Below, piece after piece: positions 1-64,000 of a stretch of 64,000 nt of DNA. The stretch is from Pandoraea anhela (lineage in GTDB: Bacteria; Pseudomonadota; Gammaproteobacteria; Burkholderiales; Burkholderiaceae): NCBI RefSeq assembly GCF_902459655.1, contig NZ_CABPSB010000011.1:62001-126000 (forward strand), in the 5' to 3' direction. Positions within the stretch are counted from its first letter, which is position 1. The number at the start of each line of letters is the position of its first letter. Made by a program: the position numbers and the translations under genes. The notes beneath the pieces were generated by a model that was not told the origin of the DNA, made no database searches, and was given only the letters and a program-made list of their open reading frames with translations.

Positions 1-1
1 C

Positions 2-2209
2 GCAAACAATACGACGATCAACAGCGGTGGCACGCAGAACGTTGCCGGCATTGCGGCGTGGACGAACATCAACCTGGGCGGCAGGCAAATTGTGTCGTCC
101 GGCGGCATGACCAACAACGTCACCGTCAACTCGGGCGGCACCCAGACGATTCTCTCCGGCGCATCGGACAACCTGGCGGTGATCATGGGTGGTGCGACAC
201 AACAGGTCGCGGGTGTCGCCACGAACGCGACCCTGAACGGGGGGCGGCAGGTGGTGACCTCCGGGGGCACGGCGATCGGCACGCTCATCAACTCGGGAGG
301 CGTCCAGTCGGTTTCCTCCGGGGGCAGCGCTGTGGGCGCGCTCGTCAACTCCGGAGGGACACAGACGGTATCCGGCGGTGGCGTTGCCACCAACGCCGTG
401 GTCAACGGCGGGGGCGTGCAGGTCGTGGCCGGCGGGCAGGCTGTCGGCACTGTCGTCAATTCGGGCGGGAGTGCGTCGGTGACGAGCGGCGGCACCGCCA
501 CCGGGACGGTCGTCAATCCGTTCGGGCGCCAGAGCGTCGCCAACGGTGTCGCCATCGGCACGATCCTGGTCGGGAGCACGTCGTCGGGGGGAGCGCAGGC
601 TGTTTCGTCGGGCGGCACCGCCATCGGCACTGTGATCGGACAAAAGGCGCGTCAGACCATTTCCCAGGGCGGCATGGCCGTTGCCGCACAAGTGATGTCC
701 GGCGGCACGCAAACCGTATCGAGCGGCGGTGTGGCCAGCGGCGCTGTGGTGAACAACGGCGGATCGCAGCAAATCCTGGGCGGCGGCGTCGCCACCGGCA
801 CCGTGGTGAACAGCGGGGGCACCGCCACCTTGTTTGTCGGCGGCACGACATCGTCCGGAAGCCAGAGCGCACCGGTCTTCACGTCGGGGAGCGTGTCGGG
901 CGTTCTTCAGATCGCCAACAACTCGTCGAGCGCCGTTACCGGTAACGCCAACGCCATCGCCAACGCGCTGGTGCTCAACGGCGGCACCGTCATGTTCACG
1001 CCGATGGACGCGGCAGGCTACAAGACGTTGACCATCAACGGACTGAGCGGCTCGGGCGTCTTCAACATGAACAGCAACATTGCGGCGGGGCAGTCGGACA
1101 AGCTCGTGATCAACGGCGCGACGGGGAACTACCTTCTGGCGTTGCAAGACAGCAGCAAGACGCCGGTGCCCGACGGCACGCGCGTGCTGCTCGTCGATGC
1201 ATCGGCCAATGCCCCGGCAAACGCCGCCAAGTTCTCGTTACCGAACGATGCGGTGGACGTCGGCGCCAAAAAGTTCGCGCTTCAGAGCGACGGCGGGCAG
1301 ATATTCCTGTTCGACACGGGCCGGTTGGGGGACGCCGCCTCGGTGGCGCAAGCGTTGCCGTCCATCGCCAACCTGCTGTGGAACGAGCAGGTCGATCAGA
1401 CCTATGCGCACATGGCCGAGCTGCAAGGGGGTGTCAGTCAGCCTGGCGTCTGGGTCCGTGCGTTCGGTGAGCGGTTCACCACCGAGTCGGCAGGGGTGAC
1501 GTCCACGGCGCAGGCGGGCGGCGTCCAGTTCGGGCGGGAAATGAGGGTCGGTGGCGGATTCGTGGGTATTTTCGGCGCTGTCGCCCAGGTCAAGACCAAC
1601 GTCGGCACGAACGGCACCGCCAATAGCTATCCCTGGAGTGCGGGTCTTTACGGCGGACTGCCGGTGACTGGCCCATGGTACGCGCAAGGGACGTTGCGTT
1701 TTCTCAGCGCGTCGCACGACTTCTCGACGACCGGCGGCGCCAACACCGGGTCGTACCACAACGGCGGTTTTCTGGCGTCGGTCGGTGGCGGACGCCGTTT
1801 CTCGCTGCCCGGCGACTGGACGATCGAGCCGCGCCTCACGCTCACCTACCTGCATGCGAATTCGCTCAGCTACGCCTATGACGCGGGAATGCCCGTGCAA
1901 CTCGGCGGGCAGGACATGACGCTCACAAGCGCCAGCATCACGGTGAGCAAGCCGCTGCTGCTGTGGGGAACGACGCTACGCCCCTATGTGAGCATCGGCG
2001 GCGTGAAAGCATTCGCAAACCGCCAGACGGTCACCGTGGCCGGCACGGATATCTCCGCCACCACCCCGGATTTCCTGATGTCGATCGCCGCCGGCACATT
2101 CTTGATTTTGGAGCGCGGGGTGCGGATATCGGCCGACATCTCTTACGCAAGAGGGCCCGCCTATTCGAAGCCGCTTGCGGTCAATGTCGGTCTTTCATAT
2201 CAACGTTAG
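2..2209 (+). CDS. AIDA-type autotransporter, 5' end outside the window
   Basis: The reading frame is open from base 2 and no start is visible, so the signal peptide and part of the passenger lie upstream; 735 residues are seen. The first ~260 residues are imperfect repeats of about 19-20 residues built on NSGGTQ.V..GG.A..T.V, the strand-loop-strand pattern of AIDA-I/TibA passengers. A linker follows, then a C-terminal autotransporter beta-barrel of roughly 280 residues (starting near LLWNEQVDQTYAHMAELQ and ending VGLSYQR). Proteins of this type are displayed on the outer surface and act as adhesins or in autoaggregation. The serine- and threonine-rich repeats are the known substrate type for heptosyltransferases such as the one at 3543-4811, so this protein is probably glycosylated (inference). 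The secreted lyase gene starts 61 bp downstream on the same strand. Confidence 0.92.
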   Translation, partial: ANNTTINSGGTQNVAGIAAWTNINLGGRQIVSSGGMTNNVTVNSGGTQTILSGASDNLAVIMGGATQQVAGVATNATLNGGRQVVTSGGTAIGTLINSGGVQSVSSGGSAVGALVNSGGTQTVSGGGVATNAVVNGGGVQVVAGGQAVGTVVNSGGSASVTSGGTATGTVVNPFGRQSVANGVAIGTILVGSTSSGGAQAVSSGGTAIGTVIGQKARQTISQGGMAVAAQVMSGGTQTVSSGGVASGAVVNNGGSQQILGGGVATGTVVNSGGTATLFVGGTTSSGSQSAPVFTSGSVSGVLQIANNSSSAVTGNANAIANALVLNGGTVMFTPMDAAGYKTLTINGLSGSGVFNMNSNIAAGQSDKLVINGATGNYLLALQDSSKTPVPDGTRVLLVDASANAPANAAKFSLPNDAVDVGAKKFALQSDGGQIFLFDTGRLGDAASVAQALPSIANLLWNEQVDQTYAHMAELQGGVSQPGVWVRAFGERFTTESAGVTSTAQAGGVQFGREMRVGGGFVGIFGAVAQVKTNVGTNGTANSYPWSAGLYGGLPVTGPWYAQGTLRFLSASHDFSTTGGANTGSYHNGGFLASVGGGRRFSLPGDWTIEPRLTLTYLHANSLSYAYDAGMPVQLGGQDMTLTSASITVSKPLLLWGTTLRPYVSIGGVKAFANRQTVTVAGTDISATTPDFLMSIAAGTFLILERGVRISADISYARGPAYSKPLAVNVGLSYQR

Positions 2210-2270
2210 TCAGGGGGCGGCCAATCTCGGCCGCATGGTAAGCAGCAAGTGAGGCAAGTGAAGGGAAATC

Positions 2271-3542
2271 ATGACGATTCGATTTGCAGGTTGGGCGAGT
2301 GCGGCATTCTGTGCGCTGCAATTGTCGATGGCGGCGCCGGTGCGGGCGCAGTCGCTACCCCAGGTTTATACGCTGGACCCCCAGGCGCTCGCCGCCGCGA
2401 AACAGGCGGTCGAGCATAAGGCGCCCACGGTAGTGCCGGCGTACCGCAAGCTGATGGCCGATGCGGACAAGGCGCTGTCTGTGGGACCGATGTCGGTGGT
2501 CGACAAGGGCCTCACGCCACCGAGCGGCGACAAGCACGATTACCTGAGCATGGGACCGTACTGGTGGCCGGATCCGAGCAAGCCCGACGGCAAACCTTAC
2601 ATTCGTCGAGACGGCCGCATCAATCCGTCGGCCAAGAATAACGACACCGATTCCCGTCGTATCGAAACGTTCTCCGATACGGTCGGTACGCTGGGTTTCG
2701 CCTATTACTTCTCCGGCGACAAGCGATATGCCGATCACGCAGCGTTGCTGCTGCGCACGTGGTTCCTCGCCCCCGCCACGCGAATGAATCCCAACCTGAA
2801 TTACGCGCAAGCCGTCTTGGGCGTGAACAATGGTCGAGGCACCGGGATCATCGATACCCGACACTTCTGGGAGGTTATCGACACGATCGGACTGATTTCG
2901 CCGTCCGGCGCGTTGTCGGCCGACGAGCAGAGCGGCCTCAAGCGCTGGTTCGCCGAGTACACGAAGTGGATGATGACCAGCGCCAACGGGCACGACGAGG
3001 CAGACGCCACCAACAATCACGGCACATATTTCGACGAGCAGGTGGCCAATCAGGCCCGTTATGTCGGCGACGACGATCTGGCCCGCCAGATCGCGAACGA
3101 GGCGATGAAAAAGCGCATTGAAGTGCAGATTGCCGCGGATGGCCGTCAGCCGATGGAACTCGAACGCACCCGAGCCTTCCATTACAGCGTTTTCAACCTT
3201 CAGGCATTCATGCGGCTGGCGCACCATGCATCGGCAGTCGGTGTCGATCTGTGGCGATATCCGAACGCCGGCAGCCCGGCGCTCGGTCGGGCGGTGGGAT
3301 ATCTTTCGCCTTTCGTTCTGGCCCCCGCTTCGTGGCCGTACAAGGACATTCAGGGCATCGCCTACGCGGACTATTTGCCGGTCTACCTTCAGGCTCGCCT
3401 GATTTACGGCCCTTCATCGCAGGACGCCGACATCATCAACACGCTTCTCGAGAAGTTGCCGCGTGCGCGTGAGTGGTTGTACTGGCCTGTCGGAACCGCA
3501 GGCGCCGACGGCGCCGCGCCGGCCGCACGTGTTGCCGAGTAA
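2271..3542 (+). CDS. Secreted alginate-lyase-superfamily polysaccharide lyase (PL5/PL38-like)
   Basis: A 423-residue protein with a signal peptide ending near APVRA-QS, so it is probably periplasmic or exported. It belongs to the alginate lyase superfamily (PF05426 type, alpha/alpha toroid). GPYWWPDPSKPDG lies near residue 95, NNH at 248-250 and an RTRAFHY segment at 299-305. These correspond to the Asn/His and Arg/Tyr catalytic positions of PL5 enzymes. The WWPDPSKPDG N-terminal segment resembles the branch that includes PL38 glucuronan/alginate lyases, so the polyuronate substrate is uncertain. It lies between an autotransporter and the heptosyltransferase expected to modify it. Its TAA stop directly abuts the ATG of the next gene (0 bp between), so the two are almost certainly cotranslated. 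Confidence 0.85.
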   Translation: MTIRFAGWASAAFCALQLSMAAPVRAQSLPQVYTLDPQALAAAKQAVEHKAPTVVPAYRKLMADADKALSVGPMSVVDKGLTPPSGDKHDYLSMGPYWWPDPSKPDGKPYIRRDGRINPSAKNNDTDSRRIETFSDTVGTLGFAYYFSGDKRYADHAALLLRTWFLAPATRMNPNLNYAQAVLGVNNGRGTGIIDTRHFWEVIDTIGLISPSGALSADEQSGLKRWFAEYTKWMMTSANGHDEADATNNHGTYFDEQVANQARYVGDDDLARQIANEAMKKRIEVQIAADGRQPMELERTRAFHYSVFNLQAFMRLAHHASAVGVDLWRYPNAGSPALGRAVGYLSPFVLAPASWPYKDIQGIAYADYLPVYLQARLIYGPSSQDADIINTLLEKLPRAREWLYWPVGTAGADGAAPAARVAE

Positions 3543-4811
3543 ATGTCCATGTCCGGCATGACTGATGCGGCGGCGCTCGCCGCGCCGCTCGACGCAAAGC
3601 AGGCGAGTTCAGGCGCCGGCGTCATGCCGTTCGTCGACCCGCCCGGTCCGCTGCTCGAAGGCCCTCCGGGCATTCGCTACGATTTCAACTACGGCGCACG
3701 CGTCAAGGTCGAGGGAGAGGGCTGGCGCGTGCGTCTGCTCGATCGCGACGCCGATGTCGTGTTGTTCGACGAGGCTGTCGATAACGCCACGGTCACGAGC
3801 ACGCGGAAGTATTACGTGAACTTTCGCATCGAAATCGATCGGCACGGCGAGCGGGTCTTCGAACACGACTTCGACGCTCGCGGCAAGCGTGTGTATGCTC
3901 GCCTGCCGGTGGGAACGCTGGGCGACATCATCGCTTGGTTTCCCTATGTCGATGCGTTCCGGCAGCAGCACGGCTGCGAGATCGCGGTGTCGATGGGCGA
4001 ACCGATATGGACGCTGTTTCGCGACGCCTATCCGGAACTGCACTACGTGCGCCCCGAGGACGAAGCGGCGCAACATGCGCAGTGTTATGCGAGCTATTAC
4101 CTCGGGATCTTCTTTCCGTGCGATGACAGGACGCATCAGCCCACCGATTTTCGCGTCAGCGGGCTGCAACGCACGATTGCCTACTTGCTGGGGTTGCCCC
4201 CGGTGGAGCGTCGGCCCCGAATCGTCGTGGCCGATACAACGCGAAGGATTGCCGAGCCTTATGTGTGCATCGCCTCGCAGTCCTCGTCACAGTGCAAGTA
4301 CTGGAACCATCCGACCGGGTGGATTGAAACGGTATCGTTCCTGAAAGAGGCGGGGTATCGCGTTTTGTGTATCGACCGGGAGATGGTCAACGGCCACGGC
4401 ATCCATTGGAATCAGATTCCCTATGGGGCGGAGGATTTTACGGGCGATCTCCCGCTCCAGGAGCGAGCCGGCTTGTTGATGCATGCCGAGTTTTTCGTGG
4501 GGTTGTCGAGCGGACTCTCGTGGCTGGCATGGGCATTGCATGTCCCGGTCGTGATGATCAGTGGCTTCACGCATCCGCAAAACGAGTTCGAGACGCCATT
4601 TCGTGTGATCAACTTTCATGCCTGCAACAGTTGCTGGAACGACACGCATGTGGAGTTCGACCACAAGGACTTCCTGTGGTGTCCCCGGCATGCCGGCACG
4701 CCACGTCAATTTGAGTGTTCCCGACTGATCACCCCGCGACATGTGCAGCAGGTGATCCGTCGGTTGATGCAAGACCGTGCAAACGGTCGCCTGGCGCCCA
4801 AAGCGTCGTAG
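3543..4811 (+). CDS. Autotransporter O-heptosyltransferase, TibC/BAHT family
   Basis: A 422-residue cytoplasmic glycosyltransferase. The C-terminal half has the GT9-like fold region (ASQSSSQCKYWNHP near 240-253, FVGLSSGLSWLAWALHVPVV, then ISGFTHPQNEF). It is followed by four cysteines at about 361, 364, 380 and 392 (CNSC, LWCP, ECSR). This is the iron-finger arrangement known from TibC-type bacterial autotransporter heptosyltransferases, which form dodecamers and add heptose from ADP-heptose to serines of AIDA-type passengers before export. The N-terminal ~120 residues match the extra domain of that family. Partner context is strong: an AIDA-repeat autotransporter lies 1.3 kb upstream on the same strand. 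The unusual point is the lyase gene between the two. Confidence 0.9.
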   Translation: MSMSGMTDAAALAAPLDAKQASSGAGVMPFVDPPGPLLEGPPGIRYDFNYGARVKVEGEGWRVRLLDRDADVVLFDEAVDNATVTSTRKYYVNFRIEIDRHGERVFEHDFDARGKRVYARLPVGTLGDIIAWFPYVDAFRQQHGCEIAVSMGEPIWTLFRDAYPELHYVRPEDEAAQHAQCYASYYLGIFFPCDDRTHQPTDFRVSGLQRTIAYLLGLPPVERRPRIVVADTTRRIAEPYVCIASQSSSQCKYWNHPTGWIETVSFLKEAGYRVLCIDREMVNGHGIHWNQIPYGAEDFTGDLPLQERAGLLMHAEFFVGLSSGLSWLAWALHVPVVMISGFTHPQNEFETPFRVINFHACNSCWNDTHVEFDHKDFLWCPRHAGTPRQFECSRLITPRHVQQVIRRLMQDRANGRLAPKAS

Positions 4812-4827
4812 AGAGTGAATCAATATC

Positions 4828-6123
4828 ATGGCAATTCGAGTCAAAGGGCTTCGCTGGTGGATCATGGGGCTGCTCACGATCGGCACCATCACCAACTACC
4901 TGGCACGTAGCTCGCTCGGCATCGCAGCGCCGACGGTGCTGTCGCAACTGGGCATCAGCACGCACGAATATGGATGGATTACGGGCGCGTTTCTCGTCAT
5001 GTATCCCATCGGTGCACCGCTCACCGGCTACTTGATGGATCGCGTCGGCTTGCGTGTCGGCTTCCTGATCTGCGGCATCGCATGGTCGCTCATTTGCATG
5101 CTGCACGGGTTCGTGACCGGTTGGGTCGGCCTGTTCCTGCTCAGAGGCATGCTCGGACTCGCGGAAGCCGCGTTTATCCCGGCCGGAATGCGTGCTGTCG
5201 CGTATTGGTTTCCCTCGCACGAGCGAGGCATTGCCACAGGCGTCTTCAACCTGGGCACGTCGTTCGGCGCCATCCTCGCGCCGCCGCTCATTGGGTGGTC
5301 GATCCTGCATTACGACTGGCGAATCGCCTTCCTGATCGCCGGCGCATTGGGGTTGGGGTGGGCGGCGCTGTGGTGTGCCTTCTACCGACATCCGACCGAA
5401 CACAAGGCGTTGTCTTCCGACGAGGCCGCCTACATCTGTAGCAGCCCCGAAGTGGGCCGGGGGAGCCATGCCGGCAACAAACCCTCGTTTCGCCAGATTC
5501 TGGCAACGCGCAATTTCTGGGGTATCGCGTTGCCGCGATTCTTCGCCGACCCCGTGTGGGGGACGCTGGTCTATTGGGTGCCGCTTTATCTCTATCAGGC
5601 GCGCGGTTTCGACCTGAAAACCATCGCCCTCACGGCCTGGCTGCCGTTTGTCGCCGCCGATTTCGGCAGTCTGTCCGGCGGCGCGCTGTCGATGTTCCTG
5701 CACAAGCGCTTCGGCACGCCTGTCATCGACGGCAAGCGGGCGGCCTTCACGATCGGCGCGCTGATGATGATCGGCATGGCCGGCGTCGGGTTGGTGCGCG
5801 ATCCGGTCGTGGCGGTGCTGCTGCTTTGTCTGGGCGGCTTCGCCCATCAGATGCTGTCGGTGACGGTGATTTCCATGTCCGCAGACCTGTTTCCCCGTCA
5901 GGAAGTCGCGACCGTGACGGGGTCGGTGGGGCTTGTCGCCGGGATTGGAAATCTGGCGTTCACGCTCGCTATCGGATGGCTGGTGAATCGTGTCGGGTTC
6001 ACGCCTTTTTTCGTCGTGCTCGGGTTCCTGGATCTGATCGGAGCGGCGATTCTGTGGACCGTGGTGCGCCCTCCGTGTACGAAGCCCGCCAACGTGGTGC
6101 CGGACGCCGTGGGCACGCCCTGA
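4828..6123 (+). CDS. MFS transporter, ACS (anion:cation symporter) type
   Basis: A 431-residue inner-membrane carrier with about 12 hydrophobic segments. The N-terminal region (TNYLARSSLGIAAP, then GYLMDRVGLRVGF) and the central loop match the anion:cation symporter branch of the major facilitator superfamily. That branch includes hexuronate, galactonate, glucarate and phthalate carriers. It begins 16 bp after the heptosyltransferase and is probably in the same transcript. Next to polyuronate lyases, uptake of uronates or unsaturated uronate breakdown products is a reasonable guess, but substrate cannot be read from sequence. A 12-bp hairpin follows the stop. Confidence 0.88.
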   Translation: MAIRVKGLRWWIMGLLTIGTITNYLARSSLGIAAPTVLSQLGISTHEYGWITGAFLVMYPIGAPLTGYLMDRVGLRVGFLICGIAWSLICMLHGFVTGWVGLFLLRGMLGLAEAAFIPAGMRAVAYWFPSHERGIATGVFNLGTSFGAILAPPLIGWSILHYDWRIAFLIAGALGLGWAALWCAFYRHPTEHKALSSDEAAYICSSPEVGRGSHAGNKPSFRQILATRNFWGIALPRFFADPVWGTLVYWVPLYLYQARGFDLKTIALTAWLPFVAADFGSLSGGALSMFLHKRFGTPVIDGKRAAFTIGALMMIGMAGVGLVRDPVVAVLLLCLGGFAHQMLSVTVISMSADLFPRQEVATVTGSVGLVAGIGNLAFTLAIGWLVNRVGFTPFFVVLGFLDLIGAAILWTVVRPPCTKPANVVPDAVGTP

Positions 6124-6151
6124 GCGCAGAGCGCGTCGCCGTTGCTATTGA

Positions 6152-6179
6152 GATTCCCGGGCTCGCAAGCCCGAGAATC
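6152..6179 (+). terminator. Stem-loop after the MFS gene
   Basis: GATTCCCGGGCT and AGCCCGAGAATC pair over 12 positions with one mismatch around a 4-base CGCA loop, 28 bases after the MFS stop codon. There is no long T-run after it, so termination efficiency is uncertain. It separates the surface operon from the MerR gene. Confidence 0.5.
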
Positions 6180-6217
6180 GTCGTCGTTTGAGGTCCTTTG
6201 ATTTGGCAGGAAGCGTC

Positions 6218-6559
6218 ATGAACATTGGGCAGGCCGCGAAAGCATCCGGAGTGTCGACGAAGATGATTCGCTATTACGAGGCGTGTGGACTGCTGCGCGC
6301 GCCTAAGCGCACCCAGTCGAATTACCGCGTGTACAGCGACGATGACGTTGCCGTGCTTTGCTTTATTCGAAGCGCTCGATTGCTTGATTTTTCGACCAAG
6401 CAGATTACATCGTTGATCTCGCTGTGGGAAAGCCAGGACCGGGCCAGCAGCGAAGTGAGAGGTCTGGTCGTCGCGCACATTGGCGAGCTGGACAAGCGCA
6501 TCGAAGATCTCGCAAAAGCCAGGGATATGCTGGCGCACCTCGTTGGCGTGGGCGACTGA
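6218..6559 (+). CDS. Short MerR-family regulator
   Basis: A 113-residue protein starting MNIGQAAKASGVSTKMIRYYE, a typical MerR winged helix-turn-helix, followed by a dimerisation helix (ELDKRIEDLAKARDMLAHLV). The ATG at 6218 is preceded by AGGA and matches the family start; a TTG 30 bp upstream in frame is less likely. The N-terminal part is closest in style to CueR/HmrR-type metal regulators. The protein stops right after the coiled helix and lacks the usual C-terminal metal-binding loop with two cysteines, so it is probably not a copper sensor, or it is a truncated one. No copper gene is adjacent. Confidence 0.85.
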   Translation: MNIGQAAKASGVSTKMIRYYEACGLLRAPKRTQSNYRVYSDDDVAVLCFIRSARLLDFSTKQITSLISLWESQDRASSEVRGLVVAHIGELDKRIEDLAKARDMLAHLVGVGD

Positions 6560-6801
6560 AAACACATGGCCTGCGTCGCGTCACCCTTAGTTGTCGTCGG
6601 GCGCGATCGCGATCTTGCCCGACGCGGTTGAGTATCCGGAGCCGCGCTAATGGAGTCGTTACCGCCGGTCGGGCAGATATCGGGTGTCGACAGTCAAGCC
6701 GGTGATCCTGACGACTGGAGACGACACACGAGCCGGGTGCAAGGCCTTGACGATGCGATCCGCAAGCTCGAGAGGCTTGCGGATGCATGGCCTGCGCGAC
6801 G

Positions 6802-8106
6802 CTATACCGATGGCAGTAGCGTGGCCAGTCGAATATCCCGGCACGACGGGTAGACGATGCTCTGATAGCCGGCTTCGGCGTGTGCTGCGAGGCTGCGCAT
6901 CGAGGCGGCGATGCTTCCCTTGTGGCAGCCGGTGGAGAAGAACGCCTGAGGCGTGCCGCACGCGCTGGACGGCGGCACCGCAAAGGCGCTTGCGCCACTC
7001 CCATGGTCGGGGACGATGACGGCGTCGAAGGTCAGCCCGGAAAAGAACGTGCCCAGATCGCAATCGTTCTGAAGTCGCCCGTACGAGTAGTCCCCGGACA
7101 CCAGCGCCACTTGATGCCGAACGCGGCAAAGCGTCACCAGGCACTCGCCGTTTTTGTCGCCTTTGCACTGCGGGTTGCTTCTCAGGGCGACAAGCCAGTC
7201 TTCGGCATCGCCGGCCTGACTCAGGCGAAACCGCACGGTGCCGGATACCGCATGCACGTTGGGCGTGAAGTTTCGGCTCTTGAACGGCAGATAGTCGACG
7301 CCCTCCGGGACAAAGATGTCCGAGATCCGCGAGACGAGGTCCGGGTCCCAGTCAAGTAGGCGCCAATGGTCGGAGTCCATGTGCGAGAGCACCAGCGAGA
7401 CATGTGAAAGGCCCTGCAATTTTGGCGTCAGATCGTTTGCGATGGTGCCCCGGTGATAGTCCGGGCGTTTGATCGGTGTGCCGACCCCTGCATCGATCAG
7501 GATGCCGGTCGACCGATCGTGGAGCAGGGCGCACATGCCCTGGCCCACATGGAAGGCGCACAATTGCGAAGCGCCATGCGCGGGAATGCGGATGTCGTAG
7601 TTCGGCATCGACGCCGTTGCGTATTCCAGGGAGCGGCCGAGAATGATCTTTGCGGCCTTGAGCTCGATGAACTGTGGGGTGTCCGTCGTGAACGTCTGGT
7701 AGTAGTACCCATCGGACCGTGTGGATTGCGTCGCATACTCGAACTCGATGCGCAGCCATGCCTGACGCGGGAAGTCGATCTCTGCGCGCATGGCGTTGTC
7801 CGCCGTGTTCTGCCGGGCCGAGGAGGTCGCAGTTGCCGCTTCGAAGGCGTTGTGCCATTGCCGAGCGCACGGGGTCACGGTCGTCAGTACCCGTTTGAGC
7901 GCCGAGGCTTCGACGTCCACCGTGAAAACGCGACATTGGGTCTGGATTTGCTCGAAGTCGCGTGCATGGAAGGTTCGCGTGTCCACGCCGAACATCCGGA
8001 TGCAGGGCTTGAGCGGCGGATAATCGCGGAATGCGGTCAGCGTATCGATCTTGCAGATCAGCGTCTTGCGAAGGACCTTGGCGCTTTGCCGGGGCCACAA
8101 CATCAT
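6802..8106 (-). CDS. Orphan ComEC-like metallo-beta-lactamase-fold protein
   Basis: A 434-residue protein with no signal peptide or membrane segment. The C-terminal ~250 residues read as an MBL fold of the ComEC/Rec2 type: FHVGQGMCALL, ILIDAGVG, then LSHMDSDHW (an HxDxDH metal motif), ALVSGDYSYG and VPDHGSGAS. In ComEC-like enzymes the last motif is usually HHGS; here the first His is Asp. The N-terminal ~180 residues are not recognised. ComEC-like soluble MBL proteins are mostly nucleases or uncharacterised hydrolases. It is flanked by a regulator and a lyase without a clear operon partner. It starts ATG-ATG at 8106-8101 with AGGA about 12 bases upstream. Its specific function is unknown. 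Confidence 0.8.
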   Translation of the reverse strand: MMLWPRQSAKVLRKTLICKIDTLTAFRDYPPLKPCIRMFGVDTRTFHARDFEQIQTQCRVFTVDVEASALKRVLTTVTPCARQWHNAFEAATATSSARQNTADNAMRAEIDFPRQAWLRIEFEYATQSTRSDGYYYQTFTTDTPQFIELKAAKIILGRSLEYATASMPNYDIRIPAHGASQLCAFHVGQGMCALLHDRSTGILIDAGVGTPIKRPDYHRGTIANDLTPKLQGLSHVSLVLSHMDSDHWRLLDWDPDLVSRISDIFVPEGVDYLPFKSRNFTPNVHAVSGTVRFRLSQAGDAEDWLVALRSNPQCKGDKNGECLVTLCRVRHQVALVSGDYSYGRLQNDCDLGTFFSGLTFDAVIVPDHGSGASAFAVPPSSACGTPQAFFSTGCHKGSIAASMRSLAAHAEAGYQSIVYPSCRDIRLATLLPSV

Positions 8107-8301
8107 GTCTTGCCATCCTACTGTGCGGCGTCAACCGGCGGTGCGGTCGGACCTTCAAGGCAATCGGCGCTGCGCCCGGCAGCGCCGATGCACCGACAAA
8201 TGCGGGCGCAAAGTCTGGGTGGACTTACGGGAGTCCGTTCCACCGCGACCAGCGCGAATCGGCAGGGGGGCAACGCCGTGGCGGCGTGCCGGATTCGGTT
8301 A

Positions 8302-8361
8302 CGTGGCGGGGTGACGGCCGGGAAACGAGTTCGCCACCCCGGAGACCGCCACCCCGCCACG
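8302..8361. repeat. Inverted repeat between lyase and MBL genes
   Basis: CGTGGCGGGGTG (8302-8313) and CACCCCGCCACG (8350-8361) are perfect 12-bp inverted arms around a 36-base centre. They lie 20-80 bases beyond the stop of the minus-strand lyase gene. It could end that transcript, but there is no T-run and the loop is long. Confidence 0.4.
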
Positions 8362-8380
8362 ACTCAAGCAAGCGGTGGTG

Positions 8381-9487
8381 TCACCGAGCGGCCGCTTGAG
8401 CGCCGGCAGGACTGCTACCCGGCGCGATGCCGCGTTGCGCCATCATCGTCAGATTGCCGCCCATCCAGGTATCGATGTACGGGCCGCCGTTGTGCATGGC
8501 ATCGAATGCTGCCGGATTCGTCGAGTGCTGCCGATAGAACTCCACCCATCCGCTGAACGTCGTCGGGGTCTTGTCCGTTTGCGGCGTTCCGGCGGCTGCG
8601 TCGAACCAACTGGAGTCGCGGTATCCGCTTGCGATGAGTTGCGTCAGACTCTCGAGCGAGCCCACATGATACGAGTACCAGTCGTAGCCCCACTCGTGCG
8701 CCATCTCAGCCATGAGCACCAGCGGCGCGGCGGCGAACGACGTGTAGTGCAGCGCCAGCCGGCCGCGCCTCAACTCGAACGGCAGCGAGCCATTCGACTG
8801 AATGTCGTCGATCCCCTCGCGGTAGATCGCTTGCGCCGCTGCCAGCAGATTGGCGTCGTTCGTCGCCAATGCCGTCGCCATCACGCCAACCCCAGTCCAA
8901 TAAAAGTGGTTGTTGCGTTCGTTGTTCGGGTCTTGCCAGTACTGAAGCGTGTCGGCCGACAGCGTCTTGAGCCATCCCTCGATACGCTGGCGCTGGTCGG
9001 CGGTCGCGAGAGGGCGGGTCTTGAGATAGGCGATGGCGGCCGTGCCGTGTGTCCACTGCCGCATGAAGTCCGCCTGATGGTTGTTGATGTGCACCATCTT
9101 GCCGAGCATGGCGCCGTTCGATGCCCAATTGTCCAGCCACGACAGAATGCTATTGGCGTCCGCAGTATCTGCGGGATTGTTCAGATAGTGGTCAGACATT
9201 CTTGCCAGACAGTCCGTAAAAGTCGTGAGCGGCGCAATGTCTTCCTTGTTCTCTTCATACAGCACCGGGTCGATGATCGACTGCTGCGGATCGGTGTAGT
9301 ACCCCACCGCCGTCACGTCCGGGTTGGCCGGCGGTATTGCCGCGCAGGTGGTGTCGTCGGCGAATGCGGGAGCGCTGGCGGTCGTCGCCGCAAGCGTGAT
9401 ACACGCGATGGTCATGGTCGTTTTTCCACGACTGGCGAGCGATTGGATCAGTTTGTCGATCTTCGGAGAAAGTGGCGAGTTGTTCAT
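8381..9487 (-). CDS. PL5-type alginate lyase (paralogue 1)
   Basis: A 368-residue exported protein with a signal peptide ending near APAFA-DD. The fold is the alpha/alpha barrel of PL5 alginate lyases. NNH is at 192-194, with Arg241 and Tyr248. The His-to-Arg (+47) and His-to-Tyr (+54) distances equal those of the A1-III catalytic set (His192, Arg239, Tyr246), so it is predicted to be catalytically intact and to cleave mannuronate-rich alginate or a related polyuronate by beta-elimination. The ATG at 9487 was chosen because the signal peptide begins there; the frame runs on upstream but that extension overlaps the ACT gene and is not lyase-like. It is a paralogue of 10098-11174. Confidence 0.9.
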   Translation of the reverse strand: MNNSPLSPKIDKLIQSLASRGKTTMTIACITLAATTASAPAFADDTTCAAIPPANPDVTAVGYYTDPQQSIIDPVLYEENKEDIAPLTTFTDCLARMSDHYLNNPADTADANSILSWLDNWASNGAMLGKMVHINNHQADFMRQWTHGTAAIAYLKTRPLATADQRQRIEGWLKTLSADTLQYWQDPNNERNNHFYWTGVGVMATALATNDANLLAAAQAIYREGIDDIQSNGSLPFELRRGRLALHYTSFAAAPLVLMAEMAHEWGYDWYSYHVGSLESLTQLIASGYRDSSWFDAAAGTPQTDKTPTTFSGWVEFYRQHSTNPAAFDAMHNGGPYIDTWMGGNLTMMAQRGIAPGSSPAGAQAAAR

Positions 9488-9570
9488 GTTGGTTTTTTCG
9501 ATGCAACGAGAAGTCAGAGGTTGAGTCAGACGTTGAAAGGTGAAATTCGTCAAAGGAAGCGATCTCTCGA

Positions 9571-9987
9571 TCAGGCCTCGCTGCCGCGCACGGCTTGTGA
9601 CTGGATGGCTTGCAGCACGCGCATCGCTTGCGGGCCCTGATCCACGGGAACGAAAATATGATCGTGGTAGACACCCGCGATAACGTTGCAACTGACGCCT
9701 GCCGCCGCTAGGGCGTGCGCAAACGTCGCCGTCAGACCGACGGCCTCGAGGTCGGAATTCACCGTCAGCGTGATCCAGGCGCACAGGAAGACGATCTCCA
9801 GAGACGCGTTGCGGGCACTGGCCGCATCAATCACGAGCGTCGTGCCTTCGCGCTCCCGAAAGGTCGCCAACGGCGTGAGGTGCGCGAAATCAAAGGCGTG
9901 CGGCACCACAACGTAGGCATACTCGCCGTCGTTGAGTTCGGGTTCGAGAGATTTGAGAATGTCGTTCAGGTCGGAAACAGGCGTCAT
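9571..9987 (-). CDS. ACT-domain protein (DUF2241 type)
   Basis: A 138-residue soluble protein with tandem ACT-like folds: DGEYAYVVVP, then FREREGTTLVIDAASA, then ITLTVNSDLEAVGLTATFAHALAAAGVSCNVIAGVYHDHIFVP. The closing segment is typical of the ACT_3/ACT_7 (DUF2241) family, small proteins presumed to bind amino acids or other ligands. The ATG at 9987 has GGGA about 13 bases upstream; an in-frame ATG at 10002 lacks a ribosome site. It sits between two alginate lyase paralogues on the same strand (83 bp to the next lyase, 110 bp from the previous one). Its role there is not obvious. Confidence 0.8.
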   Translation of the reverse strand: MTPVSDLNDILKSLEPELNDGEYAYVVVPHAFDFAHLTPLATFREREGTTLVIDAASARNASLEIVFLCAWITLTVNSDLEAVGLTATFAHALAAAGVSCNVIAGVYHDHIFVPVDQGPQAMRVLQAIQSQAVRGSEA

Positions 9988-10097
9988 GTCGGTCAATCCC
10001 ATCGATAGAGTGAGTTGGCAAGCGTTGACCGCCCCATGTCGTACCGGGGTCGGCGCCCCAGCCTGAGCCAGGGTATCGGGGCACCGGAGCGGGTATC

Positions 10098-11174
10098 TCA
10101 GCGCGCGGGGACGATGCCGTCCTTTGCCATGAGCGTCAGATTGCCCCCCATTCGCGGATCGATAAACGGCCCGGCCCGATGCATCGCTTCGAATAGTGCC
10201 GGATGCGGGGAGCGCAGTCGATAGAACTCCACCCATCCGCTCGATCCGTGCGGTTCGGCTTTCTCCTGTTTCGCACCGGCTTGCTCGTTGAACCAGGACG
10301 GATTCTCGTAGCCGGCGGCTACGCGGGCCGCCAGGCGCTCGATGGCCCAATCCCGGTACGAGTACCAGTCGCTACCGTCAAGACGAGCGAGTTCCGCCAT
10401 CAGGACCAGCGGCGCCGTCGCATAGTCGTGGTAATGCAGCGCCCGTCGCTTGCGCGCCATCTCCATCGGCAGGCTGCCGTCCGGCTGAATATCGTCGATG
10501 CCCTTGCGATAGATGCTGCGTGCCGTGTCGAGCAGCGTCCGGTCGTGCGTGGCGACGGCGGTCGCCATGATGCCGACGCCCGTCCAGTAATAGTGGTTGT
10601 TTCGCTTATGCCTGGGATCGTCCCAGTACGCGAGATTCGCCGCCGACAACTTCTTCAGCCAGGATTCGATGGCATGGCGCTGACTCTCGCTGGCGAACGA
10701 TTTGGTCTTCAGGTAAGCCAGCGCGGCGGCGCCATGCGTCCACTGGCGCATGTAGTCGGACTGATCGTTGTTCACGTGAACCATCTGGCCGAGCATGGCA
10801 TCGCTGCGCGCCCAGTCGTCGAGCCACGACAATGCACAGTCGGCCGATGCTCTGTTGTGGTCGCGGATGAGCGCATCCGTCATGTCCGCCAGCTTCGTGG
10901 CAAAAGTATCGAGCGGTTTGACGGCCGCTTCGTTCTGCGCCTTTAGTTGGGGATCGATCTTGGAGTGTGCGGCATCCGTGTAATAGCCGTTGGCCCGAAT
11001 GTCCGGCGTGCCCGGCGGCGGTGCGGGACAGTCGAGCGTGCTGGCGAATGATGTGGCGCTTAGCGCCATTGCGCAGGAGAACACTGCGAGCGCGGCGGCG
11101 CGCGGCGTGCGTGGCGCCGACTGACGGGGCGGGCGCTGAAGACGCGAAAGCAATGGGGTGATACGGGTCAGCAT
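10098..11174 (-). CDS. PL5-type alginate lyase (paralogue 2)
   Basis: A 358-residue exported protein, about half identical by eye to the product of 8381-9487. A long positively charged n-region precedes a hydrophobic segment and a likely cleavage near ATSFA-ST. NNHYYW covers 192-197, with His194, Arg241 and Tyr248 at the A1-III catalytic spacing. It is predicted to be an active alginate/polyuronate lyase. The ATG at 11174 is preceded by GGAG about 10 bases upstream and begins the signal peptide; a frame extension to 11243 is not needed. It leads a minus-strand group lyase - ACT - lyase. Confidence 0.9.
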   Translation of the reverse strand: MLTRITPLLSRLQRPPRQSAPRTPRAAALAVFSCAMALSATSFASTLDCPAPPPGTPDIRANGYYTDAAHSKIDPQLKAQNEAAVKPLDTFATKLADMTDALIRDHNRASADCALSWLDDWARSDAMLGQMVHVNNDQSDYMRQWTHGAAALAYLKTKSFASESQRHAIESWLKKLSAANLAYWDDPRHKRNNHYYWTGVGIMATAVATHDRTLLDTARSIYRKGIDDIQPDGSLPMEMARKRRALHYHDYATAPLVLMAELARLDGSDWYSYRDWAIERLAARVAAGYENPSWFNEQAGAKQEKAEPHGSSGWVEFYRLRSPHPALFEAMHRAGPFIDPRMGGNLTLMAKDGIVPAR

Positions 11175-11477
11175 GAAATGGGCTCCGGCAAATGCCTGGA
11201 CGAAATACGAAGGACCATGCGCCATGGACGCAAGGTCGGGCATACGGTGTCAGGTGAGGCGATGAAATCACTAGGGTGGGGCAGCAACCTTGTTTCGGGC
11301 CCGCTTTTGCAGGTCTCATCGGGCAACTGCGATTCCAACGTCGGACTCTCCTTCAGTAAGGCACATCGCAGCGGGCGTTTCCCCGTGAAAAGCCCGGTTG
11401 CGCTGAGCCATGAACATCTATGCAACACGTGATCGGGATGCAATCGGCCAGGATCGACGAAGATTCCGGCGTGTCAC

Positions 11478-12470
11478 TCAATTTCTTCGCATCGTCGACG
11501 CTCGCAAAACCAGTTCCGGTTGAAGCATCGCAAACCCTTTGTCGGTGTGCCCGGCCAGACAGTCGAGCATCTTGAACATCGCGACTTCCCCCATGCGCTC
11601 GCTTTGCATGTCGACCGTTGTGAGCGCCGGATGCACATACTCGCCAAAGGGGATGTTATCCATGCCCACGACGGAAATATCCTTGGGAAGCTGGAATCCC
11701 AGCGCCTGCGCTTCCTTCATGAATCCGATGGCGATGAGGTCGTTGTAGCAAATGACGGCATCGGGGCGTTCGGCCACGAGCATGATGCGCGAGCAGGCGC
11801 GCTCGCCGCCATGCGCCGACGGCTGCTCCACGTCGAACACGGACAGCGATTTGCCATGGGAGGCGAGACAATCGTGAATGCCCCGGATGCGCTCGGCGTT
11901 CCAGCGCGCCCCCGGAAAACCGAGGAAAGCGATGCGCTTGTGCGCGAGCCCGACCAAATGCTGGGCGATGAGGTATGCGGCGCGATAGCCTTCTGCGCCG
12001 ACGCTCGGCACGCTCGTGTCGGGTAATTTGCCGAAACAGACCGACGGTTTTGGTGATTGCCGCATCCATTCCAGTGCGTCATCCGGCATTCGAGAACTGA
12101 CGATCAGGCCATCGACACGACGCGAGAGCATTTCGAGCAACTGTCGCTCGTTCTTCTGGCTCTCGCCGGTGGCGACGAACAGCAGCGAGTAATCGTGCTG
12201 AAGCGCGACCCGATTCGCGCCTTTGACGATGCCGGTGAAGTGGGGGTTGTGAATGTCGAGGATCGCCACGCCGATCGTCCTCGTTTTACCCGTCGCCACC
12301 GAGCGCGCGACCACATTCGGTCGGTAGCCCAGTCGATCGATGGTCTCCCGCAACCGGTTTTCCACTTCCGAGCTGAAGCGCTGCGTGCCGTTGACGAACT
12401 TCGACACAGTGCCAGGCGAAACATTGGCTTCGACAGCGACATCGCGAATGGTGGAAGGGTACTTTTTCAT
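11478..12470 (-). CDS. LacI-family transcription regulator
   Basis: A 330-residue repressor starting MKKYPSTIRDVAVEANVSPGTVSKFVNG, a LacI helix-turn-helix followed by the hinge helix (YRPNVVARSVATGKTR). A periplasmic-binding-protein-like effector domain covers residues ~60-330 (VAILDIHNPHFTGIVKGA, SVVGMDNIPFGEYVHPALTTV). The effector is probably a sugar or uronate. It diverges from a porin gene. Two identical palindromes GGAAAACGTTTTCC lie at 12478-12491 and 12760-12773, the form expected for a LacI-family operator. It therefore probably represses itself and the porin, and possibly nearby lyases, although no copy of the palindrome was found in front of the lyases. Confidence 0.93.
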   Translation of the reverse strand: MKKYPSTIRDVAVEANVSPGTVSKFVNGTQRFSSEVENRLRETIDRLGYRPNVVARSVATGKTRTIGVAILDIHNPHFTGIVKGANRVALQHDYSLLFVATGESQKNERQLLEMLSRRVDGLIVSSRMPDDALEWMRQSPKPSVCFGKLPDTSVPSVGAEGYRAAYLIAQHLVGLAHKRIAFLGFPGARWNAERIRGIHDCLASHGKSLSVFDVEQPSAHGGERACSRIMLVAERPDAVICYNDLIAIGFMKEAQALGFQLPKDISVVGMDNIPFGEYVHPALTTVDMQSERMGEVAMFKMLDCLAGHTDKGFAMLQPELVLRASTMRRN

Positions 12471-12477
12471 TACCAAA

Positions 12478-12491
12478 GGAAAACGTTTTCC
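12478..12491. promoter_or_regulatory. LacI-type operator O1
   Basis: GGAAAACGTTTTCC is a perfect 14-bp palindrome with the central CG usual for LacI-family sites. It lies 7 bp upstream of the regulator start codon and just downstream of the predicted -10 at 12495-12500. An identical copy is at 12760-12773. Confidence 0.8.
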
Positions 12492-12494
12492 AAA

Positions 12495-12523
12495 ATCCTA
12501 GGTAATCGCGATGGAAAAGTAAA
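12495..12523 (-). promoter_or_regulatory. Predicted promoter of the LacI-family gene
   Basis: On the minus strand TTTACT (12523-12518), a 17-bp spacer and TAGGAT (12500-12495) form a sigma-70-like promoter. Each hexamer matches four of six consensus positions. The start point would fall inside operator O1, consistent with autorepression. Confidence 0.5.
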
Positions 12524-12726
12524 CCCCCAGATGGGATTGTGTTGCACAGAGACGATCACCAAATCTTTCAGAACTCTGCCATTCGCCTTCGCGTTTTGGC
12601 GAACGTCATTCGGTATTTTTTGGCATTTCTCCGTTGAAATTCCTCATTTTTGTGCACCGCTGAGTGTCAATCCGGTTCTCGCTACGTTGGCGTGGCATGT
12701 CGGTGTCATGACGCTGAAGAAATCAT

Positions 12727-12756
12727 TTGACAAGGTGTTTTGCGATCGCCTAAATT
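12727..12756 (+). promoter_or_regulatory. Predicted promoter of the porin gene
   Basis: A perfect -35 TTGACA (12727-12732) is followed after 18 bp by TAAATT (12751-12756) as the -10. Operator O2 starts 4 bp further on and would cover the transcription start. The 5' leader is about 170 bases. The remainder of the 460-bp divergent region (12524-12726, 12774-12933) shows no further recognisable element. Confidence 0.65.
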
Positions 12757-12759
12757 GCC

Positions 12760-12773
12760 GGAAAACGTTTTCC
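12760..12773. promoter_or_regulatory. LacI-type operator O2
   Basis: This is an identical copy of GGAAAACGTTTTCC, centred 282 bp from O1. It is placed over the predicted transcription start of the porin. Two identical sites at this distance allow looping by a tetramer or independent repression of both promoters. Confidence 0.8.
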
Positions 12774-12933
12774 TATCGGGCGATCGTCATGCAACTTTCG
12801 ACGGGATCGACCCAAACGATAAAAAGAGACCGTTTCCCCACCGGCGCGCGCCGAACGAGGCGTCGCGTTTGCGTTCCAGGGGAAATGCCGGCAGTTGGGG
12901 GCGCCTATCCAGTGGCGCCAGGAGGAGGGGCAG

Positions 12934-14220
12934 TTGAAACATCGCTTATTGTTGATTCTGATCGTTGCGGGTGTGGGCCTGACGCAGCGAGTGGCTTCGG
13001 CCGAACCGCTTGCGCCGTCGGCACAGGAAGCATCGGCCGGGGCTACGTTTGCTCAGGCGGAAACCGCTGACTTCAATCCGCTGCTGGGCGTCATTCCCGG
13101 CGACGGATTCAATGTGCGGGGTGACGTGCTCCAGCTTTACGGACTGTTCAACCCCGCCATCTCCTACTTGAGCGCGTCGGGTACCCCTCGGGGCGGCAAC
13201 GCGCCGTCGCTGACCAGTTTCGCCAGCACGGGATCGTATTGGGGGTTGCGCGGGGCGGAGGACCTCGGTCGGGGCTGGCAGGTGCTGTTTCAACTGGAGA
13301 ACACGTTCAACGTGGGCACTGGCACCAACACGAGCAGCAGTGGCGCATTCTCCGGGCGCGATACCTTTGTCGGCTTTCAGTCGGACGACTTCGGCGTGAT
13401 CAAGCTCGGTTATCTGAGCACGCCACTGGGCAACACGTCGAGTATCTTCAAATTTATCGGCGACCAATTGCCCGTCGCAACGCCGACCACGTTGATGACG
13501 ACGCTCAACGGCACGTCGCTGGACTTCTCGAGCCGGGTCGCAAATGCGGTGCTGTACGCCACCTCCAAGGGATCGGATGGCCTCGTCGGACATTTCCTGT
13601 ACTCGAGAACACAAGCCGACGATGGAGGGCTTGGGGTCCGTACGGGGGTTTATTCTCTCGCCGGCAGTTACGGCGACGGCCCGTTGTATGTCGAGTTCGC
13701 CCACGAGTCGCGAGCGAATCAGGACAAACTGGCACAGGGGCAAAGCACTGACTGGGACAATCGCGTGGTGATGCGCTACGCCTTCACCAGCACGTTCAAG
13801 CTCGCGTTGGGGATCGACTATGCCGGATCGGAGGGGACCTACGGGAAAAAGGCCGCTTCGTCGCCTGGGCGAATCACCCGCTCCGCCGCTACCGCGAGCC
13901 TCGCAAAAGCGTTTGGCAATCAGGAAGTCATCGCCACCTACGCGTATGCCCATGCCCTGCAATGCTCGGGCGGGGCGGTGGCGGGCGCCGCCAACTGTAA
14001 TCCGGGCGTTGTTGGCGGCACCGGCGCGCAGCAGGTTTCTCTGGTCTACGAGGTTTTCCTGAGCAAGCGAACGGCGCTCTCGTCATACATCAGTCGGATC
14101 TGGAACCATCGCGCCGGGCTGTACGACTTCGACGCCGTGCCGTTGGTCCAGAGCGTGAGCGCGCGTGCGCCCGGCGCGGACCCGATCGGCATCGGCGTCG
14201 GCATGACGCACATCTTCTAG
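12934..14220 (+). CDS. Gram-negative outer-membrane porin
   Basis: A 428-residue general porin of the Burkholderia/Neisseria trimeric type (Gram_neg_porin, PF13609-like). Its features are a signal peptide ending VASA-EP, repeated beta-strands (SYWGLRGAEDLGRGWQVLFQLENTF, GRDTFVGFQSDDFGVIKLGYLSTPLG), the aromatic C-terminal signature IGVGMTHIF, and a final Phe for BAM recognition. The TTG at 12934 is the best start: it is preceded by a strong AGGAGG-rich site and begins a normal signal peptide (MKHRLLLILIVAG). A GTG-type start 39 bp upstream would put charged residues before it. Next to the LacI-type gene and lyases, it may admit sugars or oligouronates. Confidence 0.92.
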   Translation: MKHRLLLILIVAGVGLTQRVASAEPLAPSAQEASAGATFAQAETADFNPLLGVIPGDGFNVRGDVLQLYGLFNPAISYLSASGTPRGGNAPSLTSFASTGSYWGLRGAEDLGRGWQVLFQLENTFNVGTGTNTSSSGAFSGRDTFVGFQSDDFGVIKLGYLSTPLGNTSSIFKFIGDQLPVATPTTLMTTLNGTSLDFSSRVANAVLYATSKGSDGLVGHFLYSRTQADDGGLGVRTGVYSLAGSYGDGPLYVEFAHESRANQDKLAQGQSTDWDNRVVMRYAFTSTFKLALGIDYAGSEGTYGKKAASSPGRITRSAATASLAKAFGNQEVIATYAYAHALQCSGGAVAGAANCNPGVVGGTGAQQVSLVYEVFLSKRTALSSYISRIWNHRAGLYDFDAVPLVQSVSARAPGADPIGIGVGMTHIF

Positions 14221-14253
14221 TGTGTCGGCGCGCCGGAGCCGGCGAGTGTCACG

Positions 14254-15171
14254 TCAGGTAGCGCCGAGTTCGGCCGCAAGATAATCGATCAGCGCTCTCA
14301 CCCGGATGGGGAGATGGCGGTTGGAGGGGAACAGCAACCAGACCGGGCCGGCATAGGCTTCGGGAACGAACGCCCAATCGGCCAGCACTTTCTGGAGTCG
14401 ACCCTGATGCTCGGGGCCGTCCGAGATAAATTCCGGGAGTGCGGCGATGCCGATGCCTTGCAGGGCGGCGTCGAGTCGCGCCGCGGCGTGATTCGACGCG
14501 TAGCGTCCCCGCACCGGCAGCGTGATGCGCTCCTCGCCCCGTTGGAACGTCCATTGCTCGTGAGCCGTATGCCCCGGGTTGAAAAGACATTCGTGCGACG
14601 CCAGGCTTTCCGGGCGCAGGGGCATGCCTCGCGTTTTCAGATACGAAGGGGTCGCGAAGATGTGCCATTTGACGTCGTCGACACGCTTGGCCGATAAGGA
14701 CTCCGGCGGCGTGTGCGTTACCTGAATCATCACGTCGACGTCGTCCCGAAAGGGATCCAGGCTGTCGTCCGTGTACAGCACGCGAATATCGACCTCGGGA
14801 TAGCGTGACAAAAACTTCGGCAAGCGCGGATGAATTCTTGCGTATGCGTAAGCCCGTGGCGCGCTCAGGCTGACCAGACCTTTGGGGGTGGCGGACGCCT
14901 CGCTTGCCGAGTCGACGGCCCCGATCGCGGCTTCGAGCATGGTGCGGCTATACGTCACGACCGAGCGCCCCACTTCGGTCAGCCGGACTTCTCTTGTCGA
15001 TCGTTCCAGCAATCGTGCCGCCAACGCCGCTTCGAGCCGCTTGATCTGGCGACTGACGGTCGACGGTGTGGTGTTCAGTTGACGCGCCGCTTCGGAGAAA
15101 TTGCCCGCATCGACCACACACACAAATGTTGCGAGATCCGCAAGCAGAGGTAACAGACGTGTCGAATCCAT
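14254..15171 (-). CDS. LysR-family regulator
   Basis: A 305-residue LTTR. The N-terminal helix-turn-helix lies at about 12-60 (FVCVVDAGNFSEAARQLNTTPSTVSRQIKRLEAAL), followed by a LysR substrate-binding domain of the CrgA/DmlR style. It converges on the porin and diverges from the threonine aldolase gene at 15319. A 19-bp palindrome in the 147-bp divergent region is a likely target, so it probably controls the aldolase - binding protein - hydrolase operon. Confidence 0.92.
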   Translation of the reverse strand: MDSTRLLPLLADLATFVCVVDAGNFSEAARQLNTTPSTVSRQIKRLEAALAARLLERSTREVRLTEVGRSVVTYSRTMLEAAIGAVDSASEASATPKGLVSLSAPRAYAYARIHPRLPKFLSRYPEVDIRVLYTDDSLDPFRDDVDVMIQVTHTPPESLSAKRVDDVKWHIFATPSYLKTRGMPLRPESLASHECLFNPGHTAHEQWTFQRGEERITLPVRGRYASNHAAARLDAALQGIGIAALPEFISDGPEHQGRLQKVLADWAFVPEAYAGPVWLLFPSNRHLPIRVRALIDYLAAELGAT

Positions 15172-15205
15172 GAAACCAGTCTCAAGAGGCCAATCTTTGC
15201 GCTGA

Positions 15206-15224
15206 CCGCACAGGTCCTGTGCGG
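15206..15224. promoter_or_regulatory. Palindrome in the LysR/threonine aldolase divergent region
   Basis: CCGCACAGG and CCTGTGCGG are perfect 9-bp arms around one central T. It is 34 bp upstream of the LysR start and 94 bp upstream of the aldolase start, so it is a candidate regulator site. Confidence 0.55.
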
Positions 15225-15318
15225 CCGAACCCCGTTATCGGTACGCGAAAAATAAATCAATACTTTGTACAAGCCGTGGCCGCATCCGCAAACACGGCAA
15301 TTTCGTCAGATAACGCTC

Positions 15319-16365
15319 ATGGACATTGTAGACCTCAGAAGTGACATCCTCGCCCGCCCGACCGAAGCCATGATCAGCGCGATGGCCGAAGCGGCTCGAT
15401 TGCCGCGCCAATTGGGACACCGCGAAGGCCGTCAGATCGTGGCTTTCGAAAAGTTGGCCGCAGAGGTGCTCGGCAAGGAAGATGCGCTGTTTTTCCCCAC
15501 GTGCACCATGGCGAATCAGGTCGCGCTCATGATCAATTGCCGCGCGGGCTCGACCGTCGTCGCCGACGCGAATGCGCATTTGCGTATCCAGGAGTCGACG
15601 TCCACCATCGGTGTCGCCGGGGTCATCATGCATCATCCCCCGACGTACCTGGGACACTGGGTTCCGGAAGACCTGGATGCGGCGCTCGCGTCGTGTCAGG
15701 CCGATCTCGTCTGGTTCGAAAACACGCATAACCGTGCCGGCGGAACGGTCATGCCGCCCGACGTGCTGCGAGCCACCGTGGACGTGTGCCGACGTCACGG
15801 CGTCGCAACGCATCTCGACGGCGCCCGGCTGTGGAATGCCGTGGTCGCGTCGAAGTGCCGCGTTACCGATTTGACCGATGCCGTCGATTCGGTTGCCGTG
15901 AGCATGAACAAGTGCCTTGGCACCCCGGTCGGCGCGGTACTGGCCGGAACGCGCGATTTCATCAAGGCGGCCGAGCATTTTCGCATCATGCTCGGGGGCG
16001 GATGGCGGCCGCTCGGTATGTTGGCTGCGGCCGGACAGGTCGCGCTCGAAAATCTTCCGTTCGATGACATTCAGGCGGATCACGATGCAGCAACGGCGCT
16101 GGCATCGGCCCTGGCGTCGTTCCCCAACATCGACATCAACCTGCGAAACGTTCACACGAACATTGTGATGGCGCGCATCGGCGACTCTCCGGCGCTGGCG
16201 CGCGCGATGGTCAACGCGATGGCCGAGCAGGGTGTGCGTGCGATGACGGCTGCGCCGGATACGATTCGCTTCGTGACCTATGGCGGTATCCGGTCCGACG
16301 CGATTGCGCGCACCGTCGACGCGTTCGAGCGCGCTTATGACAAGGTGATGCCACCTACCCTCTGA
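15319..16365 (+). CDS. Threonine aldolase-family PLP enzyme
   Basis: A 348-residue fold-type I PLP enzyme of the beta-eliminating lyase family. HLDGAR at 165-170 supplies the Asp and Arg contacts to the cofactor, and MNKCLGTPVGA contains Lys198, the Schiff-base lysine. FENTHNRAGG and DLRSD at the N-terminus are hallmarks of low-specificity L-threonine aldolase, which splits beta-hydroxy-alpha-amino acids into glycine and an aldehyde. The ATG at 15319 was chosen because it gives the conserved N-terminus (MDIVDLRSD); the frame extends 54 bp upstream. It heads an operon with a GltI-type binding protein and an isochorismatase-like hydrolase, so the physiological substrate may be another hydroxy amino acid. 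Confidence 0.88.
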   Translation: MDIVDLRSDILARPTEAMISAMAEAARLPRQLGHREGRQIVAFEKLAAEVLGKEDALFFPTCTMANQVALMINCRAGSTVVADANAHLRIQESTSTIGVAGVIMHHPPTYLGHWVPEDLDAALASCQADLVWFENTHNRAGGTVMPPDVLRATVDVCRRHGVATHLDGARLWNAVVASKCRVTDLTDAVDSVAVSMNKCLGTPVGAVLAGTRDFIKAAEHFRIMLGGGWRPLGMLAAAGQVALENLPFDDIQADHDAATALASALASFPNIDINLRNVHTNIVMARIGDSPALARAMVNAMAEQGVRAMTAAPDTIRFVTYGGIRSDAIARTVDAFERAYDKVMPPTL

Positions 16366-16416
16366 TCGTCCGAGCCGCTGTTCACCCGAGCCATACCGCA
16401 TTTCACGAGGTCCCCA

Positions 16417-17337
16417 ATGAAACACACGTCTGCTGTCAATTCATATCGGCGCCACGGGCTTGCGATCGCCCTGTGCGGCGCGCTCGCTGCTGTCGGCCTG
16501 CCTGCGATGGCGTCGGATCAGGACAGCCCGACGCTCGACAAGATTCGGGCGAACGGCATTATCACCGTGGGTTATCGCGAGTCGTCGGTGCCGTTTTCCT
16601 ACCTTGGCGCAAGCGGCAAGCCCGTCGGCTTTTCGCTCGCGCTATGCGAGCGTGTCATCGACCGCCTCAAGACGGAACTGCGAATGCCCGCGTTACGCAC
16701 GACGTTCATGCCCGTCACCCCGGCGAATCGAACGGCACTGATTCAGAACGGCACGGTCGATCTCGAGTGCGGCAATACGTCAGTCACCGAGGAGCGGGCG
16801 CGTCAGGTCGGATTCTCCCTGCCCGTGTTCTTCAGTCAACTGACCTGGCTCATGCAACCTGACATTACCGATGTCGATCAGTTGAAGGGGAAAGTTGTCG
16901 TCGTCACGGCGGGGGCGTTGTCGCTGAGCGTGGTAACGCGCGTGAGTAACGAGCGCGGTCTCGATCTGAAAATCGTCCAGCCGAAGGACCATGCGGAGTC
17001 ATTTCTGATGCTTCAGTCAGGGCGGGCGGCGGCGTGGCTGGACGATGACATCGTGGAGGCGGGACACACGGCGACGGCCAATCCGCGTAAAGCGTTTCGC
17101 CAACAGAAGGTGCCCAATGGCGCTTATCCGTACGCCTTCATGCTTCGCAAGGGGGATGAGCGCTTCAAGTCGTTCGTCGATGGTGTGATTGCCGACGACA
17201 TGGCGTCCGGCGCCTTCGCGCAGTTGTACAGAACGTGGTTCGAGCAACCGATTGAACCCAAGGGCGTGAACCTCGCCCTTCCCATGAGCGATACGCTGAA
17301 AGCCCGGGTCAGTATGGTTCAGGCCAGAAAGCCGTAA
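16417..17337 (+). CDS. GltI-type amino acid ABC substrate-binding protein, orphan
   Basis: A 306-residue periplasmic binding protein. A signal peptide ends near PAMA-SD, followed by the SBP_bac_3 domain (LDKIRANGIITVGYRESSVPFSY, LIQNGTVDLECGNTSVTEERARQVGFS). Motifs place it with the glutamate/aspartate binding proteins (GltI/DEBP). No permease or ATPase genes accompany it. Close relatives are at 23311-24213 and 33491-34396, the last with a full transporter, so this protein may feed a shared permease (inference). It lies 51 bp after threonine aldolase. Confidence 0.9.
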   Translation: MKHTSAVNSYRRHGLAIALCGALAAVGLPAMASDQDSPTLDKIRANGIITVGYRESSVPFSYLGASGKPVGFSLALCERVIDRLKTELRMPALRTTFMPVTPANRTALIQNGTVDLECGNTSVTEERARQVGFSLPVFFSQLTWLMQPDITDVDQLKGKVVVVTAGALSLSVVTRVSNERGLDLKIVQPKDHAESFLMLQSGRAAAWLDDDIVEAGHTATANPRKAFRQQKVPNGAYPYAFMLRKGDERFKSFVDGVIADDMASGAFAQLYRTWFEQPIEPKGVNLALPMSDTLKARVSMVQARKP

Positions 17338-17380
17338 CGGGAGGGTATCGCGAATTGTTTTCCATTTCTCGGAGAATGCC

Positions 17381-17956
17381 ATGTCGTTAAAACTCGACGC
17401 CCGTCAAACGGCCCTGATCGTGATCGATCCGCAGAACTGGACATTGGGCATGCCGCTTGCGCCCTGGACCGCGCAGGACGTCGTCGGCAACGTCGTCTCG
17501 CTGGCACGCGCGATCGGGCCTGTCGGTCATGTGATATTGACGCGCGCCGCATTTTCGGACGGTTATGCCGACGCGCTCAGGACACCTGTCGATCTGCCGC
17601 TGAGCTTGCCCGACGGCGGCATCCCGGAGGCGGCGCTGGCGTTCAACGCCGATGTTGCGGCCGTGGGATGCGACGTGACGATCACCAAGCGCCAGTGGAG
17701 TGCGTTCTACGGAACTGAGCTCGATCTGCAACTTCGTCGCCGGGGGATTACGACGATCGTGCTTGCCGGCGTCATGACCAATTTCGGCGTCGAATCGACC
17801 GCCCGCGACGCCTGGCAGCACAACTACGCCGTTGTGGTCGCCGAAGACGCATGTTCGAGTCTCGGGCCGGATCTGCACGCCTTCAGCATGACGCGGGTGA
17901 TGCCGCGTATTTCACGGGTTCGCACGACGGCGGAAATCGTCGCGGCGTTGCAATAA
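17381..17956 (+). CDS. Isochorismatase-family hydrolase lacking the usual cysteine
   Basis: A 191-residue cysteine-hydrolase-fold protein. The acid (Asp in LIVIDPQN, near residue 16) and the lysine (ITKRQWSAFYGT) of the usual catalytic triad are present. The loop that normally reads TN.CVE.TARDA is TNFGVESTARDA here, with Gly in place of the nucleophilic Cys. Several family members, PhzD-type isochorismatases among them, also lack the Cys and use other chemistry, so activity cannot be excluded. It is the last gene of the operon with threonine aldolase and the binding protein, and is followed by a strong hairpin. Confidence 0.85.
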   Translation: MSLKLDARQTALIVIDPQNWTLGMPLAPWTAQDVVGNVVSLARAIGPVGHVILTRAAFSDGYADALRTPVDLPLSLPDGGIPEAALAFNADVAAVGCDVTITKRQWSAFYGTELDLQLRRRGITTIVLAGVMTNFGVESTARDAWQHNYAVVVAEDACSSLGPDLHAFSMTRVMPRISRVRTTAEIVAALQ

Positions 17957-18040
17957 CGATCGCGAAGCCGTGCGGCGCGCCGTTGAGGGACCAGATAGAC
18001 CGTCGACGGTGCGCTATCCAACGGCGGTGACTCGCTGAAG

Positions 18041-18067
18041 ACGCTGTGGCCATGCCGGCCACAGCGT
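18041..18067. terminator. Hairpin between convergent genes
   Basis: ACGCTGTGGCC and GGCCACAGCGT are perfect 11-bp arms around ATGCC. It lies between the stop codons of 17381-17956 (+) and 18120-19007 (-) and could serve both strands. No T-run follows on either side. Confidence 0.55.
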
Positions 18068-18119
18068 TGCCTGACGGTGCAGGCGCGATCGCGCGATCGC
18101 CCCGCATCCCCCTTGCGGT

Positions 18120-19007
18120 TCAGTCAGGGGAAGACGTCTTCTCGGCCGAAGGCGTCCCACAGCCGCAACCGGCGTGCCAATCGGGCTGTTCCAGACGCAT
18201 GCCATGGTTGCCTCGATAGGCGGGCAGCGGTGGCGATTGCCAGCCCTCGAGCAACGCGGGTGCGAGTCGATAGACCTCCACGCCGAGCGGGCGGCAGACG
18301 TCGATCGGATCGCGCGCATCGGGGCCCCACATCGGTACGGAAAGATCGCCGCCGGGGCAGGTCGACACCGCGCAAAGCAAGTCGATTTCCGCGAAAAACT
18401 CGAGAAAGTCTCCGACTTTCGCCGGGCATGCCTTCATGAAGTATTTGTCGTCCAGATTCAGACCGGTGCACTGGAAGACATTCAGTACGTCGTGGACGTC
18501 GAATTCCGTCAGCCCATACGGCGCTACGGCGCGTGTGAGGTTCGAGTGGCAGTGGAAGTCGAAATCCTCACCACTGAGCATGCGGTTGACGTACGGGTCG
18601 CAGCGGGTGCCGAGCAAGTCGTGAACCCGGCCGCCATGTTCGTCGACGCCATAGTCCGCGAGGGTGTCGTGGGTGATGGTGGCGAGCGGGCGAAGATACG
18701 GCAGCGTTGACCAGAGACGGTCGTACGTACTCACGTGTGCAGCTTGCAACTGGCGTGTGCGCGAGGCCCACATGCGCTCGCGAGGGTTATGCAGGTTCCA
18801 TATGTTGAGGTCGGCGACTTGCGGGCCTTCGATGGTGACGATGCGAAACACATGGCCTGCGGGCACCGTCCAGGCGCGCCCGGATCGAATCGGAATCACG
18901 AACTTGTCGACGAGTTCGCGTGTGTCGGTGCGTTCGGCGATGCGTGCATAGAACGACTTGTCGATCGAGAGTGCGTCGCCCTGATAGGCGGATGGATAGT
19001 TCTTCAT
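18120..19007 (-). CDS. DUF1989 (urea carboxylase-associated) family protein
   Basis: A 295-residue soluble protein of the DUF1989/UCAP family. It shows the conserved segments AGHVFRIVTIEGPQVADLNIWN, HCHSNL, NVFQCTGLN, FFAEIDLLCAVSTCPGGD and CRPLGVEVY; the Cys, His and Glu residues in these suggest a metal site. In many bacteria related proteins accompany urea carboxylase or guanidine carboxylase, but none is present here. It is the last gene of the operon running from 22201 downwards (binding protein, fused permease-ATPase, GntR). The context suggests metabolism of an imported nitrogen compound; the reaction is unknown. Confidence 0.88.
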   Translation of the reverse strand: MKNYPSAYQGDALSIDKSFYARIAERTDTRELVDKFVIPIRSGRAWTVPAGHVFRIVTIEGPQVADLNIWNLHNPRERMWASRTRQLQAAHVSTYDRLWSTLPYLRPLATITHDTLADYGVDEHGGRVHDLLGTRCDPYVNRMLSGEDFDFHCHSNLTRAVAPYGLTEFDVHDVLNVFQCTGLNLDDKYFMKACPAKVGDFLEFFAEIDLLCAVSTCPGGDLSVPMWGPDARDPIDVCRPLGVEVYRLAPALLEGWQSPPLPAYRGNHGMRLEQPDWHAGCGCGTPSAEKTSSPD

Positions 19008-19028
19008 GTTCGGTTGGGTCGAGGGTGT

Positions 19029-19047
19029 GCCGGCGATGTCCGCCGGC
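19029..19047 (-). other. Small intercistronic hairpin
   Basis: GCCGGCG and CGCCGGC pair around ATGTC in the 81-bp gap between the GntR gene and the DUF1989 gene. It could tune or partly end the transcript. Confidence 0.35.
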
Positions 19048-19088
19048 CTTGGGGAAACGTTGGATGCGTGGGCAAGCGCAGGCGCTCG

Positions 19089-19790
19089 TCAGAGATAATC
19101 GAGCAGCGCGTGCTCCGACTGGCTGAGATACTCGGTGAGCTTGCGGGTGGCGTCATCGAAGCGCGCTGCCTTGAGCAATTCGTATAACGCTCTGTCTTTC
19201 GGCACCCAGGGTTTTTGGATCACGCGCTCTTCGAGCGCCGAGAGGAACAGCAGGCGTAGCTGCGCCATCAGATTGCGAAAAAAGTCGTCGAGCAGGGCGC
19301 TTCCGTGCATCCGCACGAGATCCTGATGAAAGAGCAAGCTGGCCGTGCCGACATCTCGCCATCGATCGGCGGCTGCCGCGACCTCTTGCGCGACAATGCG
19401 CTGCTCCATGGCGGCGAGGCGCTCGGTATCGATCGGTTCGGTGCGCGCGAGCGCCGATAGCTCCAGCGTGCGGCGCGCCCGGAAGATGTCTCGCACGTCG
19501 GCCCGCGTGAGGGTCCGCACCGTCACGCCGCGATGGCGTTGGTGAACGGCCAGACCGTCTCGGCACAGCAGACGGAACGCCTCGCGCAGGCTATTGCGAG
19601 ACACGCCGAATCGAGTGGCCAGATCGACTTCGATCAGCGGGGTGCCCGGGACCAGTTCGCCCGCGATGATGTCATCGCGAATGGCGGACTGAATGCGCTC
19701 GGCAATCGACGCCTCCGACATCGCATCCTGGGCGTCGGCTTGGGGGGCAGCTTTGCTGCTGGCTTTACGAGGTGTGGGCAAAATGGACAT
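19089..19790 (-). CDS. GntR-family regulator, FadR/FCD subfamily
   Basis: A 233-residue regulator. An N-terminal winged helix lies at about 25-95 (IQSAIRDDIIAGELVPGTPLIEVDLATRFGVSRNSLREAFRLL), followed by an all-helical FCD effector domain whose metal/effector His residues include FHQDLVRMHG. Its start lies inside the end of the permease-ATPase gene (26-bp overlap), so the two are translationally coupled. The likely operators are the two ATTGTT-N-AACAA sites at 22216-22249 in front of the operon, giving autoregulation by an effector related to the imported substrate. Confidence 0.9.
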   Translation of the reverse strand: MSILPTPRKASSKAAPQADAQDAMSEASIAERIQSAIRDDIIAGELVPGTPLIEVDLATRFGVSRNSLREAFRLLCRDGLAVHQRHRGVTVRTLTRADVRDIFRARRTLELSALARTEPIDTERLAAMEQRIVAQEVAAAADRWRDVGTASLLFHQDLVRMHGSALLDDFFRNLMAQLRLLFLSALEERVIQKPWVPKDRALYELLKAARFDDATRKLTEYLSQSEHALLDYL

Positions 19791-21288
19791 CCTTGAGGAA
19801 AGTGCTGACGCGGCTGTGCGCTCCCATGGCCGCCAGTTCGGCCGGTGTGCCGCTCACGGCAATCTGGCCGCCCTCCATGAAGACGATGCGATCGGAGATG
19901 CGCATGGCGAAGTTGATTTCATGCGTGACAATGATCATCGTCATTCCCTCCCGGGCGAGCGCTTCGATCACTCGCAGCACGTCGCCGACCAACTCCGGAT
20001 CGAGCGCCGACGTGGGTTCGTCGAACAGTACGATCTTCGGCGACATCGCCAGTGCGCGTGCAATCGCGACGCGCTGTTGCTGACCGCCGGAGAGTTGGTG
20101 CGGGTATTTGCCGGCGTGCTGCGCCAGGCCGACTTTGTCGAGCAGTTGCATGGCGCGCCGGCGCGCCGAGGCCGAATCGCACAGACGATGATAGCGGGGG
20201 GCCAACGTGACGTTGTCCAGCACGGTGCGATGCGGAAAAAGATTGAAGCTTTGGAACACCATGCCCACGTCGAGAATACGCTGGCGGAACTCCGCGCCGG
20301 GCACCCGACCGCCCGCCTGTGCGGTCGGCCACAGAAACGCCTTGCCGTGCAGGCGAATCTCGCCGTCGTCGATCGTCTCGAGTCCGTTGAGCGTGCGGAT
20401 GAGCGACGTCTTGCCGGATCCCGACGGGCCGATGATCGACACCACTTCACCCGCGTGCACGGCCAGATCCACGCCCTTGAGCACATGATGCGCGCCGTAG
20501 GACTTGTGCACGTTGATCGCCTCGATCGCGCGCGCGCCGGACACCGCGCGTGACGCCGGCAGGGGCGTGTCATGCGCCGGCGACAGAGCGGCCGTATCGA
20601 TCAGCTCGCCCTTGCGGCGGGTGATGTCCAGACGCCGCTCGACCCATTTGAGGACTTCGCCCGACGCCGTCACGATCATCAGGTAATAGAACGCCACCGC
20701 GAGCATCGTCTCCAGCACTTTGAAGTTCTGCGTATAGAGCCGTTCGCCGACGAGAAGGATTTCCGTTAGCGAGATCACGGAGACCAGCGACGTCAGTTTG
20801 ACGATCACGATGTACTCGTTGATCAACGACGGCAGCGCGACACGAAACGCCTGCGGCAGCACGATGAGCCGTTGCAGGCCAAGGTACGGAATGCCGAGCG
20901 CGCGTCCGGCTTCGCGTTGCCCACGGCCGACCGCGAGCAGCCCTCCGCGATGAATTTCGGCGATATAGGCCGATTCGGACAACGTCATCGCGATCAAACC
21001 GGCCCAGAATGGCTCCGAGAGCAATCCGCCGGTCCATGGCACGACCTGCGGCAAGTTGTAGACGAATATCAGCAGCACCAGCAGCGGCAGGCTTCGGAAC
21101 AGCCAGATATAAGCCGCGGCGCCCCAGCGCACGGCTTGCCAGGTTGACTGCTTTGCCAGCGCCAAAGCGAAGCCAGCCACGATGCCGATGCTCCACGTCA
21201 GGACGCTGAGCCACACGACACGCCAACTGGCTTGCCAGAAATCGGCGTCGGCGAGCAGCGACAGGGCGTAATGCCAATCGAAGACCAT
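19765..21288 (-). CDS. Fused amino acid ABC transporter permease and ATPase
   Basis: A 507-residue fusion. Residues ~1-225 form a HisMQ/GltJ-type permease with the EAA-like loop (GRALGIPYLGLQRLIVLPQAFRVALPSLINEYI). After a linker, residues ~250-500 are a GlnQ-type ATPase with Walker A GPSGSGKT, Q-loop FQSFNLFPH, signature LSGGQQQR, Walker [15 protein letters not shown] and H-loop THE. Such fusions are known in proteobacteria and are expected to dimerise into a complete importer with two permease and two ATPase units. It works with the binding protein encoded just upstream (21353-22201). Confidence 0.92.
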   Translation of the reverse strand: MVFDWHYALSLLADADFWQASWRVVWLSVLTWSIGIVAGFALALAKQSTWQAVRWGAAAYIWLFRSLPLLVLLIFVYNLPQVVPWTGGLLSEPFWAGLIAMTLSESAYIAEIHRGGLLAVGRGQREAGRALGIPYLGLQRLIVLPQAFRVALPSLINEYIVIVKLTSLVSVISLTEILLVGERLYTQNFKVLETMLAVAFYYLMIVTASGEVLKWVERRLDITRRKGELIDTAALSPAHDTPLPASRAVSGARAIEAINVHKSYGAHHVLKGVDLAVHAGEVVSIIGPSGSGKTSLIRTLNGLETIDDGEIRLHGKAFLWPTAQAGGRVPGAEFRQRILDVGMVFQSFNLFPHRTVLDNVTLAPRYHRLCDSASARRRAMQLLDKVGLAQHAGKYPHQLSGGQQQRVAIARALAMSPKIVLFDEPTSALDPELVGDVLRVIEALAREGMTMIIVTHEINFAMRISDRIVFMEGGQIAVSGTPAELAAMGAHSRVSTFLKDVHFAHTS

Positions 21289-21304
21289 GAAAACTCCATA
21301 CGGA

Positions 21305-21326
21305 CGCGGGCCAATGTCGGCCCGCG
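21305..21326 (-). other. Intercistronic hairpin between binding protein and permease-ATPase genes
   Basis: CGCGGGCC and GGCCCGCG pair over 8 bp around AATGTC in the 64-bp gap. A stem-loop after a binding-protein gene commonly raises its yield over the membrane components by protecting or ending part of the transcript. Confidence 0.45.
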
Positions 21327-21352
21327 CCGGGTTAGGTCACTTGCGCGTCGGC

Positions 21353-22201
21353 TTACTTCGCCACGGCAAGCGCTTGCGTGACTTCCGACGCCGTCGGCTC
21401 CGCGACGTTGTACTTGCGTAGCAGCGCCGCGTATTCGCCGTTGCGCTTCATCACGTCGAATGCCTGCTTGAGCGCGTCGAGCATGGGCCCGTTGCCCTTC
21501 TTGACGGCGAGGCCCACGACCACGGGATAAAGCGGCTCGTTCGACGTGATGGCGACACGTCCGCCCAGCTTGTTGGTGATCGATTTGGCGACGGCGGCAT
21601 CGTCGTATTGCGCATCGACGGCGCGGGCGATGAGTGCCTGTGCCGCCTCGGGCGACGACTCGAATTCGCGTACGTCGATCGCGCCTTTGCCGCTCGGCAC
21701 GCAGACCTTCGTCGACACATCGCGCAGCTTGGGAATCCATGCGGCGCCCTTGATCGAACCGATGCGCTTGCCGCAAAGATCTTCCGGCGTCTTCGGCTTG
21801 AAGTCGCCGTCGGCACGCGCAAGGAGGGATCCGCCGGTTTTGAAGTAGGGGATGAAGTCGACCTGCCTGGCGCGCTCCGGCGTGACGTACAGTGCCGAGC
21901 TGATCACGTCGAACTTCTGTGCGGTGATGCCGAGAATCAGGTTCGCGAAACGGGTATCGACGAATTTCGGCGTGAGCTTCAGGTGCGCCGCCAGACGCGT
22001 CATGAACTCCGGATCGAAGCCGGCGGGCTCGTTTTTCTCGAGGAAGTCGTATGGCGGGTAGGTCAAGTCCGACCCGATGGTCAGGGTGCCGGTTGCGATC
22101 GTGGGCGGCGTTTGCGCCCACGCATGCCCGGTTGCGAACCCAAGGGTAACGGCGACGATACCTGCCGATTTCACAGCGCTTACAAGTTTCTGGCGATTCA
22201 T
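21353..22201 (-). CDS. Amino acid ABC transporter substrate-binding protein
   Basis: A 282-residue periplasmic protein with a signal peptide ending HAWA-QT and an SBP_bac_3 domain (LTIGSDLTYPPYDFLEKNEPAGFDPEFM, FDVISSALYVTPERARQVDFI). It belongs to the lysine/arginine/ornithine or cystine binding branch; the exact ligand is uncertain. The start at 22201 (MNRQKLVSAV) has GAGGGA just upstream; a much longer frame to 22564 overlaps the aldolase gene and carries no recognisable domain. It is the first gene of the operon 22201-18120, preceded by the double GntR-like operator. Confidence 0.92.
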   Translation of the reverse strand: MNRQKLVSAVKSAGIVAVTLGFATGHAWAQTPPTIATGTLTIGSDLTYPPYDFLEKNEPAGFDPEFMTRLAAHLKLTPKFVDTRFANLILGITAQKFDVISSALYVTPERARQVDFIPYFKTGGSLLARADGDFKPKTPEDLCGKRIGSIKGAAWIPKLRDVSTKVCVPSGKGAIDVREFESSPEAAQALIARAVDAQYDDAAVAKSITNKLGGRVAITSNEPLYPVVVGLAVKKGNGPMLDALKQAFDVMKRNGEYAALLRKYNVAEPTASEVTQALAVAK

Positions 22202-22215
22202 CAGATCCCTCGTCA

Positions 22216-22249
22216 ATTGTTGAACAATGCAAATCACATTGTTCAACAA
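22216..22249. promoter_or_regulatory. Double GntR-type operator
   Basis: TTGTTGAACAATG (22217-22229) and CATTGTTCAACAA (22237-22249) form a perfect 13-bp inverted repeat with a 7-bp spacer. Each half is itself a near-palindrome ATTGTT-N-AACAA(T), with centres at 22222 and 22244, 22 bp (two helical turns) apart. FCD-type GntR proteins bind sites of this style. It lies 15-48 bp upstream of the binding-protein start, so it probably overlaps the leader of the operon that encodes the GntR protein at 19089-19790. The rest of the 277-bp gap (22250-22478) shows nothing recognisable. Confidence 0.75.
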
Positions 22250-22478
22250 GTTAAGCAAGGGGTATGCCAACGCAGCGCAGAGGTACGTGGGGCGAGCGGT
22301 GGTATGGGGCGGCGAGAGAATCGCCGTGCGCCGCGCGAGGCGACGCACGCGGGTGCCGGCACGGCATTGGTGCGCCCACGCCCGATATTCGGGCGAGGCG
22401 CACCGCTTAAGTCGATTGGCGGGTGCCGGGGAAGGGGTGTGGGGTGGGTGTGGGGGGGCAGACGATGCGCCGAGGCGC

Positions 22479-23273
22479 TCAGCAGCGGTATCCGGGATCT
22501 GTGCGGTCCAGAATTCGCTTGACGCTCTCCAGATGCTGTCGCGCGCTTTCGCCGTCGCCGACACGCATTTGCCGATAGGTGGCCGCAGCCAGTTCGGGGT
22601 CGATGATTTGCAGCGGTTTTCCGGTAGAGAGGGCCAGGCGCTGAACTTCGCAAGCGCGCTCGAGATAGTACAAATCGTCCCAAGCTTCCGCGATGCTGCG
22701 CCCCAGCACCAGAATGCCGTGATTCTTCATGAATACGACGTCCGCATCGCCGATCGAATCCGCAATGCGATCGCCTTCGCGTTCGTTCAATGCCAACCCG
22801 TTGAACTTGGGGTCCACTGCCGTGCGGCCGTAGAACTTCAACGACGTTTGCCCCGCCCAAAGCAGCGGAGGGCCTTCGAGCATGGCCATTGCCGTCGCGT
22901 TGGGCATGTGCGTATGGAACGCAACCTTCACCCGGGGCTTTTGAAGATGGATGCGGGCATGAATGAAAAACGCCGTCACCTCCGGAATGCCCTCGCCATC
23001 GATCACGTTTCCGTGAAAATCACAGATCAGCAGATTGGACGCCGTCACTTCCTCGAACGCATAACCGAAGGCGTTGACAAGGAAAAGATCATCCCGCCCC
23101 GGCACGACTGCGGAAAGGTGGTTGCAGATGCCTTCCTGCATGCCCAGTTTGGCGGCCATGCGAAAACATGCGGCAAGATCCACTCTCGCCTGCCAAACCT
23201 CGGGATTGTTTATCTCTTGTTCCGTGACCTGGGCGCGCAATCCCGGGTTCTTGGGCTTCAGGCTGTACGCCAT
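22479..23273 (-). CDS. Class II aldolase/adducin-family protein
   Basis: A 264-residue metal-dependent aldolase-fold protein: GMQEGICNHLSAVVPGRDDLFLVNAFGYAFEEVTASNLL gives the phosphate/substrate loop region, FHTHMPNATAMA the first metal His pair, and MKNHGILVLGRSIAEAW the later metal His. Family members (fuculose-1-phosphate aldolase and ribulose-5-phosphate 4-epimerase relatives, or decarboxylases) act on sugar phosphates or hydroxy acids; the subfamily here is not assigned. Start at 23273 has AAAGGA upstream. It follows a GltI-type binding protein by 37 bp on the same strand, an unusual pairing of an orphan importer component with an aldolase. Confidence 0.85.
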   Translation of the reverse strand: MAYSLKPKNPGLRAQVTEQEINNPEVWQARVDLAACFRMAAKLGMQEGICNHLSAVVPGRDDLFLVNAFGYAFEEVTASNLLICDFHGNVIDGEGIPEVTAFFIHARIHLQKPRVKVAFHTHMPNATAMAMLEGPPLLWAGQTSLKFYGRTAVDPKFNGLALNEREGDRIADSIGDADVVFMKNHGILVLGRSIAEAWDDLYYLERACEVQRLALSTGKPLQIIDPELAAATYRQMRVGDGESARQHLESVKRILDRTDPGYRC

Positions 23274-23310
23274 CGTTGAATCCTTTGAAATGTCGGGTGT
23301 GTGAAAAAGA

Positions 23311-24213
23311 TCAATATGCCGGAGTGTCGGTGGGATTCTTGTAGATATCCATAAGTTCTTTCGACATCGGGAAATTGAAGTTGATATTTTTGGGCGGAAC
23401 CGGATGTTCGAACCATTTCTTGTAGAGCGAATTGATATCGCCGGATTGCATCATCTGAATAAGCGTTGTGTCGACGATCTTTTTGAATTTCGGATCGTCT
23501 TTTCGCATCATGAATGCGTAGGGCTCTTTGGATTGCGGCGTTCCTGTCACGATCCAGTCGGCGGGATTTTTTGCCATGGTGGCCGCGCCCGATAGCAGTA
23601 CGTCATCCAGCATGAAAGCCTTGGCTCGGCCACTTTGCAGGGCGAGGAAAGACTCTGCGTAATCCTTGCTGGAAATGATATTAAATTTAAGATTTCGATC
23701 GATGTTCAGTTTTCTAAGCATCGCCTCGGCAGTCGTGCCAGAGTTGGTCACGACATTTTGGCCGGAAAGATCCCCGAAATCCTTCACTCCCGAGTCCTTC
23801 TTCACCAGCAGTCGGGTCAGGGCGAGGAAATAGGTGGTCGAAAACGCCACTTGGGAATGACGCGCCTGCGTATTCGTGGTGGTCCCGCATTCGAGATCGA
23901 TCGTGCCATTTTGGACGAGCGCGATTCTGTTCTGCGAATTCACCGGGATCATTTTCACCGCGAGATTTTTGCTATTGATTGCGGTCTTTACTGAGTCGAT
24001 GACCCTATCGCAAATGTCTTGCGCAAAACCGATAACTTTATGGTTTTCATCGTAATAAGAGAACGGTATCGACGATTCGCGGTGGCCGATGGAGATGATG
24101 TTGGTGGACTTGATTTTTTCCAGGGTCGGCCCGAGATCTTCCGAGAACGATGGGGAGGAAAAAATGATCGCGGAGAAAAGAATTGCGAGGTTGGCAGTTA
24201 AATGATTCTTCAT
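23311..24213 (-). CDS. GltI-type amino acid ABC substrate-binding protein, orphan, AT-richer
   Basis: A 300-residue periplasmic binding protein with a signal peptide ending near PSFS-ED and an SBP_bac_3 domain (LEKIKSTNIISIGHRESSIPFSYYDENHKVIGFAQDICDRVID, NGTIDLECGTTTNTQARHSQVAF). It is related to 16417-17337 and 33491-34396 but uses more A/T and more Lys, Asn and Ile than its neighbours, which hints at recent acquisition. No permease or ATPase is adjacent. The ATG at 24213 was chosen; an in-frame GTG lies 12 bp upstream. It is probably transcribed with the class II aldolase gene. Confidence 0.9.
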   Translation of the reverse strand: MKNHLTANLAILFSAIIFSSPSFSEDLGPTLEKIKSTNIISIGHRESSIPFSYYDENHKVIGFAQDICDRVIDSVKTAINSKNLAVKMIPVNSQNRIALVQNGTIDLECGTTTNTQARHSQVAFSTTYFLALTRLLVKKDSGVKDFGDLSGQNVVTNSGTTAEAMLRKLNIDRNLKFNIISSKDYAESFLALQSGRAKAFMLDDVLLSGAATMAKNPADWIVTGTPQSKEPYAFMMRKDDPKFKKIVDTTLIQMMQSGDINSLYKKWFEHPVPPKNINFNFPMSKELMDIYKNPTDTPAY

Positions 24214-24370
24214 GATGCGTCGCACGAGTTGAGGTTGAATTGTTATAGTTGTTCGTTCTCAGATTACTTCGAAGTCAGGCGGGTAAAAAAATATTCGCCA
24301 TGATTTTTGTTTATAACGAAATGAGAAATACGCATCTCGTGGACGACCATTCAATCGATGGCTCGTGAGA

Positions 24371-25240
24371 CTAAAGAGGGAGTGCGCTGTTCTTGTAAAT
24401 GCGCACATCGAGTGGCAGCGTGAGCGTCTCGTCGCACGTCCTCACAAGGGTTCCCTGTGCCAAATGCTGGAGGACCATCGACTGCGGTAGCCAGGCGACG
24501 CCATGACCCGCGATGGCGGCCGCTCGCAACACCATTGCCATATGGGATTCGTGAGATCGGCGCAGCCCGTCGAGGCGCCCTGCAGGATGTGCGTTGAGAA
24601 GATACGCCTGCGCCCGCCCGAGGTATGTCCGCTCGGCGTAGGTGAGCACGGGGGCGGCAAGGGTCTGGTTGTCCCCGGACGCGAATATCGGTACGCCGGC
24701 ATGCAAGGGCGCGCACACCGGGACAAGTCGATCCGTCCCGACATAGGTCCATGGATAACGTGTGAGGTCCGAGGGCAGGGGAAGCGCAGGGTGGTGATAG
24801 CAAAGCAAAAAATCGCTGCGCCCCGAAAGAAATGTCTGTACGGCGTCGTCGATGCCCGACGCCAGGACTTTGATGCGGACCCGTTTGTCCAGCAGACCGC
24901 ACGTTTCGGTCATCCATGTCGCGAGCACGCTTTCGCAGAGGGCGAATCCGGACGAGATTTTCAGCGTGTGACACGCGGAACCGAGTCCCTCTCTGACTTG
25001 ATCCCGAAGTTCGTACGCGGTGGTGACGCTCGGCGAGGCTTCGGCGAGTACAAGTCTACCGATGTCGGTCAGGGCGGCCGGCTGCCTGGAGCGATCGATG
25101 ACCTCTCCCCCCAGCCACTCCTCAAGCGCCTGAATGCGCCGGCTGAATGCGGATTGCGTGACATGGCGACTGGCTGCGGCAAGTGAAAAACTGCCGTAAT
25201 GGGAAAAGGCTAGCAGGTCTTCGATCCACTTCAGTTCCAT
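24371..25240 (-). CDS. LysR-family regulator
   Basis: A 289-residue LTTR: MELKWIEDLLAFSHYGSFSLAAASRHVTQSAFSRRIQALEEWLG is the DNA-binding part, followed by a substrate-binding domain ending in a hydrophobic strand. It is similar in layout to the LysR protein at 52608-53573 (both read ..SAFSRRIQALE or ..SGLSRRIQALE). It lies 157 bp upstream of the binding protein - aldolase pair on the same strand and is divergent from the YheO-type gene at 25447. Targets are not evident. Confidence 0.92.
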   Translation of the reverse strand: MELKWIEDLLAFSHYGSFSLAAASRHVTQSAFSRRIQALEEWLGGEVIDRSRQPAALTDIGRLVLAEASPSVTTAYELRDQVREGLGSACHTLKISSGFALCESVLATWMTETCGLLDKRVRIKVLASGIDDAVQTFLSGRSDFLLCYHHPALPLPSDLTRYPWTYVGTDRLVPVCAPLHAGVPIFASGDNQTLAAPVLTYAERTYLGRAQAYLLNAHPAGRLDGLRRSHESHMAMVLRAAAIAGHGVAWLPQSMVLQHLAQGTLVRTCDETLTLPLDVRIYKNSALPL

Positions 25241-25419
25241 CGCTCTGCACTCACATTCAGTGACTCACGGTTGATGACTCACGTTGGGTACGGGGACCAC
25301 AGTCCGGGGGAGACGGGTGATCTGATGTACATAATGTCCAGATATAGATGATTTGTGCATAAGGGTAAACGTGATCGCCTTGTGCCCTTCGCAGTCAGGA
25401 CGGTTTTTTGTATATTCAG

Positions 25420-25431
25420 TCCAACATTGGA
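25420..25431. promoter_or_regulatory. Small palindrome upstream of the YheO-type gene
   Basis: TCCAA and TTGGA flank CA, 15 bp upstream of the ATG at 25447 in an AT-rich divergent region. It may be an autoregulatory site or part of the promoter. The evidence is positional only. Confidence 0.3.
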
Positions 25432-25446
25432 TGATATGAACAAGTG

Positions 25447-26073
25447 ATGCCCAAAAAGAAGAGTGAGCAGGATTCGATCATCGAGCAGGTGCTTTGCCTC
25501 GCGGAAGGGCTCGGCGCCACTTTTTCTCCCTTCGCCGAGGTTGTGGTGCACGATCTGCGAGACCCGGACCACGCGATTCTGGCGATTTTCAACAATCTGT
25601 CCGGACGGAAGACGGGGGATCCCGCGACAGAACTGGGGCTCGCTCGTATTCTGGATAGTCAATTTCCCCAGATCATCTCCAACTATCAGAACCATTTTTC
25701 GGACGGGCGTCCTGTCAAAAGCACGTCTATCGGGATCAAGGATGCTTCCGGGCGTTATGTGGCGGCGCTGTGCATGAACGTGGATGTCACGCTTTTCCGG
25801 GGCGTTCAGGGCATGCTCGAGCAGTTTTGCAAGACGGCGGCGTCGCCGGTGCGGGAGTCTCTCGATCCTGCCAACGCAGAAGCGATTCGCACGCGTATCG
25901 ACCGCTTCGCGCTGTCGCTGGCCACAACGGCGCAATCGCTGAAGAGCGACCAACGTCGCCAACTGCTGCGCGACCTGCGCGAAGAGGGATTTCTCGAGGT
26001 GCGCCGTTCGATGGAGATCGTGGCCAAGCACCTGGGCGTCTCGCGTGCGACGGTGTACAACGACGCGAGATAA
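25447..26073 (+). CDS. YheO/DauR-type PAS and helix-turn-helix regulator
   Basis: A 208-residue regulator. An N-terminal YheO-like PAS domain (LGATFSPFAEVVVHDLRDPDHAILAIFNNLSGRKTGDPATELGLARI, KSTSIGIKDASGRYVAALCMNVDV) is followed by a C-terminal HTH_22 domain (SMEIVAKHLGVSRATVYNDAR). The family includes DauR, the repressor of D-arginine use, and many regulators of amino acid deaminase or RidA genes. Start: GTG-ATG in a row; the ATG at 25447 fits the family. It is divergent from LysR 24371-25240. No catabolic enzyme follows directly, so it may act on remote genes. Confidence 0.88.
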   Translation: MPKKKSEQDSIIEQVLCLAEGLGATFSPFAEVVVHDLRDPDHAILAIFNNLSGRKTGDPATELGLARILDSQFPQIISNYQNHFSDGRPVKSTSIGIKDASGRYVAALCMNVDVTLFRGVQGMLEQFCKTAASPVRESLDPANAEAIRTRIDRFALSLATTAQSLKSDQRRQLLRDLREEGFLEVRRSMEIVAKHLGVSRATVYNDAR

Positions 26074-26140
26074 CGCCAGGCAAATGGCGTGTTTGTCGCC
26101 CCGATGCCGGGCCGCATGCATTCGGGGCCGCTTGGACGAG

Positions 26141-26180
26141 CGGTGGCGGACAGTGGCGGAAGTTGGCGGACGGTGACGTA
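26141..26180. repeat. Degenerate 10-bp tandem repeat
   Basis: Four consecutive 10-mers (CGGTGGCGGA, CAGTGGCGGA, AGTTGGCGGA, CGGTGACGTA) lie between the stops of the YheO-type gene and the chemoreceptor gene. Period equals one helical turn. It is probably a replication-slippage product; no function is seen. Confidence 0.55.
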
Positions 26181-26281
26181 TCCGCCTATTGCCGGTGGGG
26201 CACGTCACCGTTGTATCGATGGGGAAGCCGTGTTTTTCTCGCGACCGCAGCGAAAGAGGGCGCTTCCGGGGCAACGATGCG

Positions 26282-27892
26282 CTATGCGCTGCGGAGCAAC
26301 GCGGGGAATGCCACCGGCGTGAGCGACCGCTCCTGCACCGTACGCCGGTCGGCCCGCAAGCGGAACGACGCGGCGGTATGGGCGAGTGTGGTTGCCTGAT
26401 CTCGCAGCGATTGCGCCGCAGCGACCGACTCTTCGACGAGCGCCGCGTTTTGCTGGAGCGCCTGATCCATCTCGTTGACCGCAGAACTGATCTGTCCCAC
26501 CCCCTGGCTTTGTTCCCGCGACGCGGCTGCGATTTCATCCATGATGGCATTGACGCGGCCGACAGCGTCGATCATCTCGTTCATGGTCTTGCCCGCCTGC
26601 TGAACTTGTTCCGCCCCGGCATTCACGCGCGTGCGCGACGCATCGATGAGTTCCTTGATTTCCTTGGCGGCTGCGGAAGAACGCTGGGCGAGCGTGCGCA
26701 CCTCTCCTGCGACGACGGCGAATCCACGTCCTTGCTCGCCGGCACGCGCGGCTTCGACGGCGGCGTTGAGCGCAAGAATGTTCGTTTGGAATGCGATGCC
26801 GTCGATCATCGACGTGATTTCCGCAATTGCCGACGAGTCGTCGCTGATGCCCGTCATGGTGGCGACGACCGAGGACACGGCTTCGTGGCCCTTGCGCGCG
26901 ATGGTCGTTGCGGAGGCTGAGAGCGTACTCGCCTGTGCGGCGCTCTGCGCGTTCTGGCGTACTGTACTCGCCAGCTCTTCGGCACTTGAGGCCGTTTGCT
27001 CGACCGATGCGGCCTGCGCCTCGGTGCGCGCAGAGAGATCGGCGTTGCCTGCTGCAATCTGACGCGTCGCGGTGGCGATGGTGGCGCTGCCGTCACGAAT
27101 CGATTCGACGGTGCGCGTCAGACTCGTTTGCATTTCGACAAGCCCTTGCATCATGCGCCCCATCTCGTCCTTCGAGTGAATCTCGATGTCGTGCGACAGG
27201 TCGCCTTGCGCGATGGCGTTGAAATGATGGATGGCTTCGTTCACGGGCCGAAGAATGGCCCGACGCAGCGTCATCCAACTCCACAGGGCAGCGCAAATGC
27301 CGAGGCCGATGGCAAGCAGGCTTCCCATACTGAACTGTTCGAAGCGATGCTCCGCCAGATCGTATTGCGTTTTCGCTTCCTGAACCTGATACGACGACAG
27401 GGCTTCGGCGGCGCTTTGCATGCGGGTGTAGACGTTGCCGACGTTGAGCATCAACTTGAGGCTTTCGTCATGATCGCCTTTGACGGTAGCGTCGCGAAAC
27501 GCGTCGAGGATTTTTTCCGTTTCGTTGTACTCGCGTGTGACCTCTTTGGCCAGTTTGTCCTCGTCCGCGCTACGCGGCAGCGACAGATAACGTTGCCATG
27601 ACGCATCGGCAGCGGTGGCGACTTCGCGCTCCTTCGCATACATGGTTTTGGCGTCGTTCGAGCCGGGGTTCATCGCGGCGCGATCGAGTGATGTGCGCTG
27701 ACGCCCGACCAGGATCGTCAATTCACTGACGGCATTCGACTTGGGTAGCTGTTGCGAGTACGTGCGACGGTTTGCTTCGTTGCTGGTTCGCATACCGAAA
27801 ATGCCGATGATGCCGATGGCGATAGACAACGTACCGAGAAAAGCCATCACGACGCCGATGCGGGCGCTGATGGATAAGCGGGAAAACAACAT
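26282..27892 (-). CDS. Methyl-accepting chemotaxis protein
   Basis: A 536-residue chemoreceptor. TM1 is at ~10-32, followed by a periplasmic four-helix-bundle (Tar-like) ligand domain of about 150 residues, TM2 at ~190-210 and HAMP (RAILRPVNEAIHHFNAIAQGDLSHDIEIHSKDEMG). The signalling domain carries the conserved hairpin tip EITSMIDGIAFQTNILALNAAVEAARAGEQGRGFAVVAGEVR. The C-terminus lacks the NWETF-type CheR-tethering pentapeptide. The ligand is unknown; amino acid sensing would fit the neighbouring transport genes but is only inference. A sigma-28 type promoter lies upstream at 27966-27992. Confidence 0.95.
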   Translation of the reverse strand: MLFSRLSISARIGVVMAFLGTLSIAIGIIGIFGMRTSNEANRRTYSQQLPKSNAVSELTILVGRQRTSLDRAAMNPGSNDAKTMYAKEREVATAADASWQRYLSLPRSADEDKLAKEVTREYNETEKILDAFRDATVKGDHDESLKLMLNVGNVYTRMQSAAEALSSYQVQEAKTQYDLAEHRFEQFSMGSLLAIGLGICAALWSWMTLRRAILRPVNEAIHHFNAIAQGDLSHDIEIHSKDEMGRMMQGLVEMQTSLTRTVESIRDGSATIATATRQIAAGNADLSARTEAQAASVEQTASSAEELASTVRQNAQSAAQASTLSASATTIARKGHEAVSSVVATMTGISDDSSAIAEITSMIDGIAFQTNILALNAAVEAARAGEQGRGFAVVAGEVRTLAQRSSAAAKEIKELIDASRTRVNAGAEQVQQAGKTMNEMIDAVGRVNAIMDEIAAASREQSQGVGQISSAVNEMDQALQQNAALVEESVAAAQSLRDQATTLAHTAASFRLRADRRTVQERSLTPVAFPALLRSA

Positions 27893-27965
27893 GAGGAAAC
27901 CCCTTGCCTAAGGCGAATGCTTGGCGACATTCGGTATTGAATGAATGACGTGATCTGCGGTATTC

Positions 27966-27992
27966 CGCTCGGCACACGCCTGCGAGGGTTTA
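27966..27992 (-). promoter_or_regulatory. Sigma-28 (FliA) promoter of the chemoreceptor gene
   Basis: On the minus strand TAAA (27992-27989), exactly 15 bp, then GCCGAGCG (27973-27966) match the FliA consensus TAAA-N15-GCCGATAA at 10 of 12 positions. It lies about 75-100 bp upstream of the chemoreceptor start, as is usual for flagellar-regulon receptors. Confidence 0.7.
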
Positions 27993-28160
27993 CGGCGAGG
28001 GATAAAGAATATTAAGAATGCGCGGCGCGCAAATTTTTTGTTTTCGCGCTTTTGCACTGCGACCGGGCACGATGCTGCGTCGTGGGGCGCTACGTTCTGG
28101 CGGATTGCGGGTTTCGGTGCATCGTCGACGCCGCAACGGGACCGGTGATCGACTCACCCA

Positions 28161-29093
28161 TCACGCGGAACCCGCCGTGAGTTTGGCGAGCGCGATCTCA
28201 TTGCGAAGCCATTTTTCGAAATAGCTCACGTACGTGTTGTTGCCGAGATTGCTCGACTTCACCAGATAGTACGTGGTGGTCAGAACGCTGAATTGCTCCG
28301 CGTCGAACGGCGCCACGAGTCGGCCGTCGTTCAGTTCCTCGGCGGCCAGGACTTCGCTCTCGAGTACGACACCGAGACCGCGCACGGCGGCGTCGATCGC
28401 CATCGACGACCTGTCGAGCCACAACTCGTTCGCGGGTTTGAGCGACGGTACGCCGACACGCCGAAGGTAATCCGCCCACGTCAGCGCGTTCGATGAATGA
28501 ATGAGCGTCACGCGTTTGAGATCTTCGGGGGTGCTGAGCTGCATGGATGCCTGAAGCGCCGGGCTACAGAGTGGGCGCAGGTGCTCCAGCAGCAGCGGAG
28601 CCACTTCACGCTGCCCGGCGGGCGAGCGCCCATAGCAGATGCCCACGTCGAAGCGATTCGCTTCCACGTCTTCCGCCGTGGACAGCGTGGAGAGTCGCAC
28701 TCTGACTTCGGGGTAGGCGCTCAGAAATCCGGACAGGCGAGGCTGGAGCCATTTGGCCGCGAAGCTGGGACTCGACGCAATGACCAGATGACCGCGCTGC
28801 GATTGCGGCGCGACGAGCGCCGTGGCATCGGAAATAAGCGTGAAGGCATGTTTGATCTCGCGCGCATACGCCATGCCCGCAGCGCTCAGGACGGCGCGGC
28901 CCGCATGGCGCTGGAACAACTGTACGCCGAGAAACTCCTCGAGCTGCTGGATATGGTGACTGATCGCAGACGGCGACACGGAGAGTTCTTCGGCGCCCTG
29001 CGCAAAACTGCCCGTTCGAGAGGCGGCCTCGAATGCGATCAGCGCCTTCATCGGTGGAAGACGGGACTTGGTTCCGGTCGTTGATGAACTCAT
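28161..29093 (-). CDS. LysR-family regulator, GcvA-like
   Basis: A 310-residue LTTR of the GcvA/AmpR-like branch: PPMKALIAFEAASRTGSFAQGAEELSVSPSAISHHIQQLEEFLGVQLFQR is the DNA-binding part, and the effector domain includes FDVGICYGRSPAG. It is divergent from the dialkylglycine-decarboxylase-like gene (29306), an arrangement like dgdR/dgdA in Burkholderia cepacia. It is the best candidate to bind the 22-bp motif present here and again at 33180. Confidence 0.92.
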   Translation of the reverse strand: MSSSTTGTKSRLPPMKALIAFEAASRTGSFAQGAEELSVSPSAISHHIQQLEEFLGVQLFQRHAGRAVLSAAGMAYAREIKHAFTLISDATALVAPQSQRGHLVIASSPSFAAKWLQPRLSGFLSAYPEVRVRLSTLSTAEDVEANRFDVGICYGRSPAGQREVAPLLLEHLRPLCSPALQASMQLSTPEDLKRVTLIHSSNALTWADYLRRVGVPSLKPANELWLDRSSMAIDAAVRGLGVVLESEVLAAEELNDGRLVAPFDAEQFSVLTTTYYLVKSSNLGNNTYVSYFEKWLRNEIALAKLTAGSA

Positions 29094-29100
29094 TTGGATG

Positions 29101-29122
29101 GATGCTGAATTTTTTGCGTTGG
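29101..29122. promoter_or_regulatory. Shared 22-bp motif, copy 1
   Basis: The 22 bases here differ from those at 33180-33201 at one position (core TTTTTTGCGTTGG, left part GATGCTGA). This copy starts 8 bp upstream of the LysR start and lies about 185 bp upstream of the aminotransferase-family gene. A LysR target or a common promoter element is likely. Confidence 0.6.
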
Positions 29123-29305
29123 CACCTGAGAACCCAGCTAATTATGCTCCACTTGTCCAACGAAGAAAGCAATTGTTGAGGCACCGGATGCGTGGCCGGC
29201 CTCGTGCGTAAGCGGTGTGCCGTTACGACGAGTCGCGTTCGCCACGTTGCAACTTAACGGCCGTCCCAGGCAACCGGGGCGTCGAAAAAAATGGAGAAAT
29301 GATCG

Positions 29306-30628
29306 ATGAGCGAAGCACTCTTGCGGGCGTCCAAGGAGTTTCTGGTGCGCTACGGCGGGGATAGTTTCCCGAACCTGTTCCGGTCGGCCCGGGGCACCAC
29401 CGTCAAGGACAGCCATGGCCGCGAGTACCTCGACTTCACCTCGGGGCAGATGTGCGCGACGATCGGCCATAACCATCCGGCGATCGTCCAGGCGGTTCAT
29501 CGGGCGGGCGAAAAGGCTTTCCACATGTTCAGCGGGATGATTCCCGAGGTGGTGGCCGAGTTGGCGCAGACGCTCGCACGTGACTGGCTGCCGGGCGATC
29601 TGAAGAAAACGATCTTCATCAACACCGGCTCCGAAGCGACGGAAGTGGCGTTGCGCATGGCCAAGATGTACACCGACGGTTACGAAGTGCTGGTGCTGGG
29701 CGGCTCATGGCACGGCATTACCGGCGGCGCCAGCACCGTGTCGATGGCCAGCGATCGAAAGGGATACGGCGTGCCCCCGCCGGGCGTGTTCGTGATTCCC
29801 GAGCCGAATGCCTATCGTCCGTACATTCAGGCCGAGAATCCGGAAGCGGCAGCGCTGGCGAATCTGGAGCTTGCGCTGAAGATGTTCGACATGCAGTCGG
29901 CAGGACGCGGCGCCGCGATCATTGCCGAGCCGGTGATCAGCGCCGGGGGCGTGCTGGTTCCGCCGCCCGCGTTCATGCGCGCCCTTCGCAAGGCTGCCGA
30001 CGATCGCGGCATGCTGCTCATTTTCGACGAAGCGCAGACGGCATTCGGCCGCATCGGCACCAAGACCGGTTCCGAGTATTTCGATGTGGTTCCCGACATC
30101 ATGACGATGTCCAAAACGCTGGGCGGCGGGTTGCCGCTGGCAGCCGTGGCCACGACCGAGAAGATCGAGCAGGCGCTGTACGAGAAGCACTTCACCTTCT
30201 ACACGAGTCACGTCTCGGACCCCTTGACGGCGGAAGTCGGCCTGGCCGTCTTGCAGGTCATCACCGAGGGCAATCTCGTGGCGCGTGCCAATGAGATGGG
30301 CGGCTATTTGCGCCATCGGCTTGAGGAGTTGCAGAGTCGTTACGACGTGATCGGTGACGTGCGAGGCCTTGGCCTGCTGCTGGGGGTGGAGTTGGTGACG
30401 GATCGCGCCTCGCGCACGCCCGCGCATCAGTTGGGGGCATTGACGACGGCCAAGTGTTTCGAGAACGGTCTGAGCATGAACATCCGCCGCCGTCCGGAGC
30501 GCGGCTCGGTGTGGCGCATCGCGCCGCCGTTGACGGTGTCCACCGACGAGATCGATCAGGCGGTCGACATTCTCGAGAAGTCGCTGCGCGACAGTCTCGA
30601 TCAGATGGCGCTGAGCAAGGCGGCCTGA
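29306..30628 (+). CDS. 2,2-dialkylglycine decarboxylase-like PLP enzyme
   Basis: A 440-residue class III aminotransferase-fold enzyme. Its layout follows dialkylglycine decarboxylase closely: TSGQM with Gln48, SWHG with Trp135, ISAGG with Ser212, MSKTLGGG with Lys270 (Schiff base), [10 protein letters not shown] with Tyr299, and [10 protein letters not shown] with the carboxylate-binding Arg. These correspond to Gln52, Trp138, Ser215, Lys272, Tyr301 and Arg406 of the Burkholderia enzyme. That enzyme decarboxylates and transaminates 2-aminoisobutyrate and similar amino acids using pyruvate. Retention of the Gln and Trp special to that enzyme argues for decarboxylation, but a plain aminotransferase cannot be excluded. 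A divergent LysR gene fits the dgdR/dgdA pattern. Confidence 0.75.
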
Positions 30629-30834
30629 AAGTCGCCATAGCGTCGCCTGAGCGCAGAGATGTGACGCGCACCGACATCAGAAGCCTGTCGCGTGCATCTC
30701 TGCGCCACTGCATTTCATCACCACCACACGAACGACGTTCGGGGGCCCATCCTGGCCGTCGTTCGTCAATCGTTCATCAATCGATTTCGAAAGTGTCCCC
30801 GGTCGTCGGCGACCAACAAGACAGAGGAGAGAAC

Positions 30835-32148
30835 ATGGGCATCAGCGTGCTGAAAAGCGGTCGAAACGCCGATCAAATCACGGTCGATTCGGAAGGGGTT
30901 CGCGCGGTCGTCGTCGGTATTCTGGCCGACATCGAAAAGCGCGGAGATGTCGCCGTGCGCGAATACTCGCAAAAATTCGACACATGGGCGCCCGAGAGTT
31001 TCCGACTCACGCATGACGAGATCGCGACGTGCGTGAGGTCGCTGTCTGCCGGGCAACTGGACGACATTCGATTCGCCCAGGCGCAGGTCCGGAACTTTGC
31101 TCAGGCGCAGCGTGAGGCGTTGGTCGATATCGAGGTCGAGACGATGCCGGGGGTGATCCTGGGGCATAAGAACCTTCCGGTCGACAGCGTAGGGTGTTAC
31201 GTACCCGGCGGAAAGTTTCCGTTGGTGGCCTCCGCCCATATGGGCGTCGTCACGGCCAAGGTCGCCGGCGTTTCCCGAATCCTCGCCGCGTCGCCGCCGG
31301 TGCAGGGGCGTCCGAATCCGGCCGTCGTTGCGGCCATGCATCTTGGCGGTGCGGACGAGATCTACAGCTTCGGGGGCGTGCAGGCGGTGGCCGCCATGGC
31401 CCTGGGCACGCAGACGATAGATCCGGTATCGATGCTCGTCGGGCCCGGCAACGCCTTCGTCGCCGAAGCGAAGCGACAACTTTTCGGCAAGGTCGGCATC
31501 GATCTCATCGCCGGGCCTTCCGAGACGCTCGTTATCGCCGATGACAGTGTCGACGGTGAGTTGTGCGCCACCGATTTGCTCGGGCAAGCCGAGCACGGAT
31601 TCAACACGCCGGCGATCCTCTTGACGAATTCGATGCAACTCGCCGTGGACACCATGCGTGAGATCGAGCGCCTGCTGGAAATTCTGCCGACGGCGAACAC
31701 GGCCGGCGTGTCCTGGCGCGACTACGGTCAGGTCATCGTGACCGACACTATCGACGAGATGGTGAGCGAGGCCGACCGCATCGCCTCGGAACATGTTCAG
31801 GTGATGACGCGCGATCCGGACTACTTTCTCCGGCACATGAAGCACTACGGGGCGCTCTTCCTCGGGCCGAGAACCAACGTCGCATACGGCGACAAGGTCA
31901 TCGGCACCAATCACACCCTGCCTACGGGCAAGGCTGCCCGATACACCGGCGGGTTGTGGGTCGGCAAATTCATTAAAACCTGTACCTACCAAAAAGTGCT
32001 GACCGACGAAGCGAGCGCCGCGATCGGCGCGTATTGCTCACGGCTTTGCGACCTGGAGGGCATGGTCGCGCACGGGGAGCAGGCCAATATTCGCGTACGG
32101 CGGTACGGCCATCGCGAGGTCGCGTACGGCACCCCGGTCGCGCGCTGA
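30835..32148 (+). CDS. Histidinol dehydrogenase-family enzyme (HpsN-like)
   Basis: A 437-residue NAD-dependent dehydrogenase of the HisD fold. It is complete for the usual zinc and catalytic residues: QAEHG (Gln, His), ASEHVQV (Glu-His catalytic pair), [14 protein letters not shown] (Asp), [16 protein letters not shown] (His). Proteins outside the his operon with this sequence style include sulfopropanediol 3-dehydrogenase HpsN, which oxidises an alcohol in two steps to a carboxylate. The neighbours are not histidine genes, so a catabolic role is likely; the substrate is unproven. The ATG at 30835 has AGAGGAGA just before it; an in-frame extension to 30454 overlaps the previous gene and is spurious. 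The 206-bp gap before it shows no clear signal. Confidence 0.87.
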
Positions 32149-32194
32149 CACACAAGCCAGGGCGCGTCACACCAACGCCGCCCGATGCCCTCCG

Positions 32195-32239
32195 ACGTCA
32201 CCCAACGTCACCCAACGTCACCCAACGTCACCCAACGTC
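32195..32239. repeat. 10-bp tandem repeat after the HisD-like gene
   Basis: The unit CCCAACGTCA is repeated without interruption about 4.5 times (32195-32239). It lies 47 bp after the stop codon and before the SDR gene. The units are too short and have no unique spacers, so this is not a CRISPR array. Copy number probably varies between strains. Confidence 0.85.
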
Positions 32240-32365
32240 CCCCGTCGCCGCCCGCGCATTGTCGTGCCGGCGGCGCGCGGCGCGTGCCTGCGCCGAAGGA
32301 TCCCTGCCCACGGGCGATTCTCATTCTCATGGCAACTTTCAATGATGATTTCGAATGACGGGAAA

Positions 32366-33130
32366 ATGAAACTGCCGGCGCTTCCCAGTTTCCGCCTGGA
32401 TCATAAGACCGCCCTCGTGACCGGCGCGAGCCGGGGCATCGGGCTGGCGGCGGCGGTTGCGTTGGCCCGGTCGGGCGCGCGCGTCACGCTCGCGGCCCGC
32501 TCCGCGAAGGAACTCGACGAGGCCTGTCGCGCAATTCGGGAGTCGGGCGGCGTGGCGGAGCCGCTGGTCCTGGACGTGACGGATTCGGCAAGCGTCGACG
32601 ACGCGGTGCAACGCCTCGGGCCGTTCAATATTCTGGTCAATTGTGCCGGGATGAATCGCCCGAAAGCGCTGGTGTCCGTGACGGACGACGACCTGCACGA
32701 GGTGTTCGACCTGAACGTCAAGGCCGCGTTTTACACCGCCCGTGCGGTGGCGAGAGGCCTGCTGGCGGCAGGGCAGCCCGGCTCGCTCATCAACATCTCG
32801 TCGCAAATGGGGCAGGTAGGGAGTCCCCGAAGAACGGTCTATTGCGCGAGCAAACATGCGATCGAGGGCATGACGAAGGCGCTTGCCTGGGAGCTGGGAA
32901 TACATGGCGTCAGGGTGAATTCCATATGCCCGACGTTTATCGAAACGGCGCTCACGGCCCATATGTTCGACGACCCGGGGTTTCGCGAATGGGTCGTGTC
33001 ACGCATCGCATTGGGGCGCGTCGGGAAAGTCGAGGAAATCATGGGGGCTGTCGTTTTTCTCGCGAGCGACGCGTCGTCCCTCATTACCGGAAGCGCGCTG
33101 ATGGTCGATGGCGGATGGACGGCCGCATAA
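32366..33130 (+). CDS. Short-chain dehydrogenase/reductase
   Basis: A 254-residue classical SDR. It has the NAD(P)-binding TGASRGIG, NCAGMNRP (NAG motif variant), the active-site Ser in INISSQMGQVG, YCASKH (catalytic Tyr-x-x-x-Lys) and a C-terminal TGSALMVDGGWTA. A basic patch after beta-2 (LAARSAKEL) suggests NADP(H) or mixed use. The ATG at 32366 gives the typical start MKLPALPSFRLDHKTALVTG; ATGs at 32342 and 32345 are alternatives and no Shine-Dalgarno site is strong. It belongs to the locus with the HisD-like dehydrogenase and may perform another oxidation of the same substrate. Confidence 0.88.
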   Translation: MKLPALPSFRLDHKTALVTGASRGIGLAAAVALARSGARVTLAARSAKELDEACRAIRESGGVAEPLVLDVTDSASVDDAVQRLGPFNILVNCAGMNRPKALVSVTDDDLHEVFDLNVKAAFYTARAVARGLLAAGQPGSLINISSQMGQVGSPRRTVYCASKHAIEGMTKALAWELGIHGVRVNSICPTFIETALTAHMFDDPGFREWVVSRIALGRVGKVEEIMGAVVFLASDASSLITGSALMVDGGWTAA

Positions 33131-33490
33131 GTCGCAACGCCCGCCGCTTGCCGACAAGCGGCGTGAATTTACTTGAGGGGATGCTGAGTTTTTTGCGTTG
33201 GAGTCGGATTTTTCTCGTTTGTACTCTCCAAAGTACCGACAACACAGTTGCCTGAATGCGGTGTCAATACCGAGTCAATACGGTGTGAATACGGTGTGCG
33301 TTGTGCATGCGACGACGTCACCTCGGGCGGCTGACCCACCATACGGAGATGTCATCGATGAGCGATAGAGGGTTTGCAACAGACGGCCGGCGTTCGCGAG
33401 ACCTCTCCCGACGACCGCCTCGCTCGAATGGCCACCGTCAACACGATCTGTCCCGGTTCTGTTCCGAACTCGCACGCTACTGAGGTCATC
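33131..33490 (+). promoter_or_regulatory. Leader region of the GltIJKL-type operon, with motif copy 2
   Basis: This 360-bp gap holds the second copy of the 22-bp motif at 33180-33201 (one mismatch to 29101-29122). It also holds imperfect direct repeats of ATACGGTGTG around 33270-33300. Small open frames here (for example from 33358) show no recognisable protein. The region is presumed to hold the promoter of the transporter genes. Confidence 0.5.
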
Positions 33491-34396
33491 ATGAAACTGA
33501 ACACACGCATTCTGGCTGGCATTCTATGCTTTGTGTCGTCGTTTGGCGCGCTGGGTACCGCCCACGCAAAAAGCGCGACGCTCGAAAAGATCCGCGACAC
33601 GGGCACCTTGACGCTCGGATACCGGGAATCGTCCGTTCCGTTTTCCTATCTCGGCACGGGGCAGAAACCCGTCGGCTTCTCCATGGATTTGTGTGCCGCC
33701 GTGGCGGACCACGTGAAGAAGGCCCTGAACCTGCCGAATCTGAAAGTGGCCACGATTCCGGTGAGCCCGGCGAATCGGATCCCATTGCTTCAGAACGGGA
33801 CGATCGACATCGAATGCGGAAGCACGACCAATACCGCCGATCGTCAGAAGCAAGTCGCGTTTTCCGTGGCGATCTTCGCGGGCGCACCTACGTGGGTGAC
33901 ACTGGCGTCGAGCAACATTCGAGCGCAAAGCGACCTTCGCGGAAAGACCGTAGTCCTGACCCAGGGATCGCTTAACCAGGGGATCGCCGCCCAGACGAAT
34001 GTCGACGACAAACTGGGGCTGACCATTCTCCAGACGAAAGATCATGCGGAGTCGCTTCTGATGCTTCGCACCGGCCGCGCCACCGCCTGGTTCGAGGACA
34101 ACATTCTGGAAGCCGGCCTTGTCTCGAGCGCGCCCGATCCGAAGGCGTTCCGATACGTGGAAAATCCTCGCGTCCCCATCTACTACTACGGACTCATGCT
34201 CGCCAAAGGCGACCCGGAATTCAAGGCGCTGGTCGACGACACCTTGAAGTCGCTGATGAGTTCGGGCGAGTTCAAGCAACGCTATCTCAAGTGGTTCACG
34301 CAGCCGATTCCTCCCAACGGGCAGAACCTCGCCCTTCCGATGGGCGCGGCCCTTGAAAAGCGCGTCGCTTCGCCGAGCGACAGTCTCGACCCCTGA
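33491..34396 (+). CDS. GltI-type amino acid ABC substrate-binding protein
   Basis: A 301-residue periplasmic binding protein with a signal peptide ending TAHA-KS and an SBP_bac_3 domain (LEKIRDTGTLTLGYRESSVPFSYLG, LQNGTIDIECGSTTNTADRQKQVAFS). It is the closest in-window match to the orphan at 16417-17337. Start at 33491 has GAGG 8 bases upstream. It is the first gene of a complete importer (two permeases and an ATPase follow) in the glutamate/aspartate (GltIJKL) family. In this locus the cargo may be an unusual amino acid handled by the decarboxylase-like enzyme. Confidence 0.92.
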   Translation: MKLNTRILAGILCFVSSFGALGTAHAKSATLEKIRDTGTLTLGYRESSVPFSYLGTGQKPVGFSMDLCAAVADHVKKALNLPNLKVATIPVSPANRIPLLQNGTIDIECGSTTNTADRQKQVAFSVAIFAGAPTWVTLASSNIRAQSDLRGKTVVLTQGSLNQGIAAQTNVDDKLGLTILQTKDHAESLLMLRTGRATAWFEDNILEAGLVSSAPDPKAFRYVENPRVPIYYYGLMLAKGDPEFKALVDDTLKSLMSSGEFKQRYLKWFTQPIPPNGQNLALPMGAALEKRVASPSDSLDP

Positions 34397-34432
34397 GTCG
34401 CCGACCGACCAACGCTTCAAGGGAAGTTCGCC

Positions 34433-35161
34433 ATGCATATGCTTTTCGAGCGCTCCATTGACGGGAGTACCTATTTTTCCTGGCTGATGTCCGGGGTGGG
34501 CTGGACGCTGTCGTTGTGGATCTCATCCGGGGTCATTGCCTTTCTGATCGGTATTCCGGTGGGGGCTGCGCGCACTTCGCGATCGCCCGCACTCCGTGTG
34601 CTGGGACGTCTTTACGTGCAGGTATTTCGCAACATACCGCTGCTCGTGCAGGCGTTCCTCTGGTATTTCGTCCTGCCCGACGTGCTGCCGAGCGGTTTGG
34701 GGGCAATCGTGAAGCAGATCCCGCCGCCGTGGGGAAGCTTCATCCCGGCCCTGGCGGCGCTGAGTCTCTACACGGCGTCGCGTATCGCGGAGCAGGTGCG
34801 CTCGGGCATCACGGCCTTGCCCGCGGGGCAACGTCAGGGGGCGGATGCGCTCGGCTTGTCGCCGATTCAGACGTATATGCGCATTCTCATACCCCAGGCG
34901 CTCCGGATTACGGTCCCTACGCTGACCAGCGAAGTGCTCGCCTTGCTGAAGAACACATCGATTGCCCTGACCATCGGTCTGCTCGAGTTGACCGCGCAGG
35001 CGCAGCAGATCAATGAGTTCACATTCGAGACGTTCCAGGCATTTGCGGCGGCGACCGTCATGTATCTCGTGATTGCCTTGCTCATTCATCTCGCCGCCAA
35101 CGTGATCGAGCGGGCTGTCGAAACACCGGGCACGGTGCAACTTCCTCCGACAAAAAGGTAA
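34433..35161 (+). CDS. Amino acid ABC transporter permease, GltJ type
   Basis: A 242-residue inner-membrane protein of the HisMQ family. The conserved EAA-like loop reads GADALGLSPIQTYMRILIPQALRITVPTLTSEVLALLKNTSIA. FRNIPLLVQAFLWYFVLPDVLPSGLG and the longer first periplasmic loop are typical of GltJ. It pairs with the permease at 35166-35906, 4 bp further on. Confidence 0.92.
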   Translation: MHMLFERSIDGSTYFSWLMSGVGWTLSLWISSGVIAFLIGIPVGAARTSRSPALRVLGRLYVQVFRNIPLLVQAFLWYFVLPDVLPSGLGAIVKQIPPPWGSFIPALAALSLYTASRIAEQVRSGITALPAGQRQGADALGLSPIQTYMRILIPQALRITVPTLTSEVLALLKNTSIALTIGLLELTAQAQQINEFTFETFQAFAAATVMYLVIALLIHLAANVIERAVETPGTVQLPPTKR

Positions 35162-35165
35162 TCGC

Positions 35166-35906
35166 ATGAATTTCGACTATCTCGCCATTGTTCGTGCGAC
35201 GCCCTACTTGCTGGAGGGAATGGCGTTCACCATCGAGTTGACGCTTGTCGCGCTATGCGGTGGATTGATCATCGGCACGCTCATGGCGATCATTCGCCAA
35301 ACGAAGGTGCCGGTGCTCAGTCAGGTGGTGCGGGCCTATATCACGATCACCAGATCGATTCCCTTGATCATGGTGCTGTTCTGGTTCTTCTTTCTTGTGC
35401 CGTTGCTGCTTCAGAAGATATCGGAGAGCGGGCATCCGATGCCTCTTGGACCCAAATTTACGGCGTTCCTGACCTTCACGCTTTTCGAGTCTGCGTTTTA
35501 CGCCGAGATCGTACGGGCGGGGCTTCGGTCGATAGACAAAGGCCAGTACGAGGCGGCAAAAGCGCTTGGGCTCTCGCTGCCGGTGACCTATGCCTTCGTG
35601 GTGATTCCGCAGGTCCTGAGAGCGACTGCGCCCATTATCGTGACGCAAACCATCATCCTGTTTCAGGACACATCGTTGGTATACGTTCTGTCGCTCACCG
35701 ATTTTCTGGGGGCCGCGGCAAAGATCGCACAGCGCGACGGCAAACTGGTCGAGTTCTATACCACCGTCGCCATCGTCTACTTCGTGCTTTGCTCGATCGG
35801 CTCTGAAATCGCGGAGCGACTTCGTGCCGGCAATGGTCAACGCCGAGTCCGCAGTAACGCCTCCGGCAAGCGCTCGCGTCGCGCCGTCAGCTTTTCTCGC
35901 ATGTAG
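35166..35906 (+). CDS. Amino acid ABC transporter permease, GltK type
   Basis: A 246-residue inner-membrane permease of the HisMQ family: [99 protein letters not shown]. It forms the heterodimer with the product of 34433-35161. The C-terminal ~25 residues are basic ([15 protein letters not shown]). Confidence 0.92.
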
Positions 35907-35926
35907 AGTCCTTCATCGGAGCGAAG

Positions 35927-36697
35927 ATGGGAAACGTCAAATTGAACACGGAAGTGCTGTCGATCCGACAGCTCGAAAAGCACTACGGCGACCATGCGGT
36001 GCTCAAGGGAATCGACCTGAGCGTTCATCGGGGGGAGCGAATTGTGATTTGTGGGCCGTCCGGATCGGGCAAGTCCACGCTGATTCGCTGCATCAACGGA
36101 CTCGAGACCTATGAATCCGGCGTCATCACCGTGACCGATGCCGCGACGGGGTCCGGCATGAGCCAAATGAAAGACATTCGGCGCGAGGTCGGCATGGTCT
36201 TTCAGAGTTTCAACCTCTTCCCGCACATGTCCGTGCTGGCGAACTGCCTGATCGGTCCCATGAGCGTGAGGGGGGAGTCGCGGGAAACCGCCACGCAACG
36301 GGCGATGCATTATCTGAGCAAGGTGCGCGTGGCCGATCAGGCGAAGAAATACCCGGCGCAGTTGTCCGGCGGGCAACAGCAGCGCGTCGCGATTGCACGG
36401 GCATTGTGCATGCAACCCTCGATCATGCTGTTCGACGAACCGACATCCGCGCTGGATCCGGAGGTGGTGCAGGAAGTTCTCGACACCATGGTCAAGCTCG
36501 CCGAGGAAGGGATGACGATGCTTTGCGTCACGCACGAAATGGGATTTGCGCGCGACGTGGCCGACCGGGTCATCTTTATCGACGACGGGAAAATCATCGA
36601 AGACGCCAAGCCCGCAGAGTTCTTCGATGCGCCCACGCACGATCGAACCAAGATGTTCCTGGCGAGAGTGCTGCGTTCTCATTCCCCGGTTGTCTGA
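35927..36697 (+). CDS. Amino acid ABC transporter ATP-binding protein, GltL type
   Basis: A 256-residue ATPase with Walker [11 protein letters not shown]-loop [16 protein letters not shown], signature LSGGQQQR, Walker [15 protein letters not shown] and H-loop THEM. It energises the GltJ/GltK-type permeases encoded just upstream. Possibly it also serves the two orphan GltI-type binding proteins of this window (inference). A hairpin follows. Confidence 0.94.
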
Positions 36698-36718
36698 CGC
36701 ACAAGCGTCTTTCGCCTG

Positions 36719-36745
36719 ACGCCACGGGGAACGAAACCGTGGCGT
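36719..36745. terminator. Hairpin after the transporter operon
   Basis: ACGCCACGG and CCGTGGCGT are perfect 9-bp arms around a 9-base loop. It lies between the stops of the convergent ATPase (+) and methyltransferase (-) genes. It probably ends the GltIJKL transcript; no T-run is present. Confidence 0.55.
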
Positions 36746-36782
36746 GATGGCGCCATGTCGTTGGTATCTCGGGCGCTTTGCG

Positions 36783-37469
36783 TTATGCGTCGGCGCCCGA
36801 CGCGTGAGTCCATGTCGCGACATGACTCTTGGGCAGAAGCAGCCATTCGGACCGGATATCGGTTTCGGGGAACAAGTGACCGAGTTGCGAGCGCGTCAGC
36901 GGGCGGGTATGGAAGACGGCCATGAACATGTCGTCACTCAGCGGCCCTCTGAATTCCTTGTGAAGACGGCGGAGCAGCCAAATCTGCAAGGTATCGGCCA
37001 GCCAGTGGATGAAGGGCAACAGAAAGTGCTGCTCGATCGGAAATTCAAACGCGGGGACCTGAATCCATCCATGTTGTCCGACCCGGCGCGCTTCTTTGGC
37101 GGCCGTGCGCATATCGATCCAGGACCCAACGTGTTCGATCACTGAATTGCAGACGACCAGATCAAACGATTGATCGGCAAAGCGGCTCAGGTCTCTGGCG
37201 TCACCAATCAGGAGCGAAAAACTGCCACGCAGCCGCGCCTCGTTGGGAGGCAGGCCTTCATACGCGCCCGGGAGATTGATGAGACTGATGTCGCATTTCT
37301 GTCGTGCCGACTCGGGAATGGACAACCAGAATACGAGCGAGCCGCCCACGTCCAATACGCTCACGGGGCGTTCGTTATCGCGCCAAAGCCGCTCGATCAT
37401 GGCAACGAGCCGTCGGTTGCGACGCTTCCGAAAAAGCAGGCTCACGGGTTTCAGGTAGGTGGGAAACAT
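36783..37469 (-). CDS. Class I SAM-dependent methyltransferase
   Basis: A 228-residue soluble protein. The Rossmann motif I is VSVLDVGGSLVFW (near 34-46), motif II is DISLINLP, and later LLIGDARDLSRFADQSFDLVVCNSVIEHVGSW contains the acidic motif and the post-motif expected of small-molecule or lipid methyltransferases (Methyltransf_11-like). GQHGWIQVPAFEFPIEQHFLLPF follows. The ATG at 37469 was chosen because upstream in-frame sequence is Arg-rich and non-conserved. The substrate is unknown. The gene stands alone, convergent with the ABC transporter. Confidence 0.85.
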   Translation of the reverse strand: MFPTYLKPVSLLFRKRRNRRLVAMIERLWRDNERPVSVLDVGGSLVFWLSIPESARQKCDISLINLPGAYEGLPPNEARLRGSFSLLIGDARDLSRFADQSFDLVVCNSVIEHVGSWIDMRTAAKEARRVGQHGWIQVPAFEFPIEQHFLLPFIHWLADTLQIWLLRRLHKEFRGPLSDDMFMAVFHTRPLTRSQLGHLFPETDIRSEWLLLPKSHVATWTHASGADA

Positions 37470-38094
37470 GGCCGGCACCCTCTCACCGACCGGCGATGGA
37501 TTCGGCCGGGCGCGCAGGGCGCGATGCGGCCGTCGCCGGCTTCCCGATGATCGCGTTTTCCTCGCGGCCAGGCGGGCCGACCGGTGTCGTCGCACGTGCG
37601 CTGTTCATTGGACGTGCAGCGCCGAGGGGGCGAGCAAAGCGTTCGCCGCGTGATCGGATCGCGTGCTGACGCATGGCGGCATCGTGCCCATTCGTGACAT
37701 TCTCATTGCCGGTGATGTTTCACGCCTCGGTATGTGCGAAACCGTCGAAATGGACGGGATCGTCGTTCGGCGACTCGATTGCGCAAGACCGGGGCGCGGG
37801 GCCGGTTGCCGGCGCGTTTTTGCGTGCCGGCGCGCGTCGAACAAACAAGGATTGAGTGTAGGCAAGCTATGCGCTTGAGGTTTCTCAAATAGTGCAGCGT
37901 GGTGTCAGACCCGTTGAGTATTCGGGACGACCTGGCTTCGGGGGGCGTTGTTGGCGTTGCGCAATCGCCAGTGCGACCAGTTGTTCGCCACGGGATTCTC
38001 CCGATAATATTCAGCGATATGCGCGCCGCTTTTTACGGCACTCCATCGCGACTATCTCGGCACCGGTCGCCGGACTTCCCTCCATGGTTTAACG
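37470..38094. other. Non-coding or unassigned 625-bp stretch
   Basis: This is the divergent region between the methyltransferase and AraC genes. Short open frames exist on both strands (for example 37663-37878 on + and 37483-37674 on -) but none shows a recognisable domain, a convincing ribosome site or biased codon use. No repeat or hairpin stands out. Confidence 0.5.
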
Positions 38095-39084
38095 ATGATG
38101 ATTCGCTTTACCACCGACGACATCGCGCCAAAGGATCGCTTCGATCACTGGCGCGAAACGCGTGCCAAGAACCTGTTCGGCGTCACTATCGAAATGCCGG
38201 CAGAACGCCGTTCGCGATTTTTTGGCGCGTTCAGCGCCCACACGGTGGGTAATGCGGTGGCGTCGGAGATGCGCGCATCGGCGTACCACGTCAGTCGTCG
38301 GCCCGCGGACATTGCCCGGGCCGCCGCTAATAGTCTATGTATCGGCTTCCAGGTGCACGGGCCGGGCATGTTCGATACGGGGCATGGCCGCTCCCATTTC
38401 GTGGGTAACGGCGACATGGTGATCAATTTTTCCGATCTGCCTTTTTACGCAACGCCGGGCACGCAGGACGATTTTCATTTCCAGCTGCTCAAAATTCCCG
38501 TCGAAGATTCGCTCATGCTCGGTCAGCCGGTGGACGATCTGTTCGCCGCCCGGTTCGTCGGTGACGCCGCTTGCTCGCGAGCGTTCAGAGCGCTATTTCG
38601 CGCGTTGATGTCGGAGCGCGGGCTCGTGGGCGATGCGCATGCGGATGTGGCGCACATTGCGCGGCTGGCGTTGCTGGCGCGAGGGCGTCTCAAGGAGGGG
38701 ATGCCGGAAGTGCGTGCGGCGCTCCGGGCTGGGCAGCGTTATGCCGCGAGAGAAATCATGTTCCGCCGCAAGCACGAGCAAAAACTCACCCCGGCAATGG
38801 TCGCGGCCGAATTGGGCATGTCGGCGCGGCAGTTGTTCATCGTGTTCGAAAGTGCGGAGCAGTCCTACCTTCAGACGCTGACATCCCTGCGACTTGCCGA
38901 GGCGCAACGGTTGCTTGCCTGCGCCGATCGGCTTCCTATCGCCCAAATCGTCTACGCGAGCGGCTTCGACAGCGTCGCCACGTTCTATCGCCACTTCAAA
39001 CGTTTGTGCGGCATGGCGCCTGGCGAGTTCCGGGAGCACAACCACCTCCTGAGGCAGACGCATTGGGAGAGGCCCGCCTTTTGA
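38095..39084 (+). CDS. AraC-family regulator (FeaR-like)
   Basis: A 329-residue regulator. The N-terminal ~180 residues match the AraC-binding-like domain of FeaR/AdpA-type proteins (DRFDHWRETRAKNLFG, GDMVINFSDLPFYAT). The C-terminal ~100 residues hold the double helix-turn-helix (LTPAMVAAELGMSARQLFIVFE, then IAQIVYASGFDSVATFYRHFKRLCGMAPGEFRE). FeaR relatives control aromatic amine use, but no such gene is adjacent, so the target is unknown. The gene starts ATG-ATG. Confidence 0.92.
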   Translation: MMIRFTTDDIAPKDRFDHWRETRAKNLFGVTIEMPAERRSRFFGAFSAHTVGNAVASEMRASAYHVSRRPADIARAAANSLCIGFQVHGPGMFDTGHGRSHFVGNGDMVINFSDLPFYATPGTQDDFHFQLLKIPVEDSLMLGQPVDDLFAARFVGDAACSRAFRALFRALMSERGLVGDAHADVAHIARLALLARGRLKEGMPEVRAALRAGQRYAAREIMFRRKHEQKLTPAMVAAELGMSARQLFIVFESAEQSYLQTLTSLRLAEAQRLLACADRLPIAQIVYASGFDSVATFYRHFKRLCGMAPGEFREHNHLLRQTHWERPAF

Positions 39085-39193
39085 GGGAAGGGGGCATGTC
39101 TTCCATTGCGTACGTGAACGCCCGCCGGATTGTCGCATCCTCGCCGCACGGGTGCCTTGGCGGAGAGCTGTCTTAAAAAATTCATTTGTGTAA

Positions 39194-39227
39194 TTTCCAT
39201 ATTTCGACTAAATTGGAAATATGGAAA
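39194..39227. promoter_or_regulatory. ArsR operator overlapping the arsR start codon
   Basis: TTTCCATATTTC (39194-39205) and GAAATATGGAAA (39216-39227) are perfect 12-bp inverted arms with a 10-bp spacer in an AT-rich stretch. The right arm contains the arsR ATG at 39221. This fits autorepression by ArsR. Confidence 0.75.
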
Positions 39228-39556
39228 CTAATAACGTACTCGACGCCCTTGCGGCGCTCGCCCATGGCGTTCGTCTGACGGTCTTCCGCTTGTTGGTCCA
39301 GGCGGGCCCCGAGGGGCTACCTGCGGGTCGAATTGCGGAACTCATGGAAATGCCTGCGTCGTCCTTGTCGTTCCACCTCAAGGAACTGCATCGTGCCGAC
39401 TTGGTGACGAGCCGCCAGGAAGGCAGGTCGATCATTTACATGGCTCGCTTCGAGACCATGACGGCATTGCTCGGCTACCTCACGGAGAACTGTTGCGGCG
39501 GTGTTCCGTGCATGCCGGCGTCCGTCTGCCCCCCTGTTACGGGGGCTGGATCGTGA
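39221..39556 (+). CDS. arsR: ArsR-family arsenic-responsive repressor
   Basis: A 111-residue winged-helix repressor: DALAALAHGVRLTVFRLLVQAGPEGLPAGRIAELMEMPASSLSFHLKELHRADLVTSRQEGRSIIYMA. The C-terminus is cysteine-rich (ENCCGGVPCMPASVC), a common position for the arsenite-binding cysteines in non-E. coli type ArsR proteins. It is followed by an ArsC phosphatase-type reductase and an MFS carrier on the same strand. A 12-bp tandem duplication starts at its stop codon. Confidence 0.9.
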   Translation: METNNVLDALAALAHGVRLTVFRLLVQAGPEGLPAGRIAELMEMPASSLSFHLKELHRADLVTSRQEGRSIIYMARFETMTALLGYLTENCCGGVPCMPASVCPPVTGAGS

Positions 39557-39575
39557 AGCATTTCGTGAAGCATTT
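39552..39575. repeat. 12-bp tandem duplication at the arsR stop codon
   Basis: CGTGAAGCATTT occurs twice in a row (39552-39563, 39564-39575), and the first copy contains the arsR TGA stop. It is probably a slippage duplication without effect on the protein. Confidence 0.7.
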
Positions 39576-39691
39576 CGTGGCGTGTTTTCACGGACGAGTC
39601 TGCGTCGCTGATCTGCTCGCTGCTTAACCGCATCTCCCTCAACAGTTGCCATCGCTCACGGCGAGGCGACGGCATTTATCCGGATATCGAT

Positions 39692-40204
39692 ATGACCGAA
39701 AAGCATTTCAACGTCTTGGTGCTGTGCACGGGCAATTCAGCGCGCAGCGTGATGGCGGAGGCGTTGTTCAACGTGCTAGGTAAAGGCAAATTTCACGCCT
39801 ACAGCGCTGGCAGTCGCCCCACGGGTTCGGTCAATCCGTTCGCCGTCGAACGATGCCGGTCGATCGGCTACGACACGTCGGGCTTGCGCAGCAAAAGCTG
39901 GGACGAGTTCGCGCTGCCGGACGCGCCGCCAATGGATTTCGTCATCACCGTTTGCGATCAGGCGGCGGGAGAAGTGTGCCCGATTTGGCCCGGCACACCG
40001 ATCACCGCGCACTGGGGATTCGTCGATCCTGCGGCGTTTCAAGGCAGTGACGAAGAAAAGCGCAAGGTCTTCGATCAGGTGTTTCGACAGATCCTCAATC
40101 GTGTAAATCAATTCGTGAATCTGCCGCTGCATATTCTCGATCGAAACACGATTCAGAAGGAAATGCGCGCCATCGGAGCGCGTCCGGCAGAATCGGGGCA
40201 ATGA
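39692..40204 (+). CDS. arsC: Arsenate reductase, low-molecular-weight phosphatase type
   Basis: A 170-residue cytoplasmic enzyme: VLCTGNSARSVMAEALFN is the C-x5-R phosphatase loop, WDEFALPDAPPMDFVITVCDQAAGEVCP contains the later redox cysteines of thioredoxin- or glutaredoxin-coupled ArsC, and PITAHWGFVDPAAF is a family signature. It reduces arsenate to arsenite. It follows arsR. The export step may be the MFS protein encoded next, since no ArsB or Acr3 gene is in the window. Confidence 0.9.
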   Translation: MTEKHFNVLVLCTGNSARSVMAEALFNVLGKGKFHAYSAGSRPTGSVNPFAVERCRSIGYDTSGLRSKSWDEFALPDAPPMDFVITVCDQAAGEVCPIWPGTPITAHWGFVDPAAFQGSDEEKRKVFDQVFRQILNRVNQFVNLPLHILDRNTIQKEMRAIGARPAESGQ

Positions 40205-40248
40205 GCGGCGCCCGTCAGAGTGGGGAAGTTGAGTAAGGATGTCCGTTC

Positions 40249-41493
40249 ATGGAACCGAGTCGCGGTGTGATCGCGAGATTGGGGATTGCGCAAACGCTGG
40301 CGTGGGGGTCTACGTACTATTTACCCGCGGTGCTGGCAACGCCAATCGCAAAGGACCTGGGCGTCGGTGCGCCGAGCGTCTTCGCGGCGTTCAGCGTCGC
40401 GCTTGTCGTTTCCGCATTGCTGGGGCCGTATGCAGGTCGGTTGATCGATCGGAACGGCGGTCGCACCGTGCTTGCGGCGACGAGTCTGATTCTTGCTGCG
40501 GGACTCGGGAGTTTGGCCGCAGCACAGAATGTCGTGTGGCTTTTCGCCGCGTGGACGGTGCTGGGCGTGGGCATGGGCGCGGGCCTTTACGAAGCGGCGT
40601 TTGCGAGCCTGGTCGCGCTGTATGGCAGCCGTTCTCGCGGGGCGATCACCGGTATCACGTTGATTGCAGGCTTCGCCAGTACTGTCGGATGGCCGCTCTC
40701 AACCTTTATGGAAGCGCACATCGGCTGGCGCGGCGCTTGTCTGGTGTGGGCTGCACTACATGCCACGTTGGGATTGGCGTTGAATCTGAGCATTCCCCGT
40801 CCTGAGCGCGCGTCGACGACCGTCGTTGATGAGGTGAGTGTGACGGCTGTCCAATCGCCCATATTGCCCATATTGCCCATATTGCCAGTATTGCCGCCGG
40901 TCGACAGCCGGGCGCAGCGCCTCGCGTCTTATGGGTTGGCGTTTGTCTTTGCGGCAACGTGGTTCACGAGTACGGCGATGGCCGCGCATTTGCCGGTGTT
41001 GCTTCGCGCCGGCGGAGCGACTGCCGCGACGGCCGTCATGGTCGGCGCCTTGATCGGACCGGCGCAGGTCGGCGCGCGTGTTCTCGAGTTCGGATTGCTG
41101 CGCAACGTCCATCCGCTACTTTCGGCGCGTATCGCTTCGGCATTGCACCCCGTCGGGGCCATGGCATTCGGTTTCATCGGCGCACCCGCAGCAGCGTTTT
41201 TCGGTGTGCTTCATGGTGCCGGCAACGGGATATTGACCATCGCGAAAGGAACGCTTCCTCTGGCGCTTTTCGGGCCGGCGGGGTATGGGTATCGGCAGGG
41301 GGTGTTGATGGCGCCTGCGCGCGTTGCCCAGGCCATCGCACCCTGGCTCTTCGGCGTTTGGCTCAGCGATTTCGGGATCAAGTCGCTATGGATTTCGTCC
41401 GGGCTCGGTATCGCGTCGATTGTCGTTCTGCATGTCTTGCGCGACGTGGCGTATTCGCCTGAAGCCACGCCGGTGTCTTTCTCGTCCGAATGA
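40249..41493 (+). CDS. MFS transporter in the ars cluster
   Basis: A 414-residue inner-membrane carrier with about 12 hydrophobic segments (GPYAGRLIDRNGGRTVLAATSLILAAGLG near TM2-3). MFS proteins of this kind often accompany arsR-arsC in Burkholderiaceae, but the cargo is not established from sequence. The central cytoplasmic loop carries a 9-bp repeat encoding ILPILPILPVLPP. It begins 44 bp after arsC, probably in the same transcript. A hairpin follows. Confidence 0.85.
   Translation: MEPSRGVIARLGIAQTLAWGSTYYLPAVLATPIAKDLGVGAPSVFAAFSVALVVSALLGPYAGRLIDRNGGRTVLAATSLILAAGLGSLAAAQNVVWLFAAWTVLGVGMGAGLYEAAFASLVALYGSRSRGAITGITLIAGFASTVGWPLSTFMEAHIGWRGACLVWAALHATLGLALNLSIPRPERASTTVVDEVSVTAVQSPILPILPILPVLPPVDSRAQRLASYGLAFVFAATWFTSTAMAAHLPVLLRAGGATAATAVMVGALIGPAQVGARVLEFGLLRNVHPLLSARIASALHPVGAMAFGFIGAPAAAFFGVLHGAGNGILTIAKGTLPLALFGPAGYGYRQGVLMAPARVAQAIAPWLFGVWLSDFGIKSLWISSGLGIASIVVLHVLRDVAYSPEATPVSFSSE
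40861..40895 (+). repeat. In-frame 9-bp tandem repeat inside the MFS gene
   Basis: ATATTGCCC, ATATTGCCC, ATATTGCCA and a partial GTATTGCC encode Ile-Leu-Pro units in the loop between the two six-helix halves. Unit gain or loss keeps the frame, so loop length may vary. Confidence 0.75.
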
Positions 41494-41564
41494 GACGTTG
41501 ACCGGTCGAATCGATCGTCGGCGGCGGCCCAACCCCTGAATAAATCGCGCTGCCGATGCGTCGA

Positions 41565-41588
41565 GCGAGCCCGGGTGAACGGGCTCGC
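41565..41588. terminator. Hairpin between the ars MFS gene and groEL
   Basis: GCGAGCCCG and CGGGCTCGC are perfect 9-bp arms around GGTGAA, 27 bp beyond the groEL stop on the minus strand. It probably terminates groESL and may serve the ars transcript from the other side. Confidence 0.55.
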
Positions 41589-41615
41589 GGGAACGCCGCT
41601 CACGCAGCGCGGTTT

Positions 41616-43310
<1,695 letters not shown>

Positions 43311-43598
43311 TTAGCCGAGCACCGCGACGATGTCGTCTTCGCGGAGCACCAGAAGCTCATGACTGTCCACTTTGACTGCCTGACCACTGTATTTGCCGAA
43401 CAGCACACGGTCGCCGACCTTGACGTCGAGTTCGATATGGCGACCGTCCTTGTCTCGCCGACCCGGGCCGACGGCGACGACCTCGCCCTGATCGGGCTTC
43501 TCTGCTGCGCTGCCGGGCAGCACGATCCCGGAGGCGGTTTGGGTTGCCTCATCGACACGTTTGACGATGACGCGATCCTGAAGGGGACGAAGGCTCAT
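43311..43598 (-). CDS. groES: Co-chaperonin GroES
   Basis: A 95-residue cap protein: [46 protein letters not shown], with the mobile loop (TASGIVLPG) that docks on GroEL. The ATG at 43598 is the family start; the in-frame extension to 43640 runs into CIRCE. It is followed after 54 bp by groEL. Confidence 0.96.
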
Positions 43599-43633
43599 GA
43601 CATTTCCTTGGGAGTCTGATTGCGGTCTCGATC

Positions 43634-43660
43634 CTGGCACTCTCCGTTATCGAGTGCCAG
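43634..43660. promoter_or_regulatory. CIRCE element (HrcA operator)
   Basis: CTGGCACTC, a 9-base spacer, then GAGTGCCAG form a perfect 9-bp inverted repeat. It matches the CIRCE consensus TTAGCACTC-N9-GAGTGCTAA at all but two bases per arm. It lies 36 bp upstream of the groES start, between the -10 (43676-43671) and the gene. Confidence 0.92.
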
Positions 43661-43670
43661 ATTGATGGTC

Positions 43671-43676
43671 AGTATA
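43671..43676 (-). promoter_or_regulatory. Predicted -10 of groESL
   Basis: TATACT on the minus strand lies 10 bp upstream of CIRCE, so transcription would start at its edge, as in other HrcA-controlled operons. No good -35 hexamer is seen at normal spacing (candidates near 43690-43697 are weak). Confidence 0.45.
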
Positions 43677-43876
43677 AAAACGCTGTCGCGGAGCAATCCA
43701 ATAACCGATTCTTGAATCGATATGTGCGAAAGTCGTTCGCTTCTCATAGGGCGACCGGTGCTTTCAAAAGCCGATTTGCTTCGTTGACGCGGTTGGGGGT
43801 ACCCGCTGATTTGCGCCCGGGCAGACGTGTGGGCGTCGAACGTCATCACGGACAGACGCCCGGCGCATCACATCGC

Positions 43877-45556
43877 TCAGTATGTGGCCGAGCGATGCAC
43901 TTCGCGACCGCCTACCAGCGTCAGACTCGCTTGCAGTGTCAGCAGATCGGCGTCGGGAACCTCGAGCGGATTCGCGCTCAACACCGCCAGGTCCGCCCAT
44001 TTGCCGGGCGCGAGCGTGCCCTTGTATGCCTCTTCGAAGCTCAGGAAGGCACCGTTGCGCGTGACCGTTTCGATGGCCTGAAGGCGCGTGAGCCGCTGAT
44101 CCGGGCCGATGACTTTCCCGGTGGTGCGCTCGGCACGCACCACACTCGCCCAGACGGCGCTGAACGGGCTGACGGGAATGTTGTCGCTTCCCGACGCGAC
44201 ATCGATGCCGGCTTCCATCAACGTGCGCTGCGCGACGAACCGGTTGCCGTCGTGGGGTTCTTCGAGGCGAGACGCGCCGTTTTTCCAGAGCATGTAGAAC
44301 GGGATCGTCGTGACACGCAGGCCGAGGCGCCGGATGCGCGGCAGGTCGTTCGGGTCGAGCCGCCCCAGATGCTCCACCACCCAGCGGCGGCCGGCAATCG
44401 GGAACCGTCGGTCGATGGCTTCGAAGACATCCAGCACTTCGCTCAGGCGATCGATCACCACGCTATGCACGCGCAGATCGAACTCGGCTGCCAGCCACGC
44501 GTAATCGCGAAAATCCTCGATACGATTGGCCCACTCGACGAAGCCCGACCATCCGGTGTTGGGCAGTGCTTTGCGCACCGCGCGGGCGGTCGCGTTGGCG
44601 CCGCCGAGGCCGATGAATACCCCGGAGACGGCGAACCACGGATCACCGAGTCCGCTGCCTCGCGCAAACGACAGCCAGTCGCGCATGGCCAGGCGTGCCT
44701 CCACCGCGTTGTTCCATGTCGGACTGACGCAAAGACGGGTACGCATCGTCAGCTCGCCGGCCTCCCACAGCGCACGATAGACCGCGATGGTCTCGGGCGC
44801 GGAGCCATGGCCTTCATAGACGCTTGTCGTGCCGAACTGGTGATATCGCGGCAAGGAGCGGCGCAACCCTTCGATCCGGTCGTGATAGTCGAAGGGCGGA
44901 ACTTGCGTGAGTACGGCGAACTCGATGAGCGGACGCTTGTTGGTCTCCACGATGACGCCCGTCGGCTGGCCATCGGCGCCGAGCTCGATGTCGATGCCCT
45001 CACAGTCAGGGCAAGTGCCGGCGTGGATGCCGTTGCGCGTGAGCGCGAGCGAGTTGAGCGCACTGTGGCCGGGCGGGACGCCCCAGTTGCCGAAGAGTCC
45101 GGGAATATAGACCGGATGATCCGGCGCGACGGCATCCAGTTCGTGACGATCCGGCATGCGCTTTTCCGCCAGTGTCAGCGGGCCATCGAAATAGAACGGC
45201 GGCTGGCCGACCGGCATGGTGACAATCCATTCGCCCTTGGGCGTGCGCTCGACTTCCCGTCGAATGACGTCGAGCACGTCCGAGATCTGCCGCGCGTGCG
45301 CAAGCGACGGGCGCAGCGTCTTCAGGCCCTCCCGCTCCATGTGCGCATGCGCGTCGACGACGCCCGGGATGACCGAGCGCCCCGCAAGGTCGACCACCTT
45401 CGTGTTCGACGATTGCGATTGGGAGAGTACCTCGGCGTCGCGGCCGACGGCCAAAATGCGCTCGCCCGCGATGGCGATCGCCTGCGCAGGCGCCGCGCCG
45501 GGCTCCATCGTGAGAATGTGCCCGCCGTGCAGAATCAGATCGGCTTTGACGCTCAT
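43877..45556 (-). CDS. YtcJ-like metal-dependent amidohydrolase
   Basis: A 559-residue Amidohydro_3 protein: SVIPGVVDAHAHME has the HxH metal pair, later VHSVVIDRL and WVVEHLGRL carry further His residues, and ASGSDNIPVSPF contains the catalytic Asp. Family members hydrolyse N-acyl or N-formyl bonds and related amides; the substrate is unknown. The ATG overlaps the permease stop as ATGA (45556-45553), so it is translationally coupled to the SsuC-like permease. It is probably the last gene of the 53.6-43.9 kb operon. Confidence 0.9.
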   Translation of the reverse strand: MSVKADLILHGGHILTMEPGAAPAQAIAIAGERILAVGRDAEVLSQSQSSNTKVVDLAGRSVIPGVVDAHAHMEREGLKTLRPSLAHARQISDVLDVIRREVERTPKGEWIVTMPVGQPPFYFDGPLTLAEKRMPDRHELDAVAPDHPVYIPGLFGNWGVPPGHSALNSLALTRNGIHAGTCPDCEGIDIELGADGQPTGVIVETNKRPLIEFAVLTQVPPFDYHDRIEGLRRSLPRYHQFGTTSVYEGHGSAPETIAVYRALWEAGELTMRTRLCVSPTWNNAVEARLAMRDWLSFARGSGLGDPWFAVSGVFIGLGGANATARAVRKALPNTGWSGFVEWANRIEDFRDYAWLAAEFDLRVHSVVIDRLSEVLDVFEAIDRRFPIAGRRWVVEHLGRLDPNDLPRIRRLGLRVTTIPFYMLWKNGASRLEEPHDGNRFVAQRTLMEAGIDVASGSDNIPVSPFSAVWASVVRAERTTGKVIGPDQRLTRLQAIETVTRNGAFLSFEEAYKGTLAPGKWADLAVLSANPLEVPDADLLTLQASLTLVGGREVHRSATY

Positions 45557-46518
45557 CGCTTCGCCTCCGCGCCGTACCACGGAAACACGCGGTGCAACAG
45601 CCACGCAAAGAGCTGGTCGGCGACGAAGCCGAGCGCACCGAGATAGATGAGGCCGACGAACATGATGTCGACGCGAAAGACCAGATGCGCGAACGAAATG
45701 AGGTAGCCCAGCCCCTTTTCCGAACCGACCAGCTCGGCGGCCACGAGCACCACGAACGACACCGATGTCGCTTGCCGCAAGCCTGCGAAAACGAAAGGCA
45801 GCGCGGCGGGAAGTGCGACTTGAAGCGCGATGGCGGCGCGTCGCGCACCGAGCGATGCCGCCGAGCGCAGATAAGCGGGCGAAATGTCGCGCACACCGAA
45901 GAACGTGTTGATCCACACTGGGAAGAAGGCGCCCCAGGCGATCAGCATGACCTTGGACAGATCTCCCAGGCCGAACCATACGATCGCGAGCGGCACGATG
46001 GCGATGGAGGGAATGGCGCGCAGGGCATGCAGCACCGGATCACTCAGATGACGCAGCGCAGTGAAGTGTCCGGTCAGCACGCCGGCGATGACGCCCAGCG
46101 TCGAGCCGAGCAGAAAACCCGCGAGTGCGCGCTGAAGACTGGCGCCCACATGCGGCCATATCTCGCCGGTTCCCCACGTCATCTCGGCAAACACGCCAGC
46201 CACCCGCGATGGCGGCGGGAACATGTTCAGATTGATCCCCGGAATGAGGCGGGGAACGATTTCCCACACCGCCAGAAACAGCAGACATCCCAGCACGCCC
46301 AGCAGCCACTGCTTGCCGAGCGCACTCCATTGCCGGGTGCGCCGGGCCTGTCGTACGGCATCTTCGATGGCCTGGCGACGCGCGATGTCCTGTCGGTCGG
46401 ACGCGCGAGAGGGCAGCGCCGTCGTACTCCCGGACGGCGAGCGGGACGACGGCGGATTGGCCGGCGCGTCGGGGCTGTCGGATAAGAGGCGCAGGCCTCC
46501 TTGCGGACTCGTACTCAC
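45553..46518 (-). CDS. SsuC/TauC-type ABC transporter permease
   Basis: A 321-residue inner-membrane permease of the BPD_transp_1 nitrate/sulfonate/taurine branch: HALRAIPSIAIVPLAIVWFGLGDLSKVMLIAWGAFFPVWINTFFGVRDISPAYLRSAASLGA. A cytoplasmic N-terminal stretch of about 70 residues precedes TM1, longer than usual. The GTG at 46518 overlaps the ATPase stop as GTGA. It works with the ATPase and binding protein encoded immediately upstream. Confidence 0.92.
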   Translation of the reverse strand: MSTSPQGGLRLLSDSPDAPANPPSSRSPSGSTTALPSRASDRQDIARRQAIEDAVRQARRTRQWSALGKQWLLGVLGCLLFLAVWEIVPRLIPGINLNMFPPPSRVAGVFAEMTWGTGEIWPHVGASLQRALAGFLLGSTLGVIAGVLTGHFTALRHLSDPVLHALRAIPSIAIVPLAIVWFGLGDLSKVMLIAWGAFFPVWINTFFGVRDISPAYLRSAASLGARRAAIALQVALPAALPFVFAGLRQATSVSFVVLVAAELVGSEKGLGYLISFAHLVFRVDIMFVGLIYLGALGFVADQLFAWLLHRVFPWYGAEAKR

Positions 46519-47315
46519 GCCACACGCTCCGTGGTATTTAGCGTTTCGAAAACTTTGCTGATGCGCTCGTAGATCTGGCCGAAGGCGGGATCGCCGCGTT
46601 CGCGCGGGTAGGGCAGGGGCACATCCACGATGTCGTGGATGCGTCCCGGATGCGGGCTCATGACGACGACGCGCTGCGCGAGGAACACGGCTTCCTCGAT
46701 GTTGTGCGTGATAAAGAAGATCGAGAGCTTGAGTTCGCGCCATACGCGCAGTAACTCGTCCTGAAGCAGCGATCGAGTGAGCGCATCGATGGCCGCGAAC
46801 GGTTCATCCATGAGCAGAACCTGGGGCCGGGTCGCCAGCGCACGCGCGACGGCCACGCGCTGACGCATGCCGCCCGACAGCTCGAACGGATACCGGTCGC
46901 CCGCGTGCGCGAGGCCGACAAGCGCAAGCAAGTCGTCGGCTCGCCTGCGTCGCTCCGCGCGCGGGACCCCTTGCTGTTTCAGTCCGAACTCCACGTTTCG
47001 TCGCGTGGAGAGCCACGGGAACAGCGCGTATTCCTGAAAGATGACGCCACGCTCGGGCCCCGGCCCCTGCACCGGCGTGCCGTGCACCGACACCGTGCCG
47101 AGCGTCGGCTTGAGAAACCCGGCGATCAAATTAAGCAGCGTGGTCTTGCCGCATCCGCTGGGCCCGATCGCGCACACGAATTCGTGATCGCCGATCTCCA
47201 GATCGACGTCGGTAAGGGCCCAGTTCAGGTCGCCGGAGCGTGTGGTGTAGAGCTGCGACACGCCCTGTATCGAGACGGCGGGCGACGAGTGGACGATATG
47301 GGGCAGGGCGTTCAC
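46515..47315 (-). CDS. SsuB/TauB-type ABC transporter ATPase
   Basis: A 266-residue ATPase: Walker A GPSGCGKTT, Q-loop FQEYALFPWLSTRRNV, signature LSGGMRQR, Walker B VLLMDEPFAAID, H-loop THN. These features, including GCGKTT and EPFAAIDALTR, mark the nitrate/sulfonate/taurine family. The GTG at 47315 overlaps the binding-protein stop as GTGA (47315-47312). A long upstream in-frame extension lies inside the binding-protein gene and is spurious. Confidence 0.93.
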   Translation of the reverse strand: MNALPHIVHSSPAVSIQGVSQLYTTRSGDLNWALTDVDLEIGDHEFVCAIGPSGCGKTTLLNLIAGFLKPTLGTVSVHGTPVQGPGPERGVIFQEYALFPWLSTRRNVEFGLKQQGVPRAERRRRADDLLALVGLAHAGDRYPFELSGGMRQRVAVARALATRPQVLLMDEPFAAIDALTRSLLQDELLRVWRELKLSIFFITHNIEEAVFLAQRVVVMSPHPGRIHDIVDVPLPYPRERGDPAFGQIYERISKVFETLNTTERVA

Positions 47316-48316
47316 GAGAGGGTGACCCGATGCGGGGCGACCGCCTTGAGGGCGTCGGTGTAGACAAGCTTGCGGTACAGCGAGCGCAAGTCTTCCTTGG
47401 GACGTTGGGCCAGCCCTGCGTTGATCGCCCATTCGCCGTTGAGCACGAGATCGTCGAGCAGACGGTTGTCGAGGCGCACGCCGACTTGCATCGTGCCGAA
47501 GCCCGCCTGCGTTGCCGCCAGCGATGCCTTCGTACGTTCGGCCACGAGCGCGGCGGCGTCCTGTGGATGCTCGAGATAGAACTGCTCGGCGGTGAGCAGC
47601 GCGCGCACGGCGCCTTCCACGAGTTTCGGCTGTTGCCGCACGACCGCTTCGGGCGCTGTCAACACGTAATGGCTGACAAAGACCTTCTCGAGACCGGTGT
47701 CCGGCAGCAGGCGGACCAGTCCCGGGTAGTCCGCGACGGCTCTTTGCCCGGAATCGAACCCCCAGGCGAATGCATCCACGCCGTTTTTCCCGATGGCGGA
47801 GACGACATCGCCACCGCCCACGTTGACCAGCGTCACGTCTTTCAGGCTCAAGCCCCAGAGCGAGAGGTAGCGCGAGAGAAAATAATGGCCACTGGTTCCC
47901 AGCGGGGTGGCGATGCGCTTGCCTTTGAGTTGCGCCGGGGTATCGATGCCGCGGTCGGTGCGGGCGGCAACGACCATGCCGCTCGACAAGCGTGTGAATT
48001 CCGCCACGATCACCGTATTGACACCGTTCGCCCCTGCCAGCCCGATCACGCTGTCGGTGGTGGTGGCGAATTGGGCTTTTCCGGCCTGAACCGCGTCGAA
48101 CGCCAGCCGCCCGGAGGTGAAGGCGAGCGTCGTGGCCTCGATACCTTGCGCGCGCCAATAGTCTTTGCTCGACACCAGATACGGAACTGCCCAGCTGAAG
48201 CCCTGACTTTCGGCGACCACGATTTTCTGCGCCGCGCGGGCATCCGGTATCCGATGGACACCGATACCCAGCATGCTCAGCGCGCTCAACGTTTTCACAA
48301 ACCCCCGACGATCCAT
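47312..48316 (-). CDS. SsuA/NrtA-like ABC substrate-binding protein
   Basis: A 334-residue exported binding protein of the sulfonate/nitrate/taurine/pyrimidine-precursor family (NMT1/SsuA fold). Its start MDRRGFVKTLSALSMLGIGV contains a twin-arginine-like RRGFVKTL motif, so Tat export is possible. The ATG at 48316 is preceded by GAGGGG and is preferred over an ATG 18 bp upstream. The ligand could be a sulfonate, an aromatic or a thiamine-like compound; the monooxygenase encoded 122 bp upstream favours a sulfur compound. Confidence 0.9.
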   Translation of the reverse strand: MDRRGFVKTLSALSMLGIGVHRIPDARAAQKIVVAESQGFSWAVPYLVSSKDYWRAQGIEATTLAFTSGRLAFDAVQAGKAQFATTTDSVIGLAGANGVNTVIVAEFTRLSSGMVVAARTDRGIDTPAQLKGKRIATPLGTSGHYFLSRYLSLWGLSLKDVTLVNVGGGDVVSAIGKNGVDAFAWGFDSGQRAVADYPGLVRLLPDTGLEKVFVSHYVLTAPEAVVRQQPKLVEGAVRALLTAEQFYLEHPQDAAALVAERTKASLAATQAGFGTMQVGVRLDNRLLDDLVLNGEWAINAGLAQRPKEDLRSLYRKLVYTDALKAVAPHRVTLS

Positions 48317-48438
48317 ACCGCACCCCTCATTCATGTTCAGATTGCATTGACGTATGACTGGCCACCTATCGCGATCCTCGCGGGACCGCCTTCAACTATG
48401 GTTCACTACGGTTCACTATCGTTCGGTAACGGGCACGC

Positions 48439-49638
48439 CTAGGCGTACGGATCGGGTAGCGCGTCCGTCAGCATCCACTGGCCAAGGGCTTTCTGCCGAT
48501 AGTCCAGCGGATCGTGCAGCGTGTGCACGCGCACGTTGCGCCAGTACCGGTCGAACCCGTCGCGGCGCGTGGTCGCGCTCGCGCCCATCAGCTCGAAAAT
48601 GTCGGACGTGATGCGCAACGCGGTGCGCCCGGCATGAAGTCTTGCCGCCGCGATCTGCAAGGCCAGCTTGCCGCGCGCTTGTGCGCTCAGCTCGAGACCG
48701 AGATTCCAGGCGTGTTCAAACGCATGCAGTGCGTCGTCAGCGAGCAGGAGTGAGGCTTTCAGATCGGGCCACATGCCGCCGATTCGCAGTTGAATCAGTC
48801 CGTCGTCGCGCGCCTGTTCCACGCCGGCGACCGCCCAGGGGCGGGCGCTTTGCTTCACGTAGCCGATGGCGTCCCGGAGCGCGCCCAGCGCGTTGCCGAG
48901 ATAGATCTCGGTGAGAATCAGTTGACCGATGAGGTTGCGCAGCGTGGCGCGCGGGCTGCTTGCCACGCCGGGCGGGCCGAGCGATTCCGTGGCGTCTACG
49001 GCCACACGCGCGAACGAGATCGTGCCGCTGTCGGTCTGGCGTTGTCCGACGTTATCCCAGTCGTCATTGACGGTGACGCCATGCCGGGAGGCCGGAATCG
49101 CGAGGAAGCGCCGGTCGGCGGGCTCGCTACCCAATGTCACGGAGATCATGAGCATGTCGGCGCCTCGCGAACCAGAGCAGAAACTCTTGACACCGTTGAG
49201 TTCGAAACCCGTCGGCGTTCGCGTGACGCTCAGCCGCGTGTCGCGGGCATTGACGGCGTTGCCCCAGAACCACCGCCGGCTCACGGTGTTTTCCAGGTAG
49301 TACGATTGCTGTTCCGGCGAAGCGAACAGGCGTACGGAGGCCACCTGAAGATGCTGAAAGCCGAAGAGATGAGCAAGCGAACTGTCCTCTACGGCGAGGC
49401 GGCGAACGATTTGCAGAATGGTCGTCCACGCGGCGCCGAGTCCACCGAACTCATGGGGAATCGCCAAGGACAGCAAGCCGCTCTCGCGAAGCCGTTCGCG
49501 CTCGTGCCATGCCGTACCGCCTTCCCGGTCGCGTTGCGCCGCCGTTGCGCGCAGTACTTCGGCGACGCGTATCACCGCTGCCGCATGTTCCCCGAAATGG
49601 TGCGATGGCAACCATTCCTGCATAAAAAGCTCGTCCAT
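48439..49638 (-). CDS. DszC/SfnC-like acyl-CoA dehydrogenase-fold flavin monooxygenase
   Basis: A 399-residue protein with the acyl-CoA dehydrogenase fold (IPHEFGGLGAAWTTILQIVRRLA, FWGNAVNARDTRL, ELNGVKSFCSGSRGADMLMISV). The lack of the usual acyl-CoA dehydrogenase C-terminal motifs and the HxxRD-like ending (RYWRNVRVHTLHDPLDYRQKALG) match the DszC/SfnC group of two-component FMN-dependent monooxygenases that oxidise sulfur or nitrogen compounds. A flavin reductase would be needed and is not in the window. It lies between the aminotransferase and the SsuACB-like genes on the same strand. Confidence 0.85.
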   Translation of the reverse strand: MDELFMQEWLPSHHFGEHAAAVIRVAEVLRATAAQRDREGGTAWHERERLRESGLLSLAIPHEFGGLGAAWTTILQIVRRLAVEDSSLAHLFGFQHLQVASVRLFASPEQQSYYLENTVSRRWFWGNAVNARDTRLSVTRTPTGFELNGVKSFCSGSRGADMLMISVTLGSEPADRRFLAIPASRHGVTVNDDWDNVGQRQTDSGTISFARVAVDATESLGPPGVASSPRATLRNLIGQLILTEIYLGNALGALRDAIGYVKQSARPWAVAGVEQARDDGLIQLRIGGMWPDLKASLLLADDALHAFEHAWNLGLELSAQARGKLALQIAAARLHAGRTALRITSDIFELMGASATTRRDGFDRYWRNVRVHTLHDPLDYRQKALGQWMLTDALPDPYA

Positions 49639-49784
49639 ACGCCGACTACCCGCTGTTTCGTCTTCCGAGAGTGCTGCCAGACGGAGCAGGCATCCGGGCG
49701 ACTATAGGGATGGACGACCACGAATCCAACCAATATTGGCGAATATGCTTAGCAAGCCTTTCGCGGGATGGATATGTCGAGCGG

Positions 49785-51038
49785 TCACGTCGCAGCCAGC
49801 GGCGAGGTGACGATGCGTTCGAGTGCATCGACCGCGACGTCGATCTCACGGGGCTCTGTCACGATATGGGCGCTGAGGCGAAGCACGTCGCCGAGCCGGT
49901 CGCCGTGCGGGCTCAATGGCGAATAGCGGCGTCCTATCGATGCGACGTTGATGCCCTGCGTCCACAGACGATGCGCGATATCGCGGCAAAGGCGGTTGTC
50001 GAACACCACGCCGAGAAGGCCGGTGTCGGGGCGATCGATCCACGAGACGCCCGCAATGCGCTGGAGCCTTTCGTGGAGTTTCGCGCTCAAGGCGCAGGTA
50101 TGGGCGTGGATGGTGTCGATACCCGTGCGCTGTGCGACGCGCACGGCCGCGAGTGCCCCGAGGCGTAAGCCGGGGTTGTGCTCATACAGTTGAAACCGCC
50201 GCGCGCCGGCGTCGAGTTTCAGCGCCATGCCGTGGTCGTTCAGGCCCCGGTGGGCCGTTGGCTCGGCGCAACTGCCGAAAACGTCGATCAAGGCCGGCGT
50301 CTCGAATTGTGCGAGTGCCCGCATCGAGAGGCACAGTACGGCAATGCCACGCGGGCCGCGCAGCCACTTGCGCATCGGAAACACCAAAACGTCGGCGCCC
50401 AGCGCGTTCGCATCGACATGCACTTGTCCCACAGCCTGACTCGCATCCACGAATAGCCAGCCGCCCGCGTCGCGCACGGCCGTGGCCACGCCGGACAACG
50501 CATTCAGCGCTCCCGATGCGCAGCCGATCAGCGGCAGCGATACCACCGGAACGGCGTCGCGCTCGCGTCTATCGAGCGCTTCGCGCACAACGCAGCGCCA
50601 GGTCTCGCCGGGGGCGCGACGAAGAACCGTCAGGCTTGCGCGTGGGGTGGCGAGCACGCTGCACAGATTTCCTCCCCACTCGTGCTCGCCGACAAACACC
50701 TGCAGGCGCCGGGCGGGGTGCAGGGCGCTGAGGGCCAGCGCCCAGCCGCGGGAGGCGGATTCCGTCAGCGCTATCTGCTCGGGGTGCGCACCCAGCAATG
50801 CGCCCAGCGCCGCGGGCAACTCGTCGAGCTCGTTCGACAATTGCTCGACTGCGCGATGGGGGCCGTATCGCGCTTCCGCATCGAGGTATCGGCGCTGCGC
50901 ATCGAACACGCTCTGATCGGCCAGACTCGCCGACGCGTGATTGAGATGAATCGCCGCCGCCGACCCCGGCGCGGTCTGGCGGCGCTCGAACGGCTTCGCT
51001 GATCCGGCGCATATTTCGTTATCGTGTGGAGCGCGCAT
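49785..51038 (-). CDS. Class V aminotransferase/cysteine desulfurase-fold PLP enzyme
   Basis: A 417-residue PLP enzyme of the NifS/EgtE/Isd11-like class V fold: HLNHASASLADQSV is the usual N-terminal segment, GGWLFVDASQAVGQVHVDANALGADVLVFPMRKWLRGPRGIAVL contains the cofactor Asp and the Schiff-base lysine (PMRKWLRGP). No catalytic-loop Cys typical of NifS is obvious, so a lyase or aminotransferase such as EgtE-like C-S lyase is possible. It begins 4 bp after the RidA gene. Confidence 0.86.
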   Translation of the reverse strand: MRAPHDNEICAGSAKPFERRQTAPGSAAAIHLNHASASLADQSVFDAQRRYLDAEARYGPHRAVEQLSNELDELPAALGALLGAHPEQIALTESASRGWALALSALHPARRLQVFVGEHEWGGNLCSVLATPRASLTVLRRAPGETWRCVVREALDRRERDAVPVVSLPLIGCASGALNALSGVATAVRDAGGWLFVDASQAVGQVHVDANALGADVLVFPMRKWLRGPRGIAVLCLSMRALAQFETPALIDVFGSCAEPTAHRGLNDHGMALKLDAGARRFQLYEHNPGLRLGALAAVRVAQRTGIDTIHAHTCALSAKLHERLQRIAGVSWIDRPDTGLLGVVFDNRLCRDIAHRLWTQGINVASIGRRYSPLSPHGDRLGDVLRLSAHIVTEPREIDVAVDALERIVTSPLAAT

Positions 51039-51042
51039 GGGA

Positions 51043-51498
51043 TTACCGCTTGATGGAGACGATCATGTCGAGTTCGACGGGCGCCCGGCGTGGCAGCGAC
51101 GCCACGCCGATCGACGTGCGGCTGTGTCGTCCTCGATCCCCCAGCCGATCGACGAGGACTGCCGACGCCGCGTCGATCACGTCGGCGTGCGCATCAAAAT
51201 CGCTGGTACACGCGACGTATCCCGAAACGCGACAGATCTGCGCCACGTTGTCCAGTCCGCCCAGGGCGCGCTCGATGGCCGCCAGGCAGTTCAGCGCGCA
51301 GAGCCGGGCAGCACTTTTTGCCGCTTCCGGCGTGACATCGTCACCCACTCTGCCACGTACGGCGAGTGTGCCGTCTTTGCGTGGAAGTTGCCCGGAGACA
51401 AAAGCGAAGTCGCCCTGAACGATCACCGACGCATAGCAGCCCGTCGGCGTGTGGGGAGGCGGCAGTGAGGCAGACGAAAGCTGAAGTGGATCGGTCAT
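51043..51498 (-). CDS. RidA/YjgF/YER057c-family protein
   Basis: A 151-residue trimeric-type Rid protein: FAFVSGQLPRKDG near the N-terminus and RTSIGVASLPRRAPVELDMIVSI at the end. The RxxxGxxxLPxxxxVE motif with its Arg is typical. RidA proteins hydrolyse reactive enamine/imine intermediates released by PLP enzymes, which fits the neighbouring class V enzyme. The ATG overlaps the DapA-family stop as ATGA (51498-51495). Confidence 0.92.
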   Translation of the reverse strand: MTDPLQLSSASLPPPHTPTGCYASVIVQGDFAFVSGQLPRKDGTLAVRGRVGDDVTPEAAKSAARLCALNCLAAIERALGGLDNVAQICRVSGYVACTSDFDAHADVIDAASAVLVDRLGDRGRHSRTSIGVASLPRRAPVELDMIVSIKR

Positions 51499-52439
51499 AT
51501 CGCCTCCCGAAGGGCTTCGCGCAGGACTGGGGGCTGGAAATCGAGCGAGATCAGCGCCGACACGAGCTGCTCACGTTGGGCTTGCGACAGCGCCATCAGG
51601 GGCGGGCGAACGCGCAGCAGATTGTCGTCCTGGAACGCCCATGCCAGCGCGGCTTTGAGCGCCGGAATCATCGGGTGCTTTGCGAACGCTGCCCGAATGG
51701 CGTCGGCACGGGCCTGCATTTGCCCGGCCTCCGGGGAGCCCAGGCTTCGATAGAGCGCAACCAGTCCCTTGGGATTGACGTTGGCTGTAGCGCTGATGCA
51801 GCCTGCCGCCCCCGCTTCCATGAACTTCACGAGGTCGGACTCATTGCCGGGGAATACGGCGAAATCCTCCGACGCGAAGCTTGCCAGCAAGTCACGCGTT
51901 TGGGACGGGTCGCCGCCGGTGTCCTTGATTCCCCGAATGACGCCGGGGTACTGCCCGATCAGGCGAGCGATGAGCTCGTGCGAGAACCCGATGTTTGCAA
52001 CGCCGGGGATGTGATACAGATACACGGCAGGTTGCCCGCGCTTCACGCCGGCCAGCACTTCTGCGTAGAACGCGAAGAGTCCGTCGTCGCTCACCGTCTT
52101 GTAGTAGAAGGGCGGCAGCATGAGCACGCCCGCGCAACCCAGCGCCGTTGCAACGTTCGTCAGCGTGACGGCGTCGCTAAGCGAGCATGCGCCGGTGCCG
52201 GCAAGCACACGGGACATGGGAATGCCGGCATCGGCCATGGCATGGAGAAGGCCGATGCGCTCCTGTACGGAAAGCGAGTTCCCTTCGGAATTCGTGCCGA
52301 ACACCGCGAGACCGACATCGTTCTCGAGCAGCCAGCGGCACTGTCTGAGAAAACGGGGCGTGTCCGGTACCAATGTCTCGGTAAACGGGGTGATCACCGG
52401 GCAGAGTACGCCGGCAAGGGGACGATGGGCAGCGCTCAT
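51495..52439 (-). CDS. DapA/NanA-family class I aldolase
   Basis: A 314-residue TIM-barrel protein of the dihydrodipicolinate synthase/N-acetylneuraminate lyase superfamily: GTNSEGNSLSVQERIGLL (GTTGE-like), YLYHIPG with the catalytic Tyr, GVIRGIKDTGGD with the Schiff-base lysine. In this family it could be a retro-aldolase or dehydratase of a keto acid. It heads the group aldolase - RidA - class V enzyme, where a PLP reaction would give an enamine and then a keto acid (inference). Confidence 0.9.
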   Translation of the reverse strand: MSAAHRPLAGVLCPVITPFTETLVPDTPRFLRQCRWLLENDVGLAVFGTNSEGNSLSVQERIGLLHAMADAGIPMSRVLAGTGACSLSDAVTLTNVATALGCAGVLMLPPFYYKTVSDDGLFAFYAEVLAGVKRGQPAVYLYHIPGVANIGFSHELIARLIGQYPGVIRGIKDTGGDPSQTRDLLASFASEDFAVFPGNESDLVKFMEAGAAGCISATANVNPKGLVALYRSLGSPEAGQMQARADAIRAAFAKHPMIPALKAALAWAFQDDNLLRVRPPLMALSQAQREQLVSALISLDFQPPVLREALREAI

Positions 52440-52607
52440 ACTTCACCTGAATCCGTGTTGACGAGTGCTCAGTATGCGAGTGCGGGGGGACTTGCGGGTT
52501 GCGGGAATGCCGGCTGTCGATGAGCAATTCGCAACATCGTCGGCGGGATCTTGCGCGGGCGCGAGCCGCCTCGACCGTGCGTCAGGCGGCGCGGGCGGCG
52601 GAGAAAG

Positions 52608-53573
52608 TCAGGCGGCGGAGACAGTCGGGCGGGGCGCGACGGATTGCGCGGCGTTCGTGCGCAAAAGATACTCCCACAAGCGTTCTGCGCTGTCGCTCAG
52701 CGCTCCGGTGCGTCTCGCGATGGTGACGTCCATCGAAATATCGAGCTGTCTCGAACTTGCCGCGACCAGCCGACCGGCTTGCAGATCGGCCTCCACCATT
52801 CTTTTCGGCAGCCAGGCAACGCCGAGTCCCGCGAGCGCCATCGACCTCACACCGTCGGCCACGGAGTTCTCATGGCGACGCCTGAACATCGGCAGTCCTG
52901 TCGTGTTGACGAGATTGGCGTCCAGTGCCCAGGACAGTGAACAAGCCTCGTCGTATCCGAGCAGCGACACCGATGTCGTGGTGCCGACATCCAGGCTGTG
53001 CAACGGCATGCCACGGGCGTCCGGTGCGCTCACCGGAGTGAGACGCTCCGTGCCGAGGGTGAGCATCGTGTACGCGGTGCGGTCGAGCGATGCCTGCACT
53101 TTACCGAGCACGCCGCGCGCTTCGTCGCAGAGAAACACGAGGAAGTCGTCTTCGCCGGCGTCCAGCCCGGCGATGCAGGCGCCCAGATGGTCCGAGGTGA
53201 CTGAAAATCGGGTGTTCTGAAACGGCTCGCTGAGCAGCGGAAACCAGGAAGTGAAGAAGAGCCCCGACATGATGTGCGGCGCGGTGAAGCGAATCTGCTC
53301 GCGTCTGCCGGCGACTTCCGCATGGACCGCTTTGCGTACGCTCTCGAGCGCGGTGACGGCATCGGCCGAAATGGGCAACAAGCGCTGTCCGACCTCCGTC
53401 AGCTCGATGCCGTTTGCCGATCTGACCAACACCGGCGCACCCAGCCAGATTTCCAGCGCCTGAATACGTCGGCTCAGCCCGGACGTAGAGACATGGCATT
53501 GCTCGGCGGCACGGCCGAAATGCTTGAGTCTTGCGAGGACGAGAAAGTCCTTCAGGCACTGAATGTCCAACAC
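52608..53573 (-). CDS. LysR-family regulator
   Basis: A 321-residue LTTR: MLDIQCLKDFLVLARLKHFGRAAEQCHVSTSGLSRRIQALEIWLG is the DNA-binding part, followed by a periplasmic-binding-like effector domain. It is in the same direction as, and 168 bp upstream of, the DapA-family gene. It is also divergent from the DctA-type symporter, with 298 bp between them. It is a candidate regulator for both. Confidence 0.93.
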   Translation of the reverse strand: MLDIQCLKDFLVLARLKHFGRAAEQCHVSTSGLSRRIQALEIWLGAPVLVRSANGIELTEVGQRLLPISADAVTALESVRKAVHAEVAGRREQIRFTAPHIMSGLFFTSWFPLLSEPFQNTRFSVTSDHLGACIAGLDAGEDDFLVFLCDEARGVLGKVQASLDRTAYTMLTLGTERLTPVSAPDARGMPLHSLDVGTTTSVSLLGYDEACSLSWALDANLVNTTGLPMFRRRHENSVADGVRSMALAGLGVAWLPKRMVEADLQAGRLVAASSRQLDISMDVTIARRTGALSDSAERLWEYLLRTNAAQSVAPRPTVSAA

Positions 53574-53871
53574 GATTTTGCTCCGTATCCTGCTCCGTAT
53601 CGGGACCCCGATTCGTCTTCACGGACGACGCCCATTCTACTGCGTTATCCCGCCCGAGATCGGCGCGCGGGCGGACTGGCCAATGACAGTTTGGCAACGC
53701 CGGATTTTTTTCTCGCAACGCTTGCCGTACGGGCAATCGGAATAATTGCCTCGCAGGTTGCGGAACGCGATGCGCATCGAAATGCCGCGTCGCCTTGTGC
53801 CGCAGGCTGCCACGAGAAAAGACTTTGTCCGAACACTTGCAGCATGCGCTGCCGCCTTTCCGGGAGACACG
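53574..53871. promoter_or_regulatory. Divergent region between LysR and DctA-type genes
   Basis: This 298-bp region contains the inverted repeat GGCAAT-N7-ATTGCC (53732-53737 and 53745-53750), with a further TTGCC just upstream (53722). These are possible LysR sites. No clear sigma-70 hexamers were picked out. Confidence 0.35.
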
Positions 53872-55200
53872 ATGAAAACCTTATCTCAACCGCAGGACAG
53901 CCGCGAGGGGCGGCGCAGCCTCAGGATCGGGCTGGCGTGGCAAATCGTGATCGGTCTGTTCGTCGGCGTTGTCGTCGGACTTGGACTCAATCACGCCCCC
54001 GAGGTCAGGGACGCCGCGATTGCCGGCTTTTTGCAGCCCGCCGGCGACATTTTCGTCAAACTGGTGAAGATGGTCGTGGTACCCATCGTATTTACCAGCA
54101 TGGCGATCGGGGTGGCCGGCGTGGGCGACGGTAAATCGCTCGGTCGCATCGGCCTGAAGACCCTGGTGTATTTCGAGCTGATCACGACCCTCGCGATCGT
54201 CATCGGCCTGCTCGTCGGCAATCTGACGCAGCCCGGGGTGGGCATGGACATGGCAAGTCTGGGCCATGCCGATATGTCCGCGGTGGCGAACACCAGCAAG
54301 AGTCTGCACCAGCAGCATGGATTCATGTCGATCGTCGTGTCCGTTATCCCGGATAACATCTTCGCTTCGATGGCGCGCGGCGATCTGCTGCCGGTCATCG
54401 TCTTTTCGATTCTCTTCGGCATCGGTTTGCAATCGTTGCCCGACGGGGTGAGCGCTCCGGTGATCGCGGCGCTCCGGGGCATCGCCGAGGCCATGTTCAA
54501 GGTGACGAACCTCGTGATGCGCTACGCGCCGGTCGGTGTTTGTGCGCTGATCGCCGTGACGGTCGCGACATTCGGGTTTTCCTCTCTGCTGCCGCTCGTC
54601 AAACTCGTCGTCATCACGTACCTTGCGCTTCTGTTTTTCGGTATTGTCGTGCTGGGCCTGGTCGCGCGGGTTTTCGGGTTCAGTATCTTTCGACTGATGC
54701 GGGTGATCCGCGACGAACTCATCATCGCGTTCTCGACGTGCAGTTCGGCGTCGGTGATGCCTCAGATCATGAAGAAGGTCGAGGATCTGGGCGTGCCGAA
54801 GCGCGTCACGACGTTCGTGGTCCCGACCGGCTACAGCTTCAATCTCGATGGCGCGTCGATTTATCTCGGCATCGGCACGTTGTTCGTCGCGCAACTGTAT
54901 GGCATCCATCTGGGGTGGCAGGAGCAGATCTTGCTGACGCTGACGATGGCGATGACTTCCAAGGGCGCGGCGGGCGTGCCGGGATTCATGCTCGTCATTC
55001 TGCTCGTGACGCTCTCGAGCGCCGGATTGCCGATCGAGGGCCTGGCGTTCATTGCCGGCGTGGACCGGTTGATGGATATGGGGCGCACAACGTTGAACGT
55101 GCTGGGTAACGCGCTGGCGCCGCTGATCGTCTCGAAATGGGAAGGGGTCTATCGCGCGCCTGTGTCGGCGGGTGTCAGTGCACAGGCGCGGGACCGATGA
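53872..55200 (+). CDS. Dicarboxylate/amino acid:cation symporter, DctA/GltP family
   Basis: A 442-residue SDF-family (DAACS) membrane transporter. Conserved parts are the hairpin serine region FSTCSSASVMPQIMKKVEDLG (HP1), GYSFNLDGASIYLGIGTLFVAQ (TM7, N-x-DG motif) and SKGAAGVPG (HP2). It imports C4-dicarboxylates, glutamate or aspartate with H+ or Na+. The ATG at 53872 has CGGGAG 10 bases upstream; an in-frame extension to 53746 is not part of the family. It converges on the MFS gene with only 18 bp between stops. Confidence 0.94.
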   Translation: MKTLSQPQDSREGRRSLRIGLAWQIVIGLFVGVVVGLGLNHAPEVRDAAIAGFLQPAGDIFVKLVKMVVVPIVFTSMAIGVAGVGDGKSLGRIGLKTLVYFELITTLAIVIGLLVGNLTQPGVGMDMASLGHADMSAVANTSKSLHQQHGFMSIVVSVIPDNIFASMARGDLLPVIVFSILFGIGLQSLPDGVSAPVIAALRGIAEAMFKVTNLVMRYAPVGVCALIAVTVATFGFSSLLPLVKLVVITYLALLFFGIVVLGLVARVFGFSIFRLMRVIRDELIIAFSTCSSASVMPQIMKKVEDLGVPKRVTTFVVPTGYSFNLDGASIYLGIGTLFVAQLYGIHLGWQEQILLTLTMAMTSKGAAGVPGFMLVILLVTLSSAGLPIEGLAFIAGVDRLMDMGRTTLNVLGNALAPLIVSKWEGVYRAPVSAGVSAQARDR

Positions 55201-55218
55201 ACGGTGGGGGGCGGCGCG

Positions 55219-56685
55219 TTATCGCGGATTGAGTTCGTCCTGACTGCGTCGCATGGTCGTCGGGCCGAGCCACCTCACGGTAATCGCGACAATGCAAAGC
55301 GCCAGCGAGATGACGCCGAACATGACGCCCGCACCGTAATTGACCAGCACGGGGATGAGGAGGAACGGCAGCGCGCCGCTGACGATTCTCGATAGCGCGT
55401 AGGTGCTGCCCACGGCCGTCGATTTGATCTCCGAGGGGAATATCTCGGCCTGATAGACGTGATAGGCGTTGCTGAACACATTGGACGCACAGGTGGTCGC
55501 AACGCCGAACAGGACGATCAGAAAGTTGGTCGGCGCATAGGCGAAGCACAAGCCGAACACGGCGATCGACATTACCGCAAAGATCACCAGACTGCGCCGC
55601 TCGAAGTGCTTGAGTAGCGGGATCGAGAGCAGCGAGCCGAGCGGGTAGCCGAGAAAGGACAATGCCATGAACAGCGTGCCATCCGTGACGGTATAGCCGC
55701 GACTCTTGAGCACGACGTTCGCGAGCGTGCCGAACCCGTAGTAGCCGAACGCCTGAAACAGATGGAACACGACGAGCATGCCGTAGCGCGAGCGGTAGGG
55801 CGCTCGTCGCAGCAAAGCGATGCGTTCGCCGAAACCCAGCGCTTTCACGCCGGCGCTGCTGTCAGCCACATGTTCGGGCAAGCCGACTTGCGAGCCGGCA
55901 GCGAAGCGGCGAAGTTCCCGCAAGGCTTCACTCGTGCGTCCGCGCGACGCCAGCCAGCGCGGACTCTCCGGCAGCTTGTGTTTCGTGAGCAGCACGATCA
56001 CCGCGCCAAGGCTACCGATGGCGAGCATCACGCGCCAACCGTCGACGCCTTCGACCCTGGCGCCGTTCAGATAGAACGCCAGGAAGCCGACGAACGGGAC
56101 GGCAAGGTATGAGCCTGTGTATGCCCAGGCGGCGAGCCGGCCGCGACGATCTTTCGGCAGGATCTCCGACAGATAACTGTCGGCAATCGGATATACGGCG
56201 CCGACGCCGATGCCGGTCAGGAAGCGGCTTAGCACGAGCATTGTCGCGTTCGTGGAAAATGCCCCGAGCAACGAAAACGCGCTGTACCACGTCAGATTGA
56301 AAATGAGCGCGTTGCGTCGGCCGATCTTGTCCGACAAACTCCCGAATACCGACGCGCCGAAGAACATGCCGACGAACGCCGACGCCAGAAGCAGTTTGAA
56401 ATCGAGCGTATCCCGGCTGATACCGAAGGTTTGCTGGAGAGCCACGCCAATCGAGCTGACGAGAAAAATCTCGTACATGTCGAAAAAGAGCGTGACGCCG
56501 ATAATGCCGATGGCGAACCAGTGCGCTTTGCCGACCGGGAGCGCATCGAGAAGCTGTCCGATGGTCGGTGCGGTTCCGGTCGGCGCAGCCGCTGAAGGTG
56601 AGGGGGCCTCCCGGGAAAGGCCGAAAGCGCTGCTTGCGGCGGCATTGGCAGCGAGCGCTTGCGCGCCGGTGCGGATTGTCTCCAT
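55219..56685 (-). CDS. MFS transporter, sugar/aromatic-acid:H+ symporter type
   Basis: A 488-residue carrier with about 12 membrane segments and a ~50-residue soluble N-terminus. FFDMYEIFLVSSIGVALQ, FGSLSDKIGRRNAL and ADSYLSEILPKDRRGRLAAW are typical of the sugar porter/AAHS group. The ATG at 56685 has GTGGAG just upstream; the further in-frame start at 56784 has none. It is divergent from the LysR gene at 57084. The substrate is unknown. Confidence 0.88.
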   Translation of the reverse strand: METIRTGAQALAANAAASSAFGLSREAPSPSAAAPTGTAPTIGQLLDALPVGKAHWFAIGIIGVTLFFDMYEIFLVSSIGVALQQTFGISRDTLDFKLLLASAFVGMFFGASVFGSLSDKIGRRNALIFNLTWYSAFSLLGAFSTNATMLVLSRFLTGIGVGAVYPIADSYLSEILPKDRRGRLAAWAYTGSYLAVPFVGFLAFYLNGARVEGVDGWRVMLAIGSLGAVIVLLTKHKLPESPRWLASRGRTSEALRELRRFAAGSQVGLPEHVADSSAGVKALGFGERIALLRRAPYRSRYGMLVVFHLFQAFGYYGFGTLANVVLKSRGYTVTDGTLFMALSFLGYPLGSLLSIPLLKHFERRSLVIFAVMSIAVFGLCFAYAPTNFLIVLFGVATTCASNVFSNAYHVYQAEIFPSEIKSTAVGSTYALSRIVSGALPFLLIPVLVNYGAGVMFGVISLALCIVAITVRWLGPTTMRRSQDELNPR

Positions 56686-57083
56686 GATGTCTCCACTGCA
56701 TTCGAGTTGTTGTAGACGCTTCGGGGCGCCGGCCGGGGGTACGGCTGTCGTATCCGGCGAGTGCTTCACGATGGCTGCGCGCAAACGTCTGTCATCCCCT
56801 CGGCTGCGTTACCACCTGGGAGGCGCGCGACGTTTGCAATGCGGCTAGCCTGGATGTTGTCCGACTTGTGAAATGCGGGAAATTGATCGATGCTCAACCG
56901 TCGTTTCCGATGTGGAAAGCCTGTGATCCTTGTCTCAGGGTAAAGTCGGGGGCGGCAGTGCGCGGTGGCCGGTGCGGCGCGCTCGCCGGTGCTGCCTGCC
57001 GCTTGCGGCCGAGATGGATGGAAAATGGAAAGCGGATCGACATTGGCGTCGAATCGGCAAGAAAACAGCAGGAAATCAGCGAA
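56686..57083. other. Divergent region between MFS and LysR genes
   Basis: This 398-bp region has no convincing gene. In-frame extensions of both neighbours (to 56784 and 56868) lack ribosome sites and family similarity. A small inverted repeat TTTCC-N5-GGAAA lies near 56908. Promoters of both genes are presumably here. Confidence 0.4.
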
Positions 57084-57992
57084 ATGGCGAATCCCACTCA
57101 CTTCGATCTCCGATCGTTGCGCGTTTTCATCAAGGTGGCCGAAACCGGGAGCCTGACGCAGGCCGCAACGCAAAGCCAGCTCACACTCTCTGCGGTCAGC
57201 AAGCGTGTCGCGGAACTGGAGGGGACGGCGGGATGTGCGCTGCTGATCCGGGGGGCCAGAGGCGTGACGCTCACGAGCGCCGGACATGCGCTGCATCACC
57301 ACGCCAGGATGGTGCTCGATGCCGTCAGCCGAATGGCAAGCGACGTCGGGGACTACGCCATCGGCGTGAAAGGACACGTTCGCGTGTGGGCCAACACATC
57401 GTCGATCGTCCAGTTTCTGCCGTGCGATCTGAGTCGCTTCCTCGGGGCGAATCCGAGCGTCAAGATATCGCTGGAAGAGCGCTTGAGCCACGAGATCGTG
57501 TCGGCAGTGTCGGCCGGACATGCGGATCTGGGCATTTTCGCTGAAGACAATCGTACGTCGTCGCTTGATGTACGCCATTACCGGTCGGATCAACTGGTGT
57601 TGCTCGTGCCTGCTGGGCATCCGCTGGCGGGCTTGCCGCGTGTGGCGTTCGCGCAGACGCTGGCGTATGAATACGTCGGCCTGAACGAGGGGAGTTCGTT
57701 GCTGGCCCGGATGCGCCAGGAAGCGCTCAGTGCGGAAGGTGTGCTGAAGTTGCGAATTCAGGTGAGCAGCTTCGACGGCATTTGTCGCATGATCGAGTCG
57801 GGGCTGGGTGTCGGGATACTCCCGCTCGGCGCCGTGCGTAACGAACTGCGCTCCGCAGGACTGGCGACGGTGGAGCTCACCGACGCCTGGGCGCACCGCA
57901 ACCTTTGCATCGGCACGTCGATGGCGGCGGCGTGCACGCCGGAGACGCTTCGACTGCTGGACTTTCTGACCGCGCCGCGCGAGGACGGTTGA
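57084..57992 (+). CDS. LysR-family regulator
   Basis: A 302-residue LTTR: FDLRSLRVFIKVAETGSLTQAATQSQLTLSAVSKRVAELEGTAG is the DNA-binding part, followed by an effector domain (VWANTSSIVQFLPCDLSRFLGANPSVKISLEERLS). The ATG at 57084 gives the normal LTTR start and has AGGA 11 bases upstream. It is divergent from the MFS gene and probably regulates it. Confidence 0.92.
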   Translation: MANPTHFDLRSLRVFIKVAETGSLTQAATQSQLTLSAVSKRVAELEGTAGCALLIRGARGVTLTSAGHALHHHARMVLDAVSRMASDVGDYAIGVKGHVRVWANTSSIVQFLPCDLSRFLGANPSVKISLEERLSHEIVSAVSAGHADLGIFAEDNRTSSLDVRHYRSDQLVLLVPAGHPLAGLPRVAFAQTLAYEYVGLNEGSSLLARMRQEALSAEGVLKLRIQVSSFDGICRMIESGLGVGILPLGAVRNELRSAGLATVELTDAWAHRNLCIGTSMAAACTPETLRLLDFLTAPREDG

Positions 57993-58037
57993 TACGTCGC
58001 CCTCGCGCGTGTCTGACTTCGACACCCTTCGATTGCC

Positions 58038-58070
58038 CTTGGATGGCTCTTGGATGGCTCTTGGATGGCT
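58038..58070. repeat. 11-bp tandem repeat
   Basis: CTTGGATGGCT is present three times without gaps between the stops of the LysR gene (+) and the HMG-CoA lyase gene (-). It is a simple slippage repeat. Confidence 0.8.
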
Positions 58071-58090
58071 TTTGAGGCGCCCTGGTCCGG

Positions 58091-59023
58091 TCAGTCCTGC
58101 GTGGCGGCTTGCGTCGCTTTGGTCAGGCGATGTCCGGCCTTCAGAAGGTGGCTCGGCACATCGTGCCCGATCATCTCCGGCAGACGTCGCGAGACGTTCA
58201 GCACCGACGCAAGATCGACGCCCGTGTCGATGCCATTGACCTCGAGCATGTGCACGAGGTCCTCGGTGCAGACATTGCCGGTCGCCCCCGGTGCGTACGG
58301 GCAACCCCCGATGCCGCCAAGACAGGCGTCAAAGCGTGTCACGCCGGCGTCCAGCGCCACCAGCGTGTTGGCCAACGCTATGCCCCGCGTGTTGTGGAAA
58401 TGGAACGTCAAATCGATTTCGGACGTCAGCGCAATCGCTCGGGTCGCGATGCGGCCGACCTGTCTGGGGTATGCCATGCCGGTGGTGTCGCACAGTGTGA
58501 TGCCGTCCACGCCGAGCGCGTGAAACTTCTCGACCCAGGCGAAAACGTCGTCCTCTTCGATGTCGCCTTCCATCGGGCAGCCGAAGACAGTGGATAGGGA
58601 AACGTTGATGCGGCTTGTGGTGGATTTCACCGCCGATATCACGTCGCGAAGCTGGACGAACGATTCCTCACGACTCATGCGAAGGTTCGCCCGATTGTGG
58701 CTTTCGCTCACCGACATCACCACGTTGATCTCGTCGATCTGACATTCCATGGCGCGCAAGGCCCCGCGCATGTTCGGCACCAGCGCCGTGTAGACGACGT
58801 TGGGGTTTCGCTTGATGCGATGCATGACGGCTTCTGCATCTCGCAGCGCCGGGATCGCCCTGGGAGAGGTGAAGGAGGTGACTTCGATCTTCGAGAATCC
58901 GCATTCGCTCAAGGCATCGACCATGGCGACCTTGGCATCGGTATCGACGAAGCGGCATTCGTTCTGAAGACCGTCCCGGGGGGAGACCTCCTGAATGTGG
59001 ACTTGACGGGGGGTATGACTCAC
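58091..59023 (-). CDS. Hydroxymethylglutaryl-CoA lyase-family protein
   Basis: A 310-residue TIM-barrel lyase: SPRDGLQNE (metal and substrate Asp/Arg), VFGCPMEGDIEEDDVF, LCDTTGMAYPRQVGR, HFHNTRGIALANTLVALDAGV (metal His pair) and FDACLGGIGGCPYAPGATGNV with the G-loop catalytic Cys. It cleaves HMG-CoA or a related 3-hydroxy-acyl-CoA to acetyl-CoA plus a keto acid. The GTG at 59023 was chosen because GGAGA lies 6 bases upstream; a TTG at 59035 has no such site. It follows the class III CoA-transferase gene by 22 bp, a common pairing in which the transferase makes the CoA ester. Confidence 0.92.
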   Translation of the reverse strand: MSHTPRQVHIQEVSPRDGLQNECRFVDTDAKVAMVDALSECGFSKIEVTSFTSPRAIPALRDAEAVMHRIKRNPNVVYTALVPNMRGALRAMECQIDEINVVMSVSESHNRANLRMSREESFVQLRDVISAVKSTTSRINVSLSTVFGCPMEGDIEEDDVFAWVEKFHALGVDGITLCDTTGMAYPRQVGRIATRAIALTSEIDLTFHFHNTRGIALANTLVALDAGVTRFDACLGGIGGCPYAPGATGNVCTEDLVHMLEVNGIDTGVDLASVLNVSRRLPEMIGHDVPSHLLKAGHRLTKATQAATQD

Positions 59024-59045
59024 GGTTGTCTCCAATGAGGGGGTG

Positions 59046-60236
59046 TCAGATGATGTTTTTTGACCGGAGGTCTTCGATGTCTTGAGCGCCCAAGCCGAGC
59101 GAGGTCAGCACGGATGCCGTGTGTTGGCCCAGCGACGGTGCAAGGCTTCGCACCGCACCGGGCGATTCGGACAGCTTCGGCAGGATGCCCGGCAGCAGCA
59201 TCGGTGTCCCGTCGGCAAGCGTGCTCTCGAGCAGCATGTCGCGGGCGCGGTAATGCGGGTCGGCGGCGATGTCCGAGACGTCGTATATCTTCCCGGCGGG
59301 AATTTTTTCCTGCGCCATCGCCGAGAGCACGTGCGACAGATCTTGCCTGGCCGTCCATGCCGAGATGGCGTCGTCGATGAGGCCGACGGCGGCGACTCGG
59401 CCGTCGTTTTGCGCAAGCGCCGGATCGTTGCCGAGATCGTCGCGCCCGATCAACCGCATCAGCCGCTTGAAAATGCTGTCCCCGTTGCCTGAAATGAGTG
59501 CGTATTTGCCGTCGGCGCAGCGATAGGCATTGCTCGGGGCGATGCCCGGCAGGCTGCTGCCGGCGGCCTGCCGGATCTCGCCGGATACCGAGTACTCCGG
59601 AAGCAGACTTTCCATGACATTGAATACCGACTCGTAAAGCGCAACGTCGACCACTTGCCCCTTGCCGGAGTTTCGGTCCCGATGGTGCAGTGCGAGCAGT
59701 ACGCCAATGACGCCGTGGAGCGCCGACAGCGTGTCGCCAAGCGATACCCCGACGCGAACCGGGGTGCGCCCCGGCTCCCCCGTCAGATGCCGAATGCCGC
59801 CCATCGCCTCGCCGATCATGCCGAAGCCCGGACGATCTTTATAAGGCCCGCTCTGGCCGTATCCCGACACGCGCAACATGATCAGGCCGGGATTGACTTC
59901 GCTCAGCGCTTCCCAACCCAGGCCCCAGTTCTCCATCGTTCCCGGGCGGAAGTTCTCGATGAGGATGTCGGCATCTTCGGCCAGACGCAAGACGATCGCC
60001 TGCGCTTCGGGCTGGCGCAGATCGAGGGTGACGGATTGTTTGTTGCGCGACTGCGCCGACCACCACACGGACGTTTCGCCATGCATCATCCGCCATTTCC
60101 GAAGCGGATCGCCGACCTCGGGCGGCTCGATCTTGATCACTTCCGCGCCGAAGTCCGCAAGCATTTTTCCTGCAAAGGGACCGGCGATGAGCTGTCCCAG
60201 CTCAAGTACGCGAATTCCGGTTAGCGGGCCCGACAT
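59046..60236 (-). CDS. Class III (CaiB/BaiF) CoA-transferase
   Basis: A 396-residue enzyme: VLELGQLIAGPFAGKMLADFGAEVIKIEPP at the N-terminus, Asp168 in GVSLGDT at the position of the formyl-CoA transferase nucleophile, and the usual small domain with RARDMLLE. It transfers CoA from a donor such as succinyl-CoA to a carboxylic acid. With the HMG-CoA lyase next to it, activation and cleavage of a 3-hydroxy-3-methylglutarate-like or itaconate/citramalate-like acid is likely. AAAGGAG precedes the start. Confidence 0.92.
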   Translation of the reverse strand: MSGPLTGIRVLELGQLIAGPFAGKMLADFGAEVIKIEPPEVGDPLRKWRMMHGETSVWWSAQSRNKQSVTLDLRQPEAQAIVLRLAEDADILIENFRPGTMENWGLGWEALSEVNPGLIMLRVSGYGQSGPYKDRPGFGMIGEAMGGIRHLTGEPGRTPVRVGVSLGDTLSALHGVIGVLLALHHRDRNSGKGQVVDVALYESVFNVMESLLPEYSVSGEIRQAAGSSLPGIAPSNAYRCADGKYALISGNGDSIFKRLMRLIGRDDLGNDPALAQNDGRVAAVGLIDDAISAWTARQDLSHVLSAMAQEKIPAGKIYDVSDIAADPHYRARDMLLESTLADGTPMLLPGILPKLSESPGAVRSLAPSLGQHTASVLTSLGLGAQDIEDLRSKNII

Positions 60237-60316
60237 GACTGCTCCTTTGGGGGCGTTGATGACGTTAAGGACATTGGGGACGTTGTCAAAGTGATGGACG
60301 TTAGGACGTTAAGAAC

Positions 60317-60348
60317 GTTATTGCCGTTCGGAAGTTATTGCCGTTCGG
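60317..60348. repeat. 17-bp-period duplication across a stop codon
   Basis: GTTATTGCCGTTCGG occurs at 60317-60331 and 60334-60348. The second copy includes the last codons and stop of the M20 gene (minus strand). Several GACGTTA-type short repeats precede it from 60260. It is a recent slippage duplication that leaves the protein unchanged. Confidence 0.75.
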
Positions 60349-61612
60349 CATCGAATCCGGAGCGATCCAGTTCCAGAATGGTTTCATAGAGCACGCGGGT
60401 GCCGTCGAGCAACTGTTCGGGCGAAATCCACTCCTCGGGGCAGTGGCTACGCCCGTTCAGGCAAGGAACGAAGATCATGCCGATCGGCCCGGTCGGCGCG
60501 ACGTACACGGCATCGTGCCCCGCGCCGCTGGGCATGTTCATCGTCTCGTAGCCCAGCCGTTTCGCGGCGGTCTCGATCGCGTTCATGACGACCGGCTGGC
60601 AGTCGGTGGGTGTCGAACTGCTGACCGGGGTCATCGTGACCGAGAGACGCAGTTCGACGAGTTGCGATTCGACCTCGCGCAACAGGGCTTCCGGAAAGGC
60701 GTCCAGCACGGTGGTGCTGTCGCTGCGCACCTCCAGCATCATCTCTACCTCCCCGGGCACGGCATTGGCGACGTTCGGCGTGGCGGTAATACGCCCGATA
60801 GTGGCGACGACGTAATGCGGGTTGCCTGCGATGCGCGTGGCCAGTGCGCTCGCGCCGGTCACGAGATGCGCCGCGCCCACCAGGGCGTCGCGCCGAATGT
60901 GCATGGGCGTCGTGCCGGCGTGATCCGGTCGTCCGACTACCCTGAGGAGCACGCGACGAATACCGACGATATTGGTCACGACACCGATCGGGTATTGCCA
61001 TGTCTCCAGGACGGGGCCTTGCTCGATATGGAGTTCGACGAACGCGGCGGTGGTGCCGGGCCGGCGTAGCGGCGCGTTGAGTTGCGTGGGGTCGCCGCCG
61101 ATGCGTCGAAGGCCGTCGCGCAACGTCTCGCCCTGCGGATTGCGCAGGGCAAGCATGTCTTGGGAGAGCAAGCCGGAAAATCCCCGGCTCCCGATACACG
61201 ACACGCCGTAATCGCTCGGCTCTTCGGAGAGGAAGTCGATCAGCTCGAACGGATGGTGTAGGCGAACGTTCTGCTCGTGCAGCGTCTGCGCGACTTCGAG
61301 CCCGGCAATCACGCCGAGAATGCCGTCGAAACGTCCACCGGACACGACCGTGTCGCAATGCGAGCCGGTGATGATCGGCGCAAGGGCAGGGGTGGTGCCT
61401 TCCCGGCGTCCGATGAGATTGCCTGCGGCGTCCTGCTGTACGCGAAGCCCTGCGGCCGTGAATTCGTCCTGCAGCCAGGCGCGTGCGCGTTCGAATTCAG
61501 GGGAGAAGGCACGGCGTGTCCAGGGGAGGTCGCTGCGCGTGAACTCGGCAAGCTTCTCGATTCTGGCGTTGAGGCGATCCGTGTTGATGGCGGGGGCGCT
61601 ACGATTTTGCAT
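60335..61612 (-). CDS. M20-family Zn amidase (N-carbamoyl amino acid hydrolase/allantoate amidohydrolase type)
   Basis: A 425-residue di-zinc hydrolase: GSHCDTVVSGGRFDG (first His and bridging Asp), DFLSEEPSDYGVSCIGSRGFSG (Glu base and Glu ligand), VELHIEQGPVLE (His) and SGAGHDAVYVAP (last His). Family members remove carbamoyl or ureido groups: L-N-carbamoylase, beta-ureidopropionase and allantoate amidohydrolase. It is directly preceded (7 bp) by the cyclic amidohydrolase gene, as in hydantoin or pyrimidine degradation, where a ring-opened carbamoyl compound is passed on. Confidence 0.92.
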   Translation of the reverse strand: MQNRSAPAINTDRLNARIEKLAEFTRSDLPWTRRAFSPEFERARAWLQDEFTAAGLRVQQDAAGNLIGRREGTTPALAPIITGSHCDTVVSGGRFDGILGVIAGLEVAQTLHEQNVRLHHPFELIDFLSEEPSDYGVSCIGSRGFSGLLSQDMLALRNPQGETLRDGLRRIGGDPTQLNAPLRRPGTTAAFVELHIEQGPVLETWQYPIGVVTNIVGIRRVLLRVVGRPDHAGTTPMHIRRDALVGAAHLVTGASALATRIAGNPHYVVATIGRITATPNVANAVPGEVEMMLEVRSDSTTVLDAFPEALLREVESQLVELRLSVTMTPVSSSTPTDCQPVVMNAIETAAKRLGYETMNMPSGAGHDAVYVAPTGPIGMIFVPCLNGRSHCPEEWISPEQLLDGTRVLYETILELDRSGFDAERQ

Positions 61613-61619
61613 GATGGCG

Positions 61620-63017
61620 TTACATCCGATCCTGGTTCGACGGGGCGGCGCTTTGCGCCTTCGGCCTAAGGAACTTGCCGTAACCCGGGTTGTGGGTAAT
61701 GGTCGGCGTCGTGCCGCCTTCGTCGAAAACCTGCGTCCCGCGGCAGAAGGTGGCCATGACGCGCGCCGTCATTTCCATGCCTTCGAACGAACTCCACTGC
61801 ACGGCGCAGAGGCTGCGCGACGGGTCGAACCGGTACGTCTCGGGTTTGAGCACCACGATGTCGGCGTCGGCGCCCTCACGCAGCGATCCTTTGCGGTCGT
61901 CGAGCAGGAAGTGACGCGCCGGATTGCGTGCGAGCAGTTGCGCCACCACCGTCGGCGAAATGCCGCGGGTCTCGCAGCCGGTCCAGAAGGCGGGCAACAA
62001 CGTTTCAAGCCCCGGGCCACCGGAAGCGTTCTTGAAGACGTTCGGATCGCGTTTGCGCTCCAGCCCCCAGCTGACGTGATCCGACGAGACGAACGTGCAG
62101 TTGCCTGCGGCAATGTGCGTCCAGAGCTGGTCGACCTCGGCCTTCGGGCGAATCGGCGGATAGTGTTTTGTCAACGCACCGAATTTCGCCGTGTGTTCTT
62201 CGTGGTTGAGCATCAGGTATTGGACGCATGTCTCGATGCTCACGGCGTGTCCTGCGTTGCGGTACGTCTTGAATATCTCGAAGCCGCGCGACGTCGACAC
62301 ATGCACCGCGTGCGCGCGCGCACCGGATTGCGCGCCGATCTCGTAAATCAGGGCGGTCGCCAGGTTTTCGATCAGCGGTGTGTGCGCGCGGTGAAACGCG
62401 TCCCAACCGACGTCGTTCGCCGCCATCAGCCGCTGCACGTTTTTTCGCGTGAGTTCCTGCATCTGGTTGTGGACCCCGCACGCCAGGCCAGCCGGGGCGA
62501 TGCGGGTGAAGGCCGCGAGAAGATCGTCTTCTTCGATGCGGGGGAAGCGCCCCGGCGCGGCTTCGAACGTGGAAAACTTGAACGCGCAAACGCCGCCTTC
62601 GATGAGGCCGGCAATGGCGTCGAGCCCATGCTCTGCGTCGATCGTGCCGTAAAGCGCCACGTCGACATGGCAGTCACGTTCCGTTTCCGCGATCTTCTCG
62701 TCAAGACGGGCGCGGTGCGATACCGGACCGCTCGCGTCATACGGCATATCCACCATGACGGTAATGCCGCCGGCGGCGGCTGCGCGTGAGGCATGACCGA
62801 GGCCTTCCTGATCCGCCTGACTGCCGGCATGCACCTGGCCGTCGACGATGCCTGGCAGGACCCAGCAACCGCGCGCGTCCACCGATTCGCCGGCCGACGG
62901 GGGCGTGCCATGGCCTCGGGCGACGATCCTGCCGTCTCGAATGCCGAGCCATCCGTCGTGTTGAACGCGATCGGCATCGACGAGGTTTCCGCGCACGATT
63001 TTTTCGAAATCGCTCAT
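61620..63017 (-). CDS. Dihydropyrimidinase/allantoinase-like cyclic amidohydrolase
   Basis: A 465-residue amidohydrolase of the dihydroorotase/allantoinase/hydantoinase group. Seen are LPGIVDGQVHAGSQ (first metal motif), CAFKFSTFE with the lysine expected to be carboxylated, HNQMQE, HAVHVSTSRGFE and TFVSSDHVSWG with the catalytic Asp. The first motif has Gln where the usual DxHxH has its first His, a variant also seen in some dihydroorotase-type enzymes; activity is uncertain. The ATG at 63017 is the family start. It is the first gene of the operon with M20 hydrolase, CoA-transferase and HMG-CoA lyase, and is divergent from a LysR gene. Confidence 0.87.
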   Translation of the reverse strand: MSDFEKIVRGNLVDADRVQHDGWLGIRDGRIVARGHGTPPSAGESVDARGCWVLPGIVDGQVHAGSQADQEGLGHASRAAAAGGITVMVDMPYDASGPVSHRARLDEKIAETERDCHVDVALYGTIDAEHGLDAIAGLIEGGVCAFKFSTFEAAPGRFPRIEEDDLLAAFTRIAPAGLACGVHNQMQELTRKNVQRLMAANDVGWDAFHRAHTPLIENLATALIYEIGAQSGARAHAVHVSTSRGFEIFKTYRNAGHAVSIETCVQYLMLNHEEHTAKFGALTKHYPPIRPKAEVDQLWTHIAAGNCTFVSSDHVSWGLERKRDPNVFKNASGGPGLETLLPAFWTGCETRGISPTVVAQLLARNPARHFLLDDRKGSLREGADADIVVLKPETYRFDPSRSLCAVQWSSFEGMEMTARVMATFCRGTQVFDEGGTTPTITHNPGYGKFLRPKAQSAAPSNQDRM

Positions 63018-63128
63018 GTCACGTTGCCCTTTGATAGTGGAGTGAACACGAGAATGGTACGCAAGGAGAACTTGAGGTCGCATATACTTAATCTTCGTGC
63101 ATCCATAACGCGAAGTTAATAGACCGCC
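63018..63128. promoter_or_regulatory. Divergent promoter region, LysR / cyclic amidohydrolase
   Basis: This 111-bp region holds an imperfect inverted repeat (CTTAATCTTCG near 63089 and CGAAGTTAATAG near 63111) placed for LysR control of both directions. Confidence 0.4.
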
Positions 63129-64000
63129 ATGCGACTCAATTTGCGACAGATCGAAGTCTTCCGGGCCATCATGATCACCGGTTCGATCAGCGGGGCCGCG
63201 AAGTATCTGCACGTGTCGCAACCCGGTATCTCCAGATTGATCGCCTACACCGAGAATCGCCTGGGCCTGAAGTTGTTCGATCGGGTCAAGGGACGCCTCT
63301 ATGCCACGCCCGAGGCGCGCAGCTTGTTCGCGGAGCTGGAAAGCGTGTTCGAAGGGCTTCAGCGCGTGAACGACTTTGCGCAGGATCTGGTGGAAAACAA
63401 GACCGGCGTGTTGCGTATCGTATGCAGCCCGAGCCTTGGCTTGTCGCTGATTCCCCGCGCGGCGGCGCTTTTCTACCAGCGGCATCCGGATGCGCGCCTC
63501 ATCGTCAAGACGATGCTGCCGGACACCATGGTCCACTCGCTGCTCACGCAACAAGTCGAGGTCGGCATCGTGTTCTTGCAGGAGTCGCATCCGAACTTGC
63601 AGTCGCAGCTGCTCTACGACAACAAGATGGTCGTGGTCATGCCGCCCGATCATCCGCTCAGCGAGCGCGGTACGCTGACGGTCGCCGATCTCTGCGGCTA
63701 TCCGTTTATCGGCTACAGCAGCGACATTCCGATGGGGCGCGCCATTCGGGAGTTGTTCAGCGAGACGGAGGTCATGCCCCGGATGAAAGCCGAAGTGCAG
63801 CAAGTGCACATGGCATGCGCGATGGTTCATGCGGGCTTGGGACTCGCGCTGGTCGACGAATTGACGATGAGCGACCCGATCTGGTCGAGTTCGCTGGCGG
63901 TTCGCCCGCTGATCCCGACGGTCACGCTCCCGGTCAGCGCCCTGCATCTCGCGCACTCGCCGCTTTCCCGTCTGGCGCAGGAATTCGTGGGCCTTCTGGC
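63129..64000 (+). CDS. LysR-family regulator, 3' end outside the window
   Basis: The first 290 codons of an LTTR: MRLNLRQIEVFRAIMITGSISGAAKYLHVSQPGISRLIAYTENRLGLKLFDRVKGRLYATPEA, then the effector domain (VLRIVCSPSLGLSLIPRAAALFYQRHPDARLIVKT). The frame is open to the last base. The start at 63129 gives the standard LysR N-terminus. It is divergent from the cyclic amidohydrolase operon, its likely target. Confidence 0.92.
   Translation, partial: MRLNLRQIEVFRAIMITGSISGAAKYLHVSQPGISRLIAYTENRLGLKLFDRVKGRLYATPEARSLFAELESVFEGLQRVNDFAQDLVENKTGVLRIVCSPSLGLSLIPRAAALFYQRHPDARLIVKTMLPDTMVHSLLTQQVEVGIVFLQESHPNLQSQLLYDNKMVVVMPPDHPLSERGTLTVADLCGYPFIGYSSDIPMGRAIRELFSETEVMPRMKAEVQQVHMACAMVHAGLGLALVDELTMSDPIWSSSLAVRPLIPTVTLPVSALHLAHSPLSRLAQEFVGLL

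Follow-up and report, generated by a model that had tools for sequence, protein, structure and literature searches.

In Pandoraea anhela, we found that nine co-directional genes are best described as two independent catabolic modules lying side by side, a reading to which we give roughly even odds (probability about 0.5). Module A, a proposed beta-elimination/Rid/aldolase route, probably breaks down an unusual amino acid; module B, a proposed organosulfur scavenging system, probably recovers sulfur from organic compounds. The genes lie in a 64,000-nucleotide stretch of contig NZ_CABPSB010000011.1, referred to here as the window. All nine open reading frames were confirmed on the minus strand at the coordinates listed below, and the families proposed in the initial annotation hold at the superfamily level (LysR, DHDPS, YjgF/L-PSP, Aminotran_5, acyl-CoA dehydrogenase, NMT1, ABC_tran, BPD_transp_1 and Amidohydro_3).

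53746..55200 (listed open reading frame), plus strand: DAACS-type dicarboxylate symporter, module A (PF00375, 388.7 bits)
52608..53573, minus strand: LysR-type regulator, module A (PF03466 and PF00126)
52469..52535, minus strand: block between the LysR and DapA genes, GTTGCG...CGCAAC (52535-52498) and CATACTGA (52476-52469)
51495..52439, minus strand: DapA-type Schiff-base aldolase, module A (PF00701)
51043..51498, minus strand: predicted Rid-family imine hydrolase, module A (PF14588, PF01042)
49785..51038, minus strand: class V (EgtE-like) PLP enzyme, module A (PF00266)
49701..49734, minus strand: promoter-like block before module B, within AATATTGGTT...CTATAGT
48439..49638, minus strand: MsuC/DszC-type flavin monooxygenase, module B (acyl-CoA dehydrogenase domains; nearest solved structures)
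47312..48334, minus strand: SsuA-like substrate-binding protein, module B (PF09084; NMT1)
46515..47315, minus strand: SsuB-like ATPase, module B (PF00005, ABC_tran; GTGA overlap on each side)
45553..46518, minus strand: SsuC-like permease, module B (PF00528, BPD_transp_1)
43877..45556, minus strand: Amidohydro_3 enzyme, module B (PF07969, 221 bits)

The symporter gene, which is divergent from the LysR gene, lies beyond the nine-gene set as originally delimited; translation probably begins at the ATG at 53872, inside the listed open reading frame. The four 4-bp overlaps initially annotated are present: ATGA at the DapA/Rid and SsuC/amidohydrolase junctions, and GTGA at the SsuA/SsuB and SsuB/SsuC junctions. 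The remaining junctions are gaps of 168 bp (LysR-DapA), 4 bp (Rid-PLP enzyme), 146 bp (PLP enzyme-monooxygenase) and 104 bp (monooxygenase-SsuA), and gene spacing therefore does not indicate one transcript.

In relatives, the nine-gene set splits at 49639-49784, between the PLP enzyme and the monooxygenase. Pandoraea captiosa has module A, including the divergent symporter, and lacks module B, while four other Pandoraea have module B without module A. Since each half is kept in order in other species, the gene order within each half exceeds chance. Both modules occur together in one of the 32 Pandoraea genomes, that of P. anhela itself, which is not above chance (P = 0.29), and family and gene-order searches found both marker proteins in this genome only. 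The single nine-gene pathway of the initial annotation is thus unsupported by gene order in relatives, where the set breaks and each half is found alone, and on this ground we rejected a joint pathway as the main reading. As each half stands alone, the monooxygenase and SsuABC-like importer tell little about the substrate of the Rid protein, PLP enzyme and aldolase. Two earlier ideas survive for one half each: an enamine-to-keto-acid route fits the upper half (Rid, PLP enzyme and aldolase) but does not extend to one nine-gene set, and a sulfur-containing substrate fits the lower half but has little bearing on the upper one. The two-unit result guards against a false "sulfur plus Rid" pathway drawn from adjacency alone. 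Nothing spoke against the initial view that this is not a described pathway: a literature search, with most subscription papers outside its coverage, returned no published account of the module A or module B gene set.

Organosulfur scavenging is the best reading of module B, based on the sulfur genes beside its relatives. A relative in Variovorax lies in an island with an SfnB-family gene, msuE and an aryl-sulfate sulfotransferase gene, the Azospirillum copy stands behind an OAH/OAS sulfhydrylase scoring over its cut-off, and the relative in G015 has a Sulf_transp gene upstream. Judging from these contexts, the SsuABC-like importer would take up an organosulfur compound, the monooxygenase would oxygenate it with FMNH2 from a reductase whose gene lies elsewhere, and the amidohydrolase would cut the oxygenated compound, leading to sulfur assimilation. 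SsuE and SsuD are encoded in the P. anhela genome. The nearest solved structures of the monooxygenase are MsuC, then DszC, and its scores are below the cut-offs for DszC (NF043015, 315.9 vs 850) and SfnB (TIGR04022, 250.5 vs 430.9). Its residues His90, His372 and His375, candidates for DszC-type active-site histidines, are invariant in all five relatives and align with histidines in DszC; the position of His372 is Gln in MsuC. In the Amidohydro_3 enzyme, His70, His72, His396 and Asp458 are invariant in all six relatives. MsuC/DszC systems with SsuABC/MsuE, as described in the available part of PMC13352529, resemble module B in having an acyl-CoA-dehydrogenase-type flavin monooxygenase, an SsuABC-type importer and a separate flavin reductase. 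Module B differs in the Amidohydro_3 gene fixed behind the importer; the body of that paper never uses the word amidohydrolase.

Module B could instead have a non-sulfur role, such as uptake and hydrolysis of N-substituted amides as a nitrogen source with the monooxygenase as a later addition, although the sulfur genes beside the Variovorax, Azospirillum and G015 copies make this rather unlikely. In Cupriavidus and Azospirillum, a flavoprotein/ferredoxin pair takes the place of the monooxygenase beside the importer-amidohydrolase core, which would fit such a role, as would the ability of the NMT1/SsuA fold to bind non-sulfur ligands as well. The importer is also below all family cut-offs, those for sulfonates included (94.5 vs 163.5 bits for the SsuA-like protein against TIGR01728, SsuA_fam; 266 vs 357 for the best SsuB-type model; 142.7 vs 295 for the best permease model).

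The best reading of module A, by analogy, is that it follows the logic of the glucosaminate routes ong and dga with other enzyme families. The symporter would import an amino acid that carries a leaving group on its beta carbon, most likely one of the beta-hydroxy or amino-sugar-acid type, and the class V PLP enzyme, to judge from its family and residues, would eliminate the beta group to yield an enamine/imine. The Rid protein, given its conserved arginine and published Rid activity, would hydrolyse the imine to a 2-keto-3-deoxy acid and ammonia, and the aldolase, as its residues and the sugar-acid neighbourhoods of its relatives suggest, would cleave this acid to pyruvate and an aldehyde.

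Candidate functional residues are invariant in all three enzymes: Asp198, Arg223, Lys224 and Arg387 of the PLP enzyme (10 of 10 relatives), Arg127 and Glu142 of the Rid protein (7 of 7), and Lys172 and Tyr142 of the aldolase (10 of 10), the last two identified by alignment with solved DHDPS. We take Lys172 and Tyr142 to be the Schiff-base lysine and the tyrosine of DHDPS/NAL class I aldolases, and the aldolase has the residues of this superfamily; its score against the model of DapA proper is below the cut-off (TIGR00674, 121.9 vs 206.15 bits). Aldolase relatives lie beside sugar-acid dehydratases at five of the seven annotated loci (eight of 14 plasmid records were examined, one of them without annotation). 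These aldolases are 42-55% identical to that of module A, have the same catalytic Lys and Tyr, and stand next to IlvD/Edd, altronate or enolase-type dehydratases, with a specificity that is itself predicted; here the partners are instead the PLP enzyme and the Rid protein. The latter is 47% identical to the Pseudomonas aeruginosa Rid protein at locus L051, presumably PA0814 to judge from its gene order. The catalytic arginine that marks Rid imine hydrolases (RidA Arg105; PMC4433059) corresponds to Arg127, and the likeness to Rid1/PA0814, as far as the available parts of PMC5619798 and PMC4433059 describe it, extends to this residue. As of 2015, according to the part of PMC4433059 available, no in vivo substrates of Rid1-Rid3 were known.

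In the available part of its description (PMC9537276), the ong pathway for N-acetylglucosaminate in Pseudoalteromonas prydzensis shares with the proposed route a PLP-dependent deamination that turns a 2-amino-3-hydroxy acid into a 2-keto-3-deoxy acid, a clustered Rid gene (ongD) that is required for growth, and a regulator and transporter of its own. It differs in that OngC is of fold type III, whereas the PLP enzyme of module A is class V of fold type I, in having the kinase KdgK in place of the aldolase gene of module A, and in its deacetylase OngB and SSS transporter. In a domain search, none of the module A genes came out as a kinase or D-aminoacylase, and we rejected module A as the ong pathway on this ground and for its class V PLP enzyme. 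The dga route for D-glucosaminate in Salmonella (PMC9529869) likewise joins PLP-dependent elimination-deamination to an aldolase yielding pyruvate and an aldehyde, but acts on the 6-phosphate after PTS uptake, and the available part of that paper mentions Rid in general terms rather than as a pathway gene. We tentatively suggest, at well below even odds, that module A encodes a new route, without phosphorylation, for an amino-sugar acid or a similar beta-hydroxy amino acid, with a dehydratase-deaminase of EgtE-like descent, Rid as a pathway enzyme rather than for damage control, and a DapA-type aldolase at its end, the PLP-Rid pair being a reusable cassette that elsewhere works with a BKACE, SDR or RraA-like enzyme. 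One Rid substrate class would become directly testable through such a compact module, which includes a dedicated regulator and transporter.

A less probable alternative assigns module A to C-S lyase chemistry, in which the EgtE-like enzyme would cleave a cysteine S-conjugate or sulfoxide, Rid would clear 2-aminoacrylate, and the aldolase would act on a side product. EgtE, the hercynylcysteine sulfoxide lyase (PMC10805701), is the curated family closest to the PLP enzyme and the best NCBIfam match for it and for seven of the nine PLP relatives scanned (SufS was best for one other), but the score of 84.7 bits is far under the EgtE cut-off of 400 (TIGR04343), and that for SufS is also below its cut-off (83.1 vs 475.1). 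The Arg-Lys pair at the cofactor lysine, Arg223-Lys224 here, corresponds to Arg202-Lys203 in MsEgtE, as given in the available part of PMC10805701. Because one PLP relative (37% identical) overlaps egtD, we kept a C-S lyase role among the candidates; this cluster has no egtD. Rid1 proteins act on 2-aminoacrylate, and Rid genes cluster with PLP genes, including cysteine-desulfurase-annotated and C-S-lyase types, in the part of PMC4433059 available. In a profile search, the best solved structures were cysteine desulfurases, which counts against the beta-hydroxy route, and no catalytic Cys of a cysteine desulfurase was found at residues 365-390 of the PLP enzyme, which align with the HHC loop of 5b7s. 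Two points speak against the C-S lyase route: it would yield pyruvate, which requires no aldolase, and no sulfur gene was seen at loci L012, L013 and L014 other than those of module B in the window (partly by eye). A predicted structure of the PLP enzyme, built on four sequences, reached a mean pLDDT of 56.6, too poor for a fold search.

Improbable, and more so than a C-S lyase, is a transaminase-type PLP enzyme acting on 4-hydroxyglutamate or another acidic amino acid, followed by a 4-hydroxy-2-oxoglutarate aldolase that would yield pyruvate and glyoxylate, with Rid in damage control. Class V includes transaminases, the neighbouring symporter belongs to a dicarboxylate family, a fused hydantoinase/oxoprolinase gene adjoins the module in Burkholderia, aldolase relatives are annotated with "glyoxylate catabolic process", and the structural matches of the aldolase include human HOGA. 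However, transaminase models score far under EgtE and SufS for the PLP enzyme, and since transamination releases no free enamine, there would be less reason for a dedicated Rid gene.

A Rid gene is present at 10 of 18 PLP loci and absent at eight, the DapA-linked L050 among them, and the final enzyme differs between loci (BKACE, SDR or RraA), so a single substrate class for these loci is uncertain. This sampling opened five of 11 plasmid records with a PLP relative in one set and three of 47 in another, and examined five of the seven phylum-level matches besides P. anhela, the two omitted being of the same genus as one included. LysR relatives (45-68% identity) lie beside the PLP gene at L012, L014, L050 and L051. 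The P. captiosa symporter shares 70% identity and likewise lies divergent from the LysR gene; no counterpart was found at the Burkholderia locus L012.

The promoter-like block before module B is kept in all five Pandoraea with this module, four of which lack module A. A single pathway in P. anhela, with S-compound import, S-oxygenation by the monooxygenase, EgtE-like cleavage and Rid imine hydrolysis in turn, would have coherent monooxygenase-then-lyase chemistry and adjacent, co-directional genes, but is very improbable given this separate upstream block, halves that each occur without the other, and joint presence at chance level. The exact pattern of the block occurs once in the P. anhela genome, as its own copy, and at none of the other sulfur genes there, which gives no link to a sulfur regulon; we rejected it as a sulfur-regulon motif. 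Scans for sigma-70 promoters (0 sites vs a mean of 1.6 in shuffles) and terminators (6 vs 7.5) were uninformative because the counts are near or under those of shuffles. The block between the LysR and DapA genes is partly common to the window, L014 and L012, and is a possible operator and promoter.

The nine minus-strand genes at 43877–53573 are two adjacent units, conserved yet rare and each of a known general kind, which we call modules A and B:

Module A
53746–55200, plus strand: divergent symporter
52608–53573, minus strand: LysR regulator
51495–52439, minus strand: DapA-type aldolase
51043–51498, minus strand: Rid protein
49785–51038, minus strand: class V PLP enzyme

Module B
48439–49638, minus strand: MsuC/DszC-type monooxygenase
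47312–48334, minus strand: SsuA-like protein
46515–47315, minus strand: SsuB-like protein
45553–46518, minus strand: SsuC-like protein
43877–45556, minus strand: Amidohydro_3 amidohydrolase

An ORF check in the window bore out the nine minus-strand ORFs of the initial annotation, and the four 4-bp overlaps it described are exact in the sequence. Its single nine-gene pathway was not upheld, as gene order in relatives shows the halves separated. We placed the nine proteins, together with GroEL and the divergent symporter, on 32 loci, among which only the window locus (L031) has both modules. Pandoraea captiosa (L014) carries the symporter, LysR, aldolase, Rid and PLP proteins at 59–70% identity and lacks the other five, and Burkholderia sp. 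Bp8963 (L012) carries LysR, aldolase, Rid and PLP at 55–63%. Module B occurs in order at 76–90% identity, free of any module A gene, in four genomes (G014, L029; G015, L028; G022, L027; G026, L030); weak SsuB matches at further loci are ordinary ABC ATPases.

Counting the window's own genome throughout, the PLP protein was found at E ≤ 1e-20 in 3 of 32 Pandoraea genomes (own, P. captiosa and G019, the last a 25% identity match left uncounted) and the amidohydrolase in 5 of 32; the SsuA-like protein was found in 6 of 32, one a 30% match. The meeting of both modules in one Pandoraea genome is within chance (P = 0.29). More widely, the PLP protein occurs in 3 of 349 genomes of the family, 2 of 399 of the order and, at a looser E ≤ 1e-35, 8 of 398 of the phylum, and the amidohydrolase in 6 of 349 family and 13 of 399 order genomes (twelve of them at 40–43% identity). 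The own genome alone is on both lists in the family and order searches.

Intergenic gaps measure 168 bp (LysR/aldolase), 146 bp (PLP/monooxygenase) and 104 bp (monooxygenase/SsuA). The nine genes have a GC content of 0.63–0.67 and a GC3 of 0.72–0.81, close to the groEL values (0.63 and 0.77), so neither half is marked as foreign by composition. The monooxygenase gene is preceded by AATATTGGTT and, downstream of that, CTATAGT in the window as well as in four other Pandoraea, in agreement with the two-unit split, since this module B block is kept though four of the five Pandoraea carrying it are without module A. The LysR–aldolase spacer has a partly common block ending in CATACTG in three genomes. 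Both blocks are footprints in small sets and candidate promoters at most; a consensus scan found no sigma-70 site. The groES-groEL genes (window 41616–43640, named by eye) come after module B in the same direction, and module B adjoins groEL in G026 too, pointing to module B and groEL as the older neighbours.

Module A most likely works by elimination-deamination and aldolase catabolism, with enzyme families other than those of known cases. Its aldolase is not DapA proper, and Lys172 and Tyr142 are kept in 10/10 sequences. Near its plasmid relatives (42–55% identity), sugar-acid-type dehydratases of the IlvD/Edd, altronate dehydratase, dihydroxy-acid dehydratase or enolase superfamily kinds lie at 5 of 7 annotated loci (L050, L073, L074, L075, L076); L072 has RraA and an aldo/keto reductase, and L071 a Rid gene and, close by, a 2-hydroxyacid dehydrogenase. 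At the dehydratase-linked loci the dehydratase would supply a 2-keto-3-deoxy acid to the aldolase, a part that the PLP enzyme and Rid would play in module A, all of whose reaction steps are presumed. The ong (Pseudoalteromonas prydzensis; PMC9537276) and dga (Salmonella; PMC9529869) systems of glucosaminate catabolism share this logic but differ from module A in enzyme families. No description of module A turned up in the literature searched.

The Rid protein keeps the arginine required for imine hydrolysis in 7/7 sequences, a criterion taken from PMC4433059. PMC5619798 describes PA0814, a Rid1 protein, as deaminating 2-aminoacrylate and rescuing a ridA mutant, and puts the Rid complement of some Bradyrhizobia at as many as 16 proteins; the own genome has 21 matches to PF01042 (Rid family). 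A Rid relative was found by tblastn (E ≤ 1e-4) at 10 of 18 PLP loci, a search that misses remoter Rid types (the Rid annotated at L071 went unmatched); the L069 contig is just 4.5 kb long.

The class V PLP enzyme has as its closest curated family EgtE (hercynylcysteine sulfoxide lyase), far below cut-off. EgtE also came first in a solved-structure search with the enzyme alone, and desulfurases came first with a profile of ten relatives. Asp198, Arg223, Lys224 and Arg387 are invariant in 10/10, and the loop matching the desulfurase catalytic-Cys loop contains no cysteine. Several observations weigh against the elimination-deamination reading, among them the gene overlap at one locus:

L069:68–2286 (G676 contig C391, a Burkholderiales genome): class V PLP gene, to which the EgtE model gives only 69 bits, and overlapping egtD

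This PLP relative (37% identity) is possibly a Burkholderiales form of EgtE; egtD passes its cut-off, and the overlap implies that one branch of the PLP relatives is probably a sulfoxide lyase. In a tree of 13 PLP sequences the L069 enzyme clusters with the DapA-linked L050 and Rid-linked L051 enzymes, and the DapA link falls on two separate branches, which also counts against this reading; the substrate may differ from branch to branch. A third such point is the varying last enzyme, which is an SDR in Phyllobacterium, an SDR plus an RraA-like protein in Rhodoferax, and BKACE in another version of the PLP–Rid pair:

L051:7510–12016, Pseudomonas aeruginosa plasmid: LysR, Rid, class V PLP enzyme, BKACE and MFS in a row

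The last is the surroundings of the Burkholderia copy (L012:698–6420 and 10164–11942). It is flanked by a hydantoinase A/B gene fusion, a gene for a DUF979 protein and an ORF whose only match, to a carboxypeptidase, lies below threshold; with these extra genes, a lactam or an N-acyl amino acid would fit as substrate too.

In module B, the monooxygenase has methanesulfinate monooxygenase MsuC as its closest solved structure, then DszC; His90, His372 and His375 align with histidines in DszC, and His372 with a glutamine in MsuC. Sulfur assimilation with MsuC, SsuD and SsuABC is treated in PMC13352529. The importer is SsuABC-like, scoring below the cut-offs of all its best-matching models, and the amidohydrolase keeps His70, His72, His396 and Asp458 in 6/6. 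SsuE and SsuD are encoded elsewhere in the own genome, both over cut-off, making an FMNH2 supply for module B possible. Variovorax VAI-C has the five genes at 60–77% identity in an island that also carries more ABC importers, an aryl-sulfate sulfotransferase, msuE, a flavin oxidoreductase and a gene whose best match is SfnB, below its cut-off; G015 has a Sulf_transp gene upstream. In Azospirillum the importer–amidohydrolase part is preceded by an OAH/OAS sulfhydrylase that scores over its cut-off and, in the monooxygenase's place, by a flavoprotein/ferredoxin pair; Cupriavidus CH34 has a similar pair:

L034:11882–13863 and L048:4188–6169: fumarate-reductase-like flavoprotein and small ferredoxin-type protein, adjoining SsuABC–amidohydrolase at the Pandoraea/Variovorax monooxygenase position

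The SsuA-like protein starts with a twin-arginine-like MDRRGF stretch (window 48317–48280) and may therefore be a Tat substrate for export.
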